Positions 1 through 64,000 of a stretch of 64,000 nucleotides of DNA are shown here, one piece after another. Origin of the DNA: Methanofollis sp. W23. Its GTDB lineage: Archaea; Halobacteriota; Methanomicrobia; Methanomicrobiales; Methanofollaceae. Both the position numbers and the translations under genes were made by a program. The notes below the pieces were generated by a model. It was not told the origin of the DNA, ran no database searches, and saw nothing but the letters and a program-made list of their open reading frames with translations. Numbering within the stretch: the first letter of the stretch is position 1; each line of letters opens with the position of its first letter. The stretch is taken from NCBI RefSeq assembly GCF_017875325.1, contig NZ_JAGGMN010000001.1:558001-622000 (forward strand). Direction: 5' to 3'.

Positions 1-1
1 G

Positions 2-481
2 GACGAGGGCGCACCCTGCGAGGCACTGACAGCCCCGGACGAGATCCCGCCGATCGTCAAGAAGATCGTCTTTGGCGCCCTCCACCCGCCGGCGATCAAG
101 TATCTTTTCGAGCGCACGAAGGTCACGATCAAGGGCGAACCTCTTACCTATGACGAGGTGATGAAGCGCTTCTCCAAAGTGATCGTCGCGGTCAACCTCC
201 CTGAGTGCCGCCCGATCCTGTACTTCAGGAGCCGCAAAAAGAAGGAGTATTTTAAGATGGTCCCGGCCAAGGTCGGGGGGTTCAAGTACGAGAGCAGGCG
301 CACTCCGCATATGGCAGGGTTCTTCCTCTGGCTTGAGAGCACCAGACCTACGCTTGGCACCCGCAAGACCAGGATTCTTCTTGATTACTTTGTCAGGGAC
401 GAGAAGAAAGAGGCAGTAAAAAAGAAAAGTCCTTCGAAGCGGTCGAAGCGTCCGAAGAGGACGAAGAAACGCAAGAAATAA
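2..481 (+). CDS. Unknown protein with Lys/Arg-rich tail (5' truncated)
   Basis: The reading frame is open from the window edge (frame starting at base 2) to TAA at 479-481, giving 159 visible residues, so the N-terminus lies outside. I do not recognise the family. The visible part is a mixed alpha/beta-looking soluble region with two basic patches (RSRKKKEYFK near the middle) and a C-terminal tail of about 30 residues made almost only of Lys, Arg, Ser and Pro. Such a tail suggests nucleic-acid or ribosome binding, but this is inference. No membrane segment or Cys motif is visible. A family A repeat begins two bases after the stop codon. Confidence 0.6.
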   Translation, partial: DEGAPCEALTAPDEIPPIVKKIVFGALHPPAIKYLFERTKVTIKGEPLTYDEVMKRFSKVIVAVNLPECRPILYFRSRKKKEYFKMVPAKVGGFKYESRRTPHMAGFFLWLESTRPTLGTRKTRILLDYFVRDEKKEAVKKKSPSKRSKRPKRTKKRKK

Positions 482-482
482 C

Positions 483-650
483 GGTCCTGTAGAGATCCTC
501 TCCCAGACCTCTCTGCCCCCCCCACAACACGATAGAGTCGAGGACGGCGACTCCCTCTATGGGATCGTCGGCGATGCCTTCCCGTCCTTATCTTCATCCC
601 CGGGGCGAGCATGAAGAAAGGCCTGGGATCAGAACCTTGCTCAGAGAAAC
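483..650 (+). repeat. Family A intergenic repeat, partial copy
   Basis: The copy starts with GGTCCTGTAGAGATCCTC at 483-500, which matches the family A terminal repeat, and continues with the C-rich block, the conserved ACGATAG...GAGGACGGCGA segment and the GCCTTCCCGTCC...TATCTTCATCC segment. It begins immediately after the stop codon of the upstream gene. The far end is degenerate; the rest of the gap up to 756 is repeat-derived and has no gene. Confidence 0.7.
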
Positions 651-756
651 GACACAAGGGGTCGAGGGCCGCACCCCCCTCTTCATCTTCCCCTCGTCTT
701 CAATGAAGAGACGCAAGTGAAAGATGCGGCAGAGAATAGTTCCAGAACCCTCACGA

Positions 757-782
757 CCAAAAAAAATTCATAAAAAAATTCA
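757..782 (-). terminator. T-tract terminator of inositol-phosphate synthase gene
   Basis: On the minus strand two runs of seven or eight T residues follow the stop codon of the 801-1904 gene within 45 bases. This fits archaeal oligo-T termination. Confidence 0.6.
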
Positions 783-800
783 GGAGAAACCCCTCGCCGC

Positions 801-1904
801 TCAGACCTGACGCCGCCCGGCGATGAACTCCTCGGTCATCGCATAGGCCTCGTCGTCAGGATACTGTTCTGGTGGATGCTTCATGAAGAACGAGGACGGC
901 GAGACTAGCACCCCGCCGGTCCCCCGTTCGAGGGCGAGTTTGCAGCACCTGATCGCGTCGATGACCACTCCGCCTGAGTTCGGGGAGTCTTCCACCGAAA
1001 GCCGGAGTTCGAGGTTCATCGGGACATCGCCGAAAAGTCGCCCCTCCATCCGCAGGAAACAGACCTTGTTGTCGTTCTGCCACGGGACATAATCGCTTGG
1101 CCCGATATGGATATTCTCATCCTCAAGAGGGTGCGGGAGGACCGACTGGACCGCCTCCGTCTTCGAGACCCTCTTTGAGGCGAGGCGTTCATGCTTGAGC
1201 ATATTCAGGAAGTCGGTGTTCCCCCCGGTGTTGAGCTGGTAGGTCCGGTCCAGGACGACACCGCGCTTGGCAAAGAGATCGGCAAGCGTCCGGTGAGTGA
1301 TCGTCGCCCCGAGCTGCGCCTTGACGTCGTCGCCGATGATCGGGACCCCGCGGGCCCTGAACCGCTCCGACCATTCTGGATCACTTGCGATGAAGACTGG
1401 CATATTGTTGATGAGGGCCACCCCGGCATCGAGGGCGCACCCGGCATAGAACCTGGCCGCCTCCTCTGAACCGACCGGGAGATAATTGAGGAGGATCTCC
1501 GCACCCGACGCCTTCAGTTCTGCCACGACCTCCTCCTTCGTCGCCTCAGGTTCATCGCTCAGGACAAAGGTCCGCGCCTCAGGGTAGTGCTCCATATGAT
1601 CTGAACACCCGTCAAGGACCCTTCCCATCTTCACCGTCCGCCCTGTCTCCTGGATCTCAGGACAGAAGATCTTTGTGCAGTTCGGCGGAGCAAAGATCGC
1701 CTCGGCAATATCCCTGCCCACCTTGCGTCCATCGATATCGAAGGCGGCGACGACCTCGATGTCGCCCGGCGTATACCCGCCGATATCCCAGTGCATCAGC
1801 CCGATCGCGTCCAGGTCTGTACGGTTCCGATAGTACTCGATCCCCTGGATGAGGGAAGACGCACAGTTCCCGACACCGACGATGGCTATTTTTATCCGAT
1901 CCAT
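801..1904 (-). CDS. ino1: Inositol-3-phosphate synthase
   Basis: The protein (367 aa) converts glucose 6-phosphate to inositol phosphate with NAD; in archaea the product feeds archaetidylinositol-type lipids and compatible solutes. The N-terminal Rossmann segment IAIVGVGNCASSLIQGIEYY and the later GDDVKAQLGATITHR and NTGGNTDFLNM motifs are those of the family, and the length matches archaeal and actinobacterial members. I start it at the ATG at 1904 (MDRIKIAIVG). An in-frame GTG at 1916 would add four residues, but neither start has a clear Shine-Dalgarno. The gene stands alone, followed by T-tracts. Family assignment is strong; the lipid role is inferred. Confidence 0.93.
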   Translation of the reverse strand: MDRIKIAIVGVGNCASSLIQGIEYYRNRTDLDAIGLMHWDIGGYTPGDIEVVAAFDIDGRKVGRDIAEAIFAPPNCTKIFCPEIQETGRTVKMGRVLDGCSDHMEHYPEARTFVLSDEPEATKEEVVAELKASGAEILLNYLPVGSEEAARFYAGCALDAGVALINNMPVFIASDPEWSERFRARGVPIIGDDVKAQLGATITHRTLADLFAKRGVVLDRTYQLNTGGNTDFLNMLKHERLASKRVSKTEAVQSVLPHPLEDENIHIGPSDYVPWQNDNKVCFLRMEGRLFGDVPMNLELRLSVEDSPNSGGVVIDAIRCCKLALERGTGGVLVSPSSFFMKHPPEQYPDDEAYAMTEEFIAGRRQV

Positions 1905-2033
1905 AGAACCGTCCACTAATTAGGATATCGGCCTGTGATACTTTAATGATAACGAATCGGGCCAGGACGAATGGTGACTTTTTTCCAAAAATGAAGAATG
2001 GAGTCGTCTTCCACACGGGACGTACCCCACCCG

Positions 2034-2255
2034 TCAGGGCACATACGGACTTTCTTCAAAGAGTTTCAGCGCAGTCGGCACGTGGCTTTTCACCTGATCA
2101 TAGAAATAGCGCACATACTGCGGGTCCGAGAGATCGATCGATCCCTGGACCGTCCTCCTCAGCCACTCGGGAAGTGTCCCCTCCTCCTCGACCGAGTTCA
2201 TGACCACGACCACCGTCTCGTCGACGTCTCGTCTGCTTGTCCACCTGTACGGCAT
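2034..2255 (-). CDS. Small acidic protein of unknown function
   Basis: This 73-residue protein (MPYRWTSRRDVDETVVVV...) is not one I recognise. The ATG at 2255 is chosen because GGGGAGGT lies six bases upstream, an unusually good ribosome site for this window, and a TATA-like element (ATATATAAA on the minus strand, 2295-2303) lies 40-48 bases upstream. It is soluble, with no Cys motifs or membrane helices, and has several aromatic residues in its C-terminal half (YVRYFYDQVK). The gene is divergent from the EVE-domain gene. The expression signals make it credible despite its size; function unknown. Confidence 0.65.
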   Translation of the reverse strand: MPYRWTSRRDVDETVVVVMNSVEEEGTLPEWLRRTVQGSIDLSDPQYVRYFYDQVKSHVPTALKLFEESPYVP

Positions 2256-2294
2256 ACTTACCTCCCCTCTCCGGGCTATCACATGGCCCCGACA

Positions 2295-2303
2295 TTTATA
2301 TAT
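2295..2303 (-). promoter_or_regulatory. TATA box for 2034-2255 gene
   Basis: The minus strand reads ATATATAAA here. Transcription would begin near 2273 and give an 18-base leader carrying the GGGGAGGT ribosome site. Confidence 0.5.
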
Positions 2304-2331
2304 TCCGCCTCACCCCTGCGCCCTCGAAACC

Positions 2332-2339
2332 CTTTAATA
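2332..2339 (+). promoter_or_regulatory. TATA-like box for EVE-domain gene
   Basis: TTTAATAC lies 22-29 bases before the ATG at 2361. No ribosome site separates them, so a leaderless transcript is likely. Confidence 0.45.
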
Positions 2340-2360
2340 CGGGCCAGCCAATCACCCTCC

Positions 2361-2789
2361 ATGACCTGCTGGATTGCCGTCTCTGAAGAGAATAGATGGG
2401 AGATGATCAAGGAAAAGATGGTCTGGGCCGTCGCCCAGCGCCATGCCGACACGATCAGCAAGGTCGAACTCGGCGACCGCCTCCTTGTCTATATCCATGA
2501 CCTGGACGAACCTGCCTTTCTTGGGGCCTTCGAGATCGCGTCCGAACTCTATATCAACCGTATCCCGCTTTTCCCCGGAACCAAAGAAGTCTATCCGCTC
2601 AGGGTCAAACTCAAACCGGTCACGCTCTTCCCCACCCCGGTACGGGCAGCCCCTCTTGCCGCAGCACTGGCGGGCTTCAGGAACATGGAAGACTGGCAGG
2701 ACGACCTTGCTGCTCAGGCGATGCGGGCGGTCCCTGACAAAGATTACGCGCGGGTCATGGCCGCCGCCGCCGCCCAGGTTCAGAAGTAG
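2361..2789 (+). CDS. EVE domain-containing protein
   Basis: The 142-residue protein begins MTCWIAVSEENRWEMIKEKMVWAVAQ and carries features of EVE/PUA-like domains: the W-x-x-AVSEENW-like N-terminus, the GDRLLVYI strand, the FLGAFEIASELY strand and the IP.FPGTKEVYPLRVKLKP segment. EVE domains bind modified bases or RNA ends; the ligand here is unknown. The ATG at 2361 is used because the family-specific sequence begins there, a TATA-like box is 25 bases upstream, and no Shine-Dalgarno is seen (leaderless). The 3' end overlaps the convergent transporter gene by 10 bases. The family call is good; the biological role is open. Confidence 0.85.
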   Translation: MTCWIAVSEENRWEMIKEKMVWAVAQRHADTISKVELGDRLLVYIHDLDEPAFLGAFEIASELYINRIPLFPGTKEVYPLRVKLKPVTLFPTPVRAAPLAAALAGFRNMEDWQDDLAAQAMRAVPDKDYARVMAAAAAQVQK

Positions 2790-4567
2790 AGGAGATAGAC
2801 CAGGGACGTCGAGACCAGGGCCACGAGCGGGGTGAGGACCGCCCCGACCCGGAGGTAGTCGCGGGTGCGGTAGCCCCCGGGCCCCATCAGCAGGGCATTG
2901 ACCTGGTTTGTAGGGAGAAGAAAGGAGTTGGAGGCCGAGACCCCGATGAGCAGCGCAAGTCCGGTCGGGTCAAGGCCGCTCTCTCCCGCGAGGGCGAGGG
3001 CGGGAGGGACCAGGAGGACTGTCGCCGCCGCATTGGAGAGGAAGAGCGAGAGGAAGGCGGTGAGAAGGGAGAAGCCAAGGAGGACCAGGAAGAGAGAATG
3101 CTCGGCCAGGAGCGCGGTCAGTCCGGCGGCGATCACCCCGGTGGCCCCTGACGTTTCCATCGCGATCCCGAGCGGGATCAACCCCCCGATGAGGACGATG
3201 GTCTGCCATTCGATGGCCTGGTAGGCCTCGCCGACGCTCACCACCCCTGAGAGGACCATCCCCACCGCCCCCGTAAAAAAGGAGAGCCCGATCGGCGCCC
3301 CGGTAAGAGTAAGGAGGAGCGCCCCGGCAAAACACGCCGCCGCGGCCGGGGCCCTGGACTCCCGCAGTCCCGCCTCCTCGAGCGGGGTGGCGAGCACGAA
3401 CCCGGTACCCTCGGCAAGGGTCCGCAGGCGTTCCCAGCGCCCGTGCACCACGATGATGTCGCCAGATTTCAGAGGGCGGTCAGAGAACTCGTGGAACGGG
3501 CCTTCGTCACTAGAGACCAGGAGGAGCGGTTCGACCCCCAGGTTCTTTCGCAGGGTCAGTTCCCTGAGCGTCCTGCCCACCGCCCCGGCGTTCGGCCTCA
3601 CCACCACCTCGGCAAACCCGGCACTGGCCTGGGAGAGTCCAAGGACGATCTGCCCCTCTCCCCTACTCACCTCCAGGCCGTAGTCATGGACGCACCTGAG
3701 AAAGTCCTCTCCTTTTCCAAGGAGTGCAAGTTCCTGCCCGGCGAGAAAGTGCGTGTAGCGCCAGGGGGCATAGAGGACGTCGCCCTCCTCGGAGAGGGCG
3801 AGGAGGTGGAGGGTGTATCCGGCGATGAACCCGGCTTCCTCGCGCGTCATCCCTACAAGCGGACTTGTCTCCGGGATGCGGCAGTAGCACACCTCGGCGG
3901 GCAGATCCCATCCCTCGACGAGGTCTTCCTGGGGCCGCGGCACCTTGCCGGCGGCAGGGCGTGGGAGGAGGTGGCGCCCGGCAAGGGCGAGGAGAACGGT
4001 CCAGGTCAGGAGGAGTGCAAGCCCAACCGGTGCCGGGGCAAAGAGCCCGAAAGGCTCGTAGCCTCCCTGGAGCATAATGTCGTTGAGGAGGATGAGCGGG
4101 GTCGACCCGACCATGGTGACCGTCCCGCCGAGGATCACCGCAAACCCGGCGGGCATCAGGAGCCGCGAGGGCGGGATCCTGGCACTCCTGGCGACCCGGA
4201 GTAGTGCAGGGAGGAAGAGCACGGCCGCTCCGATATTCTGCATCACCGACGAGACCATGCCGACGACCGCAGAGGCCGTCACGACGAGGCGCCGCTCTGA
4301 ACGCCCGCCCCTGGCGATGAGGAACTGCGAGACCCGGTGCATCAGCCCGGCCCTATCGATCCCGTATCCCAGGACCATCACGCTGGCCATCGCAACGACG
4401 GCGTTGCTTGCAAACCCGGAGAAGGCCTGGGCCGGGGTGACCAGTCCGAGCCACGCAAGGGCGAGCAGGAGGAGCGCCGCGGTGACGTCGAGCCTGAACC
4501 GTTCGGTCACAAAGAGCACGACCGCCGCGAGGAGCACGCCGATGGCTGCGATCGTCCCGATGTCCAA
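2780..4567 (-). CDS. SLC13-type permease with two RCK-C-like regulatory domains
   Basis: The 595-residue membrane protein has about a dozen hydrophobic helices in two halves (residues 1-195 and 395-595). The first half has the helix-reentrant motif GGTVTMVGSTPLILLND, and the second half has the equivalent SASNSFLLPTNQVNALLM. Between them lie two hydrophilic TrkA-C/RCK-C-like modules (residues ~205-385). This is the architecture of SLC13/DASS family carriers for sulfate, dicarboxylates or related anions. The usual Asn-Asn-Thr of the first reentrant loop reads MQNIGA, so the substrate cannot be guessed. The likely start is TTG at 4567 with GGGAG just before it; GTG at 4537 is an alternative. 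Confidence 0.85.
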   Translation of the reverse strand: MDIGTIAAIGVLLAAVVLFVTERFRLDVTAALLLLALAWLGLVTPAQAFSGFASNAVVAMASVMVLGYGIDRAGLMHRVSQFLIARGGRSERRLVVTASAVVGMVSSVMQNIGAAVLFLPALLRVARSARIPPSRLLMPAGFAVILGGTVTMVGSTPLILLNDIMLQGGYEPFGLFAPAPVGLALLLTWTVLLALAGRHLLPRPAAGKVPRPQEDLVEGWDLPAEVCYCRIPETSPLVGMTREEAGFIAGYTLHLLALSEEGDVLYAPWRYTHFLAGQELALLGKGEDFLRCVHDYGLEVSRGEGQIVLGLSQASAGFAEVVVRPNAGAVGRTLRELTLRKNLGVEPLLLVSSDEGPFHEFSDRPLKSGDIIVVHGRWERLRTLAEGTGFVLATPLEEAGLRESRAPAAAACFAGALLLTLTGAPIGLSFFTGAVGMVLSGVVSVGEAYQAIEWQTIVLIGGLIPLGIAMETSGATGVIAAGLTALLAEHSLFLVLLGFSLLTAFLSLFLSNAAATVLLVPPALALAGESGLDPTGLALLIGVSASNSFLLPTNQVNALLMGPGGYRTRDYLRVGAVLTPLVALVSTSLVYLLYF

Positions 4568-4691
4568 CTCTCCCAGGCCCCCTGATCGCCAGGAGATCGC
4601 CCTGCGTATTCATAAAGCCCGGGGTCTGACCGGCGTCAGGACCGCACAGATTAAAAAGCGCTGGATGACCATAGGTATACGGACAGATCCC

Positions 4692-6371
4692 ATGGCGGAG
4701 CACAACATGGAAAACTACGAAGAGACCTATGCGGACTTCACGATCGACGTCCCCGAGTACTTCAATTTCGGCTACGACGTCGTCGATGCATGGGCCAAAA
4801 AAGATCGCAACCGCCTTGCCATGATCTGGGTTGACCAGCACGGTGAAGAGAAGAAATTCACCTACCGGGACATGGCAAATCTCTCGAACCAGGCGGCAAA
4901 CATCCTGCTCAAGTACGACATCTGCAAGGGTGATCGGGTACTGATCCTCCTCCCACGAGTACCTGAATGGTGGATCTTCGTCACCGCCCTCATCAAACTC
5001 GGTGCCGTATACTGTCCATGCCCGACGCTCCTCACCCCCAAGGACCTGAAGTACCGGGTGAACGCGGGCAAGTTCAAGATGGTCATCACGAACCTGGAGC
5101 ATTCCTGGAAGATCGATGAGATCTGTAAGGAGTGCCCCACGCTCAAGTATCGTTTCCTGGCGGACGGCGAGCAGGAGGGGTGGGCGAGTTTCCCGTACGA
5201 ACTGATGTACCCTGCGCCGGTCCTTCACCACACGGTCTCGCTCCCGGTGAAGAAGAAGACGAAGGCGACCGACCCGATGCTCATCTACTTTACGTCGGGC
5301 ACGACCGGCGAGCCCAAGATGGTGCTCCATGACCAGGCCCATCCGCTCGGCCATATCATCACTGCAAAGTACTGGCAGGACCTCACCAAGCATGATGTCC
5401 ACTTCACGTTCTCTGATACCGGGTGGGCGAAGTGCGGATGGGGCAAGATCTTCGGGCAGTGGATCTGCGGGGCGGCGATCTTTGTCCATGATATCCATGG
5501 CAAGTTCTCCGCGACCGAACTCCTCCCGCTCATGGAGAAGTACGAGGTCAGCACCTTCTGTGCGCCCCCGACGGTCTACCGGATGCTCATCCTTGCCGAC
5601 CTGAAGAAGTACGACCTGCGCGAGTTGCGCCACTGCACCAGCGCGGGTGAGCCTCTCAACCCTGAGGTGATCAGGATCTGGCAGGAAGGGACCGGGATCA
5701 CCATCAGGGAGGGCTACGGACAGAGCGAGACGGTCTGTGCCATCGCCACGTTCCCGTGCCTGGAACCGAAGCTCGGGTCGATGGGGCGCCCGTCGCCAGG
5801 GTGGCATGTCGAGGTCCATGACGAAGAGGGGCACCCGCTCGGCGCCTATGAGGAGGGGCGGATCGCGATCTCGCTTGACCCAAGGCCGGTCGGGCTGATC
5901 GTGGAGTACCTCGACAACCCTGAGGCCAATGCCGAGTCGTTCCAGAACGGGTTTTATTATACCGGCGACCGGGCGTATTACGACGACGACGGCTACTACT
6001 GGTTCGTGGGCCGTAACGACGACGTGATCAAGAGTTCGGGCTACCGGATCGGACCTTTCGAGGTCGAGTCGGCGCTCATGGAGCACCCGGCGGTCAAGGA
6101 GTGTGCCGTCGTCGGGTCTCCGGACCTCATCCGCGGGATGATCGTCAAGGCGTTTGTCATTCTCAACGAGGGGTTCGAGTCGTCTGACGTCCTTGTCAAG
6201 GAGCTCCAGCGGCATGTCAAGAAGACGACCGCCCCGTACAAATACCCGCGGGCGATCGAGTTCGTCGACGACCTCCCCAAGACCATCTCGGGCAAGATCA
6301 AGCGCAAGGAACTGAAGATGCTTGAGATGGAACGTTACGAGAAGAACCACAACCACGACCAGGACGAGTAA
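4692..6371 (+). CDS. AMP-forming medium-chain acyl-CoA synthetase (copy 1)
   Basis: The 559-residue enzyme activates a carboxylic acid to an acyl-adenylate and then an acyl-CoA. Visible motifs are the P-loop TSGTTGEPK (201-209), the adenine-binding EGYGQSE (340-346), TGDRAYYDDDGYYWFVGR with GYRIGPFEVE, and the C-terminal SGKIKR with catalytic K535. N-terminal EYFNFGYDVVD is typical of ACSM-type enzymes. A studied homologue from Methanosarcina acetivorans prefers branched short acids such as 2-methylbutyrate, so branched acids are a plausible substrate here. ATTAAAAAG at 4650 is a possible TATA box; the ATG at 4692 is the first in-frame start after it. A paralogue of identical length follows. 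Confidence 0.93.
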   Translation: MAEHNMENYEETYADFTIDVPEYFNFGYDVVDAWAKKDRNRLAMIWVDQHGEEKKFTYRDMANLSNQAANILLKYDICKGDRVLILLPRVPEWWIFVTALIKLGAVYCPCPTLLTPKDLKYRVNAGKFKMVITNLEHSWKIDEICKECPTLKYRFLADGEQEGWASFPYELMYPAPVLHHTVSLPVKKKTKATDPMLIYFTSGTTGEPKMVLHDQAHPLGHIITAKYWQDLTKHDVHFTFSDTGWAKCGWGKIFGQWICGAAIFVHDIHGKFSATELLPLMEKYEVSTFCAPPTVYRMLILADLKKYDLRELRHCTSAGEPLNPEVIRIWQEGTGITIREGYGQSETVCAIATFPCLEPKLGSMGRPSPGWHVEVHDEEGHPLGAYEEGRIAISLDPRPVGLIVEYLDNPEANAESFQNGFYYTGDRAYYDDDGYYWFVGRNDDVIKSSGYRIGPFEVESALMEHPAVKECAVVGSPDLIRGMIVKAFVILNEGFESSDVLVKELQRHVKKTTAPYKYPRAIEFVDDLPKTISGKIKRKELKMLEMERYEKNHNHDQDE

Positions 6372-6385
6372 GCCTGGACCTGGGT

Positions 6386-6406
6386 TTTTTCTTTTCTTTT
6401 TTCTTA
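6386..6406 (+). terminator. T-tract terminator after acyl-CoA synthetase 1
   Basis: Three runs of T (six, four and six bases) lie 15-35 bases after the stop codon, typical of archaeal termination. Confidence 0.6.
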
Positions 6407-6585
6407 TTCTGGAGAGAGCAGATCATCGTGATGGCCTCGCCTTCTTACGCCAGCGGACCCCGCGGATGAGATGAGGATACTGCATGAAGAGAGTGGTGCC
6501 GTCCCCAACCTGATCCTGTCGCGGCGCCCCCCCGACAGAGGGAGAGCGCGAAATAATTTTTTTCATCCATTTGCTGGACCTCATG

Positions 6586-6760
6586 ATCTGATCGACGTGC
6601 CTTCCTCTATCACCCGCGCCGGGGGCGCGGCCCCCGGACCCCTGGGGATGAAGATAGGGCCGGGGAGGCATCGCCGACGATCCCGTAGAGGGAGTCGCCG
6701 TCCTCGGCCAATCGTGTAGCAGGGGGTCCGGGGGTGCACCCCCCCCGCCACAGAGAGACA
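6586..6760 (-). repeat. Family A repeat, reverse orientation
   Basis: The copy is the reverse complement of the canonical arrangement: CCTTCCTCTATC, a perfect 8-bp hairpin CCGGGGGC-GCG-GCCCCCGG (6619-6637), GATGAAGATAGGGCCGG, GCCGTCCTCGGCCAATCGTG and a GGGGGTGCACCCCCC block. It separates the two acyl-CoA synthetase genes. The rest of the gap (6407-6585, 6760-6947) holds degenerate repeat pieces and, near 6911, a TATA-like ACTATATC for the next gene. Confidence 0.7.
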
Positions 6761-6947
6761 CCACAAAAATTTGACTGAGTAATCTGAGGACAATTCTGAT
6801 CACCCCACGCTCCCCACCCGGTCTTCTCTCCAGGGGAACGAGCGCCAGCACGGGATCAAAACAGTCGCTCTGGCACATCTACGAGCGTTTTTCCAGACCC
6901 CATACATCGCATACTATATCAACCGTTCCTCCCAATGGTATAGCGTT

Positions 6948-8627
6948 ATGCACGACGCCGAGCATACATACCAAACCTACGAGGACGTCTATGCCTCCTA
7001 CCATCAGGAGGTGCCGGAGTACTTCAACTTCGGCTTTGACGTCGTCGACATGTGGGCAGAGAAAGACCGCAACAGACTTGCGATGATCTGGACCGACCAG
7101 GAAGAGCATGAGAAGTACTACACCTTCCGCCACCTGATGAACCTCTCGAACCAGGCGGCCAACATGCTCCTCAAGTACGGTATTAACAAGGGCGACCGGG
7201 TCATCCTCATGCTTCACCGCGTTCCAGAGTGGTGGATCTTCGCGATTGCGGCCATTAAGCTCGGCGCCATATTTTGCCCCTGTCCGACGATGCTGACCCC
7301 CAAGGACCTGGAGTACCGGGTCAATGCCGGCAAGTTCAAGATGGTCATCACCGACACCGAGAACGCATGGAAGGTCGAGGAGATCTGTGCCAAGTGCCCT
7401 TCGCTTGTCTCTCGCTTCCTGGTGGATGGGGAGATGGCCGGATGGGTCAGTTACCCCATCGAACTCACCTACCCGGCCCCGGCCTCGACCACCCTTGTCC
7501 AGCTCCCTGGCATGAAGAGGACGAGGTCGACCGACCCGATGCTCATCTTCTTCACGTCGGGCACGACCGGCGAGCCCAAGATGGTGCTCCACAACCAGGC
7601 CTACCCGATCGGCCACATCATCACCGGGAAGTTCTGGCTCGACATCAAGCCAAACGACCTTCACTTCACCCTCGCCGACACCGGGTGGGGCAAGTGCGCC
7701 TGGGGCAAGTTCTTCGGGCCCTGGATGCAGGGGGCCTGCACCCTCATCTTCGACATCCGCGGCAAGTTCAAGGCGACCGAACTCCTGCCGGTCCTTGAGA
7801 GATATGAGGTGACCAGTTTCTGCGCCCCGCCGACGGTCTACCGGATGCTCATCCTTGCCGACCTCGAAAAGTTCGACCTCTCGCAGCTCCACCACTGCGC
7901 CAGCGCCGGCGAGCCCCTCAACCCCGAGGTGATCAGGGCATGGAAGAAGGGGACCGGAGAGACGATCTACGAGGGCTATGGCCAGACCGAGACGGTGCTC
8001 TGTATCGGGACGTTCCCCTCTATGGAACCGAAGTTCGGGTCGATGGGTAGGCCTTCGCCAGGGTGGCAGGTCGAACTCCATGACGACGACGGCACCCCTG
8101 TCCCTGTCGGCGAGGAGGGGCGGATCGCGATCAAGGCCGACCCCAGGCCTCCTGGCATGTTCATGGAGTACCTTGCGAACCCTGATGCGAATGAGGAATC
8201 CTTCGAGGACGGGTGGTATTACAGCGGGGACAAGGCCTACATGGACGAAGACGGCTATTTCTGGTTCGTGGGCCGTAACGACGACGTGATCAAGAGTTCG
8301 GGCTACCGGATTGGTCCCTTCGAGGTCGAGTCGGCGCTCATGGAGCATCCCTCGGTCCAGGAATGTGCCGTGGTGGGATCGCCCGACATAATCCGGGGGA
8401 TGATCGTCAAGGCGTTTGTCGTCCTGGCGCCGGGCTTCGAGCCCTCGGACGCCCTTATCAAGGAACTCCAGAAGTTCGTGAAGCGGACGACCGCCCCGTA
8501 CAAATACCCGCGGGCGGTCGAGTTCGTCGAGGATCTTCCAAAGACTATCTCAGGCAAGATCAAGCGGAATGTCCTGCGCGACCTCGAGATGAAGCGGCAC
8601 AACAATCACGGCGACGACCAGGAGTGA
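6948..8627 (+). CDS. AMP-forming medium-chain acyl-CoA synthetase (copy 2)
   Basis: This is a tandem paralogue of the 4692-6371 gene, also 559 residues and collinear throughout. Motifs are TSGTTGEPK (203-211), EGYGQTE, GDKAYMDEDGYFWFVGR, GYRIGPFEVE and SGKIKR with catalytic K537. The reaction is the same; differences in the middle of the protein (for example FATDTENAWKV versus NLEHSWKI regions) may reflect substrate choice, but I cannot predict it. The ATG at 6948 follows a TATA-like ACTATATC at ~6911. The copy has its own promoter region and T-tract terminator, so the pair is probably not one operon. Confidence 0.93.
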   Translation: MHDAEHTYQTYEDVYASYHQEVPEYFNFGFDVVDMWAEKDRNRLAMIWTDQEEHEKYYTFRHLMNLSNQAANMLLKYGINKGDRVILMLHRVPEWWIFAIAAIKLGAIFCPCPTMLTPKDLEYRVNAGKFKMVITDTENAWKVEEICAKCPSLVSRFLVDGEMAGWVSYPIELTYPAPASTTLVQLPGMKRTRSTDPMLIFFTSGTTGEPKMVLHNQAYPIGHIITGKFWLDIKPNDLHFTLADTGWGKCAWGKFFGPWMQGACTLIFDIRGKFKATELLPVLERYEVTSFCAPPTVYRMLILADLEKFDLSQLHHCASAGEPLNPEVIRAWKKGTGETIYEGYGQTETVLCIGTFPSMEPKFGSMGRPSPGWQVELHDDDGTPVPVGEEGRIAIKADPRPPGMFMEYLANPDANEESFEDGWYYSGDKAYMDEDGYFWFVGRNDDVIKSSGYRIGPFEVESALMEHPSVQECAVVGSPDIIRGMIVKAFVVLAPGFEPSDALIKELQKFVKRTTAPYKYPRAVEFVEDLPKTISGKIKRNVLRDLEMKRHNNHGDDQE

Positions 8628-8663
8628 GGAGGGGCGGGGGCAAGTGTCCCCTCTCTCTGCGTG

Positions 8664-8680
8664 CTTTTTTTGCTTTTTTT
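8664..8680 (+). terminator. T-tract terminator after acyl-CoA synthetase 2
   Basis: Two runs of seven T residues separated by GC lie about 40 bases past the stop codon and directly abut a family A repeat. Confidence 0.6.
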
Positions 8681-8911
8681 GGTTCTGGAGAAAATCTCAC
8701 TTGTCGCAGGGAGAATGTGTGTCACCCGCCTTCCTACAGTCTTTCGCCGGGGGCGCGGCCCCAGAACCCCAGGGACCGCGATGAGAACAGGAAGGCAGAA
8801 TAGATGACCATGATGGAGGGGTTGCCGTCCTCGACCTATCGTGTGGGCGGGGGGTTCGGGGGGCAGCACGCCCCCCGCCAGAGAGATTCATCACGAGGAT
8901 TTCTACAGAGT
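8681..8911 (-). repeat. Family A repeat, complete copy, reverse orientation
   Basis: The 231-bp unit is bounded by GGTTCTGGAGAAAATCTC (8681-8698) and GAGGATTTCTACAGAGTT (8894-8911), an imperfect terminal inverted repeat. Inside are GTGTGTCACCCGCCTTCC, the GC hairpin, GGAAGGCAGAATAGATGACC, TTGCCGTCCTCGACCTATCG and the second GGGGGG/CCCCCC hairpin. It is nearly the exact reverse complement of the copy at 55549-55781. Confidence 0.85.
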
Positions 8912-8919
8912 TCTTTTTT

Positions 8920-9125
8920 CGGCTTTGTAGAAAATCTCAGGTTTTTTGGTTTGAGTATGATTCAACCGCCTTCCCTCAATCTTCTCGCCGGGGGCCCTGC
9001 CCCCGGACCCCTGGAATTAAGATAGAGCGGGGAAGGCATATTCGAAATCCTTGAAGGGGAAGTGCCGTCCACAACCAATCGTGACGCATTGGTGACCAGG
9101 GGGCGTGCCGCCCCCCGCCCGAACA
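8920..9125 (-). repeat. Family A repeat, truncated copy next to the previous one
   Basis: It begins GGCTTTGTAGAAAATCTC eight bases after the previous copy ends. The perfect hairpin CCGGGGGC-CCT-GCCCCCGG lies at 8988-9006, followed by AAGATAGAGCGGGGAAGGCA and GTGCCGTCCACAACCAATCG. The final terminal repeat is lost near 9125. Nothing else is seen before the TATA-like CTATATC at 9176 of the hydrolase gene. Confidence 0.75.
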
Positions 9126-9234
9126 AATCTCAGACCCGCCATCGCCCCCACGTCCCGCCCTCCTTCTCAGGCATATCCTATATCTCTCTCTGGAGGCAAC
9201 TGCACCTGATCGGTCGAGATAGAGGAACAGCGAG

Positions 9235-10020
9235 ATGCACACCCTGAGACGCTACGGCGAGAGCCCGTTTTCCATCGCGGTCGTCCACGGCGGCCCGGGC
9301 GCGGCCGGAGAGATGGCGCCGGTTGCCCGTGAACTTTCGTCTGTGGGTGGCGTCCTTGAACCGTTCCAGACGGCGACCACCCTTGAAGGCCAGGTCGAGG
9401 AACTGAAGAATGTTCTGGAGAGCGAAGGGGATCCTCCGGTCACCCTCATCGGTTTTTCGTGGGGGGCATGGCTTGCATGGATCGTGGCCGCCCGGTATCC
9501 TTCGGTCGTGAAAAAACTCATTCTCATCGGGAGCGGCCCGTTTGAAGAGAAGTGTGCCGGGGAGATTATGAGGACCAGACTCGAAAGACTCGGGGACGAC
9601 GAGAGAGAAGAAGTCCTCTCCCTGATGAAAGTCCTGAGCGGTCCGGCCGTGGGGAACCGTGACACCGCTCTGGCCAGGTTCGGGTCCCTCCTCGCCAGGG
9701 CGGACGCCTATGACCCCCTGGCCCATGACGAGGAGGTCGCGGAGTGCCGGTATGAGGTCTATCAGCACGTCTGGAATGAGGCCGATGCGTTGAGGAGCAG
9801 CGGGGAACTGCTGGCATCAGGGGAGCAGATCAAATGTCGGGTCGTCGTGGTCCATGGTGCGTATGACCCGCACCCCTTTGCAGGAACACACCTCCCCCTC
9901 TCCAGGGTTCTCAGAGACGTTCGGTTCATCCTGTTGGAGAAATGTGGCCACCGCCCCTGGACCGAGCGGCACGCAAAAGAGCGATGTTATGATCTCTTGA
10001 AAAACGAGGTTCTGGAGTGA
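9235..10020 (+). CDS. Alpha/beta hydrolase
   Basis: The 261-residue protein has a complete alpha/beta hydrolase layout: the oxyanion HGGPG at 18-22, the nucleophile elbow GFSWG with Ser75, the acid in HGAYDPHP (Asp211) and the base in CGHRPW (His239). The HGGPG motif is shared with proline iminopeptidase-like hydrolases, but the cap region does not identify a substrate. A TATA-like CCTATATC at 9174 lies about 60 bases upstream. The gene stands alone between repeat-filled gaps. The fold and catalytic triad are clear; the reaction is unknown. Confidence 0.88.
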   Translation: MHTLRRYGESPFSIAVVHGGPGAAGEMAPVARELSSVGGVLEPFQTATTLEGQVEELKNVLESEGDPPVTLIGFSWGAWLAWIVAARYPSVVKKLILIGSGPFEEKCAGEIMRTRLERLGDDEREEVLSLMKVLSGPAVGNRDTALARFGSLLARADAYDPLAHDEEVAECRYEVYQHVWNEADALRSSGELLASGEQIKCRVVVVHGAYDPHPFAGTHLPLSRVLRDVRFILLEKCGHRPWTERHAKERCYDLLKNEVLE

Positions 10021-10221
10021 GTGAACCATCGTCCTGTTGGGGCAGCATCTCTGATCGACGTGCCTTCCCAAACCCTTCTCTCGGAGGCGTTGCTCCCGAG
10101 ATCTGTGGGGTGAAGATAGGGATGGGAAGGCAGAGAAAGAAATCGTGATGGAGGTCTTGTTGTCCCTGGCTCTCTTTTCACGAGATTATGGGATACTTTA
10201 TCATGGCCAGGGTGTTCTATT

Positions 10222-10283
10222 GCCTGGGCCCTGTAGAATTGAACATGAACCCTGCGTGGGTTCAAGCATACGGGATGAAAATG
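10222..10283 (+). repeat. Family B hairpin repeat
   Basis: The order is GGGCCCTGTAGAATTGAACA, a hairpin TGAACCC-TGCG-TGGGTTCA, then AGCATACGGGATGAAAAT. The start shares the family A terminal sequence CCTGTAGAA. Confidence 0.7.
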
Positions 10284-10565
10284 ATCTGAATCTCTGGCGC
10301 GTGCATCGAGCCTTGCTCCCCCTTCGAAGCAGGACACCCGGCGGGATCACCACTTCCTTACCGCCCCCAAACCCCTTCGGAATGGCGATTGGGTTGGAAA
10401 GGCAGCAAGAAGCCATGAAGAGAGGCTGCGATCCCCTGCCACTCTTCATCAGCGGGAGGTTTCGGGGGCAGTAAGCTCCCCGGTGGAGGATAAGGTCCAG
10501 AATCCCTGGAAGGAAAGCCTTCAGTTCAAGACGATGGTCGGGTCTCAGGGAGTTTTGGGATATGC

Positions 10566-10612
10566 TCATAGTAATTGAGCATGAACCTGCGGTTCAAGCA
10601 TACGCGATGAAA
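10566..10612 (+). repeat. Family B hairpin repeat
   Basis: TAATTGAGCATGAACC-TGC-GGTTCA is followed by AGCATACGCGATGAAAATT. The hairpin arms TGAACC/GGTTCA are perfect. Confidence 0.7.
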
Positions 10613-10759
10613 ATTGCTTTGATCACAGGGAGGGATCACCCAATCGCCGTCCCTCGGCTATCTTCTCTCTGTCGGGGGTTCCGGGAGGCACGGCCCCCGT
10701 CACAAACATGAGGGAAGGCGTTGGATCTGGTTCACCGGGGGGTGAGGTGAGTGATGAAA

Positions 10760-10815
10760 AAGTGATTTTGTAGAATCGGGCATGAACTCGGGGTTCAAGC
10801 ATACGGGATGAAAAT
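10760..10815 (+). repeat. Family B hairpin repeat
   Basis: GATTTTGTAGAATCGGGCA is followed by TGAAC-TCGGG-GTTCA and AGCATACGGGATGAAAATTC, the same order as the other B copies. Confidence 0.7.
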
Positions 10816-11207
10816 TCTTGTTGGTCTCTAGTGAGTGGAATCCTTATTCCCTCTTCGGAGCAGGACACCGCATAGGATCATTACGTCATTGCCGCCCCTG
10901 CCTATCCTCGCCGTGGGGGGTCCGGGGGCACTCGCCCCCCGGTGGCGAGATTGCGGTGAAGAGTCGCGACGAGGGCGGCACGTCTGATCGACCTGCCTTC
11001 GCGCACCCTCCTGCCTGGGGTGAGTGCCGCCCGGACCCCCAGGACCACGATGGGGCTGGGGGACCGAGCCCCCCGTCGAAGAGAGCCATCAAGAGGGGTT
11101 CTACAGAGCCGAAAAAGGATGTTTTCTACAGGTCTTTGGCCGGGTACATTTTATTGGGCGACCTTTTGATTCTGACTTCCCACTTATTCGTCGCCAGACT
11201 CGTTCAC

Positions 11208-12437
11208 TCACTCGCTCCCGTACTGATTGAGCACATGGATCAGCGCGGCGAAGCCCTCCATCTCCATCAGCAGGACATCGTCCCTGCGCATCCCCATCGA
11301 GGTCTCGGCATCGGCGGTGAGCATCTCGGGACCGCGGACGACCGTGCGGGCAACGCCGTCGCGGGAGAGCACTTTTGTGGCTTCCCGGTCATGGACAAAG
11401 GCACGCCCAGGGATGATCACCGCCTCGTCGAGCGTGGAAGGGTCGAGGGCTGCAAGGTCGTCGCGGGTGATGAGACAGGCGATCTCCTTGGGCGCGGCCA
11501 CCACCCGGCACCCCCCGCCGCAGGCGTCGAGCACCTGCTGGATGTACGGCGTGGCGATGCTCCCGCTGACCACCGTCGCCCGCCGCCGCACTCTCGGGAG
11601 TCTGGCCAGGAGGCCGGGTTCTTTGAGGATGGCGAAGGGGGACCCGATCTCAGGGTCCCAGAGGGGCGTGCCGCTGATCTTGAGGGAATGAGAGGCGGCC
11701 AATGCGGTGACCCTCTCCCTGAAAGCCTCCACGCTCTCGACCTCCTGCCCCTCGATGACCGGGGCGTTCCCAAGGATCAACCCCTGCTCGGTGGTGTTTG
11801 CAAACCGCATCAGGATCAGCCCCTTCGCCCCCGCGTCCTCCAGCCACGCACACGTCTCCTCGAGTTTCTCGCCGTCGTTGACGCCCGGGATCACCAACGC
11901 CGCCGCATAGACATCGATCTCCTCGCAGAGCCTGCGCATCACCGCAAGCGAAGCCTCGGGCGTAGGATCGTGCATATAGCGCCGGCGGAGTTCGGGGTCG
12001 GCCGAGAAGATGGTGTACGAGACCTCGGTAAGACCGTTCTCGATGAGCATATCGGCGATGCCGGGGTCGTCAAACCCCTTCCCGCTCGTATATCCGATAT
12101 GGAGCGGGGCCTCCATGCTCCCGAGCAGTTCGACCAGGTCGGTGAATTCAGGGTAACAACTCGGGTCGCCGCCGCCGCTGATCGTGATGCGGCTGATCTC
12201 GCCGGAGAGCATCTGGAGGTTGGCAAGGATATCATCTGCAACCGTGGAGAGGGGTTTGAACCCGCGGTACTGCTCCTTCACCCCGCGGGTGCAGTAGTCG
12301 CAGCCCACCTTGAAGGGGGGACAGTACTGGCATCCGAAGGGTGCGACGTCGCCGACGTGCTTGAAATAACAGTACTCGCAAAACCCCCGGCAATCGACAC
12401 CGGGCCGGCCCCCGATATCCACGGTCAACTGAGCCAT
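11208..12437 (-). CDS. mmp10: McrA-arginine methyltransferase Mmp10 (radical SAM)
   Basis: The 409-residue protein matches methanogenesis marker protein 10, the cobalamin-dependent radical SAM enzyme that C-methylates an active-site arginine of methyl-coenzyme M reductase subunit McrA. The radical SAM cluster motif CRGFCEYC (Cys16, Cys20, Cys23) is followed by a second Cys-rich stretch, FGCQYCPPFKVGCDYC (36, 39, 46, 49). SGGGDPSCYPE is the SAM-binding GGE-like segment. The length fits the family. The ATG at 12437 follows a TATA-like GCATTTAACC about 30 bases upstream. The gene stands alone. Its presence identifies the organism as a methanogen. Confidence 0.93.
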   Translation of the reverse strand: MAQLTVDIGGRPGVDCRGFCEYCYFKHVGDVAPFGCQYCPPFKVGCDYCTRGVKEQYRGFKPLSTVADDILANLQMLSGEISRITISGGGDPSCYPEFTDLVELLGSMEAPLHIGYTSGKGFDDPGIADMLIENGLTEVSYTIFSADPELRRRYMHDPTPEASLAVMRRLCEEIDVYAAALVIPGVNDGEKLEETCAWLEDAGAKGLILMRFANTTEQGLILGNAPVIEGQEVESVEAFRERVTALAASHSLKISGTPLWDPEIGSPFAILKEPGLLARLPRVRRRATVVSGSIATPYIQQVLDACGGGCRVVAAPKEIACLITRDDLAALDPSTLDEAVIIPGRAFVHDREATKVLSRDGVARTVVRGPEMLTADAETSMGMRRDDVLLMEMEGFAALIHVLNQYGSE

Positions 12438-12515
12438 CTGCTAATTCTTTCTGTTATGCAAGGTTAAATGCTCTGGGATCGCCGTGCGCCTGAAGAATAA
12501 AAGAGGTCGTCCCGG

Positions 12516-12560
12516 TTCTGTAGAATCAGGCATGAACCCTGGACTCAGGCATACAGGGAG
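12516..12560 (+). repeat. Family B hairpin repeat, degenerate
   Basis: GGTTCTGTAGAATCAGGCATG is followed by AACCCTGGACTCAGGCATACA. It lies between Mmp10 and the secreted protein gene. No gene is seen in 12438-12630. Confidence 0.6.
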
Positions 12561-12630
12561 CATATCCCACAACTCTCTTGGGGAGATGGTTTTGAGAGAG
12601 GCTTGAAGAGGGGGACCAGGCCGTGGCAGG

Positions 12631-14208
12631 TCACCTGAACCGCTTCCGGCCAAAGGCGATCCCGATGCCGAGGAGGGCGATCAGGAGGACCGTCAGATAC
12701 CCGAGCACCGCCGGCAGTTTTCCGGCAGGTTCGGCAGGATCTTTTGAGGAGTCTTCCCAGACCCCGATCTCTTTGACGGCGGCGGCACCCCCTGGATTTT
12801 TCACCTCGCCCTCGCTGCTCTTCGGGGCCATCGTCTGTATCTCGATCATCTCCTCGCAGGGACCGACACGCTTCGACGGGCCTGACCAGTCGCTGCTCCC
12901 GCCGCCGTCATGCGACCTCCCCGGCCGTGCGTTCGCACCGACGGCGATCTCTTCCTGGTCGAAGGCAAAGACTGCCCCGTCCCTGCCGGCGCCGCAGAGC
13001 GTGACGATGTAGATCCCTTCAGTCAGACCGGAGAGTGCCGACGCCGGGACGGTGACCTCCTGCCCCTCGCCGACACCAGAGGTCCCGTAGCCCGCGGAGA
13101 CCGGGAGGACCGCACCAGAGTCGCCGCCCCCCTTCGCGGCACCATCGGCACGCAATGTACACCTGACCGGACGCTCCTCCACGCCATCTCCGGGCACCTT
13201 CTGGATGAGGAAATCGATGAGAGAGACCGGGAAAACTCGAGGATGATCGATCATCGCCATGATAGTCTTGCAGTCAACCCTCATCTCGGCTTCATAGGAG
13301 GTATCTTTTCTGAAGATGAAGTACACCATCCCATCAAGAGATTCCCCGTCTTCAAAACCGAGGGTGACATTACCCCCGGCATAGGTCGCAGGAACGTCTC
13401 CGCCATTCCAGGTCATCGCACGGTCCTGGTCCATGACAAATACCGGCGTCATACCCAGGACCTCCATGGCACACGTCTCCTGGTCGTACCTGAAGGCGCA
13501 CCAGAGGTACTCGCCTGGCGGGGGGAGAGTCCCGGGGTGTGCCTCTCCCATGGCACGTGCCCGCGCTGGGTCGACCGAAAATCTGCCGAGGTCGACGCGG
13601 GTGTTCGCCATGGTCGCGGCAGAGTCGCAGGGGTCATACCCGGTCCCGTTGAACTCTCCCCAGGATATGTACTCGCCGGACCTCGGGTTTATGTAGACGA
13701 TCCCTCTGGGAGCGTACAGGTACATCGTATCGGTGCCTGCGAAGAGGGCTTCATATGTGGGTGTGCCCTGAACCTCCGGCGGAATTCTCATCAGGACGAC
13801 GTTCCCGGTCTTTCCTGGTATCGCCGTTGAAACCGACGGGACCACCGACCTTCTGTAGACCGGATAGGTCTGCACTCCGGTCCAGTCGACCCCTGGAACG
13901 CTGCGGGTCGTGACCGTATATCTCTCCCCTCTGATGGTGGCGTCAGGAAAATCCCTGGAGACAGCCCTGACCGCTGGACAGGCGAGCACCTTCTGGTCAT
14001 CCCCGGTGGTGCTGTCCAGCATGGTCCTGGTGACTGCAGGGTCGATGAGGTCGAGGAACGAGACCTCTGAAACTTCGAGTCCGTTGCATTCCAGGGGCTC
14101 GGAACACGTGATAAGCACCACAGGGTCGGCGGCCAGGGCCGCCGGCACGGTCCAGAAGAGCAGAGCGAGTAGAAATAGGGCCTGCCTGTACCGTATAAAT
14201 GATTTCAT
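12631..14208 (-). CDS. Cell-surface protein with C-terminal membrane anchor
   Basis: The 525-residue protein starts with a signal peptide (hydrophobic residues ~8-26, ending ALAADP) and ends with one membrane helix (~500-517) plus a basic tail GRKRFR, so the bulk is outside the cell. The large ectodomain has several Cys residues and a Gly/Ser-rich linker (GRSHDGGGSSDWSG) before the anchor. It resembles extracellular proteins common in methanogens, but I cannot name a domain with certainty. The ATG at 14208 has GGGGGGAG just upstream and a TATA-like TTATATAC ~35 bases further. It lies downstream of the MoxR operon with its own promoter. Confidence 0.75.
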   Translation of the reverse strand: MKSFIRYRQALFLLALLFWTVPAALAADPVVLITCSEPLECNGLEVSEVSFLDLIDPAVTRTMLDSTTGDDQKVLACPAVRAVSRDFPDATIRGERYTVTTRSVPGVDWTGVQTYPVYRRSVVPSVSTAIPGKTGNVVLMRIPPEVQGTPTYEALFAGTDTMYLYAPRGIVYINPRSGEYISWGEFNGTGYDPCDSAATMANTRVDLGRFSVDPARARAMGEAHPGTLPPPGEYLWCAFRYDQETCAMEVLGMTPVFVMDQDRAMTWNGGDVPATYAGGNVTLGFEDGESLDGMVYFIFRKDTSYEAEMRVDCKTIMAMIDHPRVFPVSLIDFLIQKVPGDGVEERPVRCTLRADGAAKGGGDSGAVLPVSAGYGTSGVGEGQEVTVPASALSGLTEGIYIVTLCGAGRDGAVFAFDQEEIAVGANARPGRSHDGGGSSDWSGPSKRVGPCEEMIEIQTMAPKSSEGEVKNPGGAAAVKEIGVWEDSSKDPAEPAGKLPAVLGYLTVLLIALLGIGIAFGRKRFR

Positions 14209-14415
14209 TCTCCCCCCTCAGGTGTACGACAGGAGACGGTTATAGTATATAACTATTTGCTGCCGCCGGAGATCTCCAAAAAGAATAAATACATTTTATG
14301 GTGTTGTAGAACTCCTCGCCAATTCTCGGTGCAGGCGTGACACGACCGTCGGTCATCATGCCTCCGCAAAAACCGCCCACACCCTGGATGCGGGGGACCC
14401 GCCCCTCCTGCACAC

Positions 14416-15186
14416 TCATCCAGGGAAAGAGTACACCACGGTCAGGTCGCCCCGCCTCTCGTCGACCTGCACCTTCGAGAGCATACACGGCCTCTGGAAC
14501 CCTTCGGCCAGGATACAGGCGACAAGGCTGCAGAACGGGCACCCGACCATGGTGCAGCACTTCGGGGACTCGGCACGTACGGCGGTGCAGCAGGAGAGCA
14601 GTCTGAACTTCTCCAGGGTCACGACGACCGCCTCGCCGCTCCGTTCCGCGACGGTGTGTTCGGCCACCTCCAGGACGTCTGAGCAGACCTCCTGGACGCA
14701 GGTGAGGAGGTCCTGCTCGTCGGTCGGGACCATGAGGCGTGCCTCCCGCTTCAACTGCTCAAGGAGTGGGAGCCCCATCGGGACAAAGACCAGTCCCTCA
14801 GATCCGTCGTCGGTGGCAAACGAGAAATCGTCCCTGACCGGTACGCCATGATATGACCCCGCCGGGATGAACTGGAGAGGAGGACGGGTCGTCTCGCGGG
14901 GAAGATAGACCCCGTCCCCCATCAGCCCGAGGTCTGAGGCCACCCTGCTGAGGTTGATGGTGCCGGCGGCAGGGAGGGCACCGACATATCTGGGGTCGAA
15001 AGGCTCGCCTTTTGAGAGCGTGAGGAGGAAGACCCCGCCGATAAACGAGGTGATCCCGCTCAGGACCAGTGTCGCGCTGGTCAGGTCGCCCCGGTCACTG
15101 AGAGAGGCGATGACCAGCACCAGGGCGGCAGCCGCGATCAGCACCGCCCCTGCCAGGAAATAATCGTTGTAGCCGTCTTCTTTCAT
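14416..15186 (-). CDS. Two-helix membrane protein with Cys-rich C-terminus
   Basis: This 256-residue protein is the last gene of the seven-gene minus-strand operon. Its ATG overlaps the previous stop as ATGA (15183-15186), so translation is probably coupled. Two hydrophobic helices (about residues 10-30 and 40-58) are followed by a soluble domain. Near the C-terminus is a dense Cys cluster: LLSCCTAV, PKCCTMVGCPFCSLVAC and RPCML, nine Cys in about 45 residues. This could bind a metal or an iron-sulfur cluster, or form disulfides; which one depends on topology, which I cannot settle. The family is not recognised. Confidence 0.75.
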   Translation of the reverse strand: MKEDGYNDYFLAGAVLIAAAALVLVIASLSDRGDLTSATLVLSGITSFIGGVFLLTLSKGEPFDPRYVGALPAAGTINLSRVASDLGLMGDGVYLPRETTRPPLQFIPAGSYHGVPVRDDFSFATDDGSEGLVFVPMGLPLLEQLKREARLMVPTDEQDLLTCVQEVCSDVLEVAEHTVAERSGEAVVVTLEKFRLLSCCTAVRAESPKCCTMVGCPFCSLVACILAEGFQRPCMLSKVQVDERRGDLTVVYSFPG

Positions 15187-15632
15187 GATCCGATCTCCAG
15201 TCTGGATCTCATCTGGCGTTCGAGAAGCCATACCAGGAAAAATGCCAGGAGCACCATCCCGCCCCCTGCAAGCAGTGCAGGGCCGACCTTTCCCAGGGCG
15301 GCGATCAGCGCCCCGGCCCCCAGGATGCACCCCGCCCCCACGCCCACCTCGCCGACTCCTGGCGTCGACGGGGCCTGGGCGAGGGCGCCCGCCGCCGCCC
15401 AACACACCAGGACCTGGAGGAGGACGGCACCTCCCCATGACGCCTCCGCCGTGACCAGCACCAATGGTTCGCCGCCGCAGAAGAGCAGGAGCCAGCCGTC
15501 AGGCCCCCAGTCCCGCGCCAGGCGGAGGACCCCGAGATAAAGGAGCGAGAAGACCAGGGTCTCAGGCACGAGCCCAGAGAGAAGCCCGATCCCCAGGGCA
15601 AGGGGGACCGGGAGGAAGAGGACCGGCCTCAC
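15183..15632 (-). CDS. Small multi-pass membrane protein of MoxR operon
   Basis: The 149-residue protein is almost entirely hydrophobic, with four or five predicted helices and a basic C-terminal end (ERQMRSRLEIGS). I place the start at the GTG at 15632, whose GTGA overlaps the stop of the DUF58 gene; longer starts would run through DUF58 coding sequence. The downstream gene overlaps it by four bases. No domain is recognised. Its position within an operon of MoxR, DUF58 and DUF4129-like genes suggests an envelope complex partner (inference). Confidence 0.72.
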   Translation of the reverse strand: MRPVLFLPVPLALGIGLLSGLVPETLVFSLLYLGVLRLARDWGPDGWLLLFCGGEPLVLVTAEASWGGAVLLQVLVCWAAAGALAQAPSTPGVGEVGVGAGCILGAGALIAALGKVGPALLAGGGMVLLAFFLVWLLERQMRSRLEIGS

Positions 15633-16945
15633 CGGATCACCTCTGCTCCTTTGAGAGGGGGGGTTCTTCCGGCGACCCCGGCCCACCCGTGTCCGTTCTG
15701 TTTCCAGAGGTCCACCTGGACCCCGACATATTCTGCGATATAGACGACAAACTCGAGGTGACTCTGGTCGCCGCCGTCCTTGCAGGAAAATAGTTCGATA
15801 TGGTGCGGTCTGAGTCGCCATACCGCCTGTGCCACCTGCCGCTCATAGACTGTCTGCTCCCGTCCCCTGAGCACCGACCCATAGGCCGCCGCCAGTCTCT
15901 CGCGATAGGCGGGGGCGGCACCATGACCGTTTCCATTCCCATTCCCTGAACGGTGCATGATGGCGTTCAGGTCGGCCCTGAGGGAGGGAGGCGTGCGGGC
16001 ACGGTAAAAATGCGCTTCTTCTGTCGCTTTGCCCGCACTCCTGGCAAGCGCCTGCATGGCCCGTGCATAATCGGCTTCAAGGGGCAGATAGACCAGGAGG
16101 TTTGGGCCCCTCACCGCCATCAGGGAGGCGCGGCCATGTCTCTCCACCGAGGCCGCGATCGCACCCCGCACCGCCTCTTTCATGGCGGCCTGGGCACGGG
16201 AGCTGGCACCTTTCCTGGGGAGGTCGACAAAGATGAGTGGAGGGCGGGCCTCTTCGTCGGCATAGACCCTGACATAGAGAGACCCCTGTTTTGCTGAGAT
16301 CTTCCAGTCGATCGTGCGTATGTCGTCGCCGGTCCCAAACTTCCTGAAAGAACGGACCGTCTCCCCGGTGTTTGCGAGGGAAGGGCGGGAGACAGGCCTG
16401 GCGTCGCGCCGCCCCCCTTCCCTGGAGAGAAACCGACGCTCCTGACGCACCTCCAGGGTGGGGAGGCGTACCTCTTCTCCTTTGAAGGTCGCGGCCCTGG
16501 GGAAAAAGGGGTCATGGATCCTGAGCGCGACCCCCCTGAAGAAGACCTCCCCCTCGGTCGGGACGGTCATCGAGTAGGAGATAACGCCCTCCTCAGTCAA
16601 CGGCCCGAGACAGGTGATAGAGGGCGATCCCCTCACCACCTCCACCCCGGCAGGGGGGAGGTCCTCGACCTCGACCTGGCAGCCGCGGGGAAATGTGCCG
16701 TTGACCCGCACCTGCACGCCGACCGTTGCGTCCTGTCTCACCACCGCCGCATCCACCGTCCTCGTAGTCTCCAGACTGCCGGCGACCATGGCAAACCTGC
16801 GAGAGGTCGCAGCATACCTGACCAGAAGAAATGTCCCGACGGCGCACGCTCCAAGGGCGGCGGCGCGGCTCTCTGCCAGGAGCGAGAGTCCTGCAAGTAT
16901 CCCGAGAACCCCCAGACCCCCGTAGGTACTGCTCCCGACAGACAC
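15629..16945 (-). CDS. DUF58 domain protein
   Basis: The 438-residue protein has two N-terminal membrane helices (~8-45), a beta-rich region, and the DUF58 core RSFRKFGTGDDIRTIDWK followed by ISAKQGSLYVRVYADEEARP. A von Willebrand A-like fold continues with LIFVDLPRKG. DUF58 proteins occur with MoxR ATPases and are thought to act as their membrane-linked partners, probably as metal-dependent assembly or quality-control factors (known association, unknown reaction). The GTG start at 16945 follows the MoxR stop codon with no gap. Confidence 0.88.
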   Translation of the reverse strand: MSVGSSTYGGLGVLGILAGLSLLAESRAAALGACAVGTFLLVRYAATSRRFAMVAGSLETTRTVDAAVVRQDATVGVQVRVNGTFPRGCQVEVEDLPPAGVEVVRGSPSITCLGPLTEEGVISYSMTVPTEGEVFFRGVALRIHDPFFPRAATFKGEEVRLPTLEVRQERRFLSREGGRRDARPVSRPSLANTGETVRSFRKFGTGDDIRTIDWKISAKQGSLYVRVYADEEARPPLIFVDLPRKGASSRAQAAMKEAVRGAIAASVERHGRASLMAVRGPNLLVYLPLEADYARAMQALARSAGKATEEAHFYRARTPPSLRADLNAIMHRSGNGNGNGHGAAPAYRERLAAAYGSVLRGREQTVYERQVAQAVWRLRPHHIELFSCKDGGDQSHLEFVVYIAEYVGVQVDLWKQNGHGWAGVAGRTPPLKGAEVIR

Positions 16946-17920
16946 CTATCGCACCTCGACGGCGGCAAGGATCTCGTCGGTGATCTCGTGGGCGGTCACG
17001 CCCCCGAGGTCGGCCTCGCGCCTCATGATGAGACGGTGGGGAAGGGCAAGACGCGCAGCGCACTTGATGTCGTCAGGGACCACATAGGCCCGGCCGTCCA
17101 GGGCGGCAAGGGCCTTGCCTCCCCGCACCAGGGCGATGGACGCCCTCGGGCTTGCGCCAAGCCAGATGTCAGGGTGGTTCCTGGTGGCAAGGACGATGTC
17201 CCTGATATACTGGAGGACCGGGTCTTCCATCCCGACCGCCCTGACGACCCTGACAAACCGCACAATCCGGGCGGGGGAGAGCACCGGGGTGACCCTGGTG
17301 CTGAACGTCTCCCAGTCAAGAAAACCGGTGCTCTCCCGCCTGATGATCTCGAGTTCTCCCTCGGCGTCCAGATAGTCGAGCCTTGCACTGAACATAAACC
17401 TGTCTTTCTGCGCCTCGATGAGGGGGAAAGTTCCTTCGAACTCGTACGGGTTCTGGGTCGCGACCACAAAGAAGGGGCTTGCAAAACGGTGCAGCGTACC
17501 GTCGATCGTGGCCTGCCGTTCACTCATCGCCTCGATAAAAGCGCTCTGCGTCCGCGGGCTGACCCGGTTCATCTCATCGATCAGGACAAAATTCGAGAAG
17601 ATCGGACCCTCTCTCAGGACAAAGTCCCTGCGTTCAGGGTCATAGACCCGCACCCCGATGATGTCGGCTGGCTGCATATCGACCGCACACTGGACCCGGC
17701 TGAACTCGCATCCGGAGAGGAGGGCGATCGTCTTTGCAATGACGGTCTTGGCCGTGCCCGGTACGCCTTCGAGGAGGATATGCCCCTCACAGAGCATCCC
17801 CATATAGATCATCCTGATGAGAGGTTCGTTTCCGACCACGAACCGGCCCATGCTCTCGGTCATGTTCTGATAGGTCTCAGCGATGACATCCAGTTCTGTT
17901 GCGACATGATCAGGTTCCAT
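16946..17920 (-). CDS. MoxR family AAA+ ATPase
   Basis: The 324-residue ATPase has Walker A GVPGTAKT (52-59), Walker B VLIDEMNR (Asp115, Glu116), sensor 1 ATQNP and a C-terminal lid with LGASPRASIAL. MoxR ATPases work as chaperones that mature or activate partner complexes, typically with DUF58/VWA proteins encoded next door, as here. The ATG at 17920 is used because the family N-terminus begins there; the gene overlaps the upstream DUF4350-like gene by 11 bases. The specific client in this organism is unknown; the membrane proteins of this operon are candidates. Confidence 0.93.
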   Translation of the reverse strand: MEPDHVATELDVIAETYQNMTESMGRFVVGNEPLIRMIYMGMLCEGHILLEGVPGTAKTVIAKTIALLSGCEFSRVQCAVDMQPADIIGVRVYDPERRDFVLREGPIFSNFVLIDEMNRVSPRTQSAFIEAMSERQATIDGTLHRFASPFFVVATQNPYEFEGTFPLIEAQKDRFMFSARLDYLDAEGELEIIRRESTGFLDWETFSTRVTPVLSPARIVRFVRVVRAVGMEDPVLQYIRDIVLATRNHPDIWLGASPRASIALVRGGKALAALDGRAYVVPDDIKCAARLALPHRLIMRREADLGGVTAHEITDEILAAVEVR

Positions 17921-18803
17921 GTACCCACCCTCTCCTGTATTTCCTTCTCCAGAGGAACGCCGCGGCGAAGAGAACCGCCGCAAGCAGACCGGCCTGGACC
18001 ATCGGTGCATCCCTGAAACCGGCAAGAACCGCGTGGTCCTCGGTCGCCGTCGAGACCGCACCGTCTATGAGGAGCGTCCCGCGATATGCCATGAGGTTCT
18101 CGACAAAGCCCCTGTTCTCGCCGAGCACCTGCCCCTCCTGCATGGCATTGATGAGAAGGCTCTGGTCCGCGCAGACGATCACCTCCCCCCCGCCGATCTC
18201 TTCTCGTGCAAGGAACGAATATGTCCCTGACGGTTCGCCGGTCTCCATCCTCCCGTCGCCGTCCTGGTCCTCCCAGGTGAAGACCCCGGAGACCAGGAGT
18301 GCATTGCCGCCGGTCACATGGGCCGGGCGGTTGAAGGTGACGCTCTCCACGTCGGCGAGAAGCAGGTGGTCGGCGGCAGGGTGGGCGGACGGGAAGAAGG
18401 GAGAGGCATAGGCGGAGTCGAGAGAGGAGACGGTGCCAGGGACGACTCTCATCAGCGCCCCAAGACTCTGGAGCATGACATTGGAGGTTCCCCCCTCGTC
18501 TATGATGACGACTGTGTTGCCCCTTTCAAGGAATGCACGATATGCGCCGAACCCCCCCTCTTCCGGCATCCCGACCGGAGCGACGACGAGAAGAAGGGAG
18601 TCTTCATACCCCGTGAGGAGGCCAGGGTCGGCGATCACCTCCCCGCCCCTCTCGTGCACGGTCTCGAAGAAGATCGAGATCCCGTTCCAGCCGCGGTTTG
18701 AAACCCCGTAGTCCTCACCGGTCGTCGAGAAATGGACGGAGAGGGCGACCGTCACCACGAGGAGGAGGGTCGCCGCCACTCCCCAGGCACGGTTAATCAT
18801 CAT
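17910..18803 (-). CDS. DUF4350-like membrane protein
   Basis: The 297-residue protein has one N-terminal helix (~6-24), an extracytoplasmic domain with an alternating alpha/beta pattern (SLLLVVAPVG, NTVVIIDEGG, EVIVCADQSLLINAMQ) and a second helix near the C-terminus (~270-288) followed by RRKYRRG. This is the layout of DUF4350 proteins, which accompany MoxR/DUF58 genes in bacteria and archaea. The start is ATG 18803 (MMINRAW) or 18800; both lie inside the last codons of the upstream gene (11-base overlap). Function within the complex is not known. Confidence 0.8.
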   Translation of the reverse strand: MMINRAWGVAATLLLVVTVALSVHFSTTGEDYGVSNRGWNGISIFFETVHERGGEVIADPGLLTGYEDSLLLVVAPVGMPEEGGFGAYRAFLERGNTVVIIDEGGTSNVMLQSLGALMRVVPGTVSSLDSAYASPFFPSAHPAADHLLLADVESVTFNRPAHVTGGNALLVSGVFTWEDQDGDGRMETGEPSGTYSFLAREEIGGGEVIVCADQSLLINAMQEGQVLGENRGFVENLMAYRGTLLIDGAVSTATEDHAVLAGFRDAPMVQAGLLAAVLFAAAFLWRRKYRRGWVHGT

Positions 18804-20547
18804 CCCCCCCTGTGCCAGAGGCGCGGGTATACAACCGGCGCAGGTGTTCTGTCTGCTCGTACGAGGGTTCATGCCGACCATATCTCACCTTTTCATACCC
18901 ATGGATGAATCCTGAGAGGGCTGGGGGCGCCCCCGCCGCCGCAATCCCGAGCACCTCGCGCGGGGTGAGGGCGGTATAATTCCCGACCCCCAGGGCGGTC
19001 CCGATCCTGGCGGCAAGGGCGAGGTACAGGAGGCGGACCGCATCGCTGTAACGTCCCGCGGCGATGAAAACGGCATACTGCGCGTCGACCGCCCCGGGCG
19101 TCCATGCCGCGGAGCGGGTGCCGCCGCCGCCGTCCGGCGGTCTGCCAGGCCATCCTCCTGCAGGAGTCACCTTTCGCCCTGGCACGACGCAAAGGTGCCG
19201 GGCGCGGCGCAGGGCCCGCCAGTGTCTGGCCACCGCCGACGCTCCTATCCCCATGAGCAGGACGGCCGCGGCCTGCATGACAGGGACCGTGACCCGTGCG
19301 CCGGGCTCAGGAACCGCCACCTCGACGCTCTCGCTGACCGTGGGCCTGATGGGGAGGAGGTCTTCGGAGACCTCCGCGCGCAGTGCCCTCTGACCGGGGG
19401 CGAGATGCCCGGTGCAGGAATATGCCCCGGCCCTGTTGGTCTCTGCCGTGAGCGAGGCGCCGTCGTCAGAAGTGACCGTGACCTGGGCACCGTCGACCGG
19501 TCTTCCCTGGCAGAACAGCGTGCCGCGGCAGGCGACATTCTCCTCTCCTCCCGACGGCAGGGGGCCGGCCTCCAACGTGAGGGCGGCAGGGGCGGCCACC
19601 ACCTCGAACTCGGTCGGATCCGAGTACACTCCGTCATGGACGGCATAGACGAGATGGCGCCCTGCGCCAAGAGAAGAGGCCTGGACCGCCGCGACGTACC
19701 CTCCAGCCTGATCGGCGGTCGCAGTGGTCCATTCTGTGCCGTCAAGGAAGAGCGAGACCGCCCTTGAAGACACCACCAGCGTCGTGCCGGAGACCTGGAT
19801 GGTCTCACCATAGGTGGCAGAGGGTGGGTCGACCGAGACCGCGGGTGCAGGTGGGTCAGGGCGGTTGTCGCCTGGCCCGGGGGTCCATGCCTGCCTGGCA
19901 TGGTCGGTCTCGTTCACCACCCCTGCAAACACGGTGGCGCTGTGGATATACGAGGCAACAGGGAGGTCGTATTTTGTCCCGACCTCGGTCATGGTCGTCT
20001 GCTGGTCCTGATAGCGCTCCATGGCCTCCTCCATCTTCATCTGGAGGGCTTCGCCCTCGTATGAGATCGAACTGGAATATCCTGGGTCTTCTTCGTCCTG
20101 GTAGACCACTTCAAGCCTGGAAAGTTCGTCCATCCGTTTACTTTTCTCAAGGAGCGCGGTGAGGGCGGCGAGGTGTTCCATGTTCCCTTCGGCAAACTCC
20201 CTGACGTCGCTCTCGGTCATGTCGAGGCTGACGATCAGGGTGTTGAAGGTGCGAGAGGCTTCAATATAACGGGCCAGATCCTCTTCCGCCTTTTCAAAGT
20301 CTTTCTCCCTGACATGGAGGACGATGGTCTCGGTCCGGTCCATCAGGTCTTCCATGGTAGGCACGACCGTCTCCACCCGCCCGTCATGGGGGCGTTCATC
20401 TGGCGACGGCCTGGCATGGGCCAGGGTGGAGAGAGGGCGGTCCTCTGAGTAGAGGATGGGCGATGTGATCATCCCGTGCAGGACGAGAAGGCACGCCAGC
20501 GAAAGCGCCGTCACCCCCACCCCTTGAACGACCGTTTTTCTCTTCAT
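18793..20547 (-). CDS. Membrane protein with Ig-like domains and DUF4129-like C-terminus
   Basis: The 584-residue protein begins with a signal-anchor (~8-28), has a helical charged region (~65-205), two Ig-like beta modules (~235-325 and ~325-415, with PPSATYGETIQVSG and VACRGTLFCQGRPVDGAQV), a membrane helix (~420-440) and a cytoplasmic C-terminus. The last 100 residues (AVRLLYLALAARIG, LTPREVLG, GFIHGYEKVRYG, LRRLYTRA) resemble DUF4129, often linked to transglutaminase and MoxR clusters. No transglutaminase core is present. Its ATG overlaps the upstream stop in TGATG. Likely a structural or client subunit of the MoxR operon complex (inference). Confidence 0.8.
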   Translation of the reverse strand: MKRKTVVQGVGVTALSLACLLVLHGMITSPILYSEDRPLSTLAHARPSPDERPHDGRVETVVPTMEDLMDRTETIVLHVREKDFEKAEEDLARYIEASRTFNTLIVSLDMTESDVREFAEGNMEHLAALTALLEKSKRMDELSRLEVVYQDEEDPGYSSSISYEGEALQMKMEEAMERYQDQQTTMTEVGTKYDLPVASYIHSATVFAGVVNETDHARQAWTPGPGDNRPDPPAPAVSVDPPSATYGETIQVSGTTLVVSSRAVSLFLDGTEWTTATADQAGGYVAAVQASSLGAGRHLVYAVHDGVYSDPTEFEVVAAPAALTLEAGPLPSGGEENVACRGTLFCQGRPVDGAQVTVTSDDGASLTAETNRAGAYSCTGHLAPGQRALRAEVSEDLLPIRPTVSESVEVAVPEPGARVTVPVMQAAAVLLMGIGASAVARHWRALRRARHLCVVPGRKVTPAGGWPGRPPDGGGGTRSAAWTPGAVDAQYAVFIAAGRYSDAVRLLYLALAARIGTALGVGNYTALTPREVLGIAAAGAPPALSGFIHGYEKVRYGRHEPSYEQTEHLRRLYTRASGTGGDDD

Positions 20548-20810
20548 CAGATGAGCACCCTCGCCACGTTGTCGATGAGAGTCGCTCCACAGAGGACAAG
20601 TCCGGCGGCGACCAGGTACCTGAGGTACAGCAGATGGGAGGGCCTGACAAAGGCGGTGTCAAGCACTTCGATGAGGAGAAAAAATCCGATCGAGACGAGT
20701 ACAAGAAAGATCATGAGGTCGACGCTCTTCATCAGGACGAGGAAGAAGGTCACCGCAAAAAGCCAGGTCATAAACCCTCCTGCAATGAGGTGCCTCCCGG
20801 GGCGGCCCAT
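20547..20810 (-). CDS. Small membrane protein, first gene of MoxR operon
   Basis: The 87-residue protein has three hydrophobic helices (LIAGGFMTWLFAVTFFLVLM, LMIFLVLVSIGFFLLIEVL, YLVAAGLVLCGATLI) and no recognised domain. I choose ATG 20810 because the minus-strand TATA box at 20834-20845 puts the transcript start near 20812, which gives a leaderless message; a GTG at 20819 is the alternative. It starts a seven-gene operon in which each junction overlaps or abuts. DUF4129/MoxR operons often contain such small membrane proteins; its task is unknown. Confidence 0.72.
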   Translation of the reverse strand: MGRPGRHLIAGGFMTWLFAVTFFLVLMKSVDLMIFLVLVSIGFFLLIEVLDTAFVRPSHLLYLRYLVAAGLVLCGATLIDNVARVLI

Positions 20811-20833
20811 TACCTCCACCGATCATGGTCCAG

Positions 20834-20845
20834 GTATATAAAAAT
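20834..20845 (-). promoter_or_regulatory. TATA box of MoxR operon
   Basis: The minus strand reads TTTTTATATACC. Its centre is about 28 bases before ATG 20810, so the operon transcript is probably leaderless. Confidence 0.6.
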
Positions 20846-20879
20846 TGTGGATGAGACAGAAACGAATAGAATCTGCTCA

Positions 20880-20893
20880 CTATATTTATATAG
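20880..20893 (+). promoter_or_regulatory. TATA box for exported protein gene
   Basis: CTATATTTATATAG is palindrome-like and lies ~25 bases before an expected start near 20912. The short leader would carry GGTGGTG. Confidence 0.55.
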
Positions 20894-20925
20894 CGGAAAC
20901 CTGATGTATGGGTGGTGGTGAAAAG

Positions 20926-21429
20926 ATGAAGGCATGGATTCGGATCCTGGCCATGCTCCTTCTGGTTGCAGGTATGGTCCTGCCGGCAGGGGCCTTCACG
21001 GCGGAAGAACTGAACATCTCGGTGAATGAAAGCGGCGCCGCGACGATTGATTTCACGTACTCGCTCAACTGGCTGGAGAGGTTCGCGGTCTTCCTCGAGA
21101 TCGCCGACCCGACCGAGGAATTTGCGAAGGCGCTCGAAAAATATGCTGGAGGGCATGAGGTCGAGTCGGTCGCGGTGGACGATCAGACGGCGTCCTTCCT
21201 GGTGGAAGGGTTTGCACAGGTGAGAGATGGGGAGAATGGGACCGTGATCTACTCGACGCCGGCCCTCGACTTCACGGACGCGGAGAAGGCGCTTGATGAC
21301 TACTGGTTTGCCCCGCTTGTCCAGGCCGACTTCTCCCCTGCAAAGACTCGAATTGTGTTCGTAGGAGAGATTACAAAGACCTTCGAGGATACGTCCACGG
21401 TCCCTGAGGTCTTGGTGGAACTTGACTGA
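20926..21429 (+). CDS. Exported protein of unknown function
   Basis: The 167-residue protein has a clear signal peptide (MKAWIRILAMLLLVAGMVLP, cut near AGAFTA) and no C-terminal anchor, so it is probably secreted. The mature part is acidic and beta-rich (ISVNESGAATIDFTYSLNWL; VESVAVDDQTASFLV; KTRIVFVGEITKTFED). I do not recognise it. ATG 20926 is preferred over ATG 20908 because GGTGGTG is correctly spaced before it. It is divergent from the MoxR operon and is followed by T-tracts and a complete family A repeat. Confidence 0.72.
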   Translation: MKAWIRILAMLLLVAGMVLPAGAFTAEELNISVNESGAATIDFTYSLNWLERFAVFLEIADPTEEFAKALEKYAGGHEVESVAVDDQTASFLVEGFAQVRDGENGTVIYSTPALDFTDAEKALDDYWFAPLVQADFSPAKTRIVFVGEITKTFEDTSTVPEVLVELD

Positions 21430-21448
21430 AGAGTGCAGGGAAAAAATT

Positions 21449-21462
21449 CTTTTTTTTGTTTT
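21449..21462 (+). terminator. T-tract terminator
   Basis: An eight-T run and a four-T run follow the exported-protein stop codon by ~20-30 bases, directly before a family A repeat. Confidence 0.6.
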
Positions 21463-21683
21463 GGAGAAATCTTCACCGATTTTTAGTATAAGAGGTCGTC
21501 CCAAACCTCTCCCGCCCTCCTCCTCCCAGGAGTTTGCGGTGGATGTGAGAGAGAGCCTCTCAATTTCGTTGCGCACCCATGGATCCATGCCTTCCCCTAC
21601 CACCGCGCCCCGGGCGCGATTCATGAGGGAAGGCGGGTGACACGTATTCTCTGCACACAATAGGGGAGGATTTCTACAGGGCC
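21458..21683 (-). repeat. Family A repeat, complete but divergent core
   Basis: The terminal repeats are GTTTTGGAGAAATCTTCACC (21458) and GAGGATTTCTACAGGGCC (21666-21683), giving 226 bp. The core contains a family C block (GAGGTCGTCCCAAACCTC, 21491), ATGCCTTCCCCTACC and GGGAAGGCGGGTGACACGT. The remaining sequence to 21839 has no gene. Confidence 0.7.
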
Positions 21684-21839
21684 AAAATTTCCAATTTTCG
21701 AGCGGCATGCCTCCCAATACAGAGAGATCAAGAGAATTTCTTCAGAGACCTCGAAGAAAAAAATCAACAGTGAAAGATTCGTGCAGGCCCCGGGCATGGC
21801 CGGAGTCTGCGAAAAAGATGAGAGTAACCTCTGAAAAGG

Positions 21840-22637
21840 TCACTCCATGTTGTACTTCTTGATCAGTTCCTGCCAGTGGGGGTCGTTCATCAACTTGTCA
21901 AGCCCCTCGTTGAGGGTGTTGAGCAGTTCGGTGTCGCCCTTCCTGACGCCGATCCCGAAGAATTCCTGGGTGTCGACGGAGCCGATCTTCTTGAGGTCCT
22001 TGCCGGAGATGACATCGTTGATGACCGTGCTGTCAAACATCACGGCATCGATGTTGCCGTTCTCAAGGTCGGTGGCAGCCATGGAGATGGTGTCGTAATG
22101 CTTCACGTTCTCCTTGGGCATCGTGCCGTTCTCGACCAGGTGCTCGTCCATCCAGATCACGGCGGTGGTGCCGCTCTGGGTCCCGACGGTCGCCTTGCCT
22201 GCCAGGACATCGTCCATGGTCAGGCTCGAGTCGCCCCTGGTGATCACTGTCTGGTTGACCTGCCAATAGGGGTTGGTGAAGTTGACCTTCTCCGCCCGGT
22301 CAGGGGTGATGGTCATCCCTGAGTAGATGATGTCGATGTTCTTACCCTCGAGGGCTGTGACCAGACTGCCGAAGGCGATCTGCCTGAACTCGACCTTGAA
22401 TCCCTGTTCATTTGCGATCCATTCTATCGACTCGGTGTCAAACCCGGTGGGGTTGCCTTCTTTGTCGACCAGCGAGAAGGGAGGATATGGGGCGTCGATG
22501 CCGACGACGTAGGTTGGCATATCCCCTGCCCCGGCCTCGGCGGAGGCGCTGGGAGTCTCGGTGCCGGTGCACCCTGCAAAGCAGGCGCACATCACTGCAG
22601 CACCGATGAGCAGAACTGTGATGACTGATTTTGACAT
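21840..22637 (-). CDS. Amino-acid ABC transporter substrate-binding lipoprotein
   Basis: The 265-residue protein is a family 3 solute-binding protein for polar amino acids. The N-terminus is a lipoprotein signal ending CFAGC (Cys22), then a Thr/Ser/Ala linker. Family motifs are IDAPYPPFSLVDKEGN, GFDTESIEWIA, DIIYSGMTITPDRAEKVNFTNPYW and GIGVRKGDTELLNTLNEGL. It would capture an amino acid outside the membrane and pass it to a permease. No permease or ATPase gene is adjacent, so it depends on partners elsewhere. A TATA-like TTTAATAAAAG lies ~40 bases upstream on the minus strand. Confidence 0.92.
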   Translation of the reverse strand: MSKSVITVLLIGAAVMCACFAGCTGTETPSASAEAGAGDMPTYVVGIDAPYPPFSLVDKEGNPTGFDTESIEWIANEQGFKVEFRQIAFGSLVTALEGKNIDIIYSGMTITPDRAEKVNFTNPYWQVNQTVITRGDSSLTMDDVLAGKATVGTQSGTTAVIWMDEHLVENGTMPKENVKHYDTISMAATDLENGNIDAVMFDSTVINDVISGKDLKKIGSVDTQEFFGIGVRKGDTELLNTLNEGLDKLMNDPHWQELIKKYNME

Positions 22638-22723
22638 CTAAAAGAGGTTTGGGCGTGAAGTTAATATCTTTTATTAAATGAGCCATGAAGGTGGAACGGG
22701 GCGGCGATGGGGCCTGCACCGCC

Positions 22724-22734
22724 GCCTATATATA
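22724..22734 (+). promoter_or_regulatory. TATA box for UPF0248 gene
   Basis: CCTATATATAG lies ~24-34 bases before ATG 22758, fitting a leaderless message. Confidence 0.6.
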
Positions 22735-22757
22735 GCAGGATCTCGATCCTTCCTGCG

Positions 22758-23024
22758 ATGCGGACAAGCCACCGGCTCCTTCTCCGTCTCCTTCATGACC
22801 CTTCGTACGACTTCGACGAGGTGGAGGTGGCCTATCTCGACCGTGGGGCGCCGGAAGACCGTTCGACAGTGCGGGGGAGTGAGATCAGGGCGATCGAGAG
22901 GGGACACTTCATCGTCTGCGTGCGGGGGAAGGAGACGTTCATCCCTCTCCATCGGCTTCTTGAGATCCGGTATCAGGGCCGGCTGATGTGGGCCAGGGCA
23001 GAGAGGAGAGTTGTCCGGGGATAA
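22758..23024 (+). CDS. UPF0248 (DUF504) family protein
   Basis: The 88-residue protein has the DUF504 pattern: an N-terminal LLLRLLHDPSYDFDEVEVAY, LDRGA, GSEIRAIERGHFIVCV and FIPLHRLLEIRYQGRLMWAR. The family is widespread in archaea and has been linked to RNA metabolism by gene context, but has no settled function. ATG 22758 is used because the family begins there and the TATA box is 28 bases upstream. A family A terminal repeat (GAGCCCTGTAGAAGTCCTC) starts right after the TAA stop. Confidence 0.85.
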   Translation: MRTSHRLLLRLLHDPSYDFDEVEVAYLDRGAPEDRSTVRGSEIRAIERGHFIVCVRGKETFIPLHRLLEIRYQGRLMWARAERRVVRG

Positions 23025-23158
23025 GAGCCCTGTAGAAGTCCTCATCTTTTCTTGGTTCTGGTCTGATTCATTTGCTCTGCTGCAGACACCACGCGCCGCG
23101 AACCTCTTCTTCCGCCATTCTCTGCAGGCGCAAAGGTGATACCTGCTCGCGGCAAGAG

Positions 23159-24364
23159 ATGATCGTGCAGACATTTGTGGCATTTCTTGTCGTCCTCCTT
23201 CTCATCGCAGTCGCAACCGTCAGGTTCCGCCTCAACCCCTTCCTGACTCTCTTCTCCGCGGCGGTAGTGTACGGGCTTCTTGCCGGCGTGCCGGCCGGAG
23301 CGGTGGTCGGAACCGCCGCGGCAGGGGCGGGCAAGGTCTTTGTGCTCCTGGGCGTGGTGGTCTTTGCCGGGTCGGTCGTTGCCGGCGTGCTCAAAATGCC
23401 AGGCTACCGCGAGCAGATCGTACGTGACCTCTCTCTCCTCTTCAAGCGGCCGACCTGGGTCGGGGCGGTCACAGGGGCGGTCCTTGCCGTCCCCTTTATG
23501 TGCTGCATGACGGCGTTCATCGTCGCATCCCCCATACTCTCCTGCCTCTCAGACCGCAAACGCGCCCTCTATGCCGCGGCCATCGGGAGCACCCTCTCGT
23601 TTGCCCTGGTCTACCCGACCCCGGTCACCCTTGCGGCGTCGGCGGCGGCGCCAGCGTTCTCCGCCGGAGAATACCTGCTCGTCGCCCTCCCCCTTGCCCT
23701 CCTCCTCCTCATTGGGGTCAGCACACTGATGGGGCGCGGCGGGTCGCCGGCCATCTCTCCCTCCCGGGTCCAGACTGTCGGGCGGCGGGCATGGGTTCCC
23801 CTCGCCCTTCCCCTTGCCTGTGCAGCGGCGGGATTGATCTGGCCGGTCTTTGGCGACGGGTCGGTGCAGGCGGCCCTGCTCTTTGGGATGGCCGGGGCCC
23901 TCCTCCTCCTCACCGCCGAAGAACGGCACGCCGCCCTCAAGTGGGGGACACGACATGCCGGGGTGATCATCTACGATCTCTGCGGCGCCGGTGCCCTGGG
24001 AGGGGTCATCCTGGCAAGCACCTTCCCGCAGGACACTTTCGGGTTGCTGGACGGGGTCGTGCCTCTTCTCCTGCTCCCCCTCGTCTTTGCCGTCCTTGTC
24101 CAGGCGGCGCAGGGCTCAAGGGTGGTGACCGCCGTGGTCACTGCCGGCGTCGTCGCCTCGCTCCCTCTCCACCCGGTTGCCCTTGTGCTGCTCATCGCCG
24201 CAGGGACTCTCTCGGTCTCCGCCTTCAGCGACCCCTACTTCTGGTTGGTCGGGAGAACCACCGAAGACCCCCCAATGGCGGTGCTGAGACACTACACTCT
24301 CCCCCTGATGGGGGTGTCCCTCTGCGTCGCCGGCGCCGGTGCGCTTGCCGGGGTGCTCCTCTAA
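23159..24364 (+). CDS. GntP-like permease
   Basis: The 401-residue protein has about eleven hydrophobic helices. It resembles gluconate/GntP-type ion transporters in the opening LNPFLTLFSAAVVYGLLAG, in the glycine-rich segment with a half-helix break (AVPFMCCMTAFIVASPIL) and in the C-terminal SAFSDPYFWLVGRTTED, which parallels the VNDSGFW segment of GntP. The substrate is unknown; an organic acid is possible. The start is ATG 23159, preceded by GCAAGAG. It probably forms its own unit; only a repeat fragment separates it from the UPF0248 gene. Confidence 0.78.
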   Translation: MIVQTFVAFLVVLLLIAVATVRFRLNPFLTLFSAAVVYGLLAGVPAGAVVGTAAAGAGKVFVLLGVVVFAGSVVAGVLKMPGYREQIVRDLSLLFKRPTWVGAVTGAVLAVPFMCCMTAFIVASPILSCLSDRKRALYAAAIGSTLSFALVYPTPVTLAASAAAPAFSAGEYLLVALPLALLLLIGVSTLMGRGGSPAISPSRVQTVGRRAWVPLALPLACAAAGLIWPVFGDGSVQAALLFGMAGALLLLTAEERHAALKWGTRHAGVIIYDLCGAGALGGVILASTFPQDTFGLLDGVVPLLLLPLVFAVLVQAAQGSRVVTAVVTAGVVASLPLHPVALVLLIAAGTLSVSAFSDPYFWLVGRTTEDPPMAVLRHYTLPLMGVSLCVAGAGALAGVLL

Positions 24365-24784
24365 GCCCGGGTTATGATACGGGAAGTCATGACCGACGTG
24401 CTTGAGGACTGCCGTACCTCTCTCGACCTGATCATTCTGCGGCGGTCCCTGCAGACTCGTCGTCCCACAGGAAGATTTAGCATGAACCTGGTCGGGGTGC
24501 GGTCGATATGCAGAGGACTAAAGTTCCTTCAGCATGATTCAGGCCTCTGCCTTCTCATCCCTATGCTCATCCCCGCGACGGAGAGAGGCGAGGGCGGAGA
24601 TTGGGTGAGGTCTTCACCGGGTATTCCTGTCTTAATGTGAGGGATAAAACGACGAGAAATGTTCATCTCGTATGCGTGAGGCGTGTTTTCATTTCATGAG
24701 TGATTCCAGTGACCGCGCGAATCTCACCTGGTCCATCTCAATGCCGCCGTCACCTCTATATCATCGTATCACCTGCCTCTCGGC
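24365..24784. other. Gene-free gap with family B repeat
   Basis: There is no gene. The stretch holds one degenerate forward B-like fragment (near 24478, AGCATGAACCTGG), a reverse family B copy (about 24600-24720, with ATGTTCATCTCGTATGCGTG) and a TATA-like CTATATCA at 24757 that serves the GDPD gene. Confidence 0.6.
24600..24720 (-). repeat. Family B repeat, reverse orientation
   Basis: Read on the minus strand: ATTCACTCATGA-like arm, CACGCATACGAGATGAACAT, TTCTCGTCGTTTTATCC, TTAAGACAGGAATACC. The same order is seen at 26020-26130 and 48385-48480. Confidence 0.65.
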
Positions 24785-25483
24785 ATGTTCATCATCGGCC
24801 ACCGGGGGGCGCGGGCTGTCGCCCCTGAGAACACCCTTGCGGCGCTCAAGGATGGGATGGCATGCGCCGACTATGTTGAGGTCGACGTCCGCCAGACCGA
24901 GGACGGCACCCTGGTGACGGTCCACGACCCCACGGTCGACCGGACGACGAGCGGGCATGGGGCGGTCGGGGCCCTCAGCCTCGACGAGGTGCGGCGCCTC
25001 GACGCCGGCGAAGGCGAACAGATCCCAACCTTCGAAGAGGTGCTCGACCTTGTCCTCAAGCGGTGCGGGCTTGTGGTGGAGATCAAAGAGGTCGGGATCG
25101 AGGCGGCGGTCTGCGAAGCGGTCAGGGAGCACGGGACCGACGGGGTACTCGTCGTCTCCTTCTATCCTTCGAGCCTTGAAGTGGTCAGGGAGATCCTCCC
25201 GCAGGTGAAGACCGGGCTCATCTTCTCGCGCCCCCTCGAGGATCCCATCGGCCTTGCCCTCTCGGTCGGGGCCGGCGTTCTCCTCCCCCGCGTCGACCGC
25301 CTCGGCCGCGACCTCGTCGTGCAGGCCCATGCCCATTATCTCCATGTCGTCCCCTGGGTGCTGAACACTGAGGGCGAAGTGCGGCGGGCGGCGGCGATGG
25401 GTGCGGACGGGTTTGCCACCGACGACCCGTGCGCAGCGCGGCGCTGGGTGGAGGCGCTCCTCGCGGTGGAGGCTGGGCGGTGA
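24785..25483 (+). CDS. Glycerophosphodiester phosphodiesterase
   Basis: The 232-residue enzyme hydrolyses glycerophosphodiesters to glycerol phosphate and an alcohol. Diagnostic residues are visible: GHRG (His6, Arg7), PENT (Glu15, Asn16), YVEVDVR (Glu32, Asp34) and VHDP (His47, Asp48), which form the metal and catalytic site of the GDPD barrel, followed by LVVEIKE (metal-binding Glu) and DGFATDDP near the C-terminus. There is no signal peptide, so it is cytoplasmic. A TATA-like CTATATCA ~26 bases before ATG 24785 suggests a leaderless transcript. Confidence 0.93.
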   Translation: MFIIGHRGARAVAPENTLAALKDGMACADYVEVDVRQTEDGTLVTVHDPTVDRTTSGHGAVGALSLDEVRRLDAGEGEQIPTFEEVLDLVLKRCGLVVEIKEVGIEAAVCEAVREHGTDGVLVVSFYPSSLEVVREILPQVKTGLIFSRPLEDPIGLALSVGAGVLLPRVDRLGRDLVVQAHAHYLHVVPWVLNTEGEVRRAAAMGADGFATDDPCAARRWVEALLAVEAGR

Positions 25484-25549
25484 AGGGCGGGAGACTAAAG
25501 GCATGAACCTGTGTGCGGTTCGAGCAGAGGCGATTGAATAATTCGTGGG

Positions 25550-25756
25550 TGTGCGGGGAAGGGGCACTGTCCCCTGAACCCTTCGCAACACGATATAGCC
25601 AAAAACGGCACCTTCCTCTTCATGCTCATCGGTTGCGCCTTCCCGGCCCTGTCATCCTCCCTGGGGTTCGGGGGAGCCGCACCCCCTGGCGCGAGCATGG
25701 GGAGAAGTGGGAAAATCACGCCTGTATCTGGAATAGAGACCGGATTCTACATAGTC
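25550..25756 (+). repeat. Family A repeat, partial left end
   Basis: The core has AACACGATATAGCC, CTCTTCATGCTCATCGGTTG, CGCCTTCCCGGCCCTGTC and CCTGGGGTTCGGGGG, ending in a terminal repeat-like GATTCTACATAGTC (25743-25756). A B-like fragment (25498-25530, GGCATGAACCTG...GGTTCGAGCA) precedes it. Confidence 0.65.
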
Positions 25757-25764
25757 ACTATTTT

Positions 25765-25935
25765 GGCTCGGTAGAATTCCTCTGGATTGTTATCTCTACG
25801 GGGGGTTGCACCCCCCGGCCCCCCGCGGCACGATAGGTCGAGGGTGGCAATACGCTCTTCATAGTCATTAGTTGCGCCTTCCCGACCCTATCTTCATCCC
25901 TGGGGTCCGGGGTCAGGGCCCCCGATCGCAGGATC
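25765..25935 (+). repeat. Family A repeat, adjacent copy
   Basis: It begins GGCTCGGTAGAATTCCTC eight bases after the previous copy ends. Then follow a GGGGGGTTGCACCCCCC hairpin, GGCACGATAGGTCGAGGGTG, GGCAATACGCTCTTCATAGT, CGCCTTCCCGACCCTATCTT and CCTGGGGTCCGGGG. Arms CACGATAGGTCG and CGACCCTATC can pair. Confidence 0.75.
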
Positions 25936-26019
25936 GTCTCTGCCGTCTCGTACCAGGGGAACCCCCCCGGACTCGAAGATCAAAGATCTTCTCGACTCCC
26001 TCCGGTCGTCTTTCCACGA

Positions 26020-26130
26020 TGAGGAGAGGTGGGGGCGGCGATGGAACTAAATCCTCGCCAGTTCTCCTGTCTTAAAAAAATGATCCCGCAACAGGAAGTT
26101 TTCATCCCGTATGCTTGAGGCGTGATCTCG
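26020..26130 (-). repeat. Family B repeat, reverse orientation
   Basis: On the minus strand it reads CACGCCTCAAGCATACGGGA, TGAAAACTTCCTGTTGCGGG, TTAAGACAGGAGAACTGGCG and AGGATTTAGTTCCATCGCCG. The last two blocks recur at 48385-48480. Confidence 0.7.
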
Positions 26131-26202
26131 CTTCACGAATGATTCAACAGAGCCAGCCGATCGCTTTATTTCTCCTGCCCGCCGACTCTTTTCCCACAGA
26201 CC

Positions 26203-26844
26203 ATGACCGCCTCCCTCTATCTCACCCAGTTCCTCACCATCGCCATCATCCATCTCCTGGCCGTCGCGGCGCCAGGCCCCGACTTCGCGATGGTCGTGAG
26301 GCAGAGCGTCAGGTATGGCTGGCGGACCGCCCTCCTCACCAGCCTCGGGATCGCCTGCGGGCTCCTCATCCACGTGACCTATGCCCTCCTCGGCATCGGG
26401 GTCTTCATCGCCCACTCCCTCGTCGCCTTCACGGTGATGAAGGTCCTGGCCGCGGCCTGCCTCATCATCCTCGGGATAAAGGCCCTGCAGACCCCGCCGT
26501 ACCGGGAGGACGGCGACGGGGGGATCGAGGCCGTCCGGGTTCCGGGCGCGGGGAAGGCCTTCGTGACCGGGGTGATGACCAACGCCTTCAACCCCAAGGC
26601 CGCCCTCTTCATCCTCTCGCTCTTCACGGTCGTGATCACCCCTGGCACCCCGGGCCTCCTCCAGGCCGGGTACGGGGTGTACATGGGCGTGGCGACCGCC
26701 CTCTGGTTTACACTCGTCTCGTCCCTCTTCAGCCATGCCGCGGTCCGCAGCCGTTTTCTCAGGATGGGCCACTGGTTCGACCGGACGATGGGCACCCTCC
26801 TCATCGTGCTCGGGCTCGGGGTGCTGGCGGCCGGGCAGGAGTGA
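26203..26844 (+). CDS. LysE/RhtC family exporter
   Basis: The 213-residue protein has six hydrophobic helices and the LysE family signature near the N-terminus, AVAAPGPDFAMVVRQSVRYG, plus GIACGLLIHVTYALLG and TNAFNPKAALFILSLF. Members export amino acids such as lysine, threonine or homoserine; the substrate here cannot be told from sequence. ATG 26203 follows a weak TATA-like CTTTATTTC ~40 bases upstream. It is followed 40 bases later by the malic enzyme gene, which seems to have its own TATA-like box. Confidence 0.9.
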   Translation: MTASLYLTQFLTIAIIHLLAVAAPGPDFAMVVRQSVRYGWRTALLTSLGIACGLLIHVTYALLGIGVFIAHSLVAFTVMKVLAAACLIILGIKALQTPPYREDGDGGIEAVRVPGAGKAFVTGVMTNAFNPKAALFILSLFTVVITPGTPGLLQAGYGVYMGVATALWFTLVSSLFSHAAVRSRFLRMGHWFDRTMGTLLIVLGLGVLAAGQE

Positions 26845-26884
26845 CGCCAATCTTTAAGAGTCCGGCGGGCGCGAGAGCGTGCCT

Positions 26885-28144
26885 ATGGGGCGGGACATCT
26901 ACGCCGAATCGCTGGCCCTCCATGAACGCCACCATGGAAAGATCGGGATCAGAGGGAAGGTGGCGGTCAGGACGGCCCACGACCTGGGCCTCACCTACAC
27001 GCCTGGCGTCGCCGGGGTGAGCCGCCAGGTCGCCGCCGACCCAGACCTCGCCTACCGCTACACCCTCAAGGCCAACACCGTGGCGATCGTCTCGGACGGC
27101 TCGGCGGTCCTCGGGCTCGGGGACATCGGGGGCTACGGGGCTATCCCGGTGATGGAAGGCAAGGCCCTGCTCTTCAAGGAGTTTGCCGGGATCGACGCCT
27201 TTCCGATCTGTTTTGCCGACAAAGGCCAGGACCTCGTCGGGCAGATCAGGAACATCGCCCCGGTCTTTGGCGGGATCAACCTGGAGGACATCGCGGCGCC
27301 GCGGTGTTTTGCGATCGAAGAGGCCCTCCAGGACCTCGGGATCCCGGTGATGCACGACGATCAGCACGGGACCGGGGTGGTGGTCCTTGCGGCCCTCGTC
27401 AATGCCTGCCGCGTCCTCGGGAAGGACTTTGCCGACCTGACGATCGTGGTGAGCGGGGGCGGGGCGGCCGGATACGGCGTCGCCCGTCTCCTCACCTGCC
27501 TGGGGATGGACCGCCACCTCTGCACCCCGGTCTGGGACATCATCGTCTGCGACAGCAAGGGGACGCTCCACCGCGGGCGGCAAGACCTCCTCACGGTCCC
27601 GCACAAGTACATCCTCGCCCACGAGACTAACCGGCATGACCTCGACGGCACCCTCGCCGATGCGCTGGTCGGCGCCGATGTCTTCATCGGGGTCTCGGCC
27701 CCGGGGATCGTGACCGCCGAGATGGTCGGGTCGATGCACGACGACCCGGTGGTCCTGGCCCTGGCCAACCCGGTCCCTGAGATCATGCCTGACGAGGCGT
27801 CGGCCGCGGGGGCGGCGGTCGTCGGGACCGGGCGGAGCGACTTCCCAAACCAGGTCAACAATGTCCTTGCCTTCCCAGGGATCTTCAGGGGCGCCCTCGA
27901 CGCCGCGGCGTCCAGGATCACCGACGAGATGAAACTGGCGGCCGCCGCGGCGCTTGCCGCCACCGTCGATGATCCGCGCCCTGACCACATACTCCCCGAC
28001 GTCCTCGACCGCCGGGTCACCGGGGCCGTCGCCGCCGCCGTGCACGAGGCGGCGGTGCAGGGTGGGTGCGCCAGGCGCCACCCAGAGGAGGTGGACTCGA
28101 GTGCAGGAACCGGCAGGGAATACAGGGGCACCCACCCGCCGTGA
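26885..28144 (+). CDS. Malic enzyme (NAD(P)-dependent, MaeB-type short form)
   Basis: The 419-residue enzyme oxidatively decarboxylates malate to pyruvate, or runs in reverse. The N-terminal catalytic domain has LTYTPGVAGVSRQVAADP (Tyr38), YRYTLKANTVAIVSDGSAVL and LGDIGGYGAIPVMEGKALLF, and the central MHDDQHGTGVVVLAAL holds metal ligands. The NAD(P) domain begins TIVVSGGGAAGYGVARLL. It lacks the phosphotransacetylase domain of long MaeB. A TATA-like CTTTAAGAG ~30 bases upstream favours a leaderless start; ATG 26885 is chosen over GTG 26879. The 3' end overlaps the lyase gene by 44 bases, so the two form an operon around C4 acids. Confidence 0.93.
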   Translation: MGRDIYAESLALHERHHGKIGIRGKVAVRTAHDLGLTYTPGVAGVSRQVAADPDLAYRYTLKANTVAIVSDGSAVLGLGDIGGYGAIPVMEGKALLFKEFAGIDAFPICFADKGQDLVGQIRNIAPVFGGINLEDIAAPRCFAIEEALQDLGIPVMHDDQHGTGVVVLAALVNACRVLGKDFADLTIVVSGGGAAGYGVARLLTCLGMDRHLCTPVWDIIVCDSKGTLHRGRQDLLTVPHKYILAHETNRHDLDGTLADALVGADVFIGVSAPGIVTAEMVGSMHDDPVVLALANPVPEIMPDEASAAGAAVVGTGRSDFPNQVNNVLAFPGIFRGALDAAASRITDEMKLAAAAALAATVDDPRPDHILPDVLDRRVTGAVAAAVHEAAVQGGCARRHPEEVDSSAGTGREYRGTHPP

Positions 28145-29558
28145 GCGCGACGCCCTCGGCATGCGTGCGGTGCCCGCAGAGGTCTACTGGGGAGTCCAGA
28201 CCCTGCGGGCAGTCGAGAATTTCCAGGTGAGCGGTGTGCGGGAACCTGCGGCACTGGTGAGGGCGTATCTCGTGCTCAAGAAGGCGGCGGCCTATGCGAA
28301 TATGGCCCTCGGCGAGATCGACGCGGAACTGGGGTGGGCGATCGTCAAAGCCGCGGACGAGGGGCTTGAAGGGCGCTTCGACGACCAGTTTGTGGTGGAC
28401 GTCTTCCAGGCCGGGGCGGGGACGTCTTTTCACATGAATGTCAACGAGGTGCTGGCAAACCGCGCCCTCGAACTCCTTGGACGCGAGAAGGGCGACTACG
28501 ATTACCTCTCCCCGAACGACCATGTCGGCAGGTGCCAGTCGACCCACGACACCTTCCCGACGGCCTCGCATCTTGCGATCATCACCGAGGCCGACCGTCT
28601 CCTTGCGGTCCTGGACTCCCTGGCAAGGGCCTTCTCCAGGAAAGGGGAGGAGTTCGCAGACGTCCAGAAGAGTGGGCGGACTCACCTCACCGACGCCCTG
28701 CCCCTCACCCTCGGCGCCGAGTTCGTGGCTTATGCCACGGCGCTCCGCCGGGCGGCATGGCGGGTGAAGGAGCGGCGGGAAGACCTCAGGGAGGTGGCCA
28801 TCGGCGGGACCGCGAACGGGACCGGGGCCAACGCCCACCCTGAGTTCCGCGAGACCGTCCTCGCCGACCTCAACAGGTTCACCGGCCTTGGGCTCATTCC
28901 TGCCACCGATTCCTTCGAGGCCCTCCAGAGCAGGGCGGCGATGGCGGCCTTCTCCGGGGCGCTGCGCGAACTTGCCCTTGAACTGATCAGGATCGCCAAC
29001 GACCTCAGGCTCCTTGGTTCGGGGCCGACGAGCGGTCTGGCCGAGATCACCTTCCCGGCCGTCCAGTCGGGTTCCTCGACGATGAACGGGAAGGTGAACC
29101 CGGTGATGGCCGAGTGCCTTGACATGGTCGGGTTCCAGGTGGTGGGCAACGACACTGCCGTCGCCCTCGCCGCCCAGGCCGGGCAGGTCGACCTGAACGT
29201 GATGACCCCGGTGATGACCGCCAACATCCTCGCCTCTCTCTCGCTCCTCACCTCCTTCCTCCCGCTCTTCGAGGAGAAGTGCGTCGCCGGGATAGGAGCG
29301 AACCGCGGCCAGGCCCGCGCCTTGTTGATGAAGAACCCGGCGCTCGCCTCCCTCCTCTCGCCGCAGATCGGTCATCTCAGGGCGGCCAACCTTGCCGGGG
29401 AGGCGAGGCGCCGGGGAGTGGCGGTCCCGGCCCTGGCGGTGGAGAAGGGGTATCTCACCGAGAAGGAGGCGGCCGAACTTTTTGATATGGAGAGGATGGC
29501 GCGGGGACTGTATGCCAGGTATCCGTGGACGCACCAGGAGAGGGAGGACGAGGGATGA
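28101..29558 (+). CDS. aspA: Aspartate ammonia-lyase (aspartase/fumarase superfamily)
   Basis: The 485-residue lyase is nearer to aspartase than to fumarase C: RDALGMRAVPAEVYWGVQTL matches the aspartase N-terminus, and VVGNDTAVALAAQAGQVDLN and EKCVAGIGANR are aspartase-like. It would interconvert aspartate and fumarate plus ammonia. GTG 28101 is the start because GGAGGTG sits seven bases upstream and the homologous N-terminus needs codons before ATG 28161; it lies inside the malic enzyme gene. The superfamily signature GSSxMPxKxNP reads GSSTMNGKVNP (324-334), with Pro replaced by Asn329, so activity should be tested. A fumarase role is not excluded. Confidence 0.85.
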   Translation: MQEPAGNTGAPTRRERDALGMRAVPAEVYWGVQTLRAVENFQVSGVREPAALVRAYLVLKKAAAYANMALGEIDAELGWAIVKAADEGLEGRFDDQFVVDVFQAGAGTSFHMNVNEVLANRALELLGREKGDYDYLSPNDHVGRCQSTHDTFPTASHLAIITEADRLLAVLDSLARAFSRKGEEFADVQKSGRTHLTDALPLTLGAEFVAYATALRRAAWRVKERREDLREVAIGGTANGTGANAHPEFRETVLADLNRFTGLGLIPATDSFEALQSRAAMAAFSGALRELALELIRIANDLRLLGSGPTSGLAEITFPAVQSGSSTMNGKVNPVMAECLDMVGFQVVGNDTAVALAAQAGQVDLNVMTPVMTANILASLSLLTSFLPLFEEKCVAGIGANRGQARALLMKNPALASLLSPQIGHLRAANLAGEARRRGVAVPALAVEKGYLTEKEAAELFDMERMARGLYARYPWTHQEREDEG

Positions 29559-30094
29559 GTATTGAGTTCTGGAGAAACCCTCGCCCGCCGTCCCATGGTC
29601 TCATGCCTCAGGCGCGGCGAGGGAGTGAGAGTTCCTACAGTTCTCCTGTCTGAAAAAGAACGGAAAGAGTCCATCTGAACGGATCTCTCTGGTGGGGGGC
29701 GTGCCGCCACATTATAAAGTGGGGGGGCGGAGTCCCCGGCACGATCAATAGGAGAAGGCGAGCGAGACATAGACATCCCAGGCATGAATGAGGATCTCCC
29801 ATGAGTCGATCCCAAACTATCCATGCTCGATCAATCATGTGGTTCGAGACCTTTTCTCTGCCTTCCCCGCTTCAATCGCAATCTCGGAGGGTACGGGGGG
29901 GCCCTGGCTTGATTGACGGTGGGGGGCAGGCCGATCCGACGCGCCGCTCACACGAAAATAAATGAGTGTATCCTTACTCTCTCCTGCTGCCCCTGGATAA
30001 CGAGAGGTGGGGGGAGGTAGAGTGGCGTTGCCACATGGTGTCTCGCTCCAGGAGGGGAGCATGGGTCCACCCTCTCCAGAGAACTCCAGAAATG

Positions 30095-30165
30095 TTCATC
30101 GAGGTCGTCCCAACACTTTTCCGCCCCCCTCTTCACCGGTGAGAGCGAGGGATGAGAATGAAGAG
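30095..30165 (+). repeat. Family C repeat
   Basis: GAGGTCGTCCCAACACTTTT, CCGCCCCCCTCTTCACCGG and GAGGGATGAGAATGAAGAG recur at 31249-31320 and 54687-54745. Confidence 0.65.
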
Positions 30166-30235
30166 AGCCTTTTTGGTTCGAGTATGATTCATCCGCTTTC
30201 CCTCATCTTCTTGTCGGGGGGCGCGTGCCCCCCGG

Positions 30236-30290
30236 TGGAGGAGAGCGTTTTGAATTTCTGGAAGGAAGCACTTCGGTTCGAGGGGATGGT
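30236..30290 (-). repeat. Family D repeat, reverse orientation
   Basis: On the minus strand: CGAACCGAAGTGCTTCCTTC, CAGAAATTCAAAACGCTC, TCCTCCACCGGGGGGC. The same order is seen at 58983-59035 and 63895-63945. Confidence 0.6.
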
Positions 30291-30530
30291 CACTCCAGGA
30301 GAGTTCTGTGATGTGCTCATCATGTATAAAGCCGAAAATTTTCTTGAACTCGTTGGGGTTTGTTTCCCCAGGATGAAGACTGGACCAGACAACGAGAAAT
30401 TATGAAGCCCGACGGGTATGCGACGAAGAGGTGAGGGGTCTCCACCCTCATCAGGGGTTCATGGAAAAATAGTTCGTGCAGTGGCCTGAAGCGCCCCTTC
30501 AACCCATGCATGACCTTACGGAGCTCTGAT

Positions 30531-30728
30531 TTACTCTTTTGAGAGAAAGAGGTCGCCGCCAGGGTACTCCTGAATTTCCACATTCGGACGGGGTGAATAT
30601 CCGCAACTCACACATTGCCAGAACATAATCTCATTATCGCCTTTTTTCACATAGATCGGGACGAATAATTCTTTTTGACCGCATACCGGGCAATCGCTTT
30701 TTCGTGGGGTGGGGATATTGACGGACAT
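30531..30728 (-). CDS. Small zinc-ribbon protein
   Basis: The 65-residue protein carries CPVC (Cys13, Cys16) and CVSC (Cys39, Cys42) separated by 22 residues, a zinc-ribbon layout, with a beta-strand KELFVPIYVKKGD between the knuckles. It probably binds zinc and contacts nucleic acid or protein; no partner is evident. A minus-strand TATA (TTTTATATT, ~30757-30765) lies 30-35 bases before the ATG. The upstream region is AT-rich compared with the surroundings. The Cys spacing and promoter support a real gene. Confidence 0.78.
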   Translation of the reverse strand: MSVNIPTPRKSDCPVCGQKELFVPIYVKKGDNEIMFWQCVSCGYSPRPNVEIQEYPGGDLFLSKE

Positions 30729-31248
30729 TTTATTACGCCACTACACAATTATTGTATTGAATATAAAAGGTTTTGTTAGACTGCAGGTATGATCGGACCT
30801 ACAGATTTCGTTTTTTTATCGATCAGACCGTATGCTCGATCCCCGGCCCCGAGAAATTCTCGTAATATCTCCTTGAAAAGGGAATGATGGCTTTTCATGG
30901 CTATCCTGCGACCCAGCGGGCGCTGCGCTCCAGGGCAGAAGAGGCGAGCATAGAGAGGATGTTACCGTTCACGATACAAAGTCAGGGAAAAAGTCTCGGG
31001 CAAAATCGTGAGGTCACCCAGAACGTTCCGACCTTGATATACGATTGGAAAGGGTTTGTAGAATTGCTCGTCGTGGAGGGATCAGGGGGTGCCATCCCTC
31101 CCGCGCGAGGAGGCGATAGGGGCAGGAGGCAGAGGGCCGAGCACGCCGGGGAAGTTTTTTTATCCTCTGTGTATCGGCTTCAACGGGATCATGTGGGTTC
31201 ATATCCTCATGCAAACCTGAGGAGACGATCTTCAGGACCCTTGTCTTA

Positions 31249-31320
31249 GAGGTCATCCCAACACTCTCCCGCCCTCCCCCTCGCCGATGAGGGTGACGGA
31301 TGAGAATGAAGAGATCCCTC
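31249..31320 (+). repeat. Family C repeat
   Basis: GAGGTCATCCCAACACTCTC, CCGCCCTCCCCCTCGCCGAT and GACGGATGAGAATGAAGAG match the other C copies nearly base for base. Confidence 0.7.
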
Positions 31321-31329
31321 TGTTTTCAT

Positions 31330-31534
31330 CGTGCACCCATGCATCCGTCGCCTTTCCCTACACCCCCCGGGGGGTGAGTGCCGCTCTGACCTCCGGGATG
31401 AAGATAGGGCCGGGAAGGCACAATCGATGAATCTGAACGGGGATGTGACAACCGCCACCATCGCTCGCGTCAGGAGTTCGGGGGGTAGCACGCTCCCCTG
31501 GGGAGAGCATCGCCAGGAGGATTTCTACAGGGCC
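31330..31534 (-). repeat. Family A repeat, reverse orientation, one intact end
   Basis: The core reads CGCCTTTCCCTACACC, a CCCCCCGGGGGG palindrome, GGGATGAAGATAGGGCCGGG, AAGGCACAATCGATGAAT and the GTTCGGGGGGTAGCACGCTC block. It ends in the terminal repeat GAGGATTTCTACAGGGCC (31517-31534). Confidence 0.7.
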
Positions 31535-31737
31535 AGTCTTTGGTACTTCTGTGATCTGCTCATTTTCAAAATAGAACCCTGGAGAAGTTCTTCTGGTGAT
31601 TATCTGTCCTCCCCCGGAATCCCCTGTCCTGGATCTCAAAGAAAAGCATCGAGTCGCGTTCCGCCGTCAGGAGAGATGAAGTCCTCCCAAGACCCTTGAT
31701 CTCTGAAAGTATCTGTCAATTGGTAACAAAGAAGAAG

Positions 31738-31809
31738 TGCGCCGATCGGGACTCGAACCCGAGTTTAGGCGTTGGCAACGCCTAGTGATAACCACTACAC
31801 TATCGGCGC
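31738..31809 (-). tRNA. tRNA-Gly (GCC)
   Basis: The minus strand folds as a full cloverleaf of 72 nt. The acceptor stem GCGCCGA pairs with TCGGCGC with discriminator A, the D-arm contains GTAGTGGTTATCAC, the anticodon arm is AGGCG-TTGCCAA-CGCCT with anticodon GCC, and the T-arm CGGGT-TCGAGTC-CCG is standard. CCA is not encoded and there is no intron. A TATA-like GAATATTAG lies ~35 bases upstream. The next 285 bases (31810-32094) contain no gene I can support. Confidence 0.95.
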
Positions 31810-32094
31810 TCTGCTGGTGTTGTATCACCGCAGTGCTCTCTAATATTCGCTACACTCACATATAATGGTTTCCCAGATCGGGGGGTCTGGAGAGGGTCGC
31901 CGGGCCCTCCAGAGTGCACAACAGCGGCGACCGCCGGCACCGCGGCACCGCCGCCGCCCTGCAAGAAGCCGGCAGGCGTCTCCTGAGAGAAGAGTTAGGG
32001 CCAGAGTTAAGAGATCTATGAGGATATTCCGGGCATACGCGCACGATTCATCGAGACCTTCTCGGCCCCTCTTCCCCTCTCTCCCGACCTGTGC

Positions 32095-33024
32095 TCATCT
32101 CACCTGGGGCACCAGGAGGGCTTCGGCGTCCTCGACCCCGTGCGCAGACTCAGAACTCTGGCGTGAGGGCAGGAGGGCGCGCTCAGGGCTGAAGGACCCC
32201 AGGACGAGGAGGCCATAGTAGCGGAAGAAGGCCAGGAACGGTGCCTGGATGAGGCCGGCAGCGAGGAACGCAAGCGGGATGGCAAAAAACTCGATGTAGA
32301 AGGTGATGTGGAAACTGAAGAGCGTTGCAGCGAGGACCAGCACCGTCACGATGAGGTCGGCGGCGACGGCCAGGAGGGTGCGCGTCAGCAGGTAGGCGGA
32401 GGTGTTCCCTGGGTCGGCGGCGCCGAGGCCGAGGACCGTCCTCCACCCGGCAAGGACGCCGCAGTCGTCGGTGATCATCACCGGGACGACCAGGTCGATG
32501 GTGACGACCATCACGAACCAGAGGAGGAAGGCGGCGATGAGGAAGGGGGGGGAGGCCGCGAACAATTCCGGTATTGTCTCCAGGGAGAGGGAGACATCAT
32601 ATAGACCGAGCGTAAGGGCGCCCACCCCGAGAAGTGCGCCCCCAAGGAGGACCTCGAAGAGGAAGAGGCGCAGTCCCTTCCTGACCCGTACATCAAAGGT
32701 CCAGAAGAGGGTGACCGGGCCGACGGTGAGGCCGTCGACGAGGACAAAATGGAAGACGGCCCCTATTACGCGGATGATGAGCAGGATAGCAAGAAAAATC
32801 CCAATGTACGCAAGGTGCCCGAAGGACGAGGCGATCCCGGCGTTTGCCAGGTCCTCGGGGTTTGGCAGGGAGATAAGGTTCAGGGAAAGTCCTCCAAACC
32901 CACCGATACAGAGGACGAACACCGCAAGCCTCAGCCATACGCCCCAGTTAAAGGGCCAGAGGAGTGACCGCGTCCGTTCGAATGCACTGTCGAATGCCTT
33001 GAAGGCATGGATTCCCGCACCCAT
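32095..33024 (-). CDS. Multi-pass membrane protein (paralogue 2)
   Basis: The 309-residue protein has six or so hydrophobic helices. It is clearly related to the next upstream gene: both start with a short polar N-terminus, then R-T-R/K-SLLWPF, W-LRLAV, and share VPVMI-DCGV--GW--V-GL-AAD--NT--YL-TR and PFL-FFRYY-LLVLG-FSPE-LLP. ATG 33024 is chosen because it aligns with the paralogue's start; a TTG at 33051 is possible. The C-terminal tail (~30 residues) is hydrophilic. No function is known; the family resembles DUF-type integral membrane proteins common in haloarchaea and methanogens. Confidence 0.75.
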   Translation of the reverse strand: MGAGIHAFKAFDSAFERTRSLLWPFNWGVWLRLAVFVLCIGGFGGLSLNLISLPNPEDLANAGIASSFGHLAYIGIFLAILLIIRVIGAVFHFVLVDGLTVGPVTLFWTFDVRVRKGLRLFLFEVLLGGALLGVGALTLGLYDVSLSLETIPELFAASPPFLIAAFLLWFVMVVTIDLVVPVMITDDCGVLAGWRTVLGLGAADPGNTSAYLLTRTLLAVAADLIVTVLVLAATLFSFHITFYIEFFAIPLAFLAAGLIQAPFLAFFRYYGLLVLGSFSPERALLPSRQSSESAHGVEDAEALLVPQVR

Positions 33025-33069
33025 GCCCTGAAATGGATCGGTCGCGGTCAAAAGGGTTGTGATCCCCTC

Positions 33070-34032
33070 TCAGGCCTCTCTGGCCGGGAGGAGGTCGTGT
33101 TCAGGGCTGAAGAGGCCCAGGACAAGGAGGGCGTAGTACCTGAAGAAGGTCACGAACGGCACCTGCACCAGGAGGAGGAGCGGGAGGGCGATGAGTATGC
33201 CGATGATCAGGAGAGGGATGAAAAATACAGGGGCCGCGGTCGGGGTGAGGCCCATCGCAAGGAGTGCGATCCCGGCGAGAGGGAGGCCGACGACGAGGAG
33301 GACCAGGAGCACCAGGACGAAGAGAATGATCCCGACGACGATGCCGAGGATGAACCTGGTGACAAGATAGACCAGGGTGTTCTTGAGGTCGGCGACGAGG
33401 AAGCCCCAGACCTTCTTCCATCCCTCAATGACCCCGCAGTCCCTGGCGATCATCACTGGCACGACAAAGTCGGTGGTGAAGAGGAAGACCACGCCGAAGA
33501 GGAGGGCGAGGAGGAGGAGGGCCGGGATGAGGACGACCAGTCCGAGGAGTATGGACGCCTCCCCTACTGCCGCGGCCGGCAGAACAAAGAGCACGACAAG
33601 GAGGGCCATGGCCGCGATGAGGAGAAGAATGAGCAGGACCTGGAAGAGAAAGAGGCGTAGCCCTTTCCCTGTCCGCAGCCCGAAGGTGCGGGAGAGCGAG
33701 ACCTCGCCTGAACTGAGACAGTCGACAAAGACGAACTGGAAGACCGACCCGAGATAGAGGAAGAGGAGACCCAGGAGAAGGACGCCCCCGACGATCAAAA
33801 GAATCGTCGGGTCTGTAAGTCCGAGGTCAGAAGGAACTCCCGCCTGATCGATCTGGTCGGCACCCCCGAAGTTGTAGGAGAAGGGGTTGAACCCCCCGGC
33901 ACCCCCGATGAAGAGGGCGATGACCGCGAGCCTCAGCCAGATTCCTGCATGAAATGGCCAGAGGAGGGACTTTGTCCGCGAGATGGCCCCGTCGATGGTG
34001 CGAAAGGCGTAAAGATCATCACTCATGGCCAT
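33070..34032 (-). CDS. Multi-pass membrane protein (paralogue 1)
   Basis: The 320-residue protein is a tandem paralogue of the 32095-33024 gene, 45 bases apart, with a similar helix pattern and the conserved TKSLLWPF, VFVDCLSSGEVSLSRTFGLR, VPVMIARDCGVIEGWKKVWG and FVTFFRYYALLVLGLFSPE. The VPVMI-DCG segment in the middle is the best-conserved feature and may be a functional site. The minus-strand TATA (CTATATATC, ~34047-34056) lies 20-25 bases before the ATGs at 34032 and 34026, so the message is probably leaderless. Function unknown; the pair likely forms an operon and perhaps a heteromer (inference). Confidence 0.78.
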   Translation of the reverse strand: MAMSDDLYAFRTIDGAISRTKSLLWPFHAGIWLRLAVIALFIGGAGGFNPFSYNFGGADQIDQAGVPSDLGLTDPTILLIVGGVLLLGLLFLYLGSVFQFVFVDCLSSGEVSLSRTFGLRTGKGLRLFLFQVLLILLLIAAMALLVVLFVLPAAAVGEASILLGLVVLIPALLLLALLFGVVFLFTTDFVVPVMIARDCGVIEGWKKVWGFLVADLKNTLVYLVTRFILGIVVGIILFVLVLLVLLVVGLPLAGIALLAMGLTPTAAPVFFIPLLIIGILIALPLLLLVQVPFVTFFRYYALLVLGLFSPEHDLLPAREA

Positions 34033-34134
34033 GGGTTGGAAAAAATATGATATATAGCAGACGGTCTCCTGGTGTTACGATTGAGATCGTCGGATAATAC
34101 ATAATCTTAATCTGCGCCCCCCTCCAACGTATCA

Positions 34135-34758
34135 ATGATGGTCCCGCTCATCATCGACCTCGCCGGCCGGCATGTCGTCATCTTCGGGGGCGGGACGGTG
34201 GGCCTGCGGAAAGCACGCTATTTCTGCCGCGAAGCAGAGGTCACCGTCGTCAGCAGATCCTTTCTCCCGGAGTTCTCAGGGCTTGATCTCCAATGTCTTG
34301 AGGCCGACCTCTCTGTCATGGACGATCCCGCCCTCGCCGCCCTGGTCGGGGGGGCGTTCCTCGTCGTCGCCGCCACCTCAGACAGGGAGATGAACGACCG
34401 GGTGGGACGGGCGGCGCGTGAGGCCGGTGCCCATTTCAATAACGCGAAAGGAGAGAGAGGGGACACGCTCATCCCCTCGGTGGTCAGGGGAGAAGAATAT
34501 CTCCTTGCGGTCAGCACCGGCGGCGCAAGCCCGGCCGTCCCCAGGTTCCTGCGCGAGCACCTCCAGGCCACATACCCGCACCTCGACACGATGATCAGGG
34601 TCGAGGCCAGGGTGCGGGCGGCCCTCAAACAGACCGTCCCTGACCAGGCGGCACGTGCGGCAGTGCTCAGGGCCGTCCTCCGCGACCCCGAGGCATGGGC
34701 ATGGCTTGCCGACGGCGAGGACCGGGCATATGAGCGGATTAAGGAGCGGTATCTGTGA
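34135..34758 (+). CDS. Precorrin-2 dehydrogenase / sirohydrochlorin ferrochelatase
   Basis: The 207-residue protein matches the Met8p/CysG N-terminal family. It oxidises precorrin-2 to sirohydrochlorin with NAD and may insert iron. The NAD site is VVIFGGGTVGLRKARYF (residues 14-30), followed by FLVVAATSDREMND (catalytic-region Asp) and VSTGGASPAVPRFLRE. A TATA-like element near 34100 precedes ATG 34135 (or 34138). It is the first gene of a six-gene tetrapyrrole operon: the stop overlaps hemA as GTGA. This placement suits siroheme and F430 synthesis, which share sirohydrochlorin. Confidence 0.92.
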   Translation: MMVPLIIDLAGRHVVIFGGGTVGLRKARYFCREAEVTVVSRSFLPEFSGLDLQCLEADLSVMDDPALAALVGGAFLVVAATSDREMNDRVGRAAREAGAHFNNAKGERGDTLIPSVVRGEEYLLAVSTGGASPAVPRFLREHLQATYPHLDTMIRVEARVRAALKQTVPDQAARAAVLRAVLRDPEAWAWLADGEDRAYERIKERYL

Positions 34759-36029
34759 CGCAATTACTCCATACTGACCTGGCCATGGCCGGGCTCAATC
34801 ACCACACCGCAGGCCTCGGCGACCTGGAGACCTTCAGGTTCTCTGACGAAGAGGGCTTTCTTGCCGCGGCCCGCGAACGGTTCAAGGGCGCTCTCCTCCT
34901 TCAGACCTGCAACAGGACCGAGGTGCTGGTCCACGGCGACGCACGGGCCCTCACCGACTTTCTTCATGACCAGGGACGGGACTCCTTCGAGGTCCTGGAA
35001 GACGTCGCGGTGCTCCGCCATCTCCTCGAATTGGCCGCCGGGGTCGACTCGATGATCATCGGCGAGGACCAGATCCTCGGGCAACTGAAAGGGGCGCTGG
35101 CACTGGCGCAGGAGCACGGCACAAGCGACCCTGTCATCGACCTCTGCATCAAGAAGGCGGTGCATGTGGGAGTCGAGGTGCGTAAGCGGACCGAGATCAA
35201 CCGAGGGGCAGTCTCGATCGGGTCTGCGGCCGTCGCCCTGGCAGAAGACCTCCTCGGCACTCTTGACGGCCGGCACATCCTGGTCATCGGGAGCGGCGAG
35301 ATGGGGATGCTCGTGACCAAGGCGCTCGCCGCCAGGGACCTGACCGCGATCTACGTGGCCAACCGGACCTATGAACGCGCCCTCGTTCTCGCCGAGAAGA
35401 TCGGGGGGAAAGCAGTAAATTTCAGTGAGCTCACCAGGTACATCACCCTCTCCGACGTTGTCATCACCTGCACCTCGGCGCCGCACCCGCTCATCACAAG
35501 AGAGATCCTTGCCAGGGCGATGCGAGACCGGTGCTGGCCCATCGACGGCCACCCGCGCCCTCTCGTCATCGTCGACATCGCACAGCCGCGTGACGTCGAG
35601 GAGGCCGCCGCCGGGATCGACGGCGTCAACCTCTATACCATCGACGACCTCAGGGACGTCAACGAGCACACCATCGAGGCGAGGCGAACCGAGGCGGCCA
35701 GGGCGGAGACGTTCATCGAGGAGGAACTCGACCGGTTCCTCTCGCAGATCAACTGCGCCTCGGCCGACGAAGTGCTCCGCGGGCTGTACACCTGGGCCGA
35801 GGCCGTGAGGGTCAGGGAACGCGACCGTGCCCTGGGGCGACTGCACGGGTGCGGCCCTGAGACCGAGGGCGTCATCGACGACCTTACAAGAGTGCTGACA
35901 AAGAAACTTCTCATCGACGCCACCTTCTCGATCCGCTCGTGCGCGAAACAGGGACAGATCGAGGACGCAGAGTGGCTGGTGAGAGCGATCACACGAGGTG
36001 ACCGATTATGTTCCCAGAGAGACGACTGA
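34755..36029 (+). CDS. hemA: Glutamyl-tRNA reductase
   Basis: The 424-residue enzyme reduces Glu-tRNA to glutamate-1-semialdehyde with NADPH, the first committed step of tetrapyrrole synthesis. The nucleophile is Cys52 in LLQTCNRTEV; IIGEDQILGQ and KRTEINRGAVSIGSAAV are family hallmarks, and the NADPH domain begins ILVIGSGEMGMLVTKAL. The C-terminal dimerisation region (~310-420) is present, so the gene is full length. It starts at GTG 34755 (GTGA overlap with the previous stop) and its end overlaps hemB by 22 bases. Confidence 0.96.
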   Translation: MTQLLHTDLAMAGLNHHTAGLGDLETFRFSDEEGFLAAARERFKGALLLQTCNRTEVLVHGDARALTDFLHDQGRDSFEVLEDVAVLRHLLELAAGVDSMIIGEDQILGQLKGALALAQEHGTSDPVIDLCIKKAVHVGVEVRKRTEINRGAVSIGSAAVALAEDLLGTLDGRHILVIGSGEMGMLVTKALAARDLTAIYVANRTYERALVLAEKIGGKAVNFSELTRYITLSDVVITCTSAPHPLITREILARAMRDRCWPIDGHPRPLVIVDIAQPRDVEEAAAGIDGVNLYTIDDLRDVNEHTIEARRTEAARAETFIEEELDRFLSQINCASADEVLRGLYTWAEAVRVRERDRALGRLHGCGPETEGVIDDLTRVLTKKLLIDATFSIRSCAKQGQIEDAEWLVRAITRGDRLCSQRDD

Positions 36030-36994
36030 GACGACTGAGAAAGAGAACCCTCCAACCCCTCTTCAGGGAGACGAGGCTGACGGCAGAAGACCTTATTATG
36101 CCGGTCTTCTTTGACGAGACAATCGACACAGCGGTTCCCATTGCATCGATGCCAGGACAGTGGCGTTACCCGATCGGCGACGCCGCCGCCGTGGCGCGAC
36201 GCCTGGACGACGCCGGGGTGCGGGCGGTCATCCTCTTCGGGATCCCGGCCGAGAAAGACGCCGGGGCTCACTCGGCCTATACCGAGAACGGGGTGGTCCA
36301 GCAGGCCTTGGCTGCAATCAAATCTGCATGCCCGGAGATGGTGATAATCACTGACGTTTGCGCCTGTGAATATACCGACCACGGCCACTGTGGGGTCATC
36401 GGCGAGACGTGCAGCGGGGAGATCGATCTCCTCAACGACCCCTCTCTTGTCCTGATGCAGAAGATCGCCGTAAGCCAGGCCCAGGCCGGCGCCGACATGG
36501 TCGCCCCCTCCTGCATGCTCGACGGCCAGGTGTGTGCGATCAGGAAAGCCCTCGACGACGCGGGGTATGCCGAGGTCCCCATCATGTCGTACTCCACCAA
36601 GTTTGCGAGCGCCTTCTACGGCCCCTTCAGGGACGCCGCCGACTCAGGCTATTCTTTCGGCGACCGGACCACCTACCAGATGGACCCGGCGAACGCCAGA
36701 GAGGGCTTCACCGAGTCTGAGATGGACGCCGCAGAAGGCGCCGACGTCCTGATGGTCAAACCCGCCGGGATGTACCTCGACGTCCTTGCCGCGGTGCACG
36801 AGATCGGGCTTCCGGTCGCCGCCTACCAGGTCTCAGGCGAGTACTCCATGCTCAAGGCCGCGGCCGCACAGGGCTGGCTCGACGAGAAAGCCTGTGCCCT
36901 TGAGAGCCTTACCTGTATCAAGCGGGCGGGTGCCGACCTGATCATTACCTATTATGCAGAAGACGTAGCGAGGTGGCTGAGTGAAGAGCAGTGA
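36008..36994 (+). CDS. hemB: Porphobilinogen synthase (delta-aminolevulinate dehydratase)
   Basis: The 328-residue enzyme condenses two aminolevulinates to porphobilinogen. Schiff-base lysines are K198 ([15 protein letters not shown]) and K251 ([11 protein letters not shown]). The metal site is [14 protein letters not shown] with Cys118, Cys120 and Cys128, the zinc-type triad rather than the Mg-type Asp site. ATG 36008 has GAGGTGA six bases upstream, inside the end of hemA. The overlap with hemL is 14 bases. The enzyme feeds hemC two genes later. Confidence 0.96.
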
Positions 36995-38231
36995 ACTCTT
37001 TGAAGACGCAAAAACAATGATGCCCGGCGGGGTCTCAAGCCCGGTGCGGGCGATCCAGCCTTACCCCTTTTACACCGCCAGGGGGCACGGACCATACCTC
37101 ACCACAGTGGACGGAGACGAACTCATCGACTGTTGTATGGGGTACGGCCCCCTCGTCCTGGGCCATGCTCACCAGGCGGTCAGAGAGGCGATCGAGACTC
37201 AGGTGACTGAAGGCTGGCTGTACGGTACCCCGTGCCCGCAAGAACTCAATCTTGCCAGGCGGGTCATCGACGACCACCCCTCCATCGAGATGGTCAGGTT
37301 TGTCTCAAGTGGATCCGAAGCGACGATGGCGGCGATCAGGCTTGCCCGCGCCGCCACCGGCAGGCAGGAGATCATCAAGATCGAGGGCGGGTTCCACGGC
37401 GCCCACGACGCCGTCCTGGTCAAGGCGGGGTCAGGGGCGACGACGATGGGCGTCCCCGACTCGGCGGGCATCGTCCCCGACCTGGTGAAGCATACGAGAC
37501 AGGTGGCATACAACGACCTTGAGGGCCTGGACGCTGTCCTCTCCTCCTCAGAGGATATCGCCGCCCTCATCATCGAACCGGTGATGGGCAATGTCGGGCC
37601 TGTCCTCCCTGAGAAAGGCTATCTCCAGGAGGTGAGGCGCCTCACCAGGGAGCACGACGCCCTCCTCATCTTCGACGAGGTGATCACCGGGTACCGCCTC
37701 GGGATCGGTGGGGCACAGAACTATTTCGGGGTCACTCCAGACCTCACCACCCTGGGTAAGATCATCGGCGGCGGGCTCCCTGTTGGGGCCTTTGGCGGGC
37801 GAAAAGACCTGATGGAGCAGGTCGCCCCGCAGGGCCCGGTCTACCAGGCCGGCACCTTCAGCGGCAACCCGCTTACCATGGCGGCCGGGACCGCCGCCCT
37901 GGGATGGCTCCACGACCACCCCGAGATCTACCCGCACCTCGACGAGGGGACGAGGGCGATCGGGGAGGCCTGCGAGGACGCCCATGCAGGCGGGTCCTTT
38001 GTCAGGATCGGGTCGATGTACAAATACTTCTTCAGGCCAGAGCCCCCACAAAATTACACCGAGGCAAAGGAGAGCGACACCACACGGTTCCGCACCTTCT
38101 GGGAGAAGATGCTCGCGCACGGGGTCTTCCTCCCGCCCTCCCAGTTCGAGACCGAGTTCATCTCGGCCGCACACACCGACGAGATCATCGAACATATCGC
38201 AGACAGATACCGCACATGTCTCTCATCATAG
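36981..38231 (+). CDS. hemL: Glutamate-1-semialdehyde 2,1-aminomutase
   Basis: The 416-residue PLP enzyme converts glutamate semialdehyde to aminolevulinate. The PLP lysine is K260 in [18 protein letters not shown], with [14 protein letters not shown] (PLP-binding Asp) upstream and [17 protein letters not shown] near residues 110-126. GTG 36981 is preceded by GAGGTGGCTGA. It overlaps hemB by 14 bases and hemC by 16, so the operon is translated as a coupled unit. Confidence 0.96.
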
Positions 38232-39100
38232 GCACACGGGGCAGTACACTCGCCCTCGCCCAGACCGAACGGGCCTGCAAGGCGCTGAACAATATGGGCA
38301 TCGAGGTCGAGACTGCTGTCATCAGAACGAAAGGCGACGCAGATACTGGAGTAGCCCTCCACGAAGTAGGAGGCCAGGGCATCTTTGTCAGGGCCCTCGA
38401 CGAGGCGATCATCGACGGGACCATCGACGCCGCGGTCCACTCCATGAAGGACATCCCGGCCCAGCGGCCGCGCGGGGTTTTCACCGGGGCGGTGCTCAGG
38501 CGTGACGCTCCCGAAGATTTCCTGGCCCACGACATGCCGATCGAAGATGTCCAGGTGGTCGGGACCGCCTCGACACGGCGTCGGGCACAGCTCCTCAGGC
38601 ACGACCCCGAGATCGAGGTGAAACAGCTCCGCGGCAATGTGGAGACGCGCCTGAGAAAGATGCGGGAGGGTGAATACGACGCCATCGTCCTTGCCAGGGC
38701 CGGCCTCGACCGTCTTGGCTACACGGCGAAGGGAGAACGTCTCCCGGTCTCGCAGTTTGTCCCGTCCCCCAACCAGGGAGCGATCGCCGTCGTCTGCAGG
38801 AACGACCCCGAGATCATCGACCAGATCGCCGGGCTCAATGATCCCCAGACTCGAAAAGACGCGGGGATCGAACGGATCGTAATGCAGGAGGTCGGTGGAG
38901 GATGTTTCACTCCGCAGGGCATCTATTGCAAGGACGGCCACCTCATCGCCGAGGTTCTCTCGCTTGACGGCCAGCGGCAGGTCAGGATCGAGGAAGACAT
39001 CTCGACCCCTGAAGAGGCGGAACAGTGCGGGCGGCACCTGAAGAAGGAGGCGGGCGACCTCATCAGAGAGGCGTACAAAGCACTGGGGCTGGTCCTGTGA
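38216..39100 (+). CDS. hemC: Hydroxymethylbilane synthase (porphobilinogen deaminase)
   Basis: The 294-residue enzyme polymerises four porphobilinogens. The N-terminal [17 protein letters not shown], the catalytic-region [11 protein letters not shown] (Asp binding the substrate), [12 protein letters not shown] with [12 protein letters not shown], and the cofactor-binding Cys230 in GGGCFTPQG are present. The ATG at 38216 lies within hemL; the stop overlaps cobA as GTGA. The product would normally go to uroporphyrinogen-III synthase (hemD), which is not encoded next to it. Confidence 0.96.
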
Positions 39101-39843
39101 GCGGGAAGGTCACGCTGGTGGGCTCAGGCCCCGGCGGGCTCGGGCTCCTCACGCTCAGGGGGCGCGAGGCGATCGACGCCGCCGAGGTCGTCCTCTATGA
39201 CCAGCTTCCTGGCGAAGAGGTCCTCGCCACCCTCCCTGAAGCTGCCGAGCGGATCGACTGCGGCAAGCACGGCGGGGACCACACCCTTGAACAGGACGAG
39301 ATCGAGGCCCTCATGGTCGAGCGGGCACGCCAGGGCAAGAGGGTCGTCAGGCTCAAGGGCGGCGACCCCTTCCTCTTCGGGCGGGGCGGCGAGGAGATGG
39401 AGACCCTCCGTGCGCACGGGATCGAGGTCGAGGTCGTCCCAGGGATCACCTCGGCGATCGCCGTCCCTGAAGCCGTCGGGATCCCGGTGACCCACCGGCG
39501 CTTCGCCTCGCAGGTGACGGTCCTCACCGGGCACGAGGACCCGACCAAAGGAGAGTCTGCCCTGGACTGGCAACTCCTGGCAAAGAGCAGGGGGACGATC
39601 GTGGTCCTGATGGGGGTCAAAAACCTCCCCAAGATCGCCGCCGCTCTCATCGCCAACGGCAAGGACGCCGACACCCCGGTGGCCATCATCGAACGCGGGA
39701 TGCGGCCTGACCAGCGGGTGACGGCCGGGCCGCTCGGGGAGATCGCCGACCTCGCCCGCCAGCGCCGGGTGAAGCCCCCGGCGGTCATCGTCATCGGCGA
39801 GGTCGCCGGGCTGTACGACGGCACGATCGTCTACCGCGCCTGA
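39097..39843 (+). CDS. cobA: Uroporphyrinogen-III C-methyltransferase
   Basis: The 248-residue SAM enzyme methylates uroporphyrinogen III at C2 and C7 to precorrin-2, the branch point to siroheme, cobalamin and F430. Family motifs are VTLVGSGPGGLGLLTLRG, VVLYDQLPGEEVL, VRLKGGDPFLFGRGGEE, VVPGITSAIAVP and the C-terminal PAVIVIGEVAGL. It starts at GTG 39097. It lacks the fused HemD domain seen in some cobA-hemD proteins. It is the last gene of the cluster and converges with the next gene, overlapping by 13 bases. Confidence 0.95.
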   Translation: MSGKVTLVGSGPGGLGLLTLRGREAIDAAEVVLYDQLPGEEVLATLPEAAERIDCGKHGGDHTLEQDEIEALMVERARQGKRVVRLKGGDPFLFGRGGEEMETLRAHGIEVEVVPGITSAIAVPEAVGIPVTHRRFASQVTVLTGHEDPTKGESALDWQLLAKSRGTIVVLMGVKNLPKIAAALIANGKDADTPVAIIERGMRPDQRVTAGPLGEIADLARQRRVKPPAVIVIGEVAGLYDGTIVYRA

Positions 39844-41009
39844 AGCGCCGCCCGGCGCCCCAGGAGCCCCTCCCAGATCTCTCTGGCACGGGTCTCAGGG
39901 ACCTCGAGGTCGTCCCAGGTGAGGACCGACCCGGCCGAGACTTTTCTTTTTACCTTTGCGTCATAGACCAGCCCGATCGGGACATGATCAGGGACTTCGG
40001 CGGTCCTGACCGTGCTCCCGCGCACCACAAAACTCCCCATCCCTTGCGGGATCGCCTGGCCAGGTGCGAGGGCGGTCTTTGCAATGGTCGCCACCGAGAT
40101 CGCCGGTGCCGGGCCGTTGTTCAGGAGCGGTTCTCCGCTGGCGGCGATCCTCTGGACTGTCTTTTTGATCTCGAAGTTGCAGAGATGGAAGTTCCTGACC
40201 AGGGTGTATACCGGGCCTTCTCCCATCTTGAAGTTGCTGAGATATCCCTTGACCCGGTCGTCATGGAGGGCGGCGATAAAGACCCCTGGAGGCCCGTCCG
40301 GCGAGAGGATATAGTCGCTCACCGGTTCGCCGGCAAGCATTGCGGTCTCGGCAAGCATCTCCGCCCCCGCGGTGAGATCCCTGGTCCCGGGCCCGAGGAG
40401 GCCGGGCCTGATGATCCCGGCACCAAGGCCATTGGCCACCAGCGCCTGCTCGAACTGGACCTTGGTCCCGTCAGTGAAGGACGTGACCTTGTCCAGGGTG
40501 ATCGCCTGTTTCTTCCCCCAGTAGTCCATCTCCGCGGGGGTGGGGTTGTGGTTGAGGTAGCCCTTGATGTTCCCATAGACCAGGGGCACAAACCCCATCT
40601 GGAGCACCTCCTCCCGCAACGCCGCAAGACATCCTGGCTGGTCGCCTTCGGCCTCGGTAAATACTCCTTTCTCTGCGAAGTACGACCCTGTCGTCACCTG
40701 GGTCTCGGCGTCCATCGTGACCACCGGCAGACCGGCGGCCATCACCTCCTCGATCACCTCGGTGGCGTGGAGGACGTGACCTGAACACTCGACGACCAGG
40801 TCGGAACCTTCGATGAGGTCTTCGACGGCATTGGTCGGTGTGAAATTCATCGGCAGGCCAGATAGGTCATGTAATGAACGTCTTGTCAGGACCGGCCCCG
40901 GTACCATCCCCTCCTGCCCATTGAGCGTCAACATAAATCCGCGGGCGATGAAACCCGTCCCGGCGACCCCGACCCGTAGCGGGTCGCCGCTCTCTCCCCC
41001 CCTGTACAT
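39831..41009 (-). CDS. NAD(P)-dependent oxidoreductase with C-terminal SAF-like domain
   Basis: The 392-residue protein has an N-terminal Rossmann fold (VGVAGTGFIARGFMLTL, residues 13-29) like homoserine dehydrogenase and Gfo/Idh proteins, DLVVECSGHVLHATEVIEEV (a catalytic-type Cys/Gly loop), a dehydrogenase middle domain, and a C-terminal segment (GLVYDAKVKRKVSAGSVLTW) resembling SAF/antifreeze-like domains. The substrate is unknown; related proteins are found near sugar-nucleotide or homoserine genes. The minus-strand TATA ATATATATGT (~41033-41042) lies ~27 bases before ATG 41009, so the message is leaderless. It is divergent from a cupin epimerase, which could make the two functionally linked. 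Confidence 0.82.
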   Translation of the reverse strand: MYRGGESGDPLRVGVAGTGFIARGFMLTLNGQEGMVPGPVLTRRSLHDLSGLPMNFTPTNAVEDLIEGSDLVVECSGHVLHATEVIEEVMAAGLPVVTMDAETQVTTGSYFAEKGVFTEAEGDQPGCLAALREEVLQMGFVPLVYGNIKGYLNHNPTPAEMDYWGKKQAITLDKVTSFTDGTKVQFEQALVANGLGAGIIRPGLLGPGTRDLTAGAEMLAETAMLAGEPVSDYILSPDGPPGVFIAALHDDRVKGYLSNFKMGEGPVYTLVRNFHLCNFEIKKTVQRIAASGEPLLNNGPAPAISVATIAKTALAPGQAIPQGMGSFVVRGSTVRTAEVPDHVPIGLVYDAKVKRKVSAGSVLTWDDLEVPETRAREIWEGLLGRRAALQAR

Positions 41010-41027
41010 TGGGCAGAGGACTCTGGC

Positions 41028-41042
41028 TTTTTACATATATAT
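41028..41042 (-). promoter_or_regulatory. TATA box for oxidoreductase gene
   Basis: The minus strand reads ATATATATGTAAAAA, centred ~27 bases before ATG 41009. Confidence 0.55.
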
Positions 41043-41146
41043 CTTGTGATCGGCGCCAGAGACGGCGATACGTCGCCATGGTCTGGATCATGAAATGAGT
41101 GATGAGAACGGGCGTCTGGAAAAGAGAGGCCCCTCAAGGCGCGAGA

Positions 41147-41167
41147 TATATATAGTGTACAATATAT
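41147..41167 (+). promoter_or_regulatory. TATA box and near-palindromic operator for epimerase
   Basis: ATATATATA (41147-41155) is a TATA box. It overlaps TATAGTGTACAATATA (41152-41167), which is palindromic around TGTACA apart from one mismatched pair. A repressor binding there would block TBP or the start site. Confidence 0.5.
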
Positions 41168-41212
41168 TGGATCCCGAAGGCGCACACCCGCGCCTGAAAG
41201 GAGTGAGAACTC

Positions 41213-41680
41213 ATGATCGACGGTGTAAAGGCAAAGCCCTTGCAGTTCGTACCTGACGAGCGGGGGCGGTTGATGGAGATCATCAGGTGTGATGACGAAT
41301 GTTTCAAGAAGTTCGGGCAGGTCTATATGACCACCAGTTACCCGGGCGTGGTGAAGGCCTGGCACTGCCACCATGTCCAGACCGACAACATCTGCTGCGT
41401 GAAAGGGATGATCCAATTCGCCCTGTACGACAGCCGCGAGGACTCCCCGACCTTCGGCCAGGTGGACGAGTTCTTCTTCGGTGAGCACTCGCCCCTCCTC
41501 CTCACGATCCCGCCCTATGTCTACCATGGGTGGAAGTGCATCTCAGAGGGGGAGTCGATCATCGTCTCGACCCCGACCGAACCGTACGACCCCACACATC
41601 CCGACGAGTACCGCCTCCCGGCCGATTCCCCGGAGATCCCGTACGACTGGCTTCTCCTGCCAGGGCAGCGGAACGGCTAA
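41213..41680 (+). CDS. dTDP-4-dehydrorhamnose 3,5-epimerase-like cupin
   Basis: The 155-residue protein is an RmlC-type cupin: [18 protein letters not shown] at the N-terminus, [21 protein letters not shown] (the active-site His pair region), [20 protein letters not shown] and [16 protein letters not shown]. It would epimerise a 4-keto nucleotide sugar for surface glycans. It is shorter than full RmlC (~180 aa) and no other rhamnose genes are near, so the sugar is uncertain. AAGGAGTGA stands 6 bases before ATG 41213. It is 32 bases upstream of ilvD and may be cotranscribed. Confidence 0.82.
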
Positions 41681-41712
41681 GAACAGGGACGATCTTCTCT
41701 GCAACTGAGATC

Positions 41713-43356
41713 ATGAGAAGTGACCTTGTCAAGAGAGGATATCCGAGGGCACCGAACCGCTCTCTCCTGCGGGCGCTCGGGATTACTGAACGCGAGATGG
41801 ACCTGCCCTTCATCGGGATCGCCAATGCCTTCAACACCATTGTCCCGGGGCACCTCCATCTCAGGGAGATCGCCAGGAAGGCGGCTGAGGGGGTGACCGC
41901 CGGCGGCGGGGTGCCCTTCGAGTTCGGGGTGATCGGGGTCTGCGACGGGATCGCGATGGGGCACCAGGGTATGCGCTACTCGCTCCCGAGCCGCGAGAAC
42001 ATCGCCGATGCGGTCGAGTTGATGGTCGAGGCGCACCGTTTCGACGGCCTGGTCTGCGTGGGGACCTGTGACAAGATCGTGCCGGGGATGTTGATGGCCG
42101 CGGTGCGCTGCGATCTTCCGGCGGTGGTGGTCACCGGCGGACCGATGCTCCCCGGGCACCTGGGCGGGCGTGAACTCAGCCTTACCGATGTCTTCGAGGG
42201 GGTGGGGGCGGTCGCCGCCGGGATGATGACCGAGGAGGAGTTGCATGACCTGGAGTGTGCGGCCATGCCAGGGTGCGGGAGTTGCCAGGGGCTGTACACC
42301 GCCAACACGATGGCGTGCATGACCGAGGCGATGGGGCTCTCCCTGCCTGGGTGCGCAACCACCCCGGCGGTGGACGCCGCCAAACTCCGTCTTGCCCGCG
42401 AGAGCGGGGAGACGGTGATGCGCCTGGTCGAGGGCGGCACGAGCGCACGCGAGATCGTCACCCTGGAGAGCCTGAGAAATGCCGTGCGGGTGGACATGGC
42501 TCTGGGGGGTTCGACGAACACGGTGCTCCACCTGATGGCGGTGGCCACCGAGGCCGGGGTGCCGCTCTCCCTCGACGACTTCAACGAGATCGGCGAGCAT
42601 GTCCCACACCTCAGTGCGATGCAACCAGGCGGGCCGCACTCGATGGTCGCCCTCCACCGGGCCGGGGGGGTTCCGGCGGTCCTCCATGCGATCGCCGACT
42701 TCCTGGAAGAGGCGGTCACGGTCTCGGGCGAGCGTATAGGAGAGATCGCGGAGAGGGCCCGGGTGATGGACGAGGCGGTGATCAGGCCGTGCACCGGTCC
42801 GGTGCATGCGGCAGGGGGCTTGCGGGTGCTGCGCGGGACCCTCGCCCCAGACGGGGCGGTGGTCAAGTGCGCGGCGGTCGACGAGGTGATGTGGCGGCAC
42901 ACCGGACCGGCACGGGTCTTCGATGGCGAAGACGCGGCGATGCACGCGATCCTGGCCCAGGAGGTCAGGGAGGGGGACGTCGTGGTGATCAGGTACGAGG
43001 GGCCGCGGGGTGGGCCGGGGATGCCAGAGATGCTCTCGCCGACCTCGGCGCTGATGGGGCTTGGGTATACGCGGGTGGCCCTGGTCACCGACGGCCGGTT
43101 CTCGGGCGGGACGCGGGGGCCGTGCATCGGGCATGTCGCCCCTGAGGCGGCGGTCGGCGGGCCGATCGCTCTTGTCAGGGAGGGCGACAGGATCGCCGTC
43201 GACCTCTTTGCACGGCGCCTCGACCTCCTGGTCGACGACAAGACGCTGGAGGAGCGGCGGGCCGCCTGGCGGCCGCCTGAGAAGGAGTTGCGTGGGGTTC
43301 TTGAACGGTATGCGGCCTCGGTCGGGCAGGCCGATATCGGGGCGGTCCTGCGGTGA
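41713..43356 (+). CDS. ilvD: Dihydroxy-acid dehydratase
   Basis: The 547-residue enzyme dehydrates 2,3-dihydroxy acids in valine and isoleucine synthesis. Iron-sulfur ligands sit in [13 protein letters not shown] and [19 protein letters not shown], and further hallmarks are [47 protein letters not shown] and [21 protein letters not shown]. The Cys count and order fit the family. ATG 41713 gives a typical N-terminus ([21 protein letters not shown]). It follows the epimerase by 32 bases, with no clear terminator between. Confidence 0.96.
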
Positions 43357-43592
43357 AGAGGGTACGGAGCGGACGCATGCCCTCGGGATACTGAGAGGTC
43401 GTCCTGGAACTTTCGACCTGAAGGGCGTGCCCCTCCTCACAGAAGATATGAGAGAATAGTTGCTGTATCGCCTGAGGAGATGGGTCTTCTCTTGAGTGAG
43501 TCGTTCATGACGACACTCAGGTGCCGGATATGGGGTTCTGTCGTTCCTCGCCCAGAAGAGTCATCCCAGGGGGATCTACAGAGCTGGAAATT
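43357..43592. other. Degenerate repeat region after ilvD
   Basis: No gene is present. A damaged family A unit ends in GGGGGATCTACAGAGCTG (43569-43586), five bases before the next copy starts. Confidence 0.5.
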
Positions 43593-43983
43593 GGGCCCTG
43601 TAGAAATCCTCTTGACGAATCTCTCTGGCAGGGAGCTGGCCGCCCCCCGCACCCCCCACCACACGATTGGTCGGAGACCGTATCATCTTCTTCAAGAACG
43701 TTGAATGTGCCTTCCAAACCTAATCTTCGTCCTGGGGGTCCGGGCGGCACTCGCCCCCGGTGCGTATGGTACGGGAAGGCGTGATGATCGGATGTGCCGA
43801 CCTCATCTCCGAATCTGTACCGCCTTCTCGCGCCGGGGGGCAGCAAGTCAGGAAATTTCTGGCCGCTCCCCAGGCATAAGGAGAAGGACCAAGGACCGAT
43901 CCTTTCACGACCAGGAAAACTGCGATAGGAGATCTTTATCGTGCGTCTCTGAGTCAGAGGATCATGTTGAATTCTACAGAGCC
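43593..43983 (+). repeat. Family A repeat, long copy
   Basis: The left end is GGGCCCTGTAGAAATCCTC (43593-43611) and the right end GTTGAATTCTACAGAGCC (43966-43983). The core has GGCAGGGAGCTGGCCGCC, CACACGATTGGTCG, TGCCTTCCAAACCTAATC and GGGGGTCCGGGCGGCACTCG. At 391 bp it is ~160 bp longer than the others, so it is either two fused units or carries an insertion after ~43800. Confidence 0.7.
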
Positions 43984-43991
43984 GAAATTCT

Positions 43992-44220
43992 GGTCCTGTA
44001 GAAACCTTCTGGCTCTCTCTCTGGCAGGGAACTGGCCGCCCCCTGAACCCCCCGCGCGAGGATAGGTCGTGGACGACAATCCCTCTTCATGTTTGTCTAT
44101 TGTGCCTTCCCAGTCCTATCTTCGTCCTGGGGTTCCGGGGGCAACGCCCCCGGCGTGACTGTGTGGGAGGGCGATTGAGTCTCCCTTGCACCGAGAGGAA
44201 GTGAGGGTTTCTCTAGGGCC
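43992..44220 (+). repeat. Family A repeat, complete copy
   Basis: This 229-bp unit runs from GGTCCTGTAGAAACCTTC (43992-44009) to GAGGGTTTCTCTAGGGCC (44203-44220), eight bases after the previous unit. It has GGCAGGGAACTGGCCGCCCC, AGGATAGGTCGTGGACGAC, GTGCCTTCCCAGTCCTATCT and the perfect hairpin CCGGGGGC-AAC-GCCCCCGG (44135-44153). Confidence 0.85.
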
Positions 44221-44315
44221 GATATTCCACAAAACCCATTTCGGAGAGTTCAAATCTCCTGCGATATACCTACCCTTCAGTGCAGGCACGCGGCCTGCCC
44301 CGAGGTGATAGTAAA

Positions 44316-44903
44316 ATGATCGAGAGATTTCTTGAAGGCAACAAGACCTTCATCGAGGGTGAATTCACCGAACACAACGATTACTACCAGGAACTTGCCG
44401 CCGGGCAGAGTCCGACTGTCCTCTGGATCGGGTGTTCCGACTCGAGGGTCGCCCCCGAGCGGATCACCGGGGCATGGGCCGGCGAGATCTTTGTCCACCG
44501 CAACATCGGCAACATCGTGAGGATCGGCGACTGGAACTTCGCCACGATCCTGGAGTATGCCGTCAAGCACCTGAAAGTCCACGACATCGTCGTCTGCGGG
44601 CACTCCGACTGCGGGGCGATGAAGGCCCTCACCGCGGAAGGCGAGTCTGACGAGGCCTATATCCCACTCTGGCTCTCCAATGCCGCCAATGCCATGGCCA
44701 CCGTCGAGGCAAAGACCCCGCGGCCCGCAGATGCCGAGGGGATGAAGAAGTGGCGGCGTATGGTCGAAGAGGAGAATGTCCATCTCCAACTTGAGAACCT
44801 CAGGACCTACCCGATCGTGCGTGATGCCGAGAGAGAGAAGAAGGTCGACCTTCATGGGCTGTACTTCGACCTTGAGACCGGCGTGCTGGAAAAAATTGCG
44901 TGA
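44316..44903 (+). CDS. Beta-class carbonic anhydrase
   Basis: The 195-residue enzyme interconverts CO2 and bicarbonate. Zinc ligands are Cys40 (WIGCSDSR), His96 and Cys99 (CGHSDCG), with the Asp42-Arg44 dyad and the HRNIGNIVR loop typical of plant-type beta enzymes. ATG 44316 is used because GAGGTGA stands seven bases upstream; an earlier ATG at 44280 lacks one. A TATA-like CGATATACC is near 44261. A methanogen would use it to supply CO2 to methanogenesis or bicarbonate to carboxylases such as CarAB (inference). Confidence 0.95.
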   Translation: MIERFLEGNKTFIEGEFTEHNDYYQELAAGQSPTVLWIGCSDSRVAPERITGAWAGEIFVHRNIGNIVRIGDWNFATILEYAVKHLKVHDIVVCGHSDCGAMKALTAEGESDEAYIPLWLSNAANAMATVEAKTPRPADAEGMKKWRRMVEEENVHLQLENLRTYPIVRDAEREKKVDLHGLYFDLETGVLEKIA

Positions 44904-44953
44904 CCAGGTCGGGATACGACCATCCCGGTTAGCGATCCAGAACGCGTCTCCGG

Positions 44954-44984
44954 GCCGGGATCGCACCCGGCGCCGATCTTTTTT
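44954..44984 (+). terminator. Hairpin plus T-tract after carbonic anhydrase
   Basis: GCCGGG-ATCGCA-CCCGGC (44954-44971) is followed by GCCGATC and six T residues. This resembles an intrinsic terminator. A second small hairpin, CGGGAT-ACGACC-ATCCCG, precedes it near 44912. Confidence 0.65.
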
Positions 44985-45300
44985 GAAGCGTGGAGAGAGT
45001 CCCATGCCGGTGCGGATCCCCACCACGACCGAGACGGGAAAGCACTCCCCCAGTTATCCTGACGCCGGGTGCTCGCGACGACGCGCGCAGTTCTTTTCGA
45101 GGAACATGCCGTTTATTTTTATGATTGATTTTGAATGATATTGTATTATGATAAATAATCCGATTAAATCCTTCTGATACATCTCAGACAGTCGATCTGA
45201 CGGATAATCTCTAGTGACAACAATTCTATCGGTTTATAGGTTTCAGTTTTTCTGATCTCTGTCCCTGACCTCCGAGACAATTAGATGATTGTACTAGAAA

Positions 45301-45308
45301 TTATAAAT
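45301..45308 (+). promoter_or_regulatory. TATA box at head of AT-rich island
   Basis: TTATAAAT preceded by purine-rich AGAAA (BRE-like). The expected transcript start is near 45330, directly before two perfect hairpins. Confidence 0.6.
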
Positions 45309-45329
45309 GTAACCACATTTATCTCTCCT

Positions 45330-45395
45330 GTGTGGGCACCGGATTCGGTGCCCCGCTGAAGGTCGGCAGGCATGAGATGCTAGTGCCTGCTTCTG
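45330..45395 (+). ncRNA. Candidate structured leader or small RNA
   Basis: Two strong stems lie in tandem: GGGCACCG-GATT-CGGTGCCC (45334-45353, perfect, 8 bp) and GCAGGCA (45366-45372) with TGCCTGC (45384-45390), loop 11 nt. They start where the TATA box predicts transcription to begin. The DUF6345-like gene starts 113 bases later, so this is either a ~178-nt structured 5' leader or a separate small RNA. It matches no riboswitch class I know. The rest of 44985-45507 is AT-rich without a gene. Confidence 0.4.
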
Positions 45396-45507
45396 GGAAA
45401 GCTCAGGAGGTGTGATTCTTCTGATTTTCCTAGATGAAGATTATTCATACCTTCTAGAGAACAGTCGAAGGGAGAAAAAAGAATGAAAGAAAAAAGAGGT
45501 AAATGAA

Positions 45508-46281
45508 ATGAAAACGCAACAAAATTTGATTTTAAAAGCGTGCATTGTGTTGTTATGTACAACAACAATGGTTTCATGTACAAGTGCAGTAACACTTGAA
45601 GAATTGTCTGGGACAATTAAGGGAACCGGTGATGATGGTGGTGCTCCTGAAGTCGGTGTTGAATGGGTTACTTCTGGTGGACTTGTTAATAGTGATGATT
45701 CTGCAGAAGGGTTCTATAACACGCTAGGCAACGCAGGATGGACACGTAAATTTAACAAAGGCGATGCAAGCACTTCAGAAAGTCATTTCGAGTACTTTAA
45801 CGGTGGTGACAGGAACTACATTGACGGCGTGGACATCGCATTTTTCCAGGGACATGGATCTGACCAGCACATCAATCTTGGTACATATGGTAAAGACGTA
45901 TTCTTTAGATCTGAGATCGAATGGGGGGACTACGACTTAGAATGGATTGCTTTGCATTCATGTAGCGGAACAAAAGAACCTGGTAACTTTAAAGGGAGCC
46001 ACTACGGCCTCAATGGTGTTCATTTTATTTGTGGGTTTGAAACAACTTCATACAACTATGCAGAAGATGGCCCCAGTTTCGCAGAACGCTTGCTTGACAG
46101 TGAAAACGTGCCTATCGCATGGTATCACGCCATGGATGAGACACATCCTTCAGGGAGTAGAGTTCAGATGGTTGCTGATGACAACAGTGTATGGGATGAT
46201 CGTATCTGGGGCCAAGGCTCAGTCGCTTCGGATCCCCCTGTAGATGAACACTGGTGTGCATGGAGTTATGGATTGCATTAA
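45508..46281 (+). CDS. Exported DUF6345-like protein, possible caspase-like hydrolase
   Basis: The 257-residue protein has an N-terminal signal (hydrophobic ~8-26). The mature part contains GVEWVTSGGLVNSDDSAEGF, YIDGVDIAFFQGHGSDQH (His116) and LEWIALHSCSG (Cys152). The order strand-GHG, then ~35 residues, then strand-x-C-x-G matches the His/Cys dyad of clan CD peptidases (caspases, gingipains), so a protease-like role is possible; this is inference from pattern only. I assign it to DUF6345 from memory. GAGGT is 7 bases before ATG 45508. The base composition is clearly more AT-rich than that of neighbours, which suggests transfer. Two exported-protein genes follow. Confidence 0.75.
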   Translation: MKTQQNLILKACIVLLCTTTMVSCTSAVTLEELSGTIKGTGDDGGAPEVGVEWVTSGGLVNSDDSAEGFYNTLGNAGWTRKFNKGDASTSESHFEYFNGGDRNYIDGVDIAFFQGHGSDQHINLGTYGKDVFFRSEIEWGDYDLEWIALHSCSGTKEPGNFKGSHYGLNGVHFICGFETTSYNYAEDGPSFAERLLDSENVPIAWYHAMDETHPSGSRVQMVADDNSVWDDRIWGQGSVASDPPVDEHWCAWSYGLH

Positions 46282-46294
46282 GAGGTGAGAAGAG

Positions 46295-47257
46295 ATGATG
46301 AAAACAAAGGTATTGTTTATAGTGAGTCTGGTTCTCGTCGCCGGTGTCACGGCAATCACTCTCCCCATGTGCTCGACCCAGGATCAGGATTGCCCAGTTC
46401 CCCCGTCTGAAAGTCTTCACAATGAAAAGTTTACATTAAACACAGCACTTCCAAGTGTGAATGAATCCTATGCCGTCTATCAAACAGTGATTCCAGACGT
46501 TTCTGACGAATATGTAAACAAAATCGGGGAAAAGTTCGGTATACAGGGAGAACCACAGAAAAAAAGTGAATCAACGGGAAGAATACAGATCTTAGACAAC
46601 ACTGGAAAGGAATCCAGATGTCTTTTGGTATATGAACATTCTGGTGGGATCGTATATGAAATACCAGAAAAAGCATTTCCGGCATCTGTTGAATCACAAC
46701 CAGTGCTCCCATCAAATGAAGAAGCAAAGAAAATTGCCACTGATTTCCTCAAAAAAAGGGATTTACTCCCAGAAGATGCAGAGATTGAAAGTGTGAAAGT
46801 GGATAAGATCTACAAAGAGTACAAGGTTGGATGTAAAGAACCTGTTCTGTCCTATGACATGACTCTTGATGTACATTATTCCAGAGACTTCAGCGGGATA
46901 TCGGTTTATGGAGACGAACTTTCAGTCATCATTGGAGACAAAGGCGAAGTGGTAGAGGTAATCAAATCATGGAGAGATGTACAACCATACAGAGATGTAA
47001 AAATAAAAACACCTAATCAGGCATATTCAGATTTGATCGCTTCAAAATTTGCGAGACCGCCCGCAGAAGCTCTATTTGAAAAAGTCATTGTTGAAAATAT
47101 CACACTGGGTTACTGGATGGAGCCACGGATCTCTGAGCAGAAGTATGTCTTGCCAGTGTACGTTTTTTCTGGAACAGGGACAGTAAATGGTGAGGAGATG
47201 CCATATGTTGAATTTGTTCCGGCAGTTCTCTCTGAAGAGATGACCGCCCTTGAGTAA
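46295..47257 (+). CDS. Exported protein, partner of DUF6345-like gene
   Basis: The 320-residue protein has a signal peptide (~3-22, VLFIVSLVLVAGVTAITLPM) with Cys26 just after it, a weak lipobox at best. The mature part has two repeating-looking alpha/beta segments with NEEAKKIATDFLKKRDLLPE, the kind of motif found in PepSY- or two-domain regulatory-type regions of secreted proteins, then VYGDELSVIIGDKGEVVEVIKSW. It follows the previous stop by 13 bases with GAGGTGA before ATG 46295, so the two are cotranscribed. It could be a propeptide-like inhibitor or chaperone for the DUF6345-like protein; untested. AT-rich like its partner. Confidence 0.7.
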   Translation: MMKTKVLFIVSLVLVAGVTAITLPMCSTQDQDCPVPPSESLHNEKFTLNTALPSVNESYAVYQTVIPDVSDEYVNKIGEKFGIQGEPQKKSESTGRIQILDNTGKESRCLLVYEHSGGIVYEIPEKAFPASVESQPVLPSNEEAKKIATDFLKKRDLLPEDAEIESVKVDKIYKEYKVGCKEPVLSYDMTLDVHYSRDFSGISVYGDELSVIIGDKGEVVEVIKSWRDVQPYRDVKIKTPNQAYSDLIASKFARPPAEALFEKVIVENITLGYWMEPRISEQKYVLPVYVFSGTGTVNGEEMPYVEFVPAVLSEEMTALE

Positions 47258-47290
47258 CTCTCCACAATCACTTTTTTCAGGAGCGACACA

Positions 47291-47854
47291 ATGAAGAAAA
47301 AATATTCTCTCATCCTCATCGTGGTCATCGTCCTTCTCTCTGCCATTCTTCTCCTTCAGTATTCGGCCTCTCCTCCCTCTGAGGAAGGGACGGTGATCCT
47401 CATCCATGCTGCGGAGAAGGGGGACCTGCGGATCGCAGAAGGAGAGGAAGGGTTTGACCCACTCTATGAGGAGTGTATGGCGGTCCTCTCCAGTCTGTCT
47501 CCTCCGATTGAGATGTATGTCTCCTGGGAGGATCTCTCGGGATGGATGGACAAAGAAGAGAGTACGTATGTTGAACTCACCCTGCAGGAACCGATGAATC
47601 TCAATACCTCCTATGATGTCGAAGGTGCAGGTGCATACACGGGTATGATCCCGTTGCGAGGCGCAGTATTCGGGCTGCACGATCTAGAACCATATGATAT
47701 CGATGTGTTTGTGATCTATGACACCGATGACACATTCAGGACAGACAGCAGTCCGCAGGTGGGAGCACGCGGTTCAGCGCGGGGACTCGATCGCCTCAGT
47801 GCTCTGGTCAATGCCACGCTCCGGAATAGAGGAGATGCGGCGGTTGGGAACTGA
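47291..47854 (+). CDS. Membrane-anchored unknown protein
   Basis: The 187-residue protein begins MKKKYSLILIVVIVLLSAIL, an N-terminal anchor or signal, and has an acidic extracytoplasmic part with no domain I recognise. AGGAG is 8 bases before ATG 47291, and it lies 33 bases after the previous gene, so it probably ends the same operon. Its composition is intermediate between the AT-rich island and the GC-rich genome, which suggests the island boundary is close by. Confidence 0.68.
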   Translation: MKKKYSLILIVVIVLLSAILLLQYSASPPSEEGTVILIHAAEKGDLRIAEGEEGFDPLYEECMAVLSSLSPPIEMYVSWEDLSGWMDKEESTYVELTLQEPMNLNTSYDVEGAGAYTGMIPLRGAVFGLHDLEPYDIDVFVIYDTDDTFRTDSSPQVGARGSARGLDRLSALVNATLRNRGDAAVGN

Positions 47855-47924
47855 GTTAAGGTACTCCCCCCTACCCACGACGAAGATGGGCGGAGGCGTC
47901 GGATCTTCATCTTGAAAATGAGTG

Positions 47925-47985
47925 ATCAAGCGACGAGAGAGGTTCATCGCGTATGCTTGAGCCCCAGGTTCATGCCCAATTCCAT
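47925..47985 (-). repeat. Family B repeat, reverse orientation
   Basis: On the minus strand: GAATTGGGCATGAACC-TGGGGC-TCAAGCATACGCGATGAACC, then TCTCGTCGCTTGATCAC. Confidence 0.7.
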
Positions 47986-48091
47986 GAAACGGCATGAGGC
48001 GAAAGCCTCAAGCTGGACCGATGAACACCGACAGATTGAATTCTATTCTGGATTTCAATGGAGTTATCATGGAAAAATGATCTCAAAAATT

Positions 48092-48318
48092 GGCTCTATA
48101 GAAATCCTCTTGATGGTTCTCTTCGACGGGGGACTGGCCGCCTCCTGGACCCCCGCGAACACGATAGGTCGAGGACGGCAACGCACTCGTCATGGTCATC
48201 CATTCTGCCTTCCCGACCCCATCGTGGTCCCGGGGGTCCGGGGGCAGCGCCCCCGGCATGGTGTTGTGGGAAGGCACGTCGATCTGATCGGCCGCCCCAA
48301 ATCGTAGAATCTTCACCC
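48092..48318 (+). repeat. Family A repeat, reference copy
   Basis: It starts GGCTCTATAGAAATCCTC (48092-48109), then has GACGGGGGACTGGCCGCCTC, AACACGATAGGTCGAGGACG, GCAACGCACTCGTCATGGTC, ATTCTGCCTTCCCGACCCCA, TCGTGGTCC and the perfect hairpin CCGGGGGC-AGC-GCCCCCGG (48238-48256), then GGGAAGGCACGTCGATCTGA. The last terminal repeat is degenerate. Confidence 0.8.
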
Positions 48319-48384
48319 CAATCTCGTGCCAGGGGGTTTCACCCCAAGAACCCCCCCATGGACAGAGGATAAGTGGGGACGGCG

Positions 48385-48480
48385 ATGGAACACGATCCTC
48401 GCCGGTTCTTCAATCTTGAAGAAGAAGGATCAAACGACGAAAACTGTTCATCCCAGATGCGTGAGTCCGAGGCTCGTACT
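48385..48480 (-). repeat. Family B repeat, reverse orientation
   Basis: On the minus strand: CTCACGCATCTGGGATGAAC, TTTCGTCGTTTGATCC, TTCAAGATTGAAGAACCGG and CGAGGATCGTGTTCCATCGC. The last block matches 26020-26060. Confidence 0.65.
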
Positions 48481-48526
48481 ATATTCCGCAAAACGAGAAA
48501 ATCACAATGCACCGAAAAATCGAAGC

Positions 48527-48551
48527 CGAAAAAATTCCGATCAAAAAAAGT
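48527..48551 (-). terminator. T-tract terminator of thioredoxin-like gene
   Basis: The minus strand has runs of seven and six T residues 16-40 bases past the stop at 48567. Confidence 0.5.
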
Positions 48552-48566
48552 GAGTGTCCACACTCT

Positions 48567-48908
48567 TCAGTTCAGAACCGCGTCAATCTCTTTTTTTATC
48601 AGAGGCACCGAGATCCGCCCCACCGGCGTCACCCGCCCGTTGACCAGCACGATCGGGAGCGGGGGCTGGTGCTCCTCGACGATCTTTCTGACATACTCTG
48701 GCACCCCGTCGTCGAGGAGCGTGAACTTCAGCGTGACCTGCCCTGGATATTCGGCCATGAGCCGGCCTTTGAGGGCATCGACCGCCTTCACCAGATTCTC
48801 CGAGGGGGAGCAGGCCTGGAGGTCGCAACTGCGTTGTTCATTGCAGGGAAACGGCCCGCAGGAGCCGTATGAAAATCCGATAATCTCGATCTCAGCATGA
48901 TCAGCCAT
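48567..48908 (-). CDS. Small Cys-rich thioredoxin-fold protein (YuzD-like)
   Basis: The 113-residue protein has a thioredoxin-like order: strand EIEIIGFSYG, a Cys-rich loop, helix VKAVDALKGRLMAEYPG, strand QVTLKFTLLDDG, helix VPEYVRKIVEEH, strand PLPIVLVNGRVT and a final helix. It resembles bacillar YuzD. The Cys pattern is unusual: C17-x4-C22 (SCGPFPC) and C28-x4-C33 (CDLQAC), two CX4C pairs instead of the CXXC of redoxins. It could bind a metal or cluster. ATG 48908 is preferred to 48914. It is convergent with the island and lies near a flavoprotein gene. Confidence 0.75.
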   Translation of the reverse strand: MADHAEIEIIGFSYGSCGPFPCNEQRSCDLQACSPSENLVKAVDALKGRLMAEYPGQVTLKFTLLDDGVPEYVRKIVEEHQPPLPIVLVNGRVTPVGRISVPLIKKEIDAVLN

Positions 48909-49029
48909 GATCATCTGTTGGCGCCAGGCCGATATGAGTATTTGTCCAGTGCATATGGTGACCCAGTCGCAGTGGAACCCCTGTACTCGCCCATGACGCG
49001 GAGAGAACGCACGGACTTGTCTTCACAGA

Positions 49030-49188
49030 AGAGCATCCATCGCCCTCCCCTCGACCACCATAGGGGCGCGGCCCTCAACTGTTCTTTGTCTTGGGGAGAG
49101 GACATTCATCCTCTCTTCAGGATTATCAAATGTGAAGACGGGGGACACCCCCCCTCCCCACACAAGAGGTGAGGGCTTCTACAAAGCC
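49030..49188 (-). repeat. Family A repeat remnant with intact end
   Basis: GAGGGCTTCTACAAAGCC (49171-49188) is a family A terminal repeat. The sequence before it has a CCCCCCCTCC block but is otherwise too degenerate to align by eye. No gene lies in 48909-49204. Confidence 0.5.
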
Positions 49189-49204
49189 GAAAAATACCCT
49201 GACC

Positions 49205-50104
49205 TTACAGACGCGGCGCCGCCCCGAGTCCTTCCAGCGCCCTGGAGAGACCCCGCGCCGCATCCTCCTCCCACCCGGCCACCGCCCTTATATCGGTCAG
49301 GTCATCCACCCCGTCGACGAGCACCTCACCTGCCGTCTCCACCCCAAGCGAGGTGAAGAACGCCCCCACGACCCGCCGCACGCACTCGAAGTTCTCCGGG
49401 CCCTTTCGCCCGGCCACCGCAAAGAGGAGCCCGACCTGTCCCCGGTCCCGCACCCCGGCAAGGGCCCGCCTGGCGCGGAGGGCCTGGCACCGGTCGACGA
49501 CCGCCTTCAGCGCCGCCGGCACCGTCTCGGTGTAGACCGGAGTGCAGACGACGATGAGCCGCGCACGGTCCAGGGCCGCGACCACCTCCTCCATCTGGTC
49601 CTCGATGACGCACCGCCCTGCATTGAAACACCGGTAACACCCGGTGCAGGGCTCCACCGCAAGTTTGTCCGGCGAGATGACCTCACTGCGCACCCCCGCC
49701 TTCCCGCACCGGTCCGCCACCCACGCGGCCAGGGCCGCCGAGTTCCCATGGGTGCGCGGACTCCCCTGGAGGACCACCGCCCCGGCCGCAGGGGCGCGCG
49801 GCCGTCCCCCTGGCAGGGGTTCGGGCGGGTGGAGGAGGAAGGTGTCGGGCTTCCGGGGAAGTTCCTCCTTCAGCCGGAAAAACGCGGTCATGGCGACGTT
49901 GCGTGCGGCCTGCATGCCACCTGGCGGGTACTCGTAGGTGTTGGTATGGTATGAGTACAGCACGCCTCCGGCAGCACGCAGTTCCACAGTATAGCGTATC
50001 ATCCCTGGAAGCACCCTGGAAAAATCCTCGCTATAGAGAAGAAGGTCGCATCTCTCCCCTCTCACTTCAACCTCCGCCGATCGCAGCAGCACCGCCCCGG
50101 TCAT
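49205..50104 (-). CDS. Iron-sulfur flavoprotein (flavodoxin-like NAD(P)H oxidoreductase)
   Basis: The 299-residue protein has a flavodoxin-like FMN fold in its C-terminal ~190 residues: VVLQGSPRTHGNSAALA (FMN phosphate loop), the compact cluster motif CTGCYRCFNAGRC, and CTPVYTETVPAALKAVVDRC. This is the arrangement of methanogen Isf proteins, which reduce quinones, O2 or peroxide with electrons from ferredoxin. An extra N-terminal domain (~1-105, strands EVRGERCDLLLY, MIRYTVELRAAGGVLYSYHT) is not part of Isf and is unrecognised. ATG 50104 has GGTGAGAGGC before it and a minus-strand TATA (GTTATATGG, ~50135). Confidence 0.85.
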   Translation of the reverse strand: MTGAVLLRSAEVEVRGERCDLLLYSEDFSRVLPGMIRYTVELRAAGGVLYSYHTNTYEYPPGGMQAARNVAMTAFFRLKEELPRKPDTFLLHPPEPLPGGRPRAPAAGAVVLQGSPRTHGNSAALAAWVADRCGKAGVRSEVISPDKLAVEPCTGCYRCFNAGRCVIEDQMEEVVAALDRARLIVVCTPVYTETVPAALKAVVDRCQALRARRALAGVRDRGQVGLLFAVAGRKGPENFECVRRVVGAFFTSLGVETAGEVLVDGVDDLTDIRAVAGWEEDAARGLSRALEGLGAAPRL

Positions 50105-50216
50105 GCCTCTCACCCACGCCGAGAAAGCACCCCCTCCATATAACCCTTCTCGCCCCGCGGGAAGGGAGATCCCCACAAGTTAAAAAGGTGCATGGCGCAT
50201 TAAATATGGTAATTCA

Positions 50217-51272
50217 ATGAAGGCGGTTCTGGGTCTTGAAGACGGCGAATTCGTTGTCGGAGAGGGATTTGGTGTTGAAGGCTCCTGTTCCGGGGAACTG
50301 GTCTTCAGCACGCAGATGACCGGGTACATGGAAGCGCTGACCGATCCGAGTTATGCGGGTCAGCTCCTCATGTTCACCTATCCTCTCATCGGCAATTATG
50401 GCGTAGACCATGATAATTTTCAGGGTCCCGAGGTGTGTGCCCTCGGGTGCATTACACGGGAAGTGTGCACCCATCCGGCATCTCTTCCCTCACTCCCTGA
50501 CTATTTTGAAGAACACAATCTTTTTGGTATCACCGGCGTCGACACCCGGAAACTCACGATCAAGACAAGAGAGCACGGGACGATGCGGGCCGCCCTCATC
50601 GTCGGGAGCGACGACGGCGAAGAAGCGGTGCGGATGGCCCGCGCCGCCCCCGACATCGCGGCGACCGATCTGATCCCGCAGGTCTCCTGTGACGAACTCC
50701 TCCACCTCCCTGGCAAGGGCAAGCGGATCGCGATCATGGACCTTGGGATCAAGAAGAACATGGTGATCAGCCTTGCCAGGCGCGGCGCAGACCTCTACCT
50801 CTTCCCGCACGACGCCACGCCCGCAGAGATTGACGCATGCGAGCCCGAGGCCCTCTTCATCTCCAATGGCCCGGGGGACCCGCAGCGGGCGACCGGCGCC
50901 ATCAACGCCGTGAAACATTACCTGGGCGACCTGCCGGTCTTCGGGATCTGCATGGGCAACCAGGTGGCCGCCCTCGCCCTCGGCGGCGAGACCTACAAGA
51001 TGAAGTTCGGGCACCGCGGCTCGAACCAACCGGTCAGGCACATGGACGGACAGATCTACATCACCACGCAGAACCACGGGTTTGCAGTGGACGCCGGGAC
51101 CCTCCCTGAAGGGTGTCAGGTCGTCTACGAGAATGTCAACGACGGCAGCCTCGAAGGGTTCTGCGACGAGGACCTCAATCTCTTCTGCGTCCAGTTCCAC
51201 CCTGAGGCCCACGGCGGGCCGCACGATACTGAACGTCCTATCTTCGACCTGATGTACAGGAGGATCGTCTGA
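50217..51272 (+). CDS. carA: Carbamoyl-phosphate synthase small subunit
   Basis: The 351-residue glutaminase subunit delivers ammonia to CarB. The class I amidotransferase triad is Cys245 (FGICMGNQ), His328 and Glu330 (VQFHPEAHGGPHDT). The usual His of GICxGHQ is Asn248. The N-terminal domain (VFSTQMTGYMEALTDPSYAGQ) and QNHGFAVD are standard. The start is ATG 50217; TTAAAAAG at 50180 acts as a TATA box about 35 bases upstream and no Shine-Dalgarno is seen. Its stop overlaps carB as TGATG. Confidence 0.96.
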   Translation: MKAVLGLEDGEFVVGEGFGVEGSCSGELVFSTQMTGYMEALTDPSYAGQLLMFTYPLIGNYGVDHDNFQGPEVCALGCITREVCTHPASLPSLPDYFEEHNLFGITGVDTRKLTIKTREHGTMRAALIVGSDDGEEAVRMARAAPDIAATDLIPQVSCDELLHLPGKGKRIAIMDLGIKKNMVISLARRGADLYLFPHDATPAEIDACEPEALFISNGPGDPQRATGAINAVKHYLGDLPVFGICMGNQVAALALGGETYKMKFGHRGSNQPVRHMDGQIYITTQNHGFAVDAGTLPEGCQVVYENVNDGSLEGFCDEDLNLFCVQFHPEAHGGPHDTERPIFDLMYRRIV

Positions 51273-54200
51273 TGCCGCGCAACCCACAGATCAAGAAGGC
51301 GCTGCTCATCGGGTCGGGCCCTATCCAGATCGGGCAGGCGGCGGAGTTCGACTTCTCAGGCTCGCAGGCCTGCCGCGCCCTGCGCGAGGAGGGGGTCGAG
51401 GTGGTCCTGGTCAACTCCAACCCGGCGACCATCCAGACCGACCCCGAGATGGCCGAGAAGGTCTATATCGAGCCCTTGCAGCCGGAGATCATCGCGATGA
51501 TCATCGAGAAGGAGAAGCCCGACGGGATCCTCTCAGGGATGGGTGGCCAGACCGGGCTGAACTTAACGGCCGAACTTGCCGAGATGGGCGCCCTCGACGG
51601 CGTCGAGATCCTGGGCACGCCGCTCGAGGCGATCTACGAGGGGGAGGACCGCGAGAAGTTCAAAGATCTGATGAACCGGATCGACGAACCTGTCCCGAAG
51701 AGCATGATCCTCGAGCACATCGAGGACCTCGACAGGGCGCTCGACCTGGTCGGTCTCCCTGCGATCATCAGGCCTGCCTACACCCTCGGTGGTGCGGGCG
51801 GCGGGATCGCCCACACCGAGGAAGAACTCCGCCGGATCGTCGACGTCGGCCTCAACCGCTCGCGTATCCACCAGGTGCTCATCGAAGAGTCGGTGATGGG
51901 CTGGAAGGAGATCGAGTTTGAGGTGATGCGCGACGCCTCCGACACCTGCATCATCATCTGCGGGATGGAGAATGTCGACCCGATGGGCGTCCATACCGGC
52001 GAGTCGGTCGTCGTCGCCCCGATCCTCACCCTGCGCGACGACGAGTTCCAGATGATGCGTTCGGCGGCGATCAGGATCATCCGCGCCCTGGACGTGCAGG
52101 GCGGGTGCAACATCCAGTTCGCCTACAAAGACGGGGACTACCGGGTCATCGAGGTGAACCCGCGTGTCTCGCGTTCCTCGGCCCTTGCCTCCAAGGCGAC
52201 CGGCTACCCGATCGCGCGGGTGGCGGCCAAGATCGCCATCGGGTTGCGCCTCGACGAGATCACCAACCCGGTCACCGGCGTGACCCCGGCCTCGTTTGAA
52301 CCGGCCATCGACTATGTCGTCGTGAAGATCCCGAGGTGGCCCTTCGACAAGTTCAAGACCGCCGACCGGACGCTCACCACGGCGATGAAGTCGACCGGCG
52401 AGGTGATGGCCATCGGCCGCACCCTGGAAGAGGCCTTCAAGAAGGCGATGCGTTCGCTCGACACCGATGTGCGCGAGCACACCAATGCCAACGAGATCAG
52501 GATGATCCTCACCAGCCCCACCGACGAGCGTTTCGGCTGTCTCTTCGACGCCTTCAGGCAGGGGATGAGCGTGGAGGAGGTTGCCTCCCTCACCGGGATC
52601 ACGCCTTTCTTCCTGGAAAAGGTCAACCACATCGTCGAGATCGAGACGCAGCTCAGGGAGGAGAGGAGCGAGGAGGTCGTCAGGCTTGCCAAGAACTACG
52701 GGTTCTCCAACACCGAGATCGCCGCCCTCACCGGCATGGACCGGGCACAGGTCGACGAGATCGCCGGCAGGCCGACCTACAAGATGGTCGACACCTGCGC
52801 CGCCGAGTTCCCGGCACAGACGCCGTACCTCTACTCCACCTGGGAAGACGAGAACGAGGACCTCCATGACCCGCGCAAGAAGGTGCTCATCCTTGGCTCA
52901 GGCCCGATCAGGATCGGGCAGGGGATCGAGTTCGATTACTGCACCGTCCATGCGGTGAAGGCGGCGCGGGATGAGGGTGTTGCGGTCCACATTGTCAACA
53001 ACAACCCTGAGACGGTCTCCACCGACTTCGACACCTCCGACCGGCTCTTCTTCGAGCCGATGCAACTCGAGGACGTCGTCAACATCCTCATAAACGACGA
53101 CTACGACGGGGTGATGGTCCAGTTCGGCGGGCAGAACTCGGTGAACCTGGCCATCCCGATCGAGCAGGAGATCGCACGTCTCGGGCTCAAGACCAGGGTG
53201 CTCGGCACCTCGCCGGACGCCATGGACATGGCCGAGGACCGCGACCGGTTCAGCGTCCTCCTTGACAGACTCCAGATCCCCTCGGCCCCGAACGGCTCGG
53301 CCTACTCTGAGGACGAGGCACGGAGGATCGCCGACACTATCGGCTACCCGGTCCTGGTCAGGCCGAGTTATGTGCTCGGCGGACGGGCGATGGAGATCGT
53401 CCATGACGAGGTCGAACTGGACAGTTATATGAAGGAGGCGGTGCGGGTCTCGAAGCAGCACCCGGTGCTCATCGATCGTTTCCTCCAGAACGCCGTGGAA
53501 ATCGATGTGGACGCCGTCTGCGACGGGGACGAGGTGATCATCGGCGGGGTGATGGAGCATATCGAGGAGGCCGGGGTCCACTCAGGCGACTCGGCCTGCG
53601 TCATCCCGACCCAGTCCCTCTCGGCCTCGGTGACCGACCGGGTGAAGGATTACACCCGCAGGCTCGCCCTCGAGATGGGGGTCGTCGGGCTGATCAACAT
53701 CCAGTTCGCGGTCAAGGACGACGTCGTTTATGTGCTCGAAGCAAACCCGCGGGCCAGCAGGACCGTGCCCTTCGTCTCGAAGGCGACCGGGCTCCCGCTC
53801 GCGAAGATCGCCGCCAAGGTGATGATGGGGCGCAAACTCGCAGACCTCGGGTACGAGGAGCAGACCATCTCCCATGTGGCGGTCAAGGAAGTGCTCCTCC
53901 CGTTCAGCAAACTCCCTGGCGTCGACACCGTCCTCGGGCCCGAGATGAAGTCGACCGGCGAGGTGATGGGCCTGGACTACGACTTCGGTCGGGCCTATTA
54001 CAAGGCCTGTCTTGCGGCGGACAACGACCTCCCCCTGGAGGGCAATGTCTTCATCTCGGTCTCCGACGAGTTGAAGGAGTCGATCGTCCCGATTGCCAGG
54101 AAACTCCAGGCCCTCGGGCTGACCATCTACTGCACCGGCGGCACGGCCGAGTACCTCAGCCAGTCTGGGGTCGAGGTGAAGATGGTCAGGAAGGTCCAGG

Positions 54201-54439
54201 AGGGCTCGCCCAATGTCATCGACATGATGCGCAGAGGCGAGATCAGCCAGATCATCAACATCCCCTCAGACAAGCAGTCACGCCATGACCACTACACCAT
54301 CATGCGGGTGGCCATCGACTACTCGGTCCCGTACATCACCACCCTCTCGGCGGCCAAGGCGGCGACTGAGGCGATCGAGGTGATGAAGCACGAGGAGATC
54401 ACCATCGAGCCTCTGGACCACTATATCGAGAAGGCGTAA
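51272..54439 (+). CDS. carB: Carbamoyl-phosphate synthase large subunit
   Basis: The 1055-residue enzyme makes carbamoyl phosphate from bicarbonate, ammonia and two ATP for pyrimidine and arginine synthesis. The two homologous ATP-grasp halves are visible: GSGPIQIGQAAEFDFSG at residue ~14 and GSGPIRIGQGIEFDYC near 549, with PAYTLGGAGGGIA and PSYVLGGRAMEIV as phosphate loops. The C-terminal MGS-like allosteric domain (VFISVSDELKESIVPIARKL...IINIPSD) is present. Full length for the family. It forms an operon with carA and ends with a T-tract. Confidence 0.97.
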   Translation: MPRNPQIKKALLIGSGPIQIGQAAEFDFSGSQACRALREEGVEVVLVNSNPATIQTDPEMAEKVYIEPLQPEIIAMIIEKEKPDGILSGMGGQTGLNLTAELAEMGALDGVEILGTPLEAIYEGEDREKFKDLMNRIDEPVPKSMILEHIEDLDRALDLVGLPAIIRPAYTLGGAGGGIAHTEEELRRIVDVGLNRSRIHQVLIEESVMGWKEIEFEVMRDASDTCIIICGMENVDPMGVHTGESVVVAPILTLRDDEFQMMRSAAIRIIRALDVQGGCNIQFAYKDGDYRVIEVNPRVSRSSALASKATGYPIARVAAKIAIGLRLDEITNPVTGVTPASFEPAIDYVVVKIPRWPFDKFKTADRTLTTAMKSTGEVMAIGRTLEEAFKKAMRSLDTDVREHTNANEIRMILTSPTDERFGCLFDAFRQGMSVEEVASLTGITPFFLEKVNHIVEIETQLREERSEEVVRLAKNYGFSNTEIAALTGMDRAQVDEIAGRPTYKMVDTCAAEFPAQTPYLYSTWEDENEDLHDPRKKVLILGSGPIRIGQGIEFDYCTVHAVKAARDEGVAVHIVNNNPETVSTDFDTSDRLFFEPMQLEDVVNILINDDYDGVMVQFGGQNSVNLAIPIEQEIARLGLKTRVLGTSPDAMDMAEDRDRFSVLLDRLQIPSAPNGSAYSEDEARRIADTIGYPVLVRPSYVLGGRAMEIVHDEVELDSYMKEAVRVSKQHPVLIDRFLQNAVEIDVDAVCDGDEVIIGGVMEHIEEAGVHSGDSACVIPTQSLSASVTDRVKDYTRRLALEMGVVGLINIQFAVKDDVVYVLEANPRASRTVPFVSKATGLPLAKIAAKVMMGRKLADLGYEEQTISHVAVKEVLLPFSKLPGVDTVLGPEMKSTGEVMGLDYDFGRAYYKACLAADNDLPLEGNVFISVSDELKESIVPIARKLQALGLTIYCTGGTAEYLSQSGVEVKMVRKVQEGSPNVIDMMRRGEISQIINIPSDKQSRHDHYTIMRVAIDYSVPYITTLSAAKAATEAIEVMKHEEITIEPLDHYIEKA

Positions 54440-54446
54440 CTCTATC

Positions 54447-54462
54447 CTCTTCTTTTTTGTTC
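54447..54462 (+). terminator. T-rich terminator after carB
   Basis: TCCTCTTCTTTTTTGTTC lies 8-25 bases past the stop codon. Confidence 0.5.
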
Positions 54463-54686
54463 TGCAGGTCCTGGAGAAACCTGTGGCTTTTTGTTCCTGA
54501 AATTCTGAACCCTATCCTCCACCTGGGACGTGCCTCTCTGGTTCATGTATACGCGATGAAACTTTCTTGTCATGTGGTCTCTCTTTTTCGAGACTGAAGA
54601 GCAGGTGAGGGATTGTGTTCACTCGCCGCCCCCTGCCCTGACTCCAGGGATGGCGATGGGGGGGAGGTAGGATAAACGACCATGAG

Positions 54687-54745
54687 GTCATCCCAAAATT
54701 TTCCCGCCCTTTTCCTCATCGATGAGCGCGATGGATGAGAATGAG
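54687..54745 (+). repeat. Family C repeat
   Basis: GAGGTCATCCCAAAATTTTC, CCGCCCTTTTCCTCATCGAT and GATGGATGAGAATGAGGA match the other two C copies. Confidence 0.65.
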
Positions 54746-54753
54746 GATATCCC

Positions 54754-54872
54754 GGCCCTGTAGAAACCCTTGCCAATTCTCGGTGCGAGCGCGATTCACC
54801 CGCCTTCCCCTATCTTCTTGCCGGGGGCGGCACGCCCCCCCGTCTGAGAGACTCATCAAGAGGATTTACCAT
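54754..54872 (+). repeat. Family A fragment
   Basis: It opens GGCCCTGTAGAAACCCTT and then has CACCCGCCTTCCCCTATCTT, GCCGGGGGCGGCACGCCCCC and CTCATCAAGAGGATTTAC. Confidence 0.6.
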
Positions 54873-55084
54873 GAAAATGATCCTGACGATCAACCCTGGA
54901 GGTCTGTATGATGATTTTTTCCTCCCCCTGATTTTCCATGCCTGATATACGAACTACAGAAACGCTCATTGAATGATCGGCCGCCCTCGGTGCAACATCT
55001 TCACCGTCGTCTCGCACCCGGGAGAGAGCGAGGATAGTGCTGGAGGGGCGGGCACAGGTCCACCCCCCCTGGAGAACCGCGATC

Positions 55085-55145
55085 ATGTTCGATCGCGTAT
55101 GCGCAAGCCTCAGGGTCATGCTCGATTTTACAAAGCCACAGGAAC
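55085..55145 (-). repeat. Family B repeat, reverse orientation
   Basis: On the minus strand: GTGGCTTTGTAAAATCGAGC, ATGACCCTGAGGCTTGCGCA, TACGCGATCGAAC. It keeps the family A-like GGCTTTGTA start. Confidence 0.6.
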
Positions 55146-55548
55146 TGAATCTGATCTTATGCTCAACGATCCTTCGGGAACTTTGAGGGCCTGGCATTCG
55201 CCTCCCTGAGCATCTCATCGGGAAGACTGAAGATAGACACCGAAGACAAAATCTTCACGGTGCACGATAGCGGAGAGGAATCTATTATCAGGGCGGAACA
55301 TCTGATCAGCATGTCTATCTCATTCATCCCTGGCCAAGGAGGAATGGTCCCCGGACCCCCGGGATGGAGATAGGAGGGGCAAGGTGAATACATGATCCTG
55401 AAAGGCGGGAGTGGCCCTCTGCCTCTCGCTCACGCGGTCGTCCTCACCTGATCATGGGGCAGGTGCGACCGAAGAGAACTTGAGATGATCGTGATCTTTG
55501 GAGGAGCCCCAGGCAAATGTATGAGGCTTTTTAGACGTCCGGAAAAAA

Positions 55549-55781
55549 GGCTCTGTAGAGATCCTCGTGATGAATCTCTCTGTCGGGGGGCTTGGCCGCC
55601 CCCCGAACCCCCCCGCCACACGATAGGTCGAGGACGGCAGCACTCTCTTGATGGTCATCTATTCTGCCTTCCGACCCTATCGTGGTCCCAGGGGTCCGGG
55701 AGCCCTGCCCCCGGTCAAAGGGGCGGGAAGGCGGGTGACACACATCTCCCCCACACAGAAGGTGAGGGATTCTACAGAGCC
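55549..55781 (+). repeat. Family A repeat, complete best-preserved copy
   Basis: The 233-bp unit has terminal inverted repeats GGCTCTGTAGAGATCCTC (55549-55566) and GAGGGATTCTACAGAGCC (55764-55781). Inside are the hairpin CGGGGGGC-TTGGCC-GCCCCCCG (55584-55605), then CACACGATAGGTCGAGGACG, which can pair with CGACCCTATCGTGG further on, then GGGGTCCGGGAGCCCTGCCC and GGGAAGGCGGGTGACACACA. No coding frame of note. A-rich runs flank both ends. Confidence 0.88.
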
Positions 55782-55782
55782 A

Positions 55783-55800
55783 GAAAAAAAGAAAAAAAGT
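55783..55800 (-). terminator. T-tract terminator of FMN-binding protein gene
   Basis: Two runs of seven T residues on the minus strand directly follow the stop at 55801. Confidence 0.6.
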
Positions 55801-56205
55801 TCAGAGCAGTTTATCGCCGGCCTCAGGACCGGGGGCGCAGGTGTAGACGTCGGTGATCTTGACCGCCAGCAGGTTCTTGGCCGGGGCCTTGGACATCTTC
55901 GAGAGGACGACCTCGCGCATCTTCTGGAAGTCTTCGCCCTCTGAGACGACCTTCACGTCGCCCTTGATCTGGAAGCACCCCTTGATCTCAGGCCCCCACA
56001 GATAGAGCGAGAGCTTCGGGTTCTCCTTGACATTGGCAAGGGTCTTTTTCATGAAATTGTCCGCGATCCAGATCGTCTCGTCGTCGACGAGCATGCAAAA
56101 GCCGATCGGCACGACATTGGGGACGCCGTCCTTGGATGCAGTGGCCACCGGGAAGGTTTTTACCTTTGAAAAGGCCTCTTTCATCTCTTCATTCAGTTTT
56201 ACCAT
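55801..56205 (-). CDS. Pyridoxamine 5'-phosphate oxidase-like FMN-binding protein
   Basis: The 134-residue protein has the split-barrel pattern: KTFPVATASKDGVPNVVPIGF, DDETIWIADNFMKKTLANVKENPKLSLYLW and the KGCFQIKGDVKVVSEGEDF strands. Such small proteins bind FMN or F420 as dimers; the reaction is unknown. ATG 56205 is chosen since GGGTGATCACC precedes it. It is divergent from the winged-helix gene and may be its target or partner (inference). Confidence 0.88.
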   Translation of the reverse strand: MVKLNEEMKEAFSKVKTFPVATASKDGVPNVVPIGFCMLVDDETIWIADNFMKKTLANVKENPKLSLYLWGPEIKGCFQIKGDVKVVSEGEDFQKMREVVLSKMSKAPAKNLLAVKITDVYTCAPGPEAGDKLL

Positions 56206-56267
56206 GGTGATCACCCTTTCTATTGAATTCAGCAGATATATACCTGCGTGTTAGAAAACTATACTTC

Positions 56268-57047
56268 ATGACATCTCCTCCAGAAGAATGCACCTACGGC
56301 CAGGAGATCAGGGACGAACTGCAGGCCATCAGGAGAGAACTCCGGCACCTCGCCGAAGTGAGGGACTGCAGTTATCTCGACGACCTCATGACCGGACTGC
56401 GCAGGGAGTACGGGCAGGTGGCCATCGGCGCCCACCTGGAGAACGTGCAGGCCGGACTCGAACAGCGCCTTGATCAAGGGTGTGCCGGGCGGGAACGGTG
56501 CGCCGAGGTCTTCTACCAGATCATCAGGGAGAGCGCCCTCAAGGTGGGGGACGGCACCGTCACCCCCGACGCGATCGCCGGGCAGAAAACCCGTCTCCAG
56601 GCCCTCAGGGAGAAGGCCCCGTCGGCGGCATGCGGCCCCTGCTTTGACGCCACGCTCCTGTTCCTCGAAAAACAGGCCGAGATCGCCGAAGGACTCGGGC
56701 TCAAGGACGGGCAGGACCGTGCCGAGATCGCCGGGATCCCGGTGGAAGAGACGGTCAGGGACCTCCTCGAACCCACCGCCAGCGTCCCGAGACTCATGGT
56801 CCTCAAGGCCCTCGCCGAGAGGTCGCTCTCCTTCTCAGACCTCTCGCGACTGACCGGCCTCCTCGGCGGCAACCTCCTCTTCCACCTCTCGCGGCTCGAA
56901 GAGGCCGGACTCATCGTGCAGCGCCGGACCCGCGGGGAATATCATCTCACCGGGACCGGGTACCTCTCCCTCCAGGGGATCGCCCGGATCTGCGCAGCGC
57001 TGGCACCGGCGAAGAAGCACTCGATTGGTCAGGATAGAAAGGTATAA
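56268..57047 (+). CDS. Winged-helix transcriptional regulator
   Basis: The 259-residue protein has an N-terminal helical region with Cys residues (EECTYGQE, RDCSYLDD, GCAGRERCAE, ACGPCFDA) and a C-terminal winged-helix domain: PRLMVLKALAERSLSFSDLS, RLTGLLGGNLLFHLSRLEEA, GLIVQRRTRGEYHLTGTGY. The Cys-containing region could sense metal or redox state. ATG 56268 is the first start after the TATA box AGATATATACC (56230). It is immediately upstream of the marker 14 gene (25 bases) and could regulate it. Confidence 0.82.
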   Translation: MTSPPEECTYGQEIRDELQAIRRELRHLAEVRDCSYLDDLMTGLRREYGQVAIGAHLENVQAGLEQRLDQGCAGRERCAEVFYQIIRESALKVGDGTVTPDAIAGQKTRLQALREKAPSAACGPCFDATLLFLEKQAEIAEGLGLKDGQDRAEIAGIPVEETVRDLLEPTASVPRLMVLKALAERSLSFSDLSRLTGLLGGNLLFHLSRLEEAGLIVQRRTRGEYHLTGTGYLSLQGIARICAALAPAKKHSIGQDRKV

Positions 57048-57072
57048 AGTCTTCTGAAGGAGAGAAAAGTAT

Positions 57073-58575
57073 ATGTGCGCCCGTTTTCTTGACCGCTTCT
57101 TCAAACCCAAGCCATATATCGTAGAGAGCATACCGCCCCCCTCGGTCGCCCATGGTGCCGGGATGGCCGTGCCCGAATACAAGGTCAAGCCCTACTTTAT
57201 CGTCGCCTCTGTGGAGATGGGCAACACCACCACCAAGTGCATCCTCACCGGCACGAACCTTGAGACCGGCCACGCCTATGCCATCAACAAGACCGTGAAG
57301 ATGAGCCGCGACGTCCGCCCGCCAAAGCCAGGCGAAGAGGTCTTTGGGGCGACCCTGGACGGGACCAAGATCACCAGGGAGTCGGTCACCGAACTGGTCC
57401 GCGACACCCTTCTCGAGTGCCACAAGGAAGTCGGGCTCTCGGTCACCGACGACCTCGACTTTGTCGTCAGGAGCACCGGCGTGGTGGCGGCGATGGACTC
57501 CCCTGACCAGGTCGGCGACTTCGTGATCGCCCTGGCCAACGGCTGCCTCGCAGCAGGCGTCCCGCCCAAGAAGATGACGCCCCCGATGTCCAAGGAGAAC
57601 CTCTCGAAGAAACTCCAGGGGTACAGCTTCGCCGACAAGGTCGTCTTTGTCGGGGCGGTCGCCGGGGTCGTCCCGCCGGTCGGGAGTTCAGGCGTCGAGA
57701 TGGTCGCCAACGAGATGGAAGGCGAACTCGCGATGGCCGGGATCAAGGAAGGGGCAAAGAACACCCCGGTCGACTTCCGCAACCCCTGCATCTCCATCGA
57801 CTTCGGGACCACCCTCGACGGCCGGATCACCTCGGACGTCGCGCCCGGCGACCCCGACCCCTTCGCCAAGACCATCGGGAACTTCTGCGGACTTGCAGGT
57901 GCGATCCCCGACTCCATCGTCAGGGGCACCGGGCAGGTCGAGGGACGGACCGGGACGGCGCTGGATATGTTCGGCGACAAGAGCGCCCTTGAAGGCGTCT
58001 CCAGGATCGGACGGAGCGCCGGGATCGTCGAGGACTATGTCGAGCAGATCCACCGGCACATCGACATCAGGCGCGTCCCGCCCGACCGCGAACGCTTCGG
58101 GCGGGTGCCGGTCAACTCCAGGGTCGCCCACGACTCTGGGGTGGTCCTCATCGGGTGCGACGTCGGCGAGAACGGGAGCGAGACCGGTGCACTCAATACT
58201 ATCGGCGCAGAGATCTATGAGAAGTACAGTAAAGGTCTGCTCACCGATGTGATCGACCATGTCTGCTCAGAGATGGCCCTGCGGCTCATCGACGTCGCCG
58301 TCGAGCACGACCTGGTCCCTGAGAACTCGTCCATCGGGTTCACCGGCCGGGCGGCGATCTCAGGGAAGAAGCCGCAGTATATCCTGAACGGGATCGCCGA
58401 GCGCGGGCTGTACAAAGATCCGCAGGACCACGTGGTCTTTGTGGACGACGGGCTTGCACGGGGCGCCGCCCTGATGGGCAGGTGCATGAACTCCCTTGGC
58501 AAACCGAAGAACCCGCTCGGCGGCGTCCGCGGTGGACGGTGTATCATGGCCGAGCGGATCAAGATCGGAAAATGA
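57073..58575 (+). CDS. Methanogenesis marker protein 14
   Basis: The 500-residue protein matches the marker-14 family, found only in methanogens. It has ASKHA-like nucleotide motifs: ASVEMGNTTTKCILTG (residues ~45-60), CISIDFGTTLDGRI and GFTGRAAISGKKPQYIL, which suggest an ATPase related to activators of corrinoid or iron-sulfur proteins. Its exact role in methanogenesis is not established to my knowledge. AAGGAGAG precedes ATG 57073 by nine bases. The small gene at 58586 follows after ten bases, so they are cotranscribed. Confidence 0.93.
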   Translation: MCARFLDRFFKPKPYIVESIPPPSVAHGAGMAVPEYKVKPYFIVASVEMGNTTTKCILTGTNLETGHAYAINKTVKMSRDVRPPKPGEEVFGATLDGTKITRESVTELVRDTLLECHKEVGLSVTDDLDFVVRSTGVVAAMDSPDQVGDFVIALANGCLAAGVPPKKMTPPMSKENLSKKLQGYSFADKVVFVGAVAGVVPPVGSSGVEMVANEMEGELAMAGIKEGAKNTPVDFRNPCISIDFGTTLDGRITSDVAPGDPDPFAKTIGNFCGLAGAIPDSIVRGTGQVEGRTGTALDMFGDKSALEGVSRIGRSAGIVEDYVEQIHRHIDIRRVPPDRERFGRVPVNSRVAHDSGVVLIGCDVGENGSETGALNTIGAEIYEKYSKGLLTDVIDHVCSEMALRLIDVAVEHDLVPENSSIGFTGRAAISGKKPQYILNGIAERGLYKDPQDHVVFVDDGLARGAALMGRCMNSLGKPKNPLGGVRGGRCIMAERIKIGK

Positions 58576-58585
58576 GGCTGAACGA

Positions 58586-58825
58586 ATGGCAGAGGAAGAA
58601 GAACTCTTTGACCTCCTGATCCCCCCTGGCGTGCCCAGGACGGCGATCAGGGCGATCATCGAAAAGTACGACGTCGACCTGGTCGACCGGGCAGAACAGC
58701 TTAATTTCGCTAATATGGACGGGGACACCCGCTACCTCCTTGCCTTCCGCGGGAAGAAGGAGGTGCTCGAAGAGGCTGAGAAAGATCTGCGGGCGATGGT
58801 CCTCGACTTCATCGGCAAGGAATAA
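58586..58825 (+). CDS. Small acidic protein downstream of marker 14
   Basis: The 79-residue protein (MAEEEELFDLLIPPGVPRTA...) is acidic and helical, with a beta-strand TRYLLAFRGKKEV. I cannot name it. The spacing of ten bases from the marker 14 stop (58575) and a T-tract directly after it suggest a two-gene transcript. It may be a partner subunit of marker 14; this is inferred from position only. Confidence 0.75.
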   Translation: MAEEEELFDLLIPPGVPRTAIRAIIEKYDVDLVDRAEQLNFANMDGDTRYLLAFRGKKEVLEEAEKDLRAMVLDFIGKE

Positions 58826-58826
58826 T

Positions 58827-58837
58827 TTCCTTTTTTT
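58827..58837 (+). terminator. T-tract terminator
   Basis: TTTCCTTTTTTT immediately follows the TAA stop of the small gene. Confidence 0.55.
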
Positions 58838-58982
58838 CCCGGGAGAGACAGATCGTCGCAATGTTTTGGGGCGTGTGCTCCCCCGGGCAGTTCGAGGCAT
58901 GCAGGCACGTGATCTGAAGGCGACTCTACTTGATCTCCAGGGGGTAATGATGAGCAAAAACTCCCTGGGCATGGCCTTCGTC

Positions 58983-59223
58983 TTGAACTGAAGTTTTTCT
59001 TTCCTGGAGTGCTACGCCCTCTCCTCCACCGGGGGGTGCCGCCCTCCGGTCCCCTCGCCGCCTGATTGATCGAGGGCCGCAGCACTCTCGTCACAGTCGT
59101 CCATTCTGCCTTCCCAACCCCATCGTCATCCCGGGACTCCGGGGGTGATCTCCCCAGGTGAGACGATGGGGAAGGCGGTTGAATCATACTCGAACCAAAA
59201 AAAGTGAGGATCTCTACAGGGTT
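58983..59223 (+). repeat. Family A repeat with family D left end
   Basis: The left end is the D block TTGAACTGAAGTTTTTCTTT, CCTGGAGTGCTACGCCC, TCTCCTCCACCGGGGGG. The core has GGGCCGCAGCACTCTCGTCA, ATTCTGCCTTCCCAACCCC and GACTCCGGGGGTGATCTCCC. The right end is GAGGATCTCTACAGGGTT (59206-59223). The rest of the gap (58838-58982, 59224-59340) shows no gene. Confidence 0.7.
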
Positions 59224-59340
59224 GTTTTTACAGAGCACCAGAACCGGTCTTTCACCTGACCTGGAGAGGGGAGCGCGCAAGGACAACTTTTATTGCTGAA
59301 GTCTCTCATCTCCCGCCGCACAAAGAGGGAGAGGGGAGAG

Positions 59341-60558
59341 ATGTCTGGAGTACGCGGGGCATGGAGTATGATGGTCGCGCTGCTCGTCGGCCTTGCCGTC
59401 GTCTGCGGCGTCGGGACAGGGGTGTCTGAACCCCCTGGCCCCCTGCAATGGACAATCTTTGACGGGGGGTCGGAGGAGTCAGGGACCGACATCATCGAAG
59501 TCGAGGGCGGAGGATATGCGGTCGCCGGAACCTCCAGAAACGAAACCTCCCGCGCGATGCTCCTCCTGCGGGCCGACGAGAACGGCAGCGTCCTCTGGGA
59601 CCGGACGTACACACTCTCAGGTATGGACGCCGCCCATGTCGTCAGGGAGACCGAAGACGGCGGATATGTGCTGGCCGGGGAACAGGACGGTCGCCTGGCG
59701 CTGATCGGGACCGGGGCCGAGGGCGAGGTCCGCTGGACCGGGCCTGAAGGGGCCAATGTCTCCGATCTCGGTCCCGCCCGTGACCTCCTCGTGACCGGGG
59801 ACGGCGACTGCCTCCTCGCAGGATCGACCCGTACGCCGGGGGGAGGGAAGACCGCCGCTCTGGTCAGGACAAATGAGAGCGGTCATCTCGAGTGGGTGCA
59901 GACCTATGAGGACCTCAACGAGAGCGAGGCCACCGCCCTCGCCATGACAGACAACGAGGGGTATGCGGTCGCCGGCCTCTCCTCGGGCGCAGAAGAGGTC
60001 TTTCTTATGATGGCCGGGGCGAACGGAACCCGCACCTGGACCAGGACCTTCCAGGCCCTGGAGGTCTGGCCGATCTTCAGCGATATTCAGGGCCTCATGA
60101 CCTCGCCCGACCTCACCCTGAGGGCAGGAGGGGGCTATGCCGTCGCGGGGGGGTTGACCTTCCCTGAAAGACCGGTCTCCGCCGCACTGCTTCTTCTGAC
60201 CGACGAAAACGGGAATCTTGAGCGGAACTGGACGTACCAGAAGGACGGGGACTTCTGGGCGGAGTCAATGGCAAAGGTCGACGACACCGGATTTGTCCTT
60301 GCCTGCTATCATGACCCCCTTGCAAACCCGACCAACCTCGTCGTTCTCTTCGGGACCGGGGAGAACGGCACCTCCCAATGGGAGGTCGATGCCACCCCTG
60401 GTTTCCTCAACTCCTTCGAAAACGACCCCTACAGCATCATCACGACACGGGACGGGAACTATGCCGTCACCGGAAAGACCCGGACCATCGACCCCGAGAC
60501 CGGACTGGAGAGCCAGGACCTCTTCATCCTCCTCACCGCCCGGGAGTGGAGGGCGTAA
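59341..60558 (+). CDS. Secreted beta-propeller-like repeat protein
   Basis: The 405-residue protein has a signal peptide (residues ~8-28) and about six repeats built on GGYAVAG or GGYVLAG followed by a hydrophobic strand and DENG-x-V-x-W, for example EGGGYAVAGTSRNETS and DGGYVLAGEQDGRL. This resembles WD40/PQQ-type propeller repeats found in methanogen surface proteins. Many NxS/T sites would allow N-glycosylation. There is no C-terminal anchor. GGGGAGAG precedes ATG 59341. It is related to the N-terminal half of the next gene, 57 bases away. Confidence 0.82.
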   Translation: MSGVRGAWSMMVALLVGLAVVCGVGTGVSEPPGPLQWTIFDGGSEESGTDIIEVEGGGYAVAGTSRNETSRAMLLLRADENGSVLWDRTYTLSGMDAAHVVRETEDGGYVLAGEQDGRLALIGTGAEGEVRWTGPEGANVSDLGPARDLLVTGDGDCLLAGSTRTPGGGKTAALVRTNESGHLEWVQTYEDLNESEATALAMTDNEGYAVAGLSSGAEEVFLMMAGANGTRTWTRTFQALEVWPIFSDIQGLMTSPDLTLRAGGGYAVAGGLTFPERPVSAALLLLTDENGNLERNWTYQKDGDFWAESMAKVDDTGFVLACYHDPLANPTNLVVLFGTGENGTSQWEVDATPGFLNSFENDPYSIITTRDGNYAVTGKTRTIDPETGLESQDLFILLTAREWRA

Positions 60559-60615
60559 GGGACCAGTTACATTTATCCCCTCACGCCCCTATCCACCCGG
60601 CACCAGGAGGGGGGA

Positions 60616-63489
60616 ATGATGAGAAGTATCTCCGCGGCCGGAAGATCCCGGCCGGGAAAGTATCGACCAGCGGCTGCCGTCGTGATCGTGATCGTCGCCC
60701 TGCTTGCCCTGACAGGCATTGCAGCAGGCGTGGAGATCCCGGAAGAGCGCTGGCGGACGACCTATGACTCGGGCTACAACGACTACGGATATGCGCTCCA
60801 GATGACCAATGAGAGCGATTTTGTTCTTGCAGGGAAGGTGCAGAACGGATCGACCAGCGACATGCTGCTGCTGAAGACCGACAGGAACGGCACACTGCTC
60901 TGGAACCAGACCTACGACTATGCCGGATATGACACCGCACATGCCGTGAAGGAGACCCCAGACGGGGGCTATATCCTCGGGGGCTTTGGGCTCATCGATA
61001 TGACATATGCATCGATCGACGGGGCGATGATGGTCAGGACCGATGAGAACGGCAGCGTGCTCTGGACCGGGCCGACCGGGAACGTGAGTCCGACCTGGGA
61101 GGCGGTCCAGGACGTTGCCGTCTGTGAAGACGGAGGGTTTGTCCTGACCGGCAGGGACAACCCGTCGGCCGCGCCGAATGCCGCATATCTCGTGAAAACC
61201 AACGAGACCGGCGGCGTGGAGTGGACGAACGGCTACATGAGAGACATCGACGACACCGGATTCTCGGTCCTGCAGACCGATGAGGGGGACTATGTCTTTG
61301 CCGGGATCTCGGCCGACATAATCAATGGGACGACCGATGCCTTCCTCAGGAAGGCCGACGCCAACGGGACGTTGATCTGGGAGCGCTACTACCCCGCGAG
61401 TGAGATGAACTGGACCTCGCAGGGTGCCGAAGGCGACTTCTGGACGGTGAAGGCGGTCCCGACTGCCGACGGGGGCTATGCCGTCGCGGGCAGGGTCGTC
61501 TTTGAAAAACCCGACACTGCCGCCGCCGCCCTGATCAAGACCGACGCCGAGGGACAGGTCGAGTGGTCCAGGGCCTATACTTCGTGTTCAGATACATTCT
61601 GGGCTGAGGATCTCGTCGAGAGACCAGAAGGCGGGTTTATCCTTGCATGCCACTGCGACCCGCCGGCAAACCCGCAGAACGCCATCTCTCTCATCGCAAC
61701 CGATGACACCGGCGAGATCGAATGGCGCGACTTCTACACCATCGGTCCGTTCGAGAACGACCCGCACGCCATCGTCGCAACCGGGGACGGCGGATATGCG
61801 ATCGGAGGCGAGGCCGGGATCTGCGAGAACCCGGCAGACATCACGAACTGCACGCTCGACGCCTTTATCCTCAGGCTCGGACCCAGAGAACCGCCGGCGC
61901 CAGGGCCTGGACCCGCACCTCAACCGTCGTTGAACGCCGACTTCAAGGCCTTCCCGCGGAGCGGAGTCGCACCACTGGAAGTGGCGTTCACCGACCTCTC
62001 GACCGGGTCGCCGACCTCGTGGGCATGGGACTTTGGCGATGGGACCGGGTCGACGGCACAGTTCCCGACACACACCTACACGAAACCAGGCACCTACACG
62101 GTTTCCCTGACCATCTCTGACGGGACTTCGGCCGACACCGAGAGGAAGGTCGGGTACATCACGGTCTCTGCAGAAGAACTCAAGGCGAATCTCTCCTTTG
62201 TCCCGAGAGAGGCGGAGGTAACCGAGGGGGAGAACACCACCTATGATGTCGTGATGGACCGGGCCGAGGAGGGGATCGCCTTCTACTACATGGACATCGA
62301 CCTCACCGACCCGGCGGTCGCCGAGATCGTGGATGTCGAGATGCCCGCCTGGGTAAAGTCCGGTCCTCTGGTCTCGCCGCTGCCGGCAGACTCGGTCCAG
62401 CTCTCAGGGATCAAGGGGGTCACTGATCCTGGCAAAGAGAACATCACGCTCTGCACCCTGACGGTCCGCGGCGACCTGGAAGGCCAGACTGATCTTGCCG
62501 TCGGGGAGGCGCGGGTCCTGAGCCCGGTCCTGAACGAGTACCTGCTCACCGCCGGTACCGGGAGCCTCAATGTCACACCCAGTGATTTTGACGCAAACTT
62601 CACGGCCGATCCACTGAACGGCACCGCACCGCTTGAGGTGAACTTCACCGACACTTCGGTCGGGTCACCGACAGCATGGTTCTGGGAGTTCGGCGACGGG
62701 GACACCTCGACCGAGCAGAACCCGGCCCATGAGTATGCGGAGCCTGGGCTCTACACCGTGATCCTGACGATCTCTGACGGGACGAAGACCGACGCCGAGA
62801 CAAAGGCGGACTACATCGAGGTCACCGCCGCACCATCGGTCCTGGCCGCGAACTTCACGGCCGATCCACTGAACGGCACTGCACCGCTTGAGGTGAGCTT
62901 CACCGATCTCTCCGAGGGCCCGGTGACCTCGTGGTTCTGGGAGTTCGGCGACGGGGACACCTCGACCGAGCAGAACCCGACTCACGAATATGCGGAGCCT
63001 GGGCTCTACTCCGTGGTCCTGACGGTCTCTGACGGGACCGAGACCGACGCAAAGGTAGAGGCCGACTACATCAATGTCACCGCCGCACCATCGGTCCTGG
63101 CCGCGAACTTCACGGCCGAGCCGCGGAGCGGCACCACGCCCTTGAGCGTGGGCTTCACCGACCTCTCCGAGGGCCCGGTGACCTCGTGGTTCTGGGAGTT
63201 CGGTGACGGGGACACCTCGACCGAGCAGAACCCGACTCACGAATATGCAGAGCCTGGGCTCTACTCCGTGGTCCTGACGGTCTCTGACGGGACCGAGACC
63301 GACGCAAAGGTAGAGGCCGACTACATCGAGGTCACACCTGAAGAAGAGAGTACTCCAGAGGAAGAAGAGGAACTGACGCCAGAGGAGGAAGAGGAAGAGG
63401 TCACACCTGAAGAAGAGAGTACTCCAGAGGAAGACGAAGAGGAACTGACACCAGAGGAGGAAGAGGCCGCGCCTGAAGAGACGACCTAA
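60616..63489 (+). CDS. Secreted protein: propeller-like repeats, cohesin-like domain, four PKD domains
   Basis: The 957-residue protein has an N-terminal signal/anchor (~17-37), propeller-like repeats as in the preceding gene (~40-430), PKD 1 (~438-517), a cohesin-like beta domain (~518-652, with EVTEGENTTYDVVMDRAEEG and FYYMDIDLTDP), PKD 2-4 (~654-907), and an acidic TPEEE-repeat tail (907-957). Each PKD has the WxFGDG or WEFGDGDTS and HEYAEPGLYSV motifs. PKD 3 and PKD 4 are almost identical. No membrane helix follows the tail, so attachment must be by other means. Surface adhesion or cell-cell contact is the likely role (family knowledge). GGAGGGGGG precedes ATG 60616. Confidence 0.88.
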   Translation: MMRSISAAGRSRPGKYRPAAAVVIVIVALLALTGIAAGVEIPEERWRTTYDSGYNDYGYALQMTNESDFVLAGKVQNGSTSDMLLLKTDRNGTLLWNQTYDYAGYDTAHAVKETPDGGYILGGFGLIDMTYASIDGAMMVRTDENGSVLWTGPTGNVSPTWEAVQDVAVCEDGGFVLTGRDNPSAAPNAAYLVKTNETGGVEWTNGYMRDIDDTGFSVLQTDEGDYVFAGISADIINGTTDAFLRKADANGTLIWERYYPASEMNWTSQGAEGDFWTVKAVPTADGGYAVAGRVVFEKPDTAAAALIKTDAEGQVEWSRAYTSCSDTFWAEDLVERPEGGFILACHCDPPANPQNAISLIATDDTGEIEWRDFYTIGPFENDPHAIVATGDGGYAIGGEAGICENPADITNCTLDAFILRLGPREPPAPGPGPAPQPSLNADFKAFPRSGVAPLEVAFTDLSTGSPTSWAWDFGDGTGSTAQFPTHTYTKPGTYTVSLTISDGTSADTERKVGYITVSAEELKANLSFVPREAEVTEGENTTYDVVMDRAEEGIAFYYMDIDLTDPAVAEIVDVEMPAWVKSGPLVSPLPADSVQLSGIKGVTDPGKENITLCTLTVRGDLEGQTDLAVGEARVLSPVLNEYLLTAGTGSLNVTPSDFDANFTADPLNGTAPLEVNFTDTSVGSPTAWFWEFGDGDTSTEQNPAHEYAEPGLYTVILTISDGTKTDAETKADYIEVTAAPSVLAANFTADPLNGTAPLEVSFTDLSEGPVTSWFWEFGDGDTSTEQNPTHEYAEPGLYSVVLTVSDGTETDAKVEADYINVTAAPSVLAANFTAEPRSGTTPLSVGFTDLSEGPVTSWFWEFGDGDTSTEQNPTHEYAEPGLYSVVLTVSDGTETDAKVEADYIEVTPEEESTPEEEEELTPEEEEEEVTPEEESTPEEDEEELTPEEEEAAPEETT

Positions 63490-63498
63490 AGAGGAGGT

Positions 63499-63523
63499 TG
63501 TACAGGTCTCTTGGACCTGTACA
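63499..63523 (+). terminator. Perfect hairpin after PKD protein gene
   Basis: TGTACAGGTC-TCTTG-GACCTGTACA is a perfect 10-bp stem with a five-base loop, ten bases past the stop codon. It lacks a following T-tract, so it may be an RNA 3'-end stabiliser or a protein-binding palindrome rather than a simple terminator. Confidence 0.55.
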
Positions 63524-63894
63524 CAGTATGGAATGACTGGAACAGGGGGATCACCTGGTTCCCCCTGCCCTTGATTTTATTTTGCCGCAGGATAGAACTG
63601 AAGATCTATCTCTGGGACTCTGGAGAGACTCTTTTGATGATGTCCCCTGACTGGGGGGCCAAGTTCGTACGAGGAGGTGGTGAGGTGAGGGTTTTGCATG
63701 AGAATTCGATCCCATCACGCCCCCCATGACTGATACGCAGAGGGGACATCCCATTTCTGAGCGGTTCGTCCTTTGCCTTCCTGTCTCACTCAATCACTCT
63801 AAAGCCGAATTGCAATATGTCGTGGCTGAAGGGCAGTGGGGGAGTCGATAGCCATAGAGGATCTCTCACCACTCCCTGTGGCCTGACCAATCGC
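63524..63894. other. Gene-free stretch
   Basis: No gene is supported. A weak palindrome CAGGGGG...CCCCCTG is at 63543-63568, and a left-end-like CTCTGGAGAGACTC at 63618. Other sequence is not matched to the repeats. Confidence 0.5.
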
Positions 63895-64000
63895 CTTGAA
63901 CTGAAGGTTTTCCTTCCTGGAGTGCGACGTCCTCTCCTCCACCTGGACCACGATGGGTCCGGGGGGCGGCGAGCCCCCCGCCAGAGTCCTGAGGATTTCT
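63895..64000 (+). repeat. Family D/A repeat cut by window end
   Basis: It has CTTGAACTGAAGGTTTTCCT, TCCTGGAGTGCGACGTCCTC, a GGGGGGCGGCGAGCCCCCC hairpin and ends GAGGATTTCT, the start of an A terminal repeat at the window edge. Confidence 0.65.

Follow-up and report, generated by a model that had tools for sequence, protein, structure and literature searches.

Conserved GC hairpins within a palindromic MITE with IS5-type ends in Methanofollis

Why should a short stretch of archaeal DNA keep the stems of two GC hairpins, and of a long-range stem between them, while its loops change from copy to copy? The question was raised by positions 55584–55740 of the window, by which we mean the whole 64,000-nucleotide stretch of the Methanofollis sp. 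W23 genome analysed here, where a first-pass annotation had read the retention of stems with variation of loops as selection on structure, in DNA or in RNA. The structural features it described are all in place, but the extent given was too small: the stretch is only the interior of a complete 233-bp element (55549–55781, + strand), a member of the miniature inverted-repeat elements (MITEs) that we call family A, delimited by an alignment of ~40 copies and by 8-bp target-site duplications (TSDs). We consider it probable (roughly 0.87) that the stretch lies inside a palindromic MITE with IS5-type ends, mobilised in trans, and that its fold is a consequence of its inverted-repeat anatomy.

The window copy is bounded by the terminal inverted repeats (TIRs) GGCTCTGTAGAGATCCTC (55549–55566, + strand) and, on the − strand, its counterpart at 55764–55781 (GAGGGATTCTACAGAGCC when read on the + strand). 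Immediately outside them lie the TSDs GGAAAAAA (55541–55548) and AGAAAAAA (55782–55789), which agree at 7 of 8 bases, 8 bp being the rule in this family. The copy sits between carB (51272–54439, + strand) and a PNPOx-domain gene (55801–56214, − strand), both directed toward it, and our home-made gene caller placed no confident gene across it. The same boundaries recur elsewhere in the genome: in the alignment of own-genome copies similarity reaches the TIRs GGCTCTGTAGAAATCCTC and GAGGGTTTCTACAGAGCC and ceases beyond, the 18-bp repeats GGCTCTGTAGAAAYCCTC are found at both ends of most copies, and copies with TIRs are about 230–237 bp long. Among 100 copies having both ends, the 8-bp TSD is exact in 42 and has at most one mismatch in 59, against 1.8 expected from shuffled pairs; in the same 100 copies, lengths of 5–7 and 9–11 bp gave no comparable excess. 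The duplicated bases are mostly AT-rich (mean 0.72 AT), and such 8-bp duplications outside the TIRs are the signature of transposition. A search of the own genome returned 42 similar stretches, or 46 with an extended query (about 45 copies), and the end motif, allowing up to two mismatches, has ~600 matches there compared with 0 in a reversed-pattern control; therefore, several element families in this genome probably have these ends in common. With its TIRs, its TSD of fixed length, its ~230 bp free of any transposase gene, its many dispersed copies, and ends and TSD length common to an autonomous insertion sequence (IS) of a sister species, the element counts as a MITE with IS5-type ends, an ordinary mobile element of a previously known class.

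Within these ends, all on the + strand, lies the fold that first drew attention. The 5' GC hairpin H1 (CGGGGGGC-TTGGCC-GCCCCCCG, an 8-bp stem with a 6-nt loop) is present at 55584–55605, and, in full agreement with the annotation, the copies at 6619, 8988, 44135 and 48238 have a perfect 3' hairpin H2 (CCGGGGGC-NNN-GCCCCCGG); the H2 pattern has five matches, against 0.02 expected in shuffles, and the window element's own H2 (55696–55714), CCGGGAGC-CCT-GCCCCCGG, carries one mismatch. We could also confirm the long-range stem, in which CACGATAGGTCG (55619–55630) pairs with CGACCCTATCGTG (55672–55684) with one bulged C. The motif GCCTTCC (55666–55672) can pair either in this stem or with GGAAGGC downstream (55726–55732), as indicated by the RNAalifold consensus and by pair counts, and the alternative stem encloses H2 and competes with the first. 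Folding the full element gives −118 kcal/mol (z = −4.81), a stability reached by none of 200 shuffles. The consensus of 133 copies is, from end to end, a single imperfect palindrome (−132 kcal/mol, RNAalifold): once reverse-complemented, the right half aligns with the left save for an insertion of ~40 nt in the right arm, reverse-strand self-matches span model positions 1–174, and the layout is one of two arms of ~90–100 bp around an apex of ~25 nt. H1 and H2 are each self-complementary, and are complementary to one another across the element as well. The hairpins and the long-range stem are thus parts of a foldback that takes in the entire element, and would be consequences of its anatomy.

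Is base pairing itself under selection? The test that had been proposed, covariation among aligned copies, was carried out on 133 copies from seven genomes with our own implementation and not with R-scape, on an assumed tree, although copies may have recombined. Its outcome was negative, with no covariation above the phylogenetic background in any helix, and thus, of the original observation, loop variation with stem retention stands and the selection on pairing drawn from it is not supported. When every pair of columns was ranked by an APC-corrected G-test against a tree-based null, none of the pairs in these 133 copies reached E < 0.05, and the strongest signals fell in the variable right-hand module (columns 190–207) and mostly did not form pairs. 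For whole helices, the null moved changes to branches with the same clade size; an earlier null was dropped because it overplaced changes on deep branches, so that all helices, even the alternative pairing, seemed significant. The Watson-Crick fraction was 0.888 in H1 versus 0.874 under the null (p = 0.02, uncorrected for nine helices), 0.891 versus 0.888 in H2, 0.789 versus 0.756 in the long stem (p = 0.20) and 0.877 versus 0.872 in the GCCTTCC stem, and double changes were without clear excess over the null, H1 being borderline (8 cells versus 3.2, p = 0.05). Simulated power at 10% compensation was 0.95 for H1 and 1.00 for H2; for the long stem it was 0.26, and 0.90 at 30% compensation. Shuffles blind to relatedness do give an apparent excess (26 versus 11.6 cells). 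It comes mainly from two long-stem pairs, 74/146 and 76/144 of that alignment, which represent one old subfamily split, with GAAG/CTTC in two of the genomes (G001 and G004) and CACG/CGTG in most copies of the own genome (G000) and of G007. The unpaired intermediate CACG/CTTC occurs in 14 copies (9 and 5) and, since it has multiplied, strong selection on the long stem is disfavoured.

The GC stems are, nevertheless, slow. Per column, these stems have 6.1 terminal changes compared with 9.2 in the internal GC columns elsewhere (p = 0.0004 by permutation), and the two loops have 8.6 and 18.0; on internal branches the H1/H2 stem columns show 1.2 changes versus 4.0 in those other GC columns, their rates being near those of the TIRs. 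Pure descent with uniform mutation fails to explain this difference, which supports a constraint on the sequence of the stems or else an effect of mutation or of alignment in runs of G/C; a structure is not demonstrated by it. It is possible, though we would not expect it, that efficient mobility needs the GC hairpins as internal sites of specific sequence, serving the transposase, a host factor or the extrusion of DNA hairpins, and that the copies retaining them multiplied. The low rates fit such sites, as does the conservation of the GC hairpins across species consensuses whose overall identity is only ~75%, but compensation is absent, the rates may have the other origin just mentioned, and two copies (L031 and L032) lack much or all of H1 and yet keep clear TIRs, in L032 together with a perfect TSD, so that either H1 is not essential or these copies lost it once inserted. 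More tentatively still, the stems could be a second, internal recognition feature, read as sequence or as an extruded DNA hairpin, either during transposition or by a DNA-binding protein of the host; if true, such a role would explain why they are nearly as slow as the ends in species that differ by ~25% elsewhere.

Arm-to-arm copying, by template switching at quasi-palindromes, would keep the arms alike in the absence of selection. A single template switch could make two pairs complementary at once, which is what the step from CACG/CTTC to CACG/CGTG does, but this is the single clear event and overall pairing equals the independent-change null, and we regard such copying as a doubtful account of the likeness of the arms.

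As for RNA, selection on a single strand should favour G-T mispairs, but in the helices these do not exceed A-C mispairs, the two kinds being about equally common (for instance 0.027 and 0.042, respectively, in H1; 0.031 and 0.033 in H2). Gene contexts, taken for 40 copies from our simple home-made caller, are almost all intergenic, with 15 convergent, 8 divergent and 17 tandem settings, and the tandem copies are oriented 9 versus 8, without strand bias relative to the genes. Selection at the RNA level is thus unsupported on both counts, and Rfam returned no match in the element, finding nothing but tRNA in the window. That the element encodes a structured RNA (a small RNA, an attenuator or a terminator), with its pairing kept by selection on the transcript, is therefore very improbable: the very stable fold, stems that change more slowly than loops, the two mutually exclusive pairings of GCCTTCC and the double changes in excess of relatedness-blind shuffles would all suit it, but they are met by the lack of covariation at a power of at least 0.95 (10% compensation, H1 and H2), by the origin of most double changes in one subfamily split with an unpaired intermediate, and by the mispairs, the even orientation and the Rfam result.

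What, then, could have moved a MITE with IS5-type ends? A search with PF01609, followed by inspection of the ends, identified in a sister species (G004) a 1008-bp IS, at the locus L176, with the ends GGCTCTGTAGAATTCC and GGCCCTGTAGAAACCC and the perfect TSD GAACAATC. Its one 305-aa transposase passes the cut-off of the IS5 family (NCBIfam NF033579, transpos_IS5_2; 237 bits, cut-off 140). G004 and G011 carry intact homologues of this transposase and several other species carry fragments; in the own genome none was found at E ≤ 0.001. The MITE and this IS are alike only in ~12–18 terminal bases, and the parentage therefore rests on the ends and on the length of the TSD. Among other candidate parent families, no transposase of IS1595 or of ISL3 was found in the genus, nor one of IS6 (PF13610) in the own genome, the sole genome searched for it. 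We propose that an IS5-family DDE transposase, acting in trans, mobilised the short non-coding element; this enzyme would recognise GGCTCTGTAGAA ends and duplicate 8 bp of target, mostly AT-rich, and the actual mobiliser was presumably an IS of the L176 type or an extinct cousin. For the copies of the window genome, we infer an IS of the L176 type that is now absent there, since no homologue was found in that genome. The GC hairpins and the long-range stem would have been inherited from master copies through the inverted-repeat anatomy, and the palindrome may itself stem from an inverted duplication.

Several repeats depart from this plan or lie beside it. At window position 54865 (− strand) and at four other loci (L013, L022, L033 and L048), the end TTTTCATGGTAAA stands in the same register instead of the usual TIR. 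L005 (1144–1697) is a family-A copy into which, inside the left end, extra DNA has been inserted: its TIR-to-TIR distance is 554 bp, and its 8-bp duplication, GAATTTTC, is perfect. Between H2 and the right TIR (alignment columns 184–214; about 55733–55763 in the window), the subfamilies differ in carrying at least three versions of the segment that are unrelated to one another, which suggests modular exchange among them. A second repeat family, GGGCATGAACC...GGTTCAAGCATACGGGATGA, is present at window positions 10241, 10573, 10774, 12524 and 54522, and its end GGTTCTGTAGAATCAGGCATGAAC, at 12514, matches those of an IS5_3 element of 1488 bp in L194; this too is probably a MITE family, one that belongs to a different IS5 group. 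The window also contains, at 61935–63356 within an ORF of 957 aa (60616–63489), tandem 255-nt repeats followed by Glu-rich short repeats.

Matches to the element occur in all 12 Methanofollis genomes searched (about 73–90% identity for the longer matches), and in the rest of the order 1 of 187 genomes has a match, a marginal one; the exact motif matches all carry Methanofollis in their organism titles. An identical, TIR-like 30-mer, GGTTCTGTAGAAATCCTCTATCTGGTRTTT, is shared by five viral contigs (L169–L173). As matches to the TIR these were rejected, the 30-mer being unrelated and having no partner end. In the literature searched, we found no paper connecting Methanofollis with miniature inverted-repeat elements. 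Since the genus has TIR-bearing copies by the hundred, and since live IS5 relatives were found in two of its species but not in others, it lends itself to the study of how archaeal MITEs spread and outlast their transposase. A mobile element would thus account for a striking set of conserved archaeal hairpins, and the case provides a worked test of the distinction between loop variation with stem retention, on the one hand, and covariation, on the other.

The element has the general character of the prokaryotic MITEs, being short, non-coding, multicopy and intergenic, with TIRs, TSDs and a predicted stable stem-loop; however, prokaryotic MITEs are typically AT-rich, and the Methanofollis element differs from them in its GC-rich and nearly full-length palindromic interior (PMC10969869). 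With the IS5 family it shares the GGCTCTGTAGAA ends and the 8-bp TSD, as in the 1008-bp IS, but it has no transposase and only the ends are in common. Palindromes of the ERIC/REP type are likewise intergenic, imperfect and of high copy number. In contrast to these, the Methanofollis element has clear TIRs and 8-bp TSDs, and its candidate partner is, by its ends, of the IS5 type and not of the RAYT type.
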